This document shows, piece by piece, positions 1-24,038 of a stretch of DNA of 24,038 bases; within the stretch, counting starts at the first letter, position 1; every line of letters starts with the position of its first letter. Under the pieces are notes generated by a model that searched no databases, had not been told where the DNA came from, and was given only the letters and a program-made list of their open reading frames with translations. Source of the DNA: a virus; the IMG/VR virus record IMGVR_UViG_3300025151_008489, positions 1 through 24,038 of that record, one strand, 5' to 3'. The translations under genes were made by a program, and so were the position numbers.

Positions 1-1646
1 AATTTGGTGGTAAGCCAATTGAGATATCTCCAAACAGAATTTACAATTGCGCTTATCTTCCTATTGATTCAGTAGATGCTTTTAGTGAAACAATGTTTTT
101 ATTATTAGGTGGTACTGGTGTAGGTTATTCTGTACAACGACATCACGTAAACAAGTTGCCAATGATTCAAAAACCATATCCAAAAAGAAAGCGTAGATTT
201 TTAATTGGTGATTCTATTGAAGGTTGGGCCGATGCAGTAAAGGTTCTTATGAAGTCATATATGAATGGTGGAGGAAGTAGAATTGAATTTGATTATTCAG
301 ATGTTAGACCTAAAGGAGCTATGTTAGTAACGTCAGGTGGTAAAGCACCAGGTCCTCAACCACTTAAAGAATGTATATTAAAAGTTAAAGGTATCTTAGA
401 TACCAAAGAAACTGGTGATAGACTTACGACATTAGAAGCTCACGACATTGTCTGCCACATTGCAGATGCAGTGTTAGCTGGTGGTATTAGACGTGCAGCA
501 CTTATTAGTTTGTTCAATGCTGATGACGATGAAATGATTGCTTGTAAATCAGGTAACTGGTGGGAAACAAACCCGCAACGTGGACGTGCTAATAATTCAG
601 CTTGTTTAATGCGTCATAAAATTACTAAAGACTTTTTTATGGATTTATGGAAAAGAGTAGAACTGTCTGGTGCAGGTGAACCTGGTATATATCTAAACAA
701 TGATAAAGATTGGGGAACAAACCCTTGCTGCGAAATAGCTTTAAGACCAAATCAATTTTGTAATCTTTGTGAAGTAAATGTAAGTAATATAGAAGACCAA
801 GATGACCTGAATGAAAGAGTAAAAGCAGCTGCATTTATTGGTACACTACAGGCTGGATATACAGACTTCCATTATCTTAGAGATGTATGGAAAGAGACTA
901 CAGAAAAAGATGCACTGATTGGCGTTTCAATGACAGGTATAGGCTCAGGTGTGGTACTTGGATACGATATGAAAAAAGCTGCTAGTTTAGTTAAAAGAGA
1001 AAATACTCGAGTTGCTAAAATTATAGGAATCAATAAATCTGCAAGAACTACAACTGTAAAACCTGCAGGTACTACAAGTCTAGTTTTAGGTACAAGTTCA
1101 GGTATACACGCATGGCATAATGATTATTATATTAGACGTATACGAGTTGGTAAAAACGAGTCAATATATAATTACCTAAAAGAAAACCATCCAGATTTAG
1201 TTGAAGACGAATACTTCAGACCACATGATACAGCAGTAATCCAAGTCCCTCAAAAAGCACCTGAAGGTTCTATTTTAAGAACAGAATCTCCTTTCAATAC
1301 ATTGGAAAGAGTTAAAAAGGTTGCAACCGAATGGGTAACTCCAGGTCACAGAGCAGGTTCGAATACTCATAATGTCTCGGCTACAATATCATTAAAACAA
1401 GACGAGTGGGAATTGGCTGGTGAATGGATGTGGACTAATAGAAATCATTATAATGGCTTGTCCGTATTACCTTATGATGGTGGTACATATACACAAGCAC
1501 CGTTTGAAGATATTACAAAAGAAAAATATGAAGAAATGATGAAGTCACTTGCTGAAGTTGACTTGTCCAATGTTGTTGAAATAGAAGACAACACAAATTT
1601 ATCAGGTGAATTGGCTTGCGCAGGAGGTTCTTGTGAAATACAATAA
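1..1646 (+). CDS. nrdJ: Class II (adenosylcobalamin-dependent) ribonucleotide reductase, 5'-truncated
   Basis: Reduces ribonucleotides to deoxyribonucleotides using coenzyme B12, supplying dNTPs for phage replication. The gene enters from the left edge: codons run in frame from base 3, and the first in-frame ATG (93) lies inside conserved sequence, so it is not the start. What can be seen: an early NCAYL segment (Cys codon at 48), which fits the first active-site Cys; a central NPCCEI followed by FCNLCEVN, the family's NPCGEI and CNL-EV region with the thiyl-radical Cys; and a C-terminal CAGGSC (CX4C) tail that fits the shuttle Cys pair of the monomeric RTPR type. About 547 residues remain of a family that is about 740 long in Lactobacillus. 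Two Cys are extra compared with the usual pattern: CC instead of CG, and CNLC instead of CNLA. The ending and overall order fit RTPR/NrdJ well. Whether the substrate is a di- or triphosphate cannot be told here. Confidence 0.9.
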   Translation, partial: FGGKPIEISPNRIYNCAYLPIDSVDAFSETMFLLLGGTGVGYSVQRHHVNKLPMIQKPYPKRKRRFLIGDSIEGWADAVKVLMKSYMNGGGSRIEFDYSDVRPKGAMLVTSGGKAPGPQPLKECILKVKGILDTKETGDRLTTLEAHDIVCHIADAVLAGGIRRAALISLFNADDDEMIACKSGNWWETNPQRGRANNSACLMRHKITKDFFMDLWKRVELSGAGEPGIYLNNDKDWGTNPCCEIALRPNQFCNLCEVNVSNIEDQDDLNERVKAAAFIGTLQAGYTDFHYLRDVWKETTEKDALIGVSMTGIGSGVVLGYDMKKAASLVKRENTRVAKIIGINKSARTTTVKPAGTTSLVLGTSSGIHAWHNDYYIRRIRVGKNESIYNYLKENHPDLVEDEYFRPHDTAVIQVPQKAPEGSILRTESPFNTLERVKKVATEWVTPGHRAGSNTHNVSATISLKQDEWELAGEWMWTNRNHYNGLSVLPYDGGTYTQAPFEDITKEKYEEMMKSLAEVDLSNVVEIEDNTNLSGELACAGGSCEIQ

Positions 1647-1776
1647 CTGGATAGAGGAGTTATACTACAAAGAATTTTTGGTAAACAAAAATAACAAGGA
1701 GTACTCCGATGGACGTATCCAAATTAAACGAAAAAATTCAAAAGCTAAAGAAGGAAATAAAGGAAATTCAAAATAG
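1633..1776 (+). CDS. Possible overlapping micro-ORF (47 aa)
   Basis: A GTG-started frame of 47 codons runs from inside the last codons of the ribonucleotide reductase gene to a TAG inside the next gene. It would fill a 62-base gap that is otherwise unusually large for this window. AGGAGG lies at 1622-1627, five bases before the GTG. The product would start MKYNNWIEELYYKEFLVNKN and end in a Lys/Asn-rich basic tail. The caveat is that AGGAGG is also just the Gly-Gly codon pair of the reductase's conserved C-terminal CX4C tail, so the ribosome site may be a coincidence. No family is recognised. I list it as a candidate only. Confidence 0.25.
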   Translation: MKYNNWIEELYYKEFLVNKNNKEYSDGRIQIKRKNSKAKEGNKGNSK

Positions 1777-1900
1777 CTGTATACATAAAGAACAAGAAAT
1801 AAAATTTACAAAAGGTTATATTATGAGATGGGTTTGTAAAAAATGTAATTTACCTACAAGATGGCCGTCTGATAAAGAAATGAAAAATTGGTTGAAATAA
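1709..1900 (+). CDS. Small Cys/His protein, putative zinc-binding, coiled-coil N-terminus (63 aa)
   Basis: Function unknown. The N-terminal 22 residues are a Lys/Glu/Leu/Ile heptad-like helix (KLNEKIQKLKKEIKEIQ). Next come a C24-I-H26 pair and a C43-X2-C46 pair, together enough ligands for one zinc ion in a small treble-clef or ribbon fold. Trp41, Trp52 and Trp61 are the other notable residues. The start is supported by AAGGAG at 1696-1701, seven bases before the ATG. It follows the reductase gene and ends just before the first copy of the repeated intergenic element, so it probably belongs to the reductase transcript. The zinc site is inferred from residue spacing alone. Confidence 0.7.
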   Translation: MDVSKLNEKIQKLKKEIKEIQNSCIHKEQEIKFTKGYIMRWVCKKCNLPTRWPSDKEMKNWLK

Positions 1901-1907
1901 ATTTTTA

Positions 1908-1932
1908 TATGTCAAAAAAATTTGTTATATTA
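1908..1932 (+). promoter_or_regulatory. Copy A of the repeated 25-bp intergenic element, putative phage promoter
   Basis: TATGTC, AAAAAAATTTGT and TATATTA align without gaps to four other copies in the window. It is preceded by a T-rich run directly after the stop codon of the upstream gene. The ATG of the next gene follows 23 bases later, with AAGAGG at 1943-1948. The leader GGTTACAAA is shared with copy C. TATATT resembles a -10 box. There is no convincing -35 hexamer at the usual distance, so a phage-encoded sigma factor, activator or polymerase may read it. Confidence 0.65.
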
Positions 1933-1955
1933 GTACTAAATAAAGAGGTTACAAA

Positions 1956-2897
1956 ATGAAAGCAGAAAATTATATTTTAGGTGCAGGACCTGCAGGTCTT
2001 ATTGCAGCGTATTACTTTGATGATTTTAAGGTAATAGACAAAAAGCCTTTAGGTCAATTAAACTTGCCTTTTATACCAGGACCAAGATTGTTACAAGCAA
2101 CAGAAAATATGAAAGAGTTTGTAAAATCTATATGTCCTGACTTAGAATTAAAGGAAGAGATTGCCGTAATAGGTTTTCATGAAGACGGAAATGTTACTGA
2201 CACTCCTTCTAAAAACTTCAAAGCAAATTATGCAATGAAAACTAGAGGTAAGAATAAATCCGAATCAAGTTTTATGTCAGAAGGTATGACAGAAATCAAA
2301 CATATAGAAATTGCAGACTATGGAGAAGATAGCTACAAATTTTTATTTGAAAGTTTATTAAAAATAATTAAAGACAGAGGTCAGTTAATAGAAACAAGCG
2401 TAGAAAATATCGATGTATTTGGAAGAAAAATGCATCTTGAAAACGGAGATGTGTTGGAGTACTGGAACTTAATATCTACACTTAATGTTAATCTGTTAAA
2501 AAAATTATGTCCTAATATGAAAGACATGCCTCATGACCTATCAACGTCACCTAAATGTTTTTACAAGGCAGAATATAAAGATGACATATCAGTTATGATG
2601 TCTGAAAAAACACACCCATCTCTTTGGTTTGATTATGTATATTCTATAGGTACTGATTGGACACGTCAAACATTTTTTAGAGATTATATTGTATATGAAT
2701 CAGTAAATCCTATAGAAGGTACTCATATTCAAGGCAATAAAATACTTATGAAGTTTGAAAATCTTCCAATACAAATAAAAGAAAGTTTAAGATTTGAAAC
2801 AATAGATGGAATCAAAATGCTAGGAAGATTTGCAGAATGGGACCATCAAGTAAAAGCAAATGAAGTTTTAGATAAAGTGAAGTCATGGATAAATTAA
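1956..2897 (+). CDS. FAD/NAD(P)-binding oxidoreductase, UDP-galactopyranose-mutase/amine-oxidase-like
   Basis: Probably a soluble flavoprotein; the substrate is unknown. Residues 5-25 form a Rossmann nucleotide-binding motif (LGAGPAGLIAAYYF), with an acidic residue at the end of the second strand (VIDKK). The C-terminus, GRFAEWDHQVKANEVL, looks like the closing FAD-binding segment of UDP-galactopyranose mutase and flavin amine oxidases (typically GRY/F-A-x-W followed by a helix). At 313 residues it is shorter than most UGM enzymes, and the middle region is not recognised. It is the first gene after putative promoter copy A and overlaps the next gene by 13 bases, so it is co-expressed with nucleotide-metabolism genes and an RmlD-like reductase. 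Nucleotide-sugar chemistry and redox support for a nucleotide enzyme are both possible. The FAD-binding assignment is fairly firm; the reaction is not. Confidence 0.7.
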   Translation: MKAENYILGAGPAGLIAAYYFDDFKVIDKKPLGQLNLPFIPGPRLLQATENMKEFVKSICPDLELKEEIAVIGFHEDGNVTDTPSKNFKANYAMKTRGKNKSESSFMSEGMTEIKHIEIADYGEDSYKFLFESLLKIIKDRGQLIETSVENIDVFGRKMHLENGDVLEYWNLISTLNVNLLKKLCPNMKDMPHDLSTSPKCFYKAEYKDDISVMMSEKTHPSLWFDYVYSIGTDWTRQTFFRDYIVYESVNPIEGTHIQGNKILMKFENLPIQIKESLRFETIDGIKMLGRFAEWDHQVKANEVLDKVKSWIN

Positions 2898-3844
2898 AAG
2901 AAATATTTGAAATACAAAAACAGTTTACCGAAAAGTTTTTCGAAAAACAAGGTTTAACCGTAAATGAAGTCCTTAATAACAAGGAGCTTAAAGTAAAGTG
3001 GAACAAAGAGTACGTTCTGGCGCTGTCTAAAGAGGTGTATGAAGTATTAGATGAGATTGATTGGAAAATGCATACATCTAAAAATACTGAAGATATAAAT
3101 GACAATGTATTAGAAGAATGCGTTGACGTATTAAAATATCTATTTGGAATTGTACAGCTTAATGGATTTGACGTAAATGATTTATATGAAAAATTTGTAG
3201 ATAAATCAAAAGTTGTGGAAGCTAAATTTAATCAGGAAGAAGTAATGGCTAAAATTAAAGCTTCAGATAAGAAAATAGCTTTTATAGATATCGATGGTGT
3301 TCTTGCAGACTGGCCAGGTGGATTTTTGAAATGGGCAGGATATGATTCTCTTGCTCAATTCAAAAGTCAGGTTAATAAAAAGGAACAATACAGAATAAAA
3401 TCTGAATATAGAACATGTGGCATAAAAGGCAAGCTTGATGTATTACACGGCGCAAGGACTTTTATGCAAGAGACTTGTAAAAATTATAATGTTGTATTAC
3501 TTACAGCAAGACCATATAAAAAATACTTTAGAATATATTCTGATACTCTAAGATGGTTAAAGGAAAATGACATTTGCTATGATGCAATTGTATTTGATGA
3601 AGAAAAAGAAAAATATATTATCAATAATTTCGAACCTGAACAAGTTGCATTTTGTTTAGATGATGATATTGGCAATGCAAATAAATTACACGATAGTGGA
3701 TTTAAGGTTTTCTTAAAAAAGAATCTAGGTTTATATACACATGAAACCTTGAATAAAAAATTAAATGAAGGCATACAAATAATTAACGGAAATATATTGG
3801 AGATAGTTTACAATGCAGATACGAATAAAGAAATTACACGATAA
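2885..3844 (+). CDS. Fusion: all-alpha dUTPase/dCTPase-like domain plus HAD 5'(3')-deoxyribonucleotidase-like domain
   Basis: Two catalytic modules in 319 residues. Residues 1-120 are helical and match the dimeric dUTPase/dCTPase (MazG-related) pattern: a start of the IFEIQKQF type, then E50-X2-E53 with D56/E57, then E77/E78 and D81, the usual Mg-binding acidic set. These enzymes cleave dUTP or dCTP to the monophosphate and pyrophosphate. Residues 129-285 are a HAD phosphatase: D135-I-D137-G (nucleophile and acid), T207 in LLTARP, and D259-D260-D261, in the style of 5'(3')-deoxyribonucleotidases. Together the protein could take a dNTP to the monophosphate and then to the nucleoside, or clear unwanted nucleotides. 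It overlaps both neighbours, and the next gene is a second, unrelated dUTPase, so this one may act mainly on dCTP. The domains are clear from motifs; substrate specificity is inferred. Confidence 0.8.
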   Translation: MDKLKEIFEIQKQFTEKFFEKQGLTVNEVLNNKELKVKWNKEYVLALSKEVYEVLDEIDWKMHTSKNTEDINDNVLEECVDVLKYLFGIVQLNGFDVNDLYEKFVDKSKVVEAKFNQEEVMAKIKASDKKIAFIDIDGVLADWPGGFLKWAGYDSLAQFKSQVNKKEQYRIKSEYRTCGIKGKLDVLHGARTFMQETCKNYNVVLLTARPYKKYFRIYSDTLRWLKENDICYDAIVFDEEKEKYIINNFEPEQVAFCLDDDIGNANKLHDSGFKVFLKKNLGLYTHETLNKKLNEGIQIINGNILEIVYNADTNKEITR

Positions 3845-4235
3845 AGCAGTAATACCATCATACGCTAAACAAGGCGATGCAGGTATGGATTTAACATGTG
3901 TAGGTTGGAAAACAACAGAAACTTATGTAGAATATGATACAGGATTGGCTATGGAAATACCTGAAGGCCATGTCGGATTTTTATTTCCGAGAAGCTCTGT
4001 ATCGAAAACAAATTTGGTGCTTGCAAATTGTGTAGGCGTTGTTGACTCTGGATATAGAGGTCCAGTAAAACTTAGATTTAAGGAATTAAATGGTCCTATT
4101 GGTGGAAGATATAAAGAAGGTGATAGGGTAGGCCAGCTTATTATAATGCCTGTACCTAACTTTAATTGTGTAGAGGTAGAAGAATTAACAGAAACAAGTA
4201 GAGGAGAGGGAGGCTTTGGCTCAACAGGAAATTAA
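3813..4235 (+). CDS. dut: Trimeric dUTPase (dUTP diphosphatase)
   Basis: Hydrolyses dUTP to dUMP and pyrophosphate, keeping uracil out of DNA and feeding dTMP synthesis. All five family motifs are present in 140 residues, the normal length: motif I GDAGMDL (21-27), motif II PRSSVSK (59-65), motif III GVVDSGYRG (75-83) with catalytic Asp78 and Tyr81, motif IV GDRVGQLI (103-110), and the glycine-rich motif V RGEGGFGSTG (130-139) that closes over the substrate. It starts inside the previous gene (32-base overlap) with GGAG at 3799-3802. Its last codons contain a purine-rich stretch that probably serves as the ribosome site for the next gene. No defect is visible. Confidence 0.97.
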   Translation: MQIRIKKLHDKAVIPSYAKQGDAGMDLTCVGWKTTETYVEYDTGLAMEIPEGHVGFLFPRSSVSKTNLVLANCVGVVDSGYRGPVKLRFKELNGPIGGRYKEGDRVGQLIIMPVPNFNCVEVEELTETSRGEGGFGSTGN

Positions 4236-4608
4236 AATATCGTTTACAAATATAGTAAAATTAACACTTTGTTTTTATGAGAACCCTGCTGCAAAGCAAG
4301 AAATAACATTTTGGGAAGGTCTTGTAAAAGATAAAATAAAAACAAAATCTAAAGTCAATGATATATGGAGCTACCATCTTAATGACGAAGAAGGTGATGA
4401 AGTTGTCGTGTGTATTCCAATAGAATTGACAGAAGAATTTAGAGATATATCTAATGTATCTAGACTTGCTGACAGTGAATTTGATAGGCACCAAGTTACC
4501 GGCAAGTTAAAATATGAAAAAACATTGATTTTTGGTAGAGTAGAATCTGCACAACTACAATTTATTACAGTAATGATGAACCTAATGAGTAAAGGAAAAT
4601 GGCGCTAG
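4216..4608 (+). CDS. Hypothetical protein, TTG start (130 aa)
   Basis: No recognisable family. The protein is soluble and charged, with no membrane segment or signal peptide; its most distinctive patch is DEVVVCIPIEL near the middle, and it ends in a basic KGKWR. The start appears to be TTG at 4216, 20 bases inside the dUTPase gene, because no in-frame ATG occurs before residues late in the protein. GAGGAG at 4201-4206 lies nine bases upstream and is part of the dUTPase motif V codons. It overlaps the kinase gene by 10 bases, so all these genes are likely translationally coupled. The position between a dUTPase and a nucleotide kinase suggests a role in nucleotide metabolism, but nothing in the sequence proves it. 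Confidence 0.75.
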   Translation: MAQQEIKISFTNIVKLTLCFYENPAAKQEITFWEGLVKDKIKTKSKVNDIWSYHLNDEEGDEVVVCIPIELTEEFRDISNVSRLADSEFDRHQVTGKLKYEKTLIFGRVESAQLQFITVMMNLMSKGKWR

Positions 4609-5027
4609 TAAGAATATTACATATTGATGGTCCGGATAAGACAGGAAAAGATTCTATAAGAAGGCAAGTTGTTAAAAATGGAAAAGGTAATACATTGGTT
4701 TATATTAGGTCTTTTTTATCACAAATAGTATATTCAAGGTTATACAATAGAAAAATAAATGAAAAAGTATTTTTTATGTCATGGGCAGAAGCAATTGTTC
4801 GAGGTGAAGAATTTTATTTTATAGACTGTTCTTATGAATTGGTAAAAGAAAGATTTATAAAACACGATGAAAAAGATTTGGACATCAAAGATTGGAAAGA
4901 GCATAGACGAGTTTTTTATGATGTACTTAAAGAAGCTGAAGAACAATATGATATAGAAGTAATTAGAGTAGATACTACAAAAGATACAATAAAACAATCA
5001 GCAAATAAAATACAAAGGGAATTATGA
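4599..5027 (+). CDS. P-loop nucleotide kinase, dNMP/thymidylate-kinase-like
   Basis: Likely phosphorylates a deoxynucleoside monophosphate using ATP. Residues 5-19 (RILHIDGPDKTGKDS) form a beta strand and Walker A loop, G11-X4-G16-K17, followed by D18-S19 in place of the usual S/T. The GKD[S/T] variant is also found in the T4 gp1 family of deoxynucleotide kinases. The segment FYFIDCSYELVKERF may be the strand and helix before the lid. At 142 residues it is much shorter than cellular thymidylate kinase (about 210), so the lid or base-binding region is reduced. It overlaps both neighbours (10 and 4 bases). Beside two dUTPase-family genes and a ThyA-like gene, a dNMP kinase role is plausible, possibly for an unusual nucleotide. 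The fold is fairly sure; the base specificity is unknown. Confidence 0.75.
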   Translation: MALVRILHIDGPDKTGKDSIRRQVVKNGKGNTLVYIRSFLSQIVYSRLYNRKINEKVFFMSWAEAIVRGEEFYFIDCSYELVKERFIKHDEKDLDIKDWKEHRRVFYDVLKEAEEQYDIEVIRVDTTKDTIKQSANKIQREL

Positions 5028-6088
5028 GAAAATTATTTATCACAGGCGAAAGTGGTATGCTAGCCACTTCAATAATAAAGGCATTAGAACAATCAGGTCA
5101 AGATAGATTTGAAGTTATGGATAACTCAGACATTGCAGAATATACAAATGAATTTAGTTATCTGAATGGAAAGCTTGTAAAGGCTAAGGAGGTAGATGTT
5201 ACAGATAGAGATGCTCTAAATAAAGTACAAGACAGGTTAACAAAAGATGATATTATTATACATACAGCTGCCTATGTAAATACAGATAAATGTGATGACT
5301 TTTCTTACGAGGCAGTCAACTCAAATATTATTAGCACACAATATTTAATTGATGTAGCAAATGCAGTAGGCTGTAAGATGATTTATTTTTCTACAACAGC
5401 TGTGTTTGACCCTGATGAGTATATGAAAGATAATGGTGTGTTTGACGAAACTGCTTCAATAGACCCTAAAACACTTTATGGTCTTTCTAAATATTCTGGA
5501 GAGCTAGCCACAAAACAATCTATAGATTTTGAAAAATGTATGGTAATAAAACCTGTGTTTATTTATGGCGATGCACCATTTGATAACTCTTCTATGATTA
5601 GAAAAATTACAGAAAAAGTTTATTGCGATATGAATAACATACAATATACTCTGTCACCTCTTAACAAAGATGGAAAGCTTGATGTGCTATTGAATCCCGG
5701 TATTGAAAAAGACTATATGAGATATGAATATTTTGCAGATATGTTTTTAGAATTACTTCTTATGGATAATGGTTGGGGCTATGATTTTATTATAAGTAAA
5801 GATGCACCTATACCGTTTGCAGAATATTTACATCTTATAGAAGAAGTTACAGGCTGCGATGATTTATCAAAGCATATAAACGTAATACCTGAAGGTGATT
5901 ATCTTGAAAGACACAATGGAATATCAAAGAATTTTTATAAATTATTCCAACATTATCAGTTACCGGTATCGGCATATAACAATAAAGAAGGTATAGAAAA
6001 AACATATAAATCAATAGTCGAGCATTATGAAGGAAATAGTAAAGAAAATAATGAGTCTGTTAGAAAAACAAGACTCTTCCACGTATAG
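5024..6088 (+). CDS. NAD(P)-dependent short-chain (extended) reductase, RmlD/epimerase family
   Basis: An extended short-chain dehydrogenase acting on a nucleotide-linked sugar or similar substrate. Residues 4-13 (LFITGESGML) are the TGxxGxL NAD(P)-binding motif, DVTDRDAL (58-65) follows the usual pattern, and HTAAYVNTDKCD (80-91) resembles RmlD (dTDP-4-dehydrorhamnose reductase), which typically reads AAYTxVDxxE here. Thr124/Thr125 with Y152-X3-K156 form the catalytic set. At 354 residues it is longer than RmlD (about 300) and has an insertion after residue 190. The start uses an ATGA overlap with the kinase gene, and the 3' end overlaps the ThyA-like gene. It lies far from the glycosyltransferase cluster, so it may supply a sugar nucleotide to it or act on an operon-specific substrate. 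The family is confident; the substrate is not. Confidence 0.85.
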   Translation: MRKLFITGESGMLATSIIKALEQSGQDRFEVMDNSDIAEYTNEFSYLNGKLVKAKEVDVTDRDALNKVQDRLTKDDIIIHTAAYVNTDKCDDFSYEAVNSNIISTQYLIDVANAVGCKMIYFSTTAVFDPDEYMKDNGVFDETASIDPKTLYGLSKYSGELATKQSIDFEKCMVIKPVFIYGDAPFDNSSMIRKITEKVYCDMNNIQYTLSPLNKDGKLDVLLNPGIEKDYMRYEYFADMFLELLLMDNGWGYDFIISKDAPIPFAEYLHLIEEVTGCDDLSKHINVIPEGDYLERHNGISKNFYKLFQHYQLPVSAYNNKEGIEKTYKSIVEHYEGNSKENNESVRKTRLFHV

Positions 6089-6533
6089 AGAAATATATAA
6101 TTTCAACTATGATATTGAGGTTATAACCGAATATATGAATACACCAATACCTCCAGCACTTGAGGCAGATGAAACCGAAAGAAAAGAGCTTATTAAAGGT
6201 ATGGTTAGCCTATGTATTGAAAAAGGTATTGAATCTAGACAATGTGTGCTTCATAAAAAATATCAAGATGACGATACACTTGCAGCATGTCTTTCTACAA
6301 TACAGGCAATATCTAGAAACAATAAAATAGATTTACATATATTTGTAAGAAGTCAAAATTTCGATAAGAATTTTTCTTATGATAATCAAACATATATGAT
6401 GATTATGTGTGCATTGCTAATACAATTTCCTGAAAACGATTTTGGTAAAATATATGTTCATATTACATCACTACATAGATTTATGGAAGATGGCGAAAAA
6501 CCTTTAACATATCTTGTTAATAACTTTTGCTAA
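6051..6533 (+). CDS. Small thymidylate synthase/dCMP hydroxymethylase superfamily protein
   Basis: The C-terminal two thirds match the catalytic half of ThyA-type enzymes. Numbering from this ATG, LAAC-L-S-T-I-Q places Cys80 where thymidylate synthase has its nucleophile, with RS at 100-101 exactly 20 residues later, as in E. coli ThyA (C146, R166-S167). The position equal to ThyA Asn177 is Asp111 (SYDN), and SLHRF at 140-144 fits the H207-X-Y209 region. In the T4 dCMP hydroxymethylase this Asn is also Asp, which favours a cytosine nucleotide. The protein is only 160 residues against about 260 for ThyA, so the N-terminal part is reduced. A start at 6027 would add eight residues, but 6051 has purines just upstream (AAAGA) and a smaller overlap. 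It is the last gene of the operon. Membership of the superfamily is reasonably clear; the reaction is an inference. Confidence 0.7.
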   Translation: MSLLEKQDSSTYREIYNFNYDIEVITEYMNTPIPPALEADETERKELIKGMVSLCIEKGIESRQCVLHKKYQDDDTLAACLSTIQAISRNNKIDLHIFVRSQNFDKNFSYDNQTYMMIMCALLIQFPENDFGKIYVHITSLHRFMEDGEKPLTYLVNNFC

Positions 6534-6544
6534 AAATCCTTTCA

Positions 6545-6569
6545 TATGTCGGAAAAATTGCCTATATTA
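6545..6569 (+). promoter_or_regulatory. Copy B of the repeated 25-bp intergenic element, putative phage promoter
   Basis: TATGTCGGAAAAATT, GCC and TATATTA align to the other copies with no gaps. It lies in the 61-base gap before the DNA polymerase gene, whose ATG is 25 bases downstream. A second TATAAT-like stretch follows at 6573-6580. The polymerase gene itself has only a weak ribosome site (AAGATAAA). Confidence 0.65.
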
Positions 6570-6594
6570 TAGTATATAATAAAAAAGATAAAAT

Positions 6595-9500
6595 ATGTGT
6601 GTAAAGTGCGACTACAAATTAAAATACAAACAAGGTAAGAAATTCACCAGTTATATTCCACTGCATGGACATTCCACTTATTCTCAAGGGGATGGTGTTA
6701 CGAAGATAGAAGATATAATGACGCGTGCAAAAGAGGTTGGTGCTCCCGGTATATCATTAACCGAACATGGTAATATGTCGTCCTTCTATAAATTCTACAA
6801 CCATGCAGTGGAGACTGGAATAAATCCTATTGTAGGTTGCGAATTATATACAAATGACTTATATCATTCAGACAATGAAAAGTTCCTTGAATTAAAAAGA
6901 GGTACTGCAGATGTAATAGGTGATGCAGGCGAACATTTGGATAAAACAGATGCAGCAAATAATCACACACTAGTATATGCAAAAAATTATGAAGGTGTAA
7001 AAAATCTTCTTAATATATCTAATGAAGGTTTTGACAATTATTATAGAAAGCCTCTTTCAAGTATGGAAAGAGTGTATAATGGACTTAATGAAAATAACAT
7101 AATTACAACAGGCTGTTTACAGTCAAAATGGAATCAGCTTGTTTTGGCAGGTAAAGAGGTCGAGGCATTAGAGTTAATTAAAAAATATCGAGATAAGTTT
7201 GGTGATGATTTTTATTTGGAGGTTCAGTTAAACAATTTGGATATTCAAATGAAATGTAATAATTTCTATAAAAAGGTTTATGAAAAAACAGGAATCAAAC
7301 CTGTATTTGCACTTGACTATCATTATGCAAATAAAGATGATTGGTATATACAATATCTACTTTATGTAATACGTCAACGTGAAACTGTTAAGTCATATAC
7401 ACCACAGGACTGGTTTTATACTGTACATTCATTATACATAAAACAAATAGATGAGATTTATGCAGAGGCAGAAAAATATGGTATGGATAAAAAATTCCTT
7501 GAATTATCAATTGATTCTACTTTTGAAATAAATGACAAGGTAAAAATAGAAATGCCTAAATATCCAGATAATTTTCCAAAGTATCATGAGGACAAGTCAT
7601 TAAGCGAATCTGAATTTATGTCAAAGTTAAAAGTAAAATGGGTTGAAAAAATACAAAACGGTTTACTTCCGGACAACAATAAAGAATATACAGACAGACT
7701 TAAATATGAATTGGATATTATTAAATCAAAAGGTTTTATAGACTATTTCTTAATTTTAGATGACTTACTTAATAACTTTGTATATAAGGTAGGCGGTGCA
7801 ACTGGTGCAGGTCGTGGTTCTGCTGGTGGCTCTCTTGTATTATTTGTATTAGATATTACAAAAATTGACCCAATAAGACATAATCTAATTTTTGAACGAT
7901 TCTTGAATCCTGCTCGTATTGACCCTGCCGATGTTGATTTAGATATAGATTCTGATACTCAAAAGAAATGTGAGGATTATCTAAAGGACAAGTTTGGTAA
8001 ACAGCGTGTCTGTCATATTGCAAACTTTGGTAAATTTGGTGCCAAAACTACAGTAAAGGATTTATGTAGAATACATGAGCTAGACTTTGTATTATCAAAT
8101 AAACTTACAGGATATTTTAGTGATGACCCTAATTCACCTATAGATTTTGAAATGAAAAATGCATTTAACATTGCGCAGAAAAAAGGCGAAAAGGATTTAA
8201 TGCAGTTTATCAAGGACAATAAAGAATTATTCTTAAAAATTGCACCTAAAATGGTAGGTATGGTTAGGCAAACAGGTAGGCATGCATCAGGTATTTTGGT
8301 AAGTAATAAAGATTTGAATTGTTCAGAAATACCTTTACTGCGACTTAAAGGTGAGACTGTTACAGGTGTACAAGAAGGTGGTGATGAACGTGAGGTTAGT
8401 GAACTTGGATATTGCAAGTTGGATATTCTTGGACTTAAGGCCGCGTCTGTTATTAACGATACATTCAAATTGATTGAGAAAAAGCATGGTGAATCTGATT
8501 TAGAACAAAGAATTCTGAAATCTAATTTCGATGACAAAAAGGTATATGATGAGTTCGAAACAGGTAACTGTAAGGATATCTTTCAATTCGGTTCGGACAA
8601 TATGATAAATTTAATTAGAACAATTAAACCTAAAAGTATTGTTGACTTATCTTCTATTAACGCAATGTTTAGGCCCGCCATAATCCAGGCAGGAGGAATT
8701 GACGAATATATTAAAAACCGCGAAAATCCGGAAGAGGCAAAATTTTTGCTAGACCAAAAATCTCCAATGCTATGGGATATACTTGGTGAATCATTTGGCG
8801 TACCTATATTTCAAGAGCAGATTATGTTTATTCTACAAAAGATTGGCGGCTTTACACTTGCTGAAGCAGATGGTGGTAGGAAAATATTAAAGCTACTTCA
8901 TAAAGGTAATCAAGACAAAAAGGATAATTTTTATGATATGCTTGATAGATTCAAAAAAGGTGCCAAAGCAAATGGTATGAAGGATAGAGATATAGATGAA
9001 CTACTTGATGTGCTAGGTAAATATTCAGAATATTCATTTAATAAATCTCACTCTTTGGCATACGCAATGAATGCTTATATATCAATGTGGCAAAAGGTAC
9101 ATTTTCCTTATGAATATTATACTGCTCTTCTTAACCACTCAACAAATGCAGAATTAAGTTGGTTTGTAAAACAAATTAAAAAGAAAGGTATAAAGTTTAA
9201 TGAATTTGAAATAGGTCAGACAGGTAATAGTTTTGAAATAGATTATGACAATAAATCAATAAAGTTTGGTCTTAATCTTGTAAAAGGTATACCAGATAAG
9301 GATGCTGCAATTATAAATTCTGTAAAACCCGGCGGTGTCAATACATTAACAGAGCTTGTTGACTTTATTCTTGACAATAAAATTACAAAACGTACATACG
9401 AACCTTTATGCAGGTTAGGATATTTCAAAGGAATCATGAAAAATTCAAGAGTTCTTGAGGATATAATCAATGCATGTAGAAACAAAAAGAAATCTCAGAC

Positions 9501-9948
9501 AATTCAAGGTATTATTGACCAAATAATGGAAGATACTGTTGGTGAAAAGGATTGGGATAAGACACAGAAGTTTGAATGGGAAAAGAAATACTTTGACTTT
9601 TATTTCAATGAACATCCTTTTGCAAAATATAAAGAGTTTTTCTATGACCACGCACCAGATATTATAGCACAATTGACAAGTCCTAAACAAATTCCAGACG
9701 AAACAGAAAAAGGACAGTTTCAATTATATGGAATTATTAACAAAATTATTATTAAAAAATCTAAGAAAACAGGTAGAGAATTCTATAAAATAGCTTTAGA
9801 AGATGACCAAAAACAATTGTATATAACAATATTCAATACAAGAGATATTGCAGGTTTGTCTGAAGGTGAATTCGTATTGATACCTGCATCTAAAAACAAA
9901 TTTGGTTTTACAAAAAGTAAAAACTCTTCGATAAAAAAGTTGATATAA
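6595..9948 (+). CDS. dnaE: DNA polymerase III alpha subunit (C-family, DnaE type)
   Basis: Replicative DNA polymerase of 1117 residues, close to bacterial DnaE (about 1160). Residues 18-90 begin the PHP domain, with metal-ligand motifs H24-G-H26-S and E57-H58-G-N; these ligands are kept, so a metal-dependent proofreading activity is possible, and no separate DnaQ-type exonuclease is seen in the protein. GAGRGSAGGSL (about 402-412) is the palm glycine loop. The DxDxD run at 446-452 carries the two catalytic Asp residues, and KLDILGLK near 608 the third. YSEYSFNKSHSLAYA (around 810-820) is the family's conserved fingers/HhH-side segment. From about 1040 there is an OB-fold-like stretch (FQLYGIINKIIIKKSKKTGR). 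It sits alone between two copies of the intergenic element, so it is probably its own transcript. A beta-clamp tail motif is not evident. Confidence 0.96.
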   Translation: MCVKCDYKLKYKQGKKFTSYIPLHGHSTYSQGDGVTKIEDIMTRAKEVGAPGISLTEHGNMSSFYKFYNHAVETGINPIVGCELYTNDLYHSDNEKFLELKRGTADVIGDAGEHLDKTDAANNHTLVYAKNYEGVKNLLNISNEGFDNYYRKPLSSMERVYNGLNENNIITTGCLQSKWNQLVLAGKEVEALELIKKYRDKFGDDFYLEVQLNNLDIQMKCNNFYKKVYEKTGIKPVFALDYHYANKDDWYIQYLLYVIRQRETVKSYTPQDWFYTVHSLYIKQIDEIYAEAEKYGMDKKFLELSIDSTFEINDKVKIEMPKYPDNFPKYHEDKSLSESEFMSKLKVKWVEKIQNGLLPDNNKEYTDRLKYELDIIKSKGFIDYFLILDDLLNNFVYKVGGATGAGRGSAGGSLVLFVLDITKIDPIRHNLIFERFLNPARIDPADVDLDIDSDTQKKCEDYLKDKFGKQRVCHIANFGKFGAKTTVKDLCRIHELDFVLSNKLTGYFSDDPNSPIDFEMKNAFNIAQKKGEKDLMQFIKDNKELFLKIAPKMVGMVRQTGRHASGILVSNKDLNCSEIPLLRLKGETVTGVQEGGDEREVSELGYCKLDILGLKAASVINDTFKLIEKKHGESDLEQRILKSNFDDKKVYDEFETGNCKDIFQFGSDNMINLIRTIKPKSIVDLSSINAMFRPAIIQAGGIDEYIKNRENPEEAKFLLDQKSPMLWDILGESFGVPIFQEQIMFILQKIGGFTLAEADGGRKILKLLHKGNQDKKDNFYDMLDRFKKGAKANGMKDRDIDELLDVLGKYSEYSFNKSHSLAYAMNAYISMWQKVHFPYEYYTALLNHSTNAELSWFVKQIKKKGIKFNEFEIGQTGNSFEIDYDNKSIKFGLNLVKGIPDKDAAIINSVKPGGVNTLTELVDFILDNKITKRTYEPLCRLGYFKGIMKNSRVLEDIINACRNKKKSQTIQGIIDQIMEDTVGEKDWDKTQKFEWEKKYFDFYFNEHPFAKYKEFFYDHAPDIIAQLTSPKQIPDETEKGQFQLYGIINKIIIKKSKKTGREFYKIALEDDQKQLYITIFNTRDIAGLSEGEFVLIPASKNKFGFTKSKNSSIKKLI

Positions 9949-9954
9949 TTTCAC

Positions 9955-9979
9955 TATGTCGGAAAGATTTGTTATATTT
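9955..9979 (+). promoter_or_regulatory. Copy C of the repeated 25-bp intergenic element, putative phage promoter
   Basis: TATGTCGGAAAGATT, TGT and TATATTT align to the other copies, with single changes at an A and at the final base. It fills the 57-base gap after the DNA polymerase gene. The next ATG is 26 bases downstream, with AAAAGG at 9991-9996. The leader GGTTACGAA matches the leader after copy A. Confidence 0.65.
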
Positions 9980-10005
9980 ATATTATATAAAAAAGGTTAC
10001 GAAAT

Positions 10006-10818
10006 ATGGAAAAATTAAGTTATGACGTGGTTGAAAACCTGAGAATTGTAATGGGAACATTACCTGAGGAACAACCGTTATTAAAAACAGAATTCAAATT
10101 ATTACAAGATGAGGTTGAGGTTACATTAGAAGACCACATGTCAAACCCTTATAAGTCTATGTTTGTGACTAGTACTTCTACTTGGGGTGATAATGAATTT
10201 AAGAGAAAATGGCCAATTACATCTCCTGAAGGAAAGCTTGAAGTTGTAAAGGCAGTACTAACTCATAATACTTTACCTCAGGCACGAGAGATGGTACAGT
10301 TTATATTTAGAGTTAGAGGTGTACCAAGATGGTTATTTGACTACCACACACAAATACCTTTCACAAGTTTTATGAGTATAGGATGTCGAGATAATAATAA
10401 GTCAGATGTCGATATTGTTACATTAGATGAGTTACCTGAGAAACATAAAAATGTAATGAAGCGACTTAAATCTCTTTATTCATCTGCTCTAAAAACAGAC
10501 CAAGCATCATGGCAATCAGCAAGGTCTTTTTTACCTCAAAGCTATCAACACTCATATCATTTTGGCCAAAATCTATTGTCACTTGTAAGTATGAGAGGGT
10601 TTAACGCATCAGGAAAATTTGATAATGTTGACAATAAAGAATGGGCAATGAGTGAATTATATAAAAAAGTTGTTGATGCAGTTGCTGAAAAATTTCCTTT
10701 GATAGGAGAGTATCTTAGTGTAATACATAATGATACAGAAGAAGTTTTGGAATATATTAAAAATATAAAATACGAAAATTTAAGCGAATCAGATAAAAAG
10801 TTGTTTACAGATGAATAA
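10006..10818 (+). CDS. Divergent flavin-dependent thymidylate synthase (ThyX)-like protein
   Basis: Resembles ThyX, which methylates dUMP using FAD and folate, but with an altered signature. Residues 83-128 follow the ThyX pattern: THNTLPQAREMVQFIFRVRGVPRW fits the segment leading to the conserved GVSR, and R108, S121 and R128 align with conserved ThyX positions. The RHR of the family's RHRX7S signature is replaced by Q116-I117-P118, and its Ser by Gly126. ARSFLP (172-177), N189 and R197 then match the C-terminal ARxxLP...N...R region. At 270 residues it is a little longer than typical ThyX (about 220-250). Loss of RHR may mean a different substrate, dependence on a partner, or no synthase activity. 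The next gene overlaps by 8 bases. I am moderately confident of the superfamily and not of the reaction. Confidence 0.6.
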   Translation: MEKLSYDVVENLRIVMGTLPEEQPLLKTEFKLLQDEVEVTLEDHMSNPYKSMFVTSTSTWGDNEFKRKWPITSPEGKLEVVKAVLTHNTLPQAREMVQFIFRVRGVPRWLFDYHTQIPFTSFMSIGCRDNNKSDVDIVTLDELPEKHKNVMKRLKSLYSSALKTDQASWQSARSFLPQSYQHSYHFGQNLLSLVSMRGFNASGKFDNVDNKEWAMSELYKKVVDAVAEKFPLIGEYLSVIHNDTEEVLEYIKNIKYENLSESDKKLFTDE

Positions 10819-11523
10819 AGTTAATATAAAAAAAGGTATAGAATGTTTGGATGTAGAAATACTTAGTTGGAATCCAGATTCTCAAATGATAACATATAAA
10901 ATTACAGGAACACCTGTATGTCAATATGACCAGCATTCAAGAGCTAGAGTAGGTATAAAATTTAAGGATTATAAAGTTAGTGAAAAGCCTAACTATGTTG
11001 TATATACACAGGTTTGGGAAACAATGGAGAAAGACCCTTCATTCAAGAAAGAGGTTATTGATACATTACAAGAACTTGAAGATTTAAGAAATGAAAATGA
11101 TGAGGTGTTTTCTCAAATAGAAATGTCATCACTTAATTTAATGTCAAGAGAATGTAGCTACGTTGTAGAACAAAATATAGGTTCATTACGAGGACAGATG
11201 GCAAGACGATTGCAGTTTTGTGAAGAGGAATTTATTGTAGGCTTGCACTGGCTATTAAGACAGAAAATGATAGACGCAGGAATTGATTTGGCAAATGGAT
11301 TCAAGCCTATGTGTGACGTAACAAAGAAATGCGAATATGCAAAAGCTGATTATCTATCAAATGCTTTTGGTTGCTTATTTGCAGGCTGTGGAAGATGGAA
11401 ATCACATACAGAATTTGCATCGTTTAATCAGTCTTGTACTACACCAGAATTAGTAAAAGAACAAACAGGCGTTACCTGTACAAAATCAGAATATGAATTA
11501 CAATTAGAAAAGGAGAGTATTTA

Positions 11524-11524
<1 letters not shown>
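10811..11524 (+). CDS. Cys-rich protein of unknown function, partner of the ThyX-like gene (237 aa)
   Basis: Not recognised. The N-terminal 60 residues look beta-rich (DVEILSWNPDSQMITYKITG), then come helices with many charged residues (80-155). The C-terminal third is Cys-rich: C168-X5-C174-X13-C188-X4-C193, then C209 and C223, with the striking NAFGCLFAGCGRWKSHTEF segment. This could hold zinc or an iron-sulfur cluster; neither is shown. Ten Cys in 237 residues is high for this window. The gene overlaps the ThyX-like gene by 8 bases and the GroES gene by 1 base (TAATG), so it is translated together with both. The overlap with a ThyX-like protein that lacks RHR suggests a two-subunit enzyme, which is only inference. 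Confidence 0.75.
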
Positions 11525-13438
<1,914 letters not shown>

Positions 13439-13439
13439 A

Positions 13440-13688
13440 ATGGGAAAAGAGATTAAGATGAATCAGAATAATATGAATCAGCAGCAACAAATACAATTAA
13501 ATCCAGATGATTTAGAAGATATTGTTTGTGAAAAATGTGATTGTCAAACATTTCAATCTGTATTTTTATTCAAGAAATTATCAGCAGTGCTTGCTCCAAC
13601 GGGAAGAGATACATTGGTACCAATGCAGACATATAGATGTACTGATTGTGGACATATCAATCAAGAGTTTTTACCTAAAGAACAATAA
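13440..13688 (+). CDS. Small zinc-ribbon protein with Asn/Gln-rich N-terminus (82 aa)
   Basis: Unknown role. Residues 8-20 are Asn/Gln-rich and likely disordered. Then C30-X2-C33 (with C35 beside it) and C67-X2-C70-GH form a four-Cys zinc ribbon separated by about 34 residues holding LFKKLSAVLAPTGRD. Such ribbons bind nucleic acid or serve as protein contacts. The ATG follows the GroEL stop by one base; ATG at 13458 (Met7) is an alternative start with AAAGAGA upstream. The stop overlaps the next ATG by one base. It is in the groEL transcript, but no sequence feature links it to chaperonin function. Confidence 0.75.
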   Translation: MGKEIKMNQNNMNQQQQIQLNPDDLEDIVCEKCDCQTFQSVFLFKKLSAVLAPTGRDTLVPMQTYRCTDCGHINQEFLPKEQ

Positions 13689-13894
13689 TGTCAAAGGATA
13701 ACGTAAAACATCCAAAGCACTATACTCAGGGAATTGAGATGTGGGAATATGCAAGCTCTCACAATCTCGATTTCTTTGAAGGTAATATAATAAAATATGT
13801 TACAAGATGGAAGCACAAAAATGGTATCGAAGACCTTCTTAAAGCAAAGCAATACCTTGATAAGTTAATTGAAAATAATAAAAAAAAGTCGTAA
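13688..13894 (+). CDS. DUF3310 family protein (68 aa)
   Basis: Matches the DUF3310 pattern, a small protein common in phages and sometimes labelled a nucleotide kinase without experimental support. The signature is HPKHYTQGIEMWEYA near the start, then LDFFEGNIIKYVTRWKHK and GIEDLLKAKQYLDKLIE, giving conserved His, Gly-Asn, Lys-Tyr and Arg positions. Length is normal. It overlaps the zinc-ribbon gene by one base and is the last gene of the chaperonin transcript; copy D of the intergenic element follows. The enzymatic label should not be trusted. Confidence 0.85.
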   Translation: MSKDNVKHPKHYTQGIEMWEYASSHNLDFFEGNIIKYVTRWKHKNGIEDLLKAKQYLDKLIENNKKKS

Positions 13895-13905
13895 AATAAT
13901 TTTTT

Positions 13906-13930
13906 TATCTCGGAAAAATTGCGTATATTA
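13906..13930 (+). promoter_or_regulatory. Copy D of the repeated 25-bp intergenic element, putative phage promoter
   Basis: TATCTCGGAAAAATT, GCG and TATATTA align to the other copies, with G to C in the fourth position. The first ATG of the next gene starts only ten bases after the element, against 22-26 bases for the other copies. If TATATT is a -10 box the transcript would have almost no leader, so that gene may actually start at its second ATG (13986). Confidence 0.6.
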
Positions 13931-13940
13931 GTAGTATAAT

Positions 13941-14864
13941 ATGATTCTAAAAACACCTAAAGATTTAGCTATAAAGGCCCGCAAAATGGGTAAAAGGACA
14001 ATATCTTATAGTCAACTTAATATGTATAAGAACTGTCCTCTTCAATGGAAACTGTCTTACTTAGACGGCATCAAAGATTTCGAGCCTAATATGTTTTTGG
14101 TTTTCGGTACTGCAATGCACGAGGTACTTCAAAAATATATACATACAATGTATAATGAATCAATAGTATCTGCAGACAAATTAGATTTACATAAAATGTT
14201 ATCAGATAATATGTCATCAGAATATAAACTGCGTGTAGAGGAATATGAAGGTAAACACTTTAGTTGCAAGGAGGAGATGGAAGACTTTTATCATGACGGT
14301 GTTGCAATAATAGATTATTTCAAACGCAAGCGTGGTGCTTATTTTTCTAAAAAAAATACAGAATTGGTAGGTATAGAAATGCCAATTCTATATGATGTCG
14401 AAGGCAATGATAAACTTATGGTTATGGGTTTTGCAGACCTTGTTATAAAGGAAGGTGAAAGGTTAAAAATTATAGATATTAAAACATCATATATGGGTTG
14501 GAAACCTAAGAAGAAAAAACAAGAAGGTGACCAGTTAAGGTTATATAAAAGATATTTTTCAAAACAATACGGTGTTGACGAAAGTCTAATCGATGTAGAA
14601 TACTTTATTGTAAAACGTAAGTTATATGAAAACCTAGACTTCCCACAAAAAAGAATACAGCAATATAAGCCAGCTGCAGGAAAGCCATCTATGAATAAAA
14701 CAACCAAGTTGTTAACAGAGTTTATATCTAATTCATTTACAGCTGATGGAAAGAAAAACAAAGAAGGTGATTATCCAGCATACAAAACAGGTTGTACATA
14801 TTGTCCATTCAAAAAACGACACGACTTATGTCCACCAAAAAATAGAATGGCAGCTGCAATATGA
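13941..14864 (+). CDS. PD-(D/E)XK nuclease with Fe-S cluster, Cas4/RecB-like
   Basis: Probably a DNA exonuclease or end-processing nuclease for replication or recombination. Catalytic residues in order: H60 (VFGTAMHEVL), D166 (VMGFADLVIK), D179-I-K181 (IIDIKTS), and Q198-X3-Y202 (the QxxxY motif of RecB/Cas4 nucleases). Four Cys fit an iron-sulfur clasp: C32 in YKNCPLQWKLSY, then C285-X2-C288 and C297 in CTYCPFKKRHDLC. The 307 residues have no helicase domain. The listed start leaves almost no leader after element D. Met16 (13986), with AAAGG eight bases upstream and directly before KRTISYSQL, is a good alternative. The gene ends in an ATGA overlap with the SLOG gene. Confidence 0.88.
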   Translation: MILKTPKDLAIKARKMGKRTISYSQLNMYKNCPLQWKLSYLDGIKDFEPNMFLVFGTAMHEVLQKYIHTMYNESIVSADKLDLHKMLSDNMSSEYKLRVEEYEGKHFSCKEEMEDFYHDGVAIIDYFKRKRGAYFSKKNTELVGIEMPILYDVEGNDKLMVMGFADLVIKEGERLKIIDIKTSYMGWKPKKKKQEGDQLRLYKRYFSKQYGVDESLIDVEYFIVKRKLYENLDFPQKRIQQYKPAAGKPSMNKTTKLLTEFISNSFTADGKKNKEGDYPAYKTGCTYCPFKKRHDLCPPKNRMAAAI

Positions 14865-15259
14865 AAATAGGTATAATAGGAAGTAGAGAATATCAGAACT
14901 ACAGAAAAATAAAAGATACTATATTTTCGTTAAAAAATAGATTTAATGATATTACAATAGTTTCAGGAGGTTGTTTAGATGGGGCAGATAAATTTGCAAA
15001 AAAGTATGCAATAGAACTAGAATGTAATTATATTGAATTCAATCCTGCGCATACACCTAAAAACCTATATTCTGCATTGCACGAAAACTACTATGGAAAA
15101 ATTTATCAGCCTAAGAACTTTTTTCATAGAAATAAAATGCTTGCTAATTATGTAGATTGTTTAATAGCATTTATACCTAAAGGATATAAATCAGCTGGAA
15201 GTGAACATACAATAAAAGAGGCTAAAAAAATGAATAAAAAAGTCGTAATTATTTCATAA
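14861..15259 (+). CDS. SLOG-fold protein, DUF2493/YspA-like (132 aa)
   Basis: A single Rossmann-like SLOG domain that likely binds a nucleotide or nucleotide-derived ligand. Key marks are GIIGSREY at 4-11, VSGGCLDGADKFA at 34-46 (the SGG-x-x-G-A-D phosphate-binding loop), AFIPKGYKSAGSEHTI near 103-118, and a final KKVVIIS strand. Full length for the family. It has an ATGA overlap with the Cas4-like nuclease, so the two are made together. SLOG proteins include DprA and enzymes or sensors acting on NAD-derived or nucleotide signals. The exact role here is not predicted. Confidence 0.8.
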   Translation: MKIGIIGSREYQNYRKIKDTIFSLKNRFNDITIVSGGCLDGADKFAKKYAIELECNYIEFNPAHTPKNLYSALHENYYGKIYQPKNFFHRNKMLANYVDCLIAFIPKGYKSAGSEHTIKEAKKMNKKVVIIS

Positions 15260-15262
15260 AAA

Positions 15263-15288
15263 AATATATAAGTATATATTTATATATT
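15263..15288. promoter_or_regulatory. 26-bp near-perfect AT palindrome, putative operator of the ribbon-helix-helix gene
   Basis: AATATATAA (15263-15271) and TTATATATT (15280-15288) are exact inverted repeats around an 8-base centre. 12 of 13 base pairs match across the whole 26 bases; only 15272/15279 fails. It lies 16 bases before the ATG of a ribbon-helix-helix DNA-binding gene, which suggests autoregulation. The element is pure A/T apart from one G, so chance is a real alternative. TGGAG at 15292-15296 is the ribosome site. Confidence 0.4.
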
Positions 15289-15304
15289 GTATGGAGAATA
15301 AGTT

Positions 15305-15511
15305 ATGGCAAAGCAAAAATTAACATCTGTAAAGGTTAACGAGGAGTCTTGGAATAATTTCAAGAAAATGTCGATAGATGAAAAAATTACATTTAGACAA
15401 TTGGTTGATATATCAATCGAAGAGTTTATTAACAATAAGAGTTTTAGAAACACAATAAAAGAAAAGGTTATAGAAAATGGCAAAAAAGAAAATACTATTA
15501 CTATCAGATGA
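15305..15511 (+). CDS. Ribbon-helix-helix (Arc/CopG-type) DNA-binding protein (68 aa)
   Basis: Likely a small dimeric transcription regulator. Residues 5-11 (KLTSVKV) form the DNA-reading beta strand, NEESWNNFKKMSIDEK the first helix, and TFRQLVDISIEEFINNKS the second; this is the usual strand-helix-helix pattern with the conserved turn before the second helix. The C-terminal tail is Lys/Glu-rich. TGGAG lies nine bases before the ATG. The gene overlaps the following glycosyltransferase by 35 bases, and a palindrome is just upstream, so it may control the glycosyltransferase cluster. Fold and length are convincing for 68 residues; the target is inferred. Confidence 0.75.
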   Translation: MAKQKLTSVKVNEESWNNFKKMSIDEKITFRQLVDISIEEFINNKSFRNTIKEKVIENGKKENTITIR

Positions 15512-16880
15512 TTTAAGAATTCATTCTGGTGTCGGAACAATGTCAAAATCTTTTGTACTAGGTACAGTTAAACAATTTGACTGGGTACAAATGGCAGGTG
15601 CAATCAAACATCCTGAAAAAGGTAAGGTTGCAGATTTATCTGAAGATACAAATAAAATATTAGGAATCGATGATGCTTATATAAAACTTTATCCTGTAGA
15701 CGGATATGGAAATCAGGCTATATTAAGAGAAGTTATGGCAATAGAAAAGCCTGATGGTATTATGCATTTTACTGACCCAAGATTCTGGGATTGGCTATAT
15801 GCAATGGAGCACGAAATTAGACAGAATATTCCTATCATGTATTATAATATATGGGATGACCTTCCTTTCCCACATTGGAATGAAAATGCTTATGAATCTT
15901 GCGATGGCTTGATGGCTATTTCAAAGCAGACATATAATATCAACAAACATGTTTGCCAAAGAAAACCAAGAGTAGAAGGAAAAGACCTGTTTTATGTGCA
16001 ACATGGTATAAATGAAAATGTATTTTTCCCTATATTAGGAGAAGATGCTGAATTTCAAAAATTTAAGAATGAAGTACTACATGGAAAAACTTACGACTTT
16101 ATAGCGTTTTTCAATAGTAGGAATATAAGACGTAAAGGTACCTCTGATTTGCTATCTGCATTTGGAAAATTCAATAGAGAAATGACAGAAGAGCAGGCAT
16201 CGAAAACAGCAATCATATTACATACAGACCCAGTTGACAGTAATGGTACTGATTTACCTGTATTGGTACAAAAGCTATATCCTAAAATGAATGTTATATT
16301 TAGTACGCAGAAATTGCAACCGGTTCAAATGAATTGGTTATATAATATTGCAGATGTAGTTTGTAATCCATCTTCAGCAGAAGGCTTTGGTTTAAGTCAC
16401 ATGGAAGCTATGATGGCTGCAAGACCTACAATTACAACTGTTGTTGGAGGTTTACAAGACCAATTAGGATTCAAAGTTGATGGCGAGGAATTATCTGTTA
16501 AACACTTCACAGCAGAGATTCCAAGTAATAGTACAGGTGAAATATCAAAAGAGCATGGTGAATGGACGTATCCATTGTGGCCGAACCAAAGTTTACAAGG
16601 CTCACCTCCAACTCCATATATCTATGATAGTAGACCTGAAATAAATGATATTGCATCAGGATTAAAATATTGGTATGGACAATCAAAAATGGAAAGAACT
16701 AGAAAAGGAATTCTAGGAAGGAATTGGGCTATCGAAAATAAATTTACAGAAGATGGAATGAATGAGGCTATGTTAAATGCAATTCAAACTACGTTTGATA
16801 ATTTCAAACCTAAAGCAAATTATGAACTTATAGATTTAGACGAAACAAATAAAGTCTATCCAACAGGAGTATTAAGATAA
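15477..16880 (+). CDS. Glycosyltransferase, GT-B fold (GT4-like), first of cluster
   Basis: Transfers a sugar from a nucleotide donor to an unknown acceptor. The N-terminus KKILLLSDDLRIHSGVGTMS (3-22) is a GT-B opening strand and glycine loop. The C-terminal donor site has NSRNIRRKGTSDLLSAF near 215-231 (where GT4 enzymes carry GR-x-x-x-KG) and the EX7E motif E302-GFGLSHM-E310, followed by AARPTITT. The length (467 aa) is normal. It overlaps the regulator gene by 35 bases and the next glycosyltransferase by one base. No signal peptide or membrane span is seen, so it is cytosolic. The acceptor could be a phage structural protein, a host-like polysaccharide, or DNA; the sequence does not say. 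Confidence 0.88.
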   Translation: MAKKKILLLSDDLRIHSGVGTMSKSFVLGTVKQFDWVQMAGAIKHPEKGKVADLSEDTNKILGIDDAYIKLYPVDGYGNQAILREVMAIEKPDGIMHFTDPRFWDWLYAMEHEIRQNIPIMYYNIWDDLPFPHWNENAYESCDGLMAISKQTYNINKHVCQRKPRVEGKDLFYVQHGINENVFFPILGEDAEFQKFKNEVLHGKTYDFIAFFNSRNIRRKGTSDLLSAFGKFNREMTEEQASKTAIILHTDPVDSNGTDLPVLVQKLYPKMNVIFSTQKLQPVQMNWLYNIADVVCNPSSAEGFGLSHMEAMMAARPTITTVVGGLQDQLGFKVDGEELSVKHFTAEIPSNSTGEISKEHGEWTYPLWPNQSLQGSPPTPYIYDSRPEINDIASGLKYWYGQSKMERTRKGILGRNWAIENKFTEDGMNEAMLNAIQTTFDNFKPKANYELIDLDETNKVYPTGVLR

Positions 16881-18178
16881 TGAAACCAAGATTAGTTATA
16901 AGCTGCCCATCAACAAGCAGAAGTGGTTATGGAGACCATAGTAGAGATTTAATTCGAAGTTTAATTGATATGAATAAATTTGATATTCATGTTTTTGACC
17001 AAATTTGGGGTAGTTGCCCTAAAGACGCATTAGGCGAAGATGATAAAGATATAAGCTCTTTGATTATAAAAAATCCTCAACAATTTTTGGCTGAAAAACA
17101 GCCAGATATATGGATTCAAGTTACAGTACCAAATGAATTCCAACCTGTAGGAAAATACAATATAGGAATTACGGCAGGAATAGAAACAACTCTTTGCGAT
17201 GCAACTTGGATTCAAGGCTGCAATAGAATGGATAAAGTTATAGTACCTTCAGAGCATGCAAAATATGTATTTCAAACTGCGACATATAAAGCAATTAACC
17301 CGCAAACAGGACAGGAAGATTCAAATGCACCTGAATTAAAATTAGAAGTACCTGTAGAGGTTTTATTTGAAGGTTTAGATATGGACTTTTTCAAAAAGAC
17401 TAAAGAAATACCTAGTACAATAAAATCAACTTTAGATTCTATAAAAGAAGATTTTTGCTTTTTATTCTGTGGCCACTGGCTAAATGGTGTTATGGGACAG
17501 GATAGAAAAGATGTAGGTATGACAATTAGAGTTTTCTTAGAAACATTCAAAGGGAAATCAAAAAGAAACATGCCAGCTTTAATACTTAAAACTTCTTCTG
17601 CAGGTTTTTCAATTGGAGAAAGAGAAGAAATAATTAAGAAAATAAAAGCCGTAAGAAGTTATGTAGAGCATCAAGGTGATTTACCTAGTATATATTTCTT
17701 GCATGGTGACTTATCAAAAGAAGAGCTTAATGGATTATATAACCATCCTAAAGTAAAAGCTATGGTATCGTTTACAAAAGGTGAAGGATTTGGTAGACCT
17801 TTATTAGAATATAGCGTTACAGGTAAACCTACAATAGCTTCAAATTGGTCTGGTCATATAGACTTTTTATCTGCTTATGGTATAATGCTTCCAGGTAAAT
17901 TAAACAAGGTTCATGAATCAGTTGTTTGGGATAAAGTTATATTAAAAGATTCTGAGTGGTTTACTGTAGACTACGGATATGCTTCAGGTATATTAAAAGA
18001 TGTACATAAGCAGTATAAAAAATATCATGAAAAATCGAGAAAACAAACGCAATATGTAAAAGATAATTTTACACTGAAAGAAATGACAAAGAAGTTTGAA
18101 GAAATAATGGATAATTCTGTTTTACCTTCATTTGACGTTAAACTTCCAGCAATTGAGGAGATGCAAACTTATGAATAA
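16880..18178 (+). CDS. Glycosyltransferase, GT-B fold (GT4-like), second of cluster
   Basis: Related in layout to the previous enzyme but clearly different in sequence. The opening RLVISCPSTSRSGYGDHSRD (4-23) gives a GT-B strand plus glycine loop with a His. The donor-site motif is E302-GFGRPLL-E310 in FTKGEGFGRPLLEYSVTGKP, followed by the SGHIDF segment. FLFCGHWLNGV, around residue 195, is the start of the C-terminal Rossmann domain. At 432 residues the length is normal. It starts at the TAATG junction with the first glycosyltransferase, and its last codons overlap the next gene by 8 bases. Two successive GT4-like enzymes suggest that they add consecutive sugars. Substrates are unknown. Confidence 0.87.
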   Translation: MKPRLVISCPSTSRSGYGDHSRDLIRSLIDMNKFDIHVFDQIWGSCPKDALGEDDKDISSLIIKNPQQFLAEKQPDIWIQVTVPNEFQPVGKYNIGITAGIETTLCDATWIQGCNRMDKVIVPSEHAKYVFQTATYKAINPQTGQEDSNAPELKLEVPVEVLFEGLDMDFFKKTKEIPSTIKSTLDSIKEDFCFLFCGHWLNGVMGQDRKDVGMTIRVFLETFKGKSKRNMPALILKTSSAGFSIGEREEIIKKIKAVRSYVEHQGDLPSIYFLHGDLSKEELNGLYNHPKVKAMVSFTKGEGFGRPLLEYSVTGKPTIASNWSGHIDFLSAYGIMLPGKLNKVHESVVWDKVILKDSEWFTVDYGYASGILKDVHKQYKKYHEKSRKQTQYVKDNFTLKEMTKKFEEIMDNSVLPSFDVKLPAIEEMQTYE

Positions 18179-18629
18179 CGATATGAATTGGATTGAAAGC
18201 CCACAGACAAAGAAAATGATGGTAATGCAGGAGTTCGATGAAAAGAATGGTGTATCAAAAATAGATTTAAGTACAGGATTTTATACTAATGAATATCCAC
18301 TTAACTATAAGAAGCATCCAGATTTTGATATAGAAAAATACGAAGAAGGAATGCCAGGAGTAGTAAAAGGTAATAGATACGATGATGGTGAATCTTATTG
18401 GTACCCTTCAACATTAAGAACTGCAAAAGAAATGATATTTCCTCACGGATTTGGTGAAGATATGGTATGGTGTTATGCAAAAGTTAAGCCTTTGACTGAA
18501 GAAGAAAAGAAAAGCTATTCTGCTGATGTAGACTTTGAATCATATTTAGATATGTCAAATGCAGAAAATTTTGATAACTATTTGGATGCAGCAAAAAAAT
18601 GTAATGGGTTTAGTTTAGGTAATTTATAA
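18171..18629 (+). CDS. Hypothetical protein within the glycosyltransferase cluster (152 aa)
   Basis: No recognised domain. Start chosen at 18171 because GAGGAG (18156-18161) lies nine bases upstream and this gives an 8-base overlap with the previous gene. An earlier in-frame ATG (18132) has no such site and lies deep in the previous gene. The protein is acidic and rich in aromatics, with segments such as DDGESYWYPSTLR, MIFPHGFGEDMVWCYAKV and ESYLDMSNAENFDNYL that look like a compact, conserved globular fold. No signal, membrane segment or metal site is evident. One-base overlap with the next gene. Its presence in the cluster is the only functional hint. Confidence 0.75.
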   Translation: MNNDMNWIESPQTKKMMVMQEFDEKNGVSKIDLSTGFYTNEYPLNYKKHPDFDIEKYEEGMPGVVKGNRYDDGESYWYPSTLRTAKEMIFPHGFGEDMVWCYAKVKPLTEEEKKSYSADVDFESYLDMSNAENFDNYLDAAKKCNGFSLGNL

Positions 18630-19096
18630 TGAATTTTTTTAATCAACATCTCACATTCAAACAGTCTGCTGTAATTATACCAAAACATCAGTTACAAAAA
18701 GGTATGGTTGTTCAGAATAGATATAAAAATCAGAAAGGAGAGACAAAAGATTATATGTTCCTTATATTGAACCCTGATTATTATCAGAAGGTTCATGTAT
18801 TAAACTTAAATGAATTTAGTAATATGAGATTTAATGACCTTGCAAGAGAAACAGGTATAAGGTTGCTACCTAGATTCAGAAAAAGAGGCTTAATTATACC
18901 TAGACTTACAATGGTAGAATCTTCACAAAGATTTTATTACGGAAGGCTTGCAGTAAATATGGAAAGATTATATAATAATAGTTACAGAACTCTTTTCCTA
19001 AAAAATATGCAACTTGTACAACTTATAGATTATAAGTTTGACCAAGACATAGAAGATACACTAGATAGAAATCCAGGAAAAATAACAACAAATTAA
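18629..19096 (+). CDS. Hypothetical protein, small beta-rich (155 aa)
   Basis: Unknown function. Residues 19-60 (KHQLQKGMVVQNRYKNQ, then DYMFLILNPDYYQKVHVLNL) look like a small beta barrel of the kind that binds proteins or nucleic acids, and the rest is mixed, with basic stretches (RLLPRFRKRG). There is no signal peptide, membrane segment or Cys motif. It is translated from the TAATG junction with the previous gene and followed, after 10 bases, by the large glycosyltransferase. Like its neighbour, it may be a structural or accessory protein rather than an enzyme; nothing decides this. Confidence 0.7.
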   Translation: MNFFNQHLTFKQSAVIIPKHQLQKGMVVQNRYKNQKGETKDYMFLILNPDYYQKVHVLNLNEFSNMRFNDLARETGIRLLPRFRKRGLIIPRLTMVESSQRFYYGRLAVNMERLYNNSYRTLFLKNMQLVQLIDYKFDQDIEDTLDRNPGKITTN

Positions 19097-19106
19097 GGGA
19101 ACGTAA

Positions 19107-21947
19107 ATGAAGGTAATTTTTATAGCTGATTTTTTTGTAAATCAAGTTTTTGGTGGGGGTGAGCTTGTTAATGAGGAGATAATAGACGGGTTAAAAGCAA
19201 AAGGTGTAAACGTAGAAAAAATAAATTGCGAAAATTTTGATGCAAGCAAATCAGATAAAGATGCAGAATATTTAATAGGCAACTTTATATCTCTTTCACC
19301 TTTCAACAAAGATTATATAAAAAACAACCTAAATTATTCAATTGTAGAACATGACCATAAATATGTAACAGATAGAGATGTTTCAGGATATGAAAATTAT
19401 ATTGCACCTTCATATAAAATAATAAATTCAGAATTCTATAAAAAAGCTAAAAGAGTTTATTGTCAATCATATTTACATAGTAACGTTGTAGCAATGAATT
19501 TAGGATTGGACAATGTTGTAAATCTTTCAACAAGTATATGGTCTGACGAGCACCTTGACTTAATAGAATCTTATTGCGGTACACCAAAAAATGATAAAAC
19601 TATGATTTTAGGTTCTAGTAATAAGATAAAAAATACGCAGGGATGTATTGACTACTGTAGTAATAACAACATCGACTATGACGTTGTAGGACCTCTTCCT
19701 TATAATGAGCTAATGAAAGAGATGTCAAAATATAAAAGCGTTTTGGTTTTACCAGGAGTACTTGAAACTTTTAATAGATTTTTGGTTGAGGCGAGAATGC
19801 TAGGCTGTGCTATAAAAACAAACAATAAAAATGGTTGTACTTCAGAAAGTTGGTTCCCTAAATTAAAAGGAAAAGAGCTTATAGATTTTATTAGAAAATC
19901 AAAAGAAGATTTTATAGAATCATTTATATCAGAAGAACAAAAATTTCATAAGATAAACTATGGTAATGAAAATCATTTTAAGATTATTATACCTCTTTAT
20001 AATGTAGAAAAGTGGATTGATAGATGTTTAGGCTCTGTTATGTCACAGAATTATAAAAATTTCGAATGTATAGTATTAGATGATATATCTACTGACAAGA
20101 GTGTAGAAGTAATTAAAAAAACTATCAAACAAGATTCTAGATTTACGCTTATTGAGAATAAAGAAAAAGCTCTTGCTCTTAAAAATATATACGATGGTAT
20201 AAAATATTCAAAGCCAGATGAAGAAGATATAATTGTAACGCTTGATGGTGATGATTGGTTTGAAAATGACAATGTACTTACAAGATTAAATTCTATATAT
20301 AATAACGATGATTGTTGGATAACATACGGAAGCTATATAGAATATCCTTCAAATACAAAAGGTAAATTTGCAAGACAAGCACCTCAAAATATAATAAACG
20401 AAGGTTCATATAGAAAAAATGAATGGTATTTTTCTCATCTAAGAACATTCAAATATCACTTATGGAACAGGATTAAAAAAGAAGATTTATTAGATTCTGA
20501 AGGTAATTTTTATCCTATGGCTTGGGACCTTTCATTTATGTTTCCAATGTTAGAAATGTCAGGTAACAAAAGTAGATATATCGACGATATAATGTATGTA
20601 TATAATCTTACAAATCCTATAAACGACCACAAAGTCAATCATAATTTACAGCAAAGATTAGAAAGTGAAATAAGAAATAAAAAACCTTATAAAAATCTAC
20701 AAAAAAATAAATTGAATCTGTTTAATTGGAGCCGATTTGATTTGCCTATAAAAAGTATATTTCTTAATATGCTAGGTAAAAATACAACATTTGGTAAAGA
20801 TATATACAAAGAGCACTTGAGGTTATGGAATGGATTTAAGGAATATAATAATCCAAATAAAAATACATACGATGCATTTGAATTAGATTTTATTAAAATA
20901 TATAATGATATGAAATCAAATAACTTTGATTGGAATAAATCGCCAGTTGTTGTTGACAATGAAAATTATCTTCTTAATGGCTCTCATAGAACTGCAGCTG
21001 CATCAAAGCTAGATATAGAGGTGCAAACAGTAGAAGGTGTTAATATAAATGACGGTCAAAAAGTATGTGATTATAATATGTTTCAAGAGCTAGGACTTAA
21101 TCAGGATTATATGGATGCTGCAGCACTTGAAATGGTAAGAAACAATAAGGATTTACTTGTCGTGAATATATTCCCTGCAGCAGTAGGTAATAGAAGAGAG
21201 TTAGAGAGCATATTAAATCAGACGTGTAATATTGCATACAAAAAACATATCAATTTTAACACAAAAGGGGCTCTGAATTATATGTTTCAATTATATAAAG
21301 GAGAACCTTGGGCTGGAAATAGAAATAATAATTTTGCAGGTTTTAGAGAGAAGATGGGATATTGCTTTCCAAGCGATGGCGATATGACAATGTATTTAAT
21401 AGAACTAAAAGACAAATCATTAGCAGTAAATATAAAAGAAAGAATAAGAAAAATATATGGAATAGGAAATCATTCAGTTCATATTAACGATACTTACGAA
21501 GAAACATTAAGACTTTCTCGATGTTTATTAAATAAAAATAGTATTCACTTTCTAAATAATTCTCAGTTTAGAGACTATCCTAAATTTTATAATTCATTAA
21601 AATATTATGAAGACTACATTGATAAAAATGGATTGAATCACGAAGATTATTGTATCACAGCTAGTGGAGTTTTATCTTTATATGGATTGAGAGAAGCTGC
21701 TGATGTAGATTATATTCACGATTGCGCTCATGAGATTATAGACCCCACAGACAATATACATTCTCATAATAAATACGGAGTAGGTATATATAAAAAATCT
21801 TATCATGATATTATACACAATCCAGAAAATCATTTTTATTACGGAAATATAAAGGTTGCATCACTAGATATTATCAAGCAGCTAAAAGAATATAGAGGTG
21901 AAGAAAAAGACAGAGTAGACGTTTCACTAATGGAGACTGTAATATGA
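19107..21947 (+). CDS. Multidomain glycosyltransferase (GT-B-like + GT2 + ParB-like + nucleotidyltransferase-like), 946 aa
   Basis: An unusual fusion. Residues 1-285 resemble a shortened GT-B enzyme: VIFIADFFVNQVFGGGELVN opens it, and LPGVLETFNRFLVEAR near 215-230 takes the place of the usual EX7E helix. Residues 291-500 are a GT2-type GT-A domain: FKIIIPLYNVEKWIDRCLGS, then LDDISTD and the metal-binding LDGDDW (379-384). Residues 611-635 (KSPVVVDNENYLLNGSHR and the following AAAS) look like a ParB/sulfiredoxin-type GSHR motif. Residues 775-870 end in ASGVLSLYGLREAADVDYIH, a pattern resembling nucleotidyltransferase-fold proteins (S...LYGxR...DxD). The two glycosyltransferase parts are fairly clear; the last two are weaker. 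The start has AGGGAA at 19096-19101 and the end shares ATGA with the next gene. Probably a processive or multistep glycan enzyme; substrates unknown. Confidence 0.8.
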   Translation: MKVIFIADFFVNQVFGGGELVNEEIIDGLKAKGVNVEKINCENFDASKSDKDAEYLIGNFISLSPFNKDYIKNNLNYSIVEHDHKYVTDRDVSGYENYIAPSYKIINSEFYKKAKRVYCQSYLHSNVVAMNLGLDNVVNLSTSIWSDEHLDLIESYCGTPKNDKTMILGSSNKIKNTQGCIDYCSNNNIDYDVVGPLPYNELMKEMSKYKSVLVLPGVLETFNRFLVEARMLGCAIKTNNKNGCTSESWFPKLKGKELIDFIRKSKEDFIESFISEEQKFHKINYGNENHFKIIIPLYNVEKWIDRCLGSVMSQNYKNFECIVLDDISTDKSVEVIKKTIKQDSRFTLIENKEKALALKNIYDGIKYSKPDEEDIIVTLDGDDWFENDNVLTRLNSIYNNDDCWITYGSYIEYPSNTKGKFARQAPQNIINEGSYRKNEWYFSHLRTFKYHLWNRIKKEDLLDSEGNFYPMAWDLSFMFPMLEMSGNKSRYIDDIMYVYNLTNPINDHKVNHNLQQRLESEIRNKKPYKNLQKNKLNLFNWSRFDLPIKSIFLNMLGKNTTFGKDIYKEHLRLWNGFKEYNNPNKNTYDAFELDFIKIYNDMKSNNFDWNKSPVVVDNENYLLNGSHRTAAASKLDIEVQTVEGVNINDGQKVCDYNMFQELGLNQDYMDAAALEMVRNNKDLLVVNIFPAAVGNRRELESILNQTCNIAYKKHINFNTKGALNYMFQLYKGEPWAGNRNNNFAGFREKMGYCFPSDGDMTMYLIELKDKSLAVNIKERIRKIYGIGNHSVHINDTYEETLRLSRCLLNKNSIHFLNNSQFRDYPKFYNSLKYYEDYIDKNGLNHEDYCITASGVLSLYGLREAADVDYIHDCAHEIIDPTDNIHSHNKYGVGIYKKSYHDIIHNPENHFYYGNIKVASLDIIKQLKEYRGEEKDRVDVSLMETVI

Positions 21948-22762
21948 AAAAATTAAATGTACCTTTTTATGTTTCTACAAACAATAAGCATATGAGATGT
22001 CTTCAGGTTTTTGTAGAATTATTTAATAAATTTACAGATAATAGCGAGCTTATTATATTAGGATATGACAAGCCAGACTTTGAGCTTACAGAGAATTGTA
22101 AATTTGAGTCGATGGGGACACAAGGACCTGTTGAAGAATGGTCAACTGATTTAAGAAAATATTTTATAAAAAATGCTCCCGAATATTTTATATATGGCAC
22201 AGAAGACACATTCTTTTATAAGGAAATGAACCACGATTATATAAACTATTTGATAAAGGTTGTAAAACTAAACCATCAAATTGGCAAGGTTCAGCTATGT
22301 GATGTAGCAGAAGAGAATGGATTTGCAATAGAAGAAAATCGCCATTACAAATCTAGAATATTAACAACTGTAAATGTCCCAGAATTAAATATCGACTTCG
22401 ATATGCACGTACTAATGAAATCTAATTATTCAATAAACTGTCAACTTTCGCTATGGAATAAAGAATTTTTATTAAAATATTTGGAAGATGGTTATTCACC
22501 TTGGGATTTTGAAATAAAAGGCTCAATTGCAGCCTATGATGAGACCGAATGGTATTCAATAATACTTGATAGGCAGTTTGGTATATTTAAGAAAGAAGGT
22601 TTTTGTGGAAGCTTAGATGTCAAAGAGCAATGGACATATAAAGAACATTGGTTTGATAGCTTAGAAAACGAATGGCTTAAGACACATATAAAAGAATGGG
22701 GAAATCCTGTGATGGCAGGACCAAATGGGCAATTTGGAACATCGAAAATTAGCGAAAGGTAA
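21944..22762 (+). CDS. Putative glycosyltransferase-like protein (272 aa)
   Basis: Likely a cytosolic sugar-transferring enzyme, assigned from pattern and context. The N-terminus NVPFYVSTNNKHMRCLQVFV and the ELIILGYDKPDF strand suggest a GT-A-like fold. TEDTFFYKEM around 86-95 could be the metal-binding acidic turn (E87-D88). SLWNKEFLLKYLEDGYSPWD with a following F-E (169-190) matches a motif seen in uncharacterised glycosyltransferase-like proteins, where a Trp-containing loop lies by the donor. No membrane segments. ATGA overlap with the large multidomain gene, then one base to the nucleotidyltransferase gene. Specificity cannot be predicted, and the GT-A assignment is tentative. Confidence 0.65.
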   Translation: MKKLNVPFYVSTNNKHMRCLQVFVELFNKFTDNSELIILGYDKPDFELTENCKFESMGTQGPVEEWSTDLRKYFIKNAPEYFIYGTEDTFFYKEMNHDYINYLIKVVKLNHQIGKVQLCDVAEENGFAIEENRHYKSRILTTVNVPELNIDFDMHVLMKSNYSINCQLSLWNKEFLLKYLEDGYSPWDFEIKGSIAAYDETEWYSIILDRQFGIFKKEGFCGSLDVKEQWTYKEHWFDSLENEWLKTHIKEWGNPVMAGPNGQFGTSKISER

Positions 22763-22763
22763 T

Positions 22764-23426
22764 ATGAAAAATATAGTTATATTAGCAGCAGGTCCACCAA
22801 AACCAAATAGAAACAGACATTTAGAATTATATAAAGGTCGAAAAATTATTGATATAGTAATTGAAAGATGTACAATTGAAAACACAAAGTTATATGCTGT
22901 TGTTGATGAGAGAAATATCGAACTAATAAACCATATAAATGACAGAGTAAAATTACTTTATCCTAAAGATGGTAAAATATATAGTACATTTGAATCTGCT
23001 CTTTCTGTAGAAGGAGACACAATTATGGTTGTCGGAGACCTTGTAGGGTTAAAAGAAGGTGATATAAATAGATTTGTAGAATCTAAATACAAATCAGCAA
23101 CTTGTATATATAAGCAGGCATGGGGTTTGCATATAAGGTCTAAATATCCTAATCTAATAAGACGAGGTGATTGCGGTGATTGTATATCAATGATAGGTCA
23201 AGAACATAAAAAAGAATTTTTAGGTGAAAATAATCAAATTATGTATAAATGGCTATTTCGCCAATTTTATCCAGAAAAAGAAATAAACCACGAAATTTAC
23301 AATGATGTAGGAACATTTATGTCATACGCATTTTTTGAAAAAATATGGTCGAATCCATTATGTAGTGAATTCGGTGACAAAGGCTCTGTATATTTTGAAC
23401 ACAAAGTATATGCAGATAACGACTAA
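22764..23426 (+). CDS. NTP transferase-like protein (nucleotidyltransferase), sugar or phosphonate cytidylyltransferase type
   Basis: Member of the MobA/sugar nucleotidyltransferase fold, which activates a sugar-1-phosphate or similar alcohol with CTP or another NTP. The N-terminal KNIVILAAGPPKPNRNRHLE carries the LAAG loop that binds the nucleotide. VVGDLVGL near 90 gives the acidic metal-binding turn. It is 220 residues, normal for a single-domain enzyme. The start at 22764 has AAAGG just before it and is one base after the previous stop; the in-frame ATG 39 bases earlier lies inside the previous gene. The next gene encodes a PEP-mutase-like enzyme, and in Treponema denticola a cytidylyltransferase is fused to PEP mutase. 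A CMP-phosphonate or CDP-sugar product is therefore possible; the substrate is inferred. Confidence 0.75.
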   Translation: MKNIVILAAGPPKPNRNRHLELYKGRKIIDIVIERCTIENTKLYAVVDERNIELINHINDRVKLLYPKDGKIYSTFESALSVEGDTIMVVGDLVGLKEGDINRFVESKYKSATCIYKQAWGLHIRSKYPNLIRRGDCGDCISMIGQEHKKEFLGENNQIMYKWLFRQFYPEKEINHEIYNDVGTFMSYAFFEKIWSNPLCSEFGDKGSVYFEHKVYADND

Positions 23427-23436
23427 AATATTTTTA

Positions 23437-23461
23437 TATGTCGTAAAAATTTATTATATTA
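23437..23461 (+). promoter_or_regulatory. Copy E of the repeated 25-bp intergenic element, putative phage promoter
   Basis: TATGTCGTAAAAATT, TAT and TATATTA align to the other copies. It lies in the 57-base gap after the nucleotidyltransferase gene, preceded by a T-run. The next ATG is 22 bases downstream, with AGAGGA at 23471-23476. The PEP-mutase-like gene therefore seems to start its own transcript. Confidence 0.65.
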
Positions 23462-23483
23462 AATAAAAACAGAGGAATTAAAG

Positions 23484-24038
23484 ATGAAGACGATTAAAGA
23501 GTTATTAAACGACAGTACTAAAACTAATATAGTTATTGGTGCAAACAATGCTATGATAGCTGAAATAGCTTTACGAGCTGGTTATGATGGTGTTTGGGTA
23601 TCTAGTTTCGAATCACATGCTTGGAATCTATTACCAGATGCAAACATTCTAAACACTGCAGATTATTTTGACACAATCAGTAAAATTAGTGACAGAATAA
23701 GTATACCTATTTTAGTTGATGCAGATGAAGGCGGACCAAGTTCTATCAATACAATTAGAATGGTTAGAGAATATGAAAAGGCAGGGGCTTCTGCAATGTG
23801 TTTTGAAGATAATCCTTCTCCAAAGAGATGTTCTTTTTATGGAATGAAGCAGAGTTTAGAGACACCAGAGATTATGTGCGGTAAAATTAAAGCTGCAGTA
23901 GAAAAAAGATTGGATAAAGATTTTGCTATAATTACTAGAACAGAAGCCTTAATTCAAGGACATGGACATGATGTTGCAATGGAAAGAGCTAGAATGTATA
24001 ACGATGCTGGCTGTGATGCTTTTTTGATTCATAGTAAA
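23484..24038 (+). CDS. PEP mutase/isocitrate-lyase superfamily enzyme, 3'-truncated
   Basis: A TIM-barrel enzyme of the family that interconverts PEP and phosphonopyruvate or cleaves C-C bonds. 185 codons are open to the right edge. Compared with mussel PEP mutase the following are kept: the Mg-linked Asp (D52, in LPDAN), D79-A-D81, E108-D109, K114, S117, R152 in TRTEAL and H183 in LIHSK. The signature EDKX5NS reads EDN-X5-CS, however: the Asn is C116, and a Cys at this point is the catalytic residue in isocitrate and 2-methylisocitrate lyases (KRCGH type). The IHSK segment favours a phosphono substrate, and the Cys favours a lyase, so the reaction is uncertain. AGAGGA lies seven bases before the ATG. 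It follows an NTP transferase and glycosyltransferases, which suggests a phosphonate-bearing glycan. Confidence 0.85.
   Translation, partial: MKTIKELLNDSTKTNIVIGANNAMIAEIALRAGYDGVWVSSFESHAWNLLPDANILNTADYFDTISKISDRISIPILVDADEGGPSSINTIRMVREYEKAGASAMCFEDNPSPKRCSFYGMKQSLETPEIMCGKIKAAVEKRLDKDFAIITRTEALIQGHGHDVAMERARMYNDAGCDAFLIHSK

Follow-up and report, generated by a model that had tools for sequence, protein, structure and literature searches.

An operon in the window (the whole stretch of viral DNA analysed here, 24,038 nt) probably encodes a cytosine-substitution pathway that works at the pool level in a T4-like myophage; in it, a small protein of the thymidylate synthase (ThyA) superfamily is the candidate enzyme modifying dCMP at C5 for DNA. 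The reading follows from an invariant Asp in the ThyA-like protein, the presence of a separate ThyX system, synteny in about 20 contigs, and fusions of the kinase with the ThyA-like domain.

Gene content and conservation of the module

The genes of the module, together with the two ThyX-like genes, are:

1956-2897, plus strand: FAD-binding oxidoreductase resembling UDP-galactopyranose mutase (FADox), 313 aa, the conserved first gene of the module (AlphaFold, Foldseek, motifs)
2885-3844, plus strand: MazG/all-alpha dUTPase domain (aa 3-126) with an NT5C-type HAD phosphatase domain (aa ~120-280), candidate dCTP/dUTP pyrophosphohydrolase (MazG-HAD)
3813-4235, plus strand: trimeric dUTPase of the window clade (Pfam dUTPase, 2.1e-19; PHROG, 7e-46)
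4216-4608, plus strand: conserved protein, 130 aa, TTG start, kept in the module including that of L064
4599-5027, plus strand: P-loop nucleoside monophosphate kinase, TMPK-like (GPDKTGKDS), candidate X-dCMP kinase (Pfam, PHROG)
5024-6088, plus strand: RmlD-type short-chain reductase (SDR), accessory (Pfam RmlD_sub_bind, 1.9e-25)
6027-6533, plus strand: stripped-down ThyA-superfamily protein, 168 aa, candidate dCMP C5-modifying enzyme (PHROG, hhalign, AlphaFold/Foldseek, alignments)
10006-10818, plus strand: ThyX-like protein A, FMSIGCRDNN kept, signature RxR missing (Pfam Thy1, 1.5e-6; alignment)
10811-11524, plus strand: ThyX-like protein B, with the QHSRARVG and RGQMARRL region missing from A (alignment)

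ORF and family searches confirm the overlapping plus-strand ORFs between positions 2885 and 6533, and the synteny comparison shows that the same gene order recurs in about 20 other contigs. The single overlapping operon of the initial annotation, comprising a dUTPase_2/MazG protein, a GKDS-type kinase and a ThyA-superfamily protein, is thus borne out by Pfam, PHROG, hhalign and AlphaFold. The statements made here on fold, residues, gene set conservation, fusions and purifying selection are computed results. Carriers of the module are a group of uncultured tailed phages.

The MazG-HAD protein is kept in all module loci with coverage. It matches Pfam dUTPase_2 (3.3e-6; 27.9 bits, cut-off 22.9), MazG (6.9e-5; 23.5 bits, cut-off 22) and NT5C (7.5e-4), as well as the PHROG NTP pyrophosphohydrolase (9e-10), and hhalign against the single T4 gp56 sequence gave no relation; it is the genomic context that points to a dCTPase activity. 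The earlier suggestion that the trimeric dUTPase leaves the all-alpha protein free to act on dCTP is weak, as no trimeric dUTPase was seen beside the module in six loci (L028, L058, L060, L061, L064, L067). Since some module loci do without it, dCTP and dUTP may both be substrates of the MazG protein.

The kinase matches Pfam Thymidylate_kin (3.5e-5, just under the cut-off) and PHROG (1.4e-6), and in the distant clade of L060, L061 and L066 a homologous kinase domain and the ThyA-like domain form one ORF. The protein encoded at 4216-4608 has no convincing family match in Pfam or PHROG. ThyX adjoins the module in loci with coverage, and orthologues of ThyX-like protein B match ThyX profiles (7e-8 to 2e-6). 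In the locus L058 the kinase, SDR, DnaE and ThyX are kept, and the ThyA-like gene is absent between SDR and DnaE; its absence from the expected place counts against the pathway reading.

Identity and residues of the ThyA-like protein

The product of 6027-6533 belongs to the thymidylate synthase/dCMP hydroxymethylase superfamily. Pfam and PDB sequence searches with the 168-aa protein alone gave chance matches only, and therefore the assignment is based on PHROG (thymidylate synthase, E 2.2e-4), on profile alignment of the family (hhalign E 1.1e-7 with T4-type enzymes, represented by T4 gp42, 9e-8 with SPO1 gp29 and, more weakly than these hydroxymethylases, 4.5e-6 with the RB69 hydroxylase), and on structure. 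The AlphaFold model, built from 10 sequences only, has pLDDT 78.8 and pTM 0.78. Foldseek retrieves 315 PDB chains at E<=0.001, and all 50 of those listed are from the ThyA superfamily, the best among them being 9iqu, the dCMP hydroxylase AfhB of phage HY126 with dCMP (E 3.3e-7, TMq 0.64). T4 dCMP hydroxymethylase and 9iqc (a flavin monooxygenase, with dCMP and FAD; RB69 ORF048 is almost the same protein) are within the first seven matches, the scores giving no separation of the hydroxylase from hydroxymethylases. Hence the structure prediction proposed earlier against gp42 and ThyA yields the ThyA fold, but its top PDB match is the HY126 hydroxylase, with scores that do not set it apart from gp42.

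A tblastn search with the protein against 50,697 phage records gave no match, and among the cultured phages of the collection searched, none has a protein closely matching this enzyme. Outside the overlap, comparison with two relatives gives dN/dS values of 0.19 and 0.08 for the ORF, indicating purifying selection. The length is more likely 168 than the 160 residues initially annotated, as conservation in relatives extends up to the start at 6027; Cys80 and Asp111 of the shorter version are Cys88 and Asp119 in the numbering used here.

In the alignment, Cys88 corresponds to ThyA Cys146 and His150 to ThyA His207. The motif Arg108-Ser109-Gln110-Asn111 places Asn111 at the position of ThyA Asp169, Asn115 occupies the position of Gly173, and Asp119 that of Asn177. 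The distance from Arg108 to Asp119 is 11 residues without gaps, the same as between Arg166 and Asn177 of ThyA and between Arg168 and Asp179 of the T4 enzyme. The catalytic Cys88, Arg108-Ser109 and His150 are shared by every member of alignment A3 and also occur in more distant ones. In ThyA, Asn177 is the residue that sets uracil specificity. The whole family lacks this dUMP-type Asn, and all relatives examined, down to those at about 28% identity, carry the Asp noted there in the initial annotation. Where the spacing is unchanged, relatives have N/N, H/N or D/K in the third and seventh positions after the Arg, and the distant members L043 and L067 keep Asp at the Asp169 position. Moreover, the 168-aa sequence has no counterpart of the ThyA segment carrying Trp80/Tyr94 (YG motif), and no equivalent of ThyA Glu58 was identified.

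Predicted pathway and chemistry at C5

We infer the substrate, the reaction with its cofactor, and the incorporation of the product into DNA as follows. The MazG-type domain would convert dCTP (probably dUTP as well) to the monophosphate; dCMP would bind to the small ThyA-fold protein, cytosine being selected by Asp119, and Cys88 would attack C6, thereby activating C5, where the substituent would then be placed. The kinase would phosphorylate the resulting X-dCMP to X-dCDP, towards the triphosphate for the phage DnaE polymerase, and dTMP would be supplied separately by ThyX.

The favoured prediction for the C5 step, though a tentative one, is folate-independent hydroxylation of dCMP. The oxygenation would produce 5-hydroxy-dCMP, as in RB69/HY126, and it is preferred because the folate half of the protein is missing and two folate-contact residues are changed. 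At the positions of ThyA Asp169/Gly173/Asn177 the folate-type references have D/G/N or D/G/D (E. coli ThyA, T4 gp42, KpV477, Aes002, MilA), whereas the RB69 hydroxylase has N/V/D, and the window clade and L064 have N/N/D. The RB69/HY126-type pattern (RSQN, non-Gly seven and Asp eleven residues after the Arg) is thus found in both the window clade and L064. The N/non-Gly/D pattern, as drawn from two hydroxylase sequences, may mark dCMP 5-hydroxylase activity. The 5-hydroxy-dCMP synthase of Mosigvirus is an enzyme of the TS superfamily (PMC13390438).

Sequence similarity failed as an arbiter between the T4 and RB69 chemistries (E 4.5e-6 for RB69, about 1e-7 for T4/SPO1). The slightly better profile match with T4-type and SPO1 enzymes, the similarly placed Asp (+11), catalytic Cys and His, and the neighbours forming a T4-like pathway are consistent with a gp42-like dCMP hydroxymethylase, producing 5-hydroxymethyl-dCMP from methylene-tetrahydrofolate despite the small size. 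Still, this is rather unlikely, as the segment with the NYGW motif of the 246-aa T4 enzyme is missing from the 168-aa protein, and the equivalents of Asp169 and Gly173, which the folate-type references examined retain, are both Asn. Accordingly, of the T4-parallel cytosine pathway proposed initially, the pool logic of a dCTPase-like enzyme, a dCMP-modifying enzyme and a kinase is supported, but a specifically gp42-type hydroxymethylase is not, given the missing Trp80/Tyr94 segment and the Asn/Asn replacement.

Alternative roles of the flavoprotein and its surroundings

FADox was missed in the initial annotation, although it is part of the same conserved unit, and SDR was given no role. Wherever ThyA-like loci are covered upstream, FADox adjoins MazG, across lineages, and its linkage to the module is as tight as that of the ThyA-like gene. 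In L043, FADox and MazG form one ORF beside ThyX, a small ThyA-like ORF and a PolB-like gene. The AlphaFold model (pLDDT 86.4, pTM 0.85) has UDP-galactopyranose mutases as top Foldseek matches (E 4.8e-12, TMq 0.67-0.71), and the motifs WTRQT and LGRFAEWDH resemble PYTRIIEHK and GGRLAEYKYYD of E. coli Glf. The hhalign comparison with E. coli Glf was not significant, the PDB profile search gave no significant match (E 0.07-0.3), and tblastn against the 50,697 phage records gave none. SDR matches TIGR01214 (1.1e-24, below the cut-off) and aligns with E. coli RfbD (hhalign E 6e-10); none was seen in L060, L061, L066 and L067.

RB69-type phages arabinosylate 5-hydroxy-dC. By this precedent, and considering the UDP-galactopyranose mutase fold with its TR and GR motifs, the RmlD-like SDR, and homologues of the glycosyltransferases GT4a and GT4b in G016 as well as in the window, it is conceivable, though rather unlikely, that FADox and SDR make a nucleotide sugar, e.g. 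a furanose, later put on hydroxylated cytosine, with the ThyA-like protein making the acceptor. Such a role would extend the C5 hydroxylation pathway, not replace it. The lack of SDR in the four loci named above, the absence of GT1/GT2 matches in G018, and the phosphonate/glycan cluster that adjoins the glycosyltransferases of the window lineage speak against it.

The downstream glycosyltransferases, initially considered as possible decorating enzymes, are weakly linked to the module: in the window lineage they lie next to the phosphonate/glycan cluster, and L064, on a contig of 90 kb, has the module but yields no GT1/GT2-type matches. This role is left unsupported by a module-bearing contig of that kind. 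In the L001 contig, where T4-like EndoII was sought, the one GIY-YIG protein tested matched an 'NAD synthetase' family and homing endonucleases.

FADox in L064 is not obviously a glycan enzyme, since its contig has no GT1/GT2 matches. The co-occurrence of both genes there, the position of FADox beside MazG across lineages, including the L043 fusion, and the missing folate half of the ThyA-like protein would fit a two-component flavin/ThyA system acting on dCMP, with the flavin supplying oxygen or a one-carbon unit in the place that folate takes in ThyA. We consider this improbable, given that the closest fold of FADox is that of a sugar enzyme and that L058 has FADox without an adjoining ThyA-like gene. 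A folate-free two-component system of this kind, in a phage group without close relatives in the cultured records searched, would be a route to a cytosine derivative for DNA not described before, but its existence is similarly doubtful.

It is very unlikely that the ThyA-like protein acts as a minimal thymidylate synthase, or is a remnant without activity, in an operon for ordinary dTTP supply, as its superfamily and the nearby TMPK-like kinase and dUTPases might suggest, since Asp is invariant at the residue setting uracil specificity, the ThyX system is separate, the Trp80/Tyr94 segment is missing, and selection is purifying with invariant catalytic residues.

Significance

If dCMP is modified at C5 as proposed, modified-cytosine DNA would extend beyond the cultured T4-like phages to a widespread uncultured group, and the responsible ThyA-fold enzyme would be about 30% smaller than known dCMP enzymes, meaning that this fold can shed its folate half yet still act on dCMP. 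It would also provide for study a compact nucleotide-modifying enzyme and a kinase, fused in one clade. Asn/non-Gly/Asp versus Asp/Gly/Asp would be a candidate sequence criterion to distinguish hydroxylases from hydroxymethylases among phage proteins annotated as thymidylate synthases.

Comparison with known systems

The dCMP 5-hydroxylases RB69 ORF048 and HY126 AfhB (PDB 9iqc, 9ir2, 9iqu) share with the ThyA-like protein the ThyA fold, the Cys nucleophile, and RSQN with Asn at the Asp169, a non-Gly residue at the Gly173 and Asp at the Asn177 position; RB69, too, is T4-like and has a TMPK-like gene close by. They differ in length (238 aa versus 168 aa here), and profile similarity is weak; the RB69 enzyme keeps the Glu58-like and YG segments, and none of its annotated sugar-isomerase neighbours was seen in the module.

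T4 gp42, the gp56 dCTPase and the gp1 dNMP kinase follow the same three-step logic with the same Asn-to-Asp change, but the folate-contact residues and the central segment of gp42 are missing in the 168-aa protein, and here the kinase is TMPK-like, MazG carries a HAD domain and dTMP comes from ThyX. The dUMP hydroxymethylase gp29 of SPO1, with profile similarity as high as that of T4 gp42, retains the uracil-type Asn as well as the folate Asp/Gly. The CMP hydroxymethylase MilA (5jnh) also has Asp at the Asn177 position and a cytosine substrate, but it acts on a ribonucleotide, keeps the folate Asp/Gly and exceeds 300 aa.

UDP-galactopyranose mutases resemble FADox in the fold and in the TR and GR motifs, while they are longer (367-510 aa versus 313 aa), with about 10% identity in the structural alignment. 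Unlike them, FADox resides in a nucleotide operon and, in one virus, is fused to MazG.

Organization of the unit

The window comprises a virus record of 24 kb. The 115-kb contig of locus L001 is a longer, near-identical relative of it that codes for T4-type portal, terminase and baseplate proteins, and therefore the virus of the window is a T4-like myophage. The operon ORFs listed in the initial annotation and their overlaps are borne out by the ORF calls, and their family assignments stand. The unit opens one gene upstream of the start given there, with the gene of a FAD-binding oxidoreductase (FADox), which overlaps the MazG gene. The genes discussed below are:

1956-2897, FADox, first gene of the unit
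2885-3844, MazG gene
4599-5027, thymidylate kinase-like (TMPK-like) kinase
5024-6088, RmlD-like short-chain dehydrogenase/reductase (SDR)
6027-6533, ThyA-like protein (168 aa)

Family and fold of the ThyA-like protein

In the single-sequence search, the sole confident match of the ThyA-like protein is the PHROG thymidylate synthase family (E 2e-4), while its family as a whole matches T4-type dCMP hydroxymethylases and SPO1 gp29 with E ~1e-7 (hhalign). The AlphaFold model, with ten relatives as input, has pLDDT 78.8 and pTM 0.78, and all of the best 50 PDB matches found with it by Foldseek belong to the ThyA superfamily. The best structural match is the dCMP hydroxylase AfhB of phage HY126 (9iqu); the first seven also include T4 dCMP hydroxymethylase, a human thymidylate synthase, and the dCMP- and FAD-containing flavin monooxygenase 9iqc.

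The residues Cys88, Arg108-Ser109, Asp119 and His150 are equivalent to ThyA Cys146, Arg166-Ser167, Asn177 and His207, respectively. The spacing from Arg108 to Asp119 is 11 residues, identical to that for Asn177 in ThyA and Asp179 in T4. Asp in this position is kept in all relatives examined, with identity down to 28%, and is preceded by a one-residue deletion in the fusions of the kinase with the ThyA-like domain (see below). The dN/dS values of 0.08-0.19 show purifying selection.

Conservation and fusions

By pattern and profile scans, family members were located in 13 viral contigs besides the window and in a further two contigs from an archaeal-labelled MAG. Several distant viral contigs were reached via FADox; these carry FADox by construction, and the independent test of the linkage between FADox and the ThyA-like gene is provided by the contigs found with ThyA-like baits. 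Common to the module loci are FADox, MazG, ThyX, DNA polymerase and the ThyA-like gene. The kinase is present, as far as seen, in all module contigs except that of L043, and in locus L058 there is no ThyA-like gene at the expected site, though the rest of the unit is present. The SDR occurs in some module loci only, and is dispensable to the module.

The kinase and the ThyA-like domain form a single ORF in three loci (L060, L061 and L066). A more divergent version of this pair occurs in L067, where the support for the ThyA part is weak (E 5e-4). L043 joins FADox and MazG in a single ORF that lies next to ThyX, a PolB-like gene and a ThyA-like ORF of 155 aa. The view that dNTP hydrolysis, C5 modification and rephosphorylation go together is supported most strongly by these fusions. 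The unit is a real, conserved candidate for a pathway with logic similar to that of T4 gp56/gp42/gp1, its substrate presumably being dCMP, and the DNA of the virus would probably be modified.

Other neighbouring genes

DnaE is split in two ORFs (427 and 748 aa) in L060, L061 and L066, and is encoded by one 1117-aa gene in the window. Two loci combine the kinase with uracil-DNA glycosylase-related sequences: a protein of that superfamily adjoins the kinase in L028 (2889-3314, E 7e-14), and in L064 (10091-10939) the kinase is fused to a domain resembling UDG, which falls narrowly short of the cut-off (E 1e-4).

Two adjacent ThyX-like genes are found in the window (10006-11524), L064 (12364-13892) and L061 (14763-16290). 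The first product keeps FMSIGCRDNN and lacks RxR of the signature; the second keeps QHSRARVG and RGQMARRL and lacks FMSIG. The losses of the two are complementary, and together they possibly form a heteromeric ThyX. L028 and L067 have one ThyX with both halves.

GroES and GroEL are encoded by the phage (11524-13438), and homologues lie in the corresponding position in contig G016. Two GT4-type glycosyltransferases (15477-18178), candidates for a core decorating function, have strong homologues there (577 and 457 bits). PEP mutase (22725-24038; TIGR02320, E 3.9e-42, under the cut-off of that model) and the other glycan genes of the window are not common to G016. In the contig of L001 (L042, G001 106205-109331), PEP mutase is followed by N- and C-terminal halves of a TPP enzyme, a class V aminotransferase and a cytidylyltransferase, apparently a complete aminoethylphosphonate-type pathway in a phage.

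Putative reaction and comparison with known enzymes

The nearest fold to the FADox model (pLDDT 86) is UDP-galactopyranose mutase, whose TR and GR motifs are matched. As to its putative role in the pathway, FADox may produce a furanosyl nucleotide with which the modified base is glycosylated, or it may serve the ThyA-like protein as a flavin partner.

The ThyA-like protein is shorter than the known enzymes (168 aa compared to 238-264 aa), and the central part of ThyA bearing Trp80 and Tyr94 is absent from it. The folate-contact residues of ThyA are Asp169 and Gly173. Asp and Gly occupy these positions in all folate-type references (E. coli ThyA, T4 gp42, KpV477, Aes002 and MilA), while RB69 ORF048, almost identical to the 9iqc chain, has Asn and Val, and the window clade has Asn and Asn. 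The product of the Mosigvirus enzyme of the thymidylate synthase superfamily is reported to be 5-hydroxy-dCMP, not 5-hydroxymethyl-dCMP (PMC13390438). As for the putative reaction and cofactor, folate-independent hydroxylation is favoured, because the central segment is gone, the folate position carries the RB69-like Asn and the Mosigvirus enzyme makes 5-hydroxy-dCMP. However, sequence scores do not place RB69 ahead of the T4 enzyme, and the distant members L043 and L067 retain Asp at the folate-contact position.

The parallel with T4 gp56/gp42/gp1 drawn initially is retained for the pathway logic, given the conserved gene set and the fusions, but a gp42-type enzyme is not supported, as the protein is stripped-down and its folate positions are changed; in function, its closest precedent may not be gp42 but the dCMP 5-hydroxylase described recently.

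Follow-up and report, generated by a model that had tools for sequence, protein, structure and literature searches.

Introduction

Phosphonates carry a direct carbon–phosphorus (C–P) bond, and the formation of this bond is a rare chemistry so far described, as far as we could find, in cells. In the bacterial phosphonyl-tailoring (Pnt) pathway, for example that of Treponema denticola (PMC6697681), the PEP mutase (Ppm, also PepM), phosphonopyruvate decarboxylase (Ppd), 2-aminoethylphosphonate (AEP) transaminase and PntC nucleotidyltransferase act in this order, beside glycan genes. Cytidylylation by PF12804 or PF01467 enzymes is the rule in bacterial phosphonate clusters (PMC6697681), and further known cytidylyltransferases are fosfomycin Fom1, a cytidylyltransferase-PEP mutase fusion, and phosphoethanolamine cytidylyltransferase Pcyt2. 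The lid motif EDKX5NS is used to define PepM (PMC6697681, PMC8931226). The papers we read tie phosphonates to bacterial surfaces, and cell-surface phosphonates in marine bacteria have been proposed to reduce viral lysis (PMC8931226).

Here we describe a T4-like bacteriophage which carries, beside its sugar-transferring enzymes, a gene set that looks able to build and activate AEP. Comparable sets are carried by other phage lineages, and phages therefore probably make phosphonates to decorate a surface. No earlier report of phage or viral phosphonate biosynthesis was found among the open-licence papers searched.

Results and Discussion

Gene organization of the window

The window analysed is a whole virus record of 24,038 bases. 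An earlier note had pointed to a PEP-mutase-like gene next to an NTP transferase and glycosyltransferases, with a copy of a promoter in between, and had suggested a possible phosphonate pathway whose decarboxylase would have to lie past the right edge. The relevant features are as follows.

15477..16880 (+), GT4 glycosyltransferase (PF00534, E 7e-12)
16880..18178 (+), GT4-like glycosyltransferase, a weak match (PF00534, E 8e-5, below cut-off)
19107..21947 (+), fusion of a GT2 glycosyltransferase (PF00535, E 1.7e-23) with a ParB-like / NDPK-fold (predicted) / C-terminal module
21944..22762 (+), conserved gene of unknown family in the glycan cluster, just upstream of the nucleotidyltransferase-fold gene
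22764..23426 (+), gene with a predicted nucleotidyltransferase fold, PntC-like by fold only; an upstream in-frame ATG at 22725 is possible
23423..23473 (+), repeated phage promoter-like element, the fifth of five copies in the window, directly before the PEP-mutase-family gene
23484..24038 (+), PEP-mutase-family gene, first 185 of 289 codons, cut by the contig end; lid motif EDNPSPKRCSFYG

The PEP-mutase-family ORF is real and runs off the right edge. It matched Pfam PEP_mutase PF13714 at E 6e-27, far over the cut-off, and NCBIfam PEP_mutase TIGR02320 was its best family at 3.9e-42, although below the curated cut-off because the protein is truncated and divergent. The neighbouring gene at 22764-23426 had no Pfam, NCBIfam or PHROG match. 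Its AlphaFold model, of modest confidence (pLDDT 65), nevertheless showed the nucleotidyltransferase fold, as Foldseek gave a probability of 1.00 to MobA-like, IspD and PntC entries, and structural alignment to PntC gave Z 12.4 and rmsd 3.7 A over 189 aligned residues, tied with GlmU and IspD. So the NTP transferase named in the earlier note is right at fold level. All five viral relatives found for this gene lie on PEP-mutase-bearing contigs. The gene at 21944-22762 also had no Pfam, NCBIfam or PHROG match, but it is kept in the phage loci L002, L003 and L004/L005.

The promoter-like element was confirmed as well. Direct-repeat families (D1/D2) and a motif scan revealed a ~31-nt element with the consensus TTATATGTCGGAAAAATTTSTTATATTA at 1905, 6542, 9952, 13903 and 23434 of the window. 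It occurs 9 times in the sister contig G001 and 12 times in the sister contig G002, always on the + strand, while none was found in the more distant contigs G004 and G006.

The C-terminal ~410 residues of the 946-aa glycosyltransferase fusion (window 20718-21947) had no Pfam match but gave a high-confidence model (pLDDT 90), the middle domain of which has the predicted nucleoside diphosphate kinase fold (Z 12.1, rmsd 2.9, 118 aligned) and an NDPK-like active-site string (KHSVHINDTHEET vs N..HGSDS...E). This domain is flanked by a ParB-like part and a C-terminal part with GLRE..DxDYLH. We considered whether this module could be a phosphonate-specific LicD-like transferase. However, related modules were found in 43 viral loci, and 37 of those contigs have no PEP mutase or PhnW match. 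As the fold hits are to NDPK, the idea of a phosphonate-specific module was not supported, with the reservation that the last ~120 residues were not assessed alone. Elsewhere in the window, GroES- and GroEL-like genes were recognized by eye from the translations at 11524-13438.

Predicted phosphonate genes beyond the right edge

The window aligns over its full length with two longer phage contigs, G001 (94.8%) and G002 (93.9%), which continue past its edge. G002 carries a T4-like terminase, portal, major head protein and tail sheath. The downstream genes described below are thus read from sister contigs of the same phage type and not from the window itself. After the complete 289-aa PEP-mutase-like protein come two ORFs of ~143 and ~165 aa, which are the N- and C-halves (PpdN and PpdC) of phosphonopyruvate decarboxylase, a 323-aa class-V aminotransferase, a 130-aa CTP_transf_like protein (Pcy), and then a cupin, an FkbM methyltransferase, a short DegT protein and a GDP-mannose 4,6-dehydratase. 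Hence, the decarboxylase and the transaminase are present past the right edge in the sister contigs, and the interpretation in the earlier note is supported.

TIGR03297 was the best family for both decarboxylase halves (E ~1e-30), and the ThDP-associated D and N residues (GDG/GDA...N) are present. Each half scored ~107 bits against a curated full-length cut-off of 312.5 bits, which a split protein can hardly reach. The aminotransferase matched TIGR03301 (PhnW/AepZ) best (E 6.8e-48) with invariant K173 and R298, including the conserved PLP lysine, and its closest structures were PntC-AEPT and PhnW, although its score of 163.8 bits is also below the curated cut-off of 360.8 bits. The CTP_transf_like protein was closest to human phosphoethanolamine cytidylyltransferase (E 2e-39) and also matched the Fom1 domain (E 9e-12). 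In contrast to Fom1, it is encoded by a separate gene, and there are no fosfomycin genes.

The same core block of PEPM-PpdN-PpdC-AT-Pcy recurs in the more distant phage contigs L004/L005 and L007, with a methyltransferase gene inserted in L007. Full-length PEPM proteins of these divergent phages are 81-98% identical to that of L002. The genes are under purifying selection, as dN/dS was about 0.05 for four genes between L002 and L003. It is very unlikely that the block represents non-functional passenger genes or contaminating bacterial DNA, even though the contigs are environmental and the enzyme diverges from the standard motif. The genes lie on the same contig as T4-like head and tail genes, the catalytic ORFs are intact and conserved among divergent phages, a phage promoter-like element stands in front, and the base composition matches the phage (30.8 vs 30.1% G+C) and not the related Acidimicrobiia operon at 63%.

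The cysteine lid of the PEP-mutase-like enzyme

A full-length copy in L002, 99% identical to the window's gene product, matched PF13714 at 2.6e-38 and scored 247 bits with TIGR02320, below the curated equivalog cut-off of 319.55 bits. Its closest solved structures were Streptomyces PepM 5UNC, phosphonopyruvate hydrolase 2DUA and mussel PepM 1M1B. Mussel PepM residues W44, S46, D58, D85, D87, E114, K120, S123, R159 and H190 are all kept, while K116 is replaced by N, N122 by C and G47 by S (L48F was also noted). The lid therefore reads EDNPSPKRCS, invariant in the four full-length phage copies aligned, instead of EDKX5NS. We thus place the enzyme beside, and not inside, canonical PepM.

Because of this lid, the enzyme might be another lyase of the isocitrate lyase/PEP mutase superfamily, supplying a non-phosphono 2-oxoacid which the ThDP enzyme decarboxylates and the aminotransferase aminates (for example to a sulfonate or other polar amine) before activation by the cytidylyltransferase. 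A cysteine also occupies the position of Asn122 in the KRCGH of methylisocitrate lyase (Acinetobacter PrpB, EDQVGAKRCGH), and the split ThDP subunits also resemble sulfopyruvate decarboxylase ComD/ComE. However, the phage protein has KRCSF instead of KRCGH and scored only 153 bits with the methylisocitrate lyase (prpB) model, ~95 bits less than with the PEP mutase model, so that a methylisocitrate lyase identity was rejected. Phosphonopyruvate decarboxylase also beat the sulfopyruvate models for both halves, the aminotransferase is PhnW/AepZ-like, and cytidylyltransferase partners are the hallmark of phosphonate clusters. A non-phosphono lyase is thus considered unlikely.

We next asked whether the cysteine lid occurs in cells. 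A lid-pattern scan of 84,980 bacterial and archaeal genomes revealed a large bacterial family with EDN[IV]FPKRCSFY, often as ~560-aa ORFs, and all 80 loci returned matched a profile built from the phage proteins. Where at least 3 kb was visible on both sides, 12 of 13 loci carried both decarboxylase halves, so the lid alone does not argue against phosphonate synthesis. In Sorangium the cysteine-lid protein is fused to an NTP transferase and stands near decarboxylase halves, a second NTP transferase and a CDP-alcohol-phosphotransferase-like protein, the last two being identified by eye. This context strongly suggests that cysteine-lid enzymes feed phosphonopyruvate decarboxylase. The family is missed by the EDKX5NS filter, which implies that motif-filtered surveys of phosphonate producers are undercounts.

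In the phylogenetic tree, the phage clade (100/100) was sister to Actinomycetota sequences (99/90). The Acidimicrobiia loci L095 and L133, among the nearest cellular relatives, have the identical five-gene order PEPM-PpdN-PpdC-AT-Pcy, with 45-55% identity for four proteins but only 26% for the aminotransferase, and no glycosyltransferase cluster in the stretch seen. As the phage genes have phage-like base composition, the acquisition is not recent.

Predicted pathway and destination of the phosphonate

Taken together, the window is most likely the left part of a phosphonate-tailoring locus of a T4-like myophage, and we hold this reading with good confidence, although every reaction, the product AEP and its attachment to a glycan are inferred from homology and gene order without biochemical or 31P data. 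From its own promoter-like element, the phage would express a PEP-mutase-like enzyme turning phosphoenolpyruvate into phosphonopyruvate, and a two-subunit ThDP-dependent decarboxylase which makes the unfavourable first step irreversible and gives phosphonoacetaldehyde. The class-V aminotransferase would then give AEP, and one or two nucleotidyltransferases, namely the downstream Pcy2/Fom1-like cytidylyltransferase and the PntC-fold (predicted) protein at 22764-23426, would make CMP-AEP. The locus has one gene of each general type (PF12804 and PF01467), the first by fold only. CMP-AEP would finally be used to put AEP on a glycan assembled by the neighbouring glycosyltransferases, with the GDP-mannose 4,6-dehydratase and DegT genes further downstream. 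Compared with the Treponema pathway, the step order is the same, but the genes are unfused and carried by a virus, the PEP mutase has a Cys lid, the decarboxylase is split in two and an additional Pcy2/Fom1-type cytidylyltransferase is present. No LicD or CDP-alcohol phosphotransferase gene was found in this phage group, so the transfer step has no identified enzyme, but as the contigs are fragments this absence is not proof.

It is also possible, though more tentative, that AEP is made but not for a glycan of the virion, and instead feeds host metabolism (auxiliary metabolic genes) or a phosphonolipid, or remodels the host surface to exclude competing phages. Given the proposed effect of cell-surface phosphonates on viral lysis (PMC8931226), a phage could impose such a surface on its host, and the CDP-alcohol-phosphotransferase-like protein in Sorangium is suggestive of a phosphonolipid. 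On the other hand, the phage locus is embedded in glycosyltransferase and nucleotide-sugar genes, LicD genes are found in other phage phosphonate loci, and no CDP-alcohol phosphotransferase was found in the phage contigs. As host surface and virion glycan cannot be told apart from sequence, this alternative overlaps with our preferred reading, and any benefit, such as altered virion adsorption, superinfection exclusion or evasion of glycan-directed defence, remains inferred.

Comparable loci in other phages

A scan with standard PEP mutases was then performed and gave 13 further IMG/VR contigs. Eleven of them carry a PEP mutase with an ED[KN]...NS-type lid, ten of these carry decarboxylase halves or a fused decarboxylase, and most also carry a cytidylyltransferase. 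Five of these contigs carry T4-like terminase and one, G047, a tail sheath, while larger contigs without such hits (G045, G046 and G048) may not be viral. One PEP mutase, that of the viral contig L203, reached 321.4 bits and passed the curated TIGR02320 cut-off. In several contigs the aminotransferase is replaced by an iron-type alcohol dehydrogenase (L203, L204 and L208), and LicD genes stand just before the PEP mutase (L204, L205 and L208), as expected for a hydroxyethylphosphonate tailoring route, which we consider likely. An SU10-like adaptor gene is located just downstream in L204. Meanwhile, an Acinetobacter 'phage' hit looked like host propionate-operon DNA, and the short fecal records MT837901 and MT836947 are unverified as viral.

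These loci raise a broader possibility, which we consider about as likely as not. Several phage lineages may have independently acquired phosphonyl-tailoring pathways, in AEP and hydroxyethylphosphonate versions, and may put phosphonates on their own virion glycans, or on the infected cell's surface, as an adsorption or counter-defence trait, while a cysteine-lid class of PEP mutases missed by the EDKX5NS filter may be widespread in Nitrospirota, Planctomycetota, Acidobacteriota, Myxococcota and Acidimicrobiia.

The named record of Vibrio phage Va2 (MW073017) is a tail-sheath-bearing phage record annotated with a PEP mutase. At 7101-8201 and 11902-13206 it has an intact fused phosphonopyruvate-decarboxylase-like gene and the PEP mutase, either side of ribonucleotide reductase genes. 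The PEP mutase of Va2 is only ~32% identical and has the lid EDKNPSAKINS, and no aminotransferase or cytidylyltransferase match was found beside it in the stretch examined.
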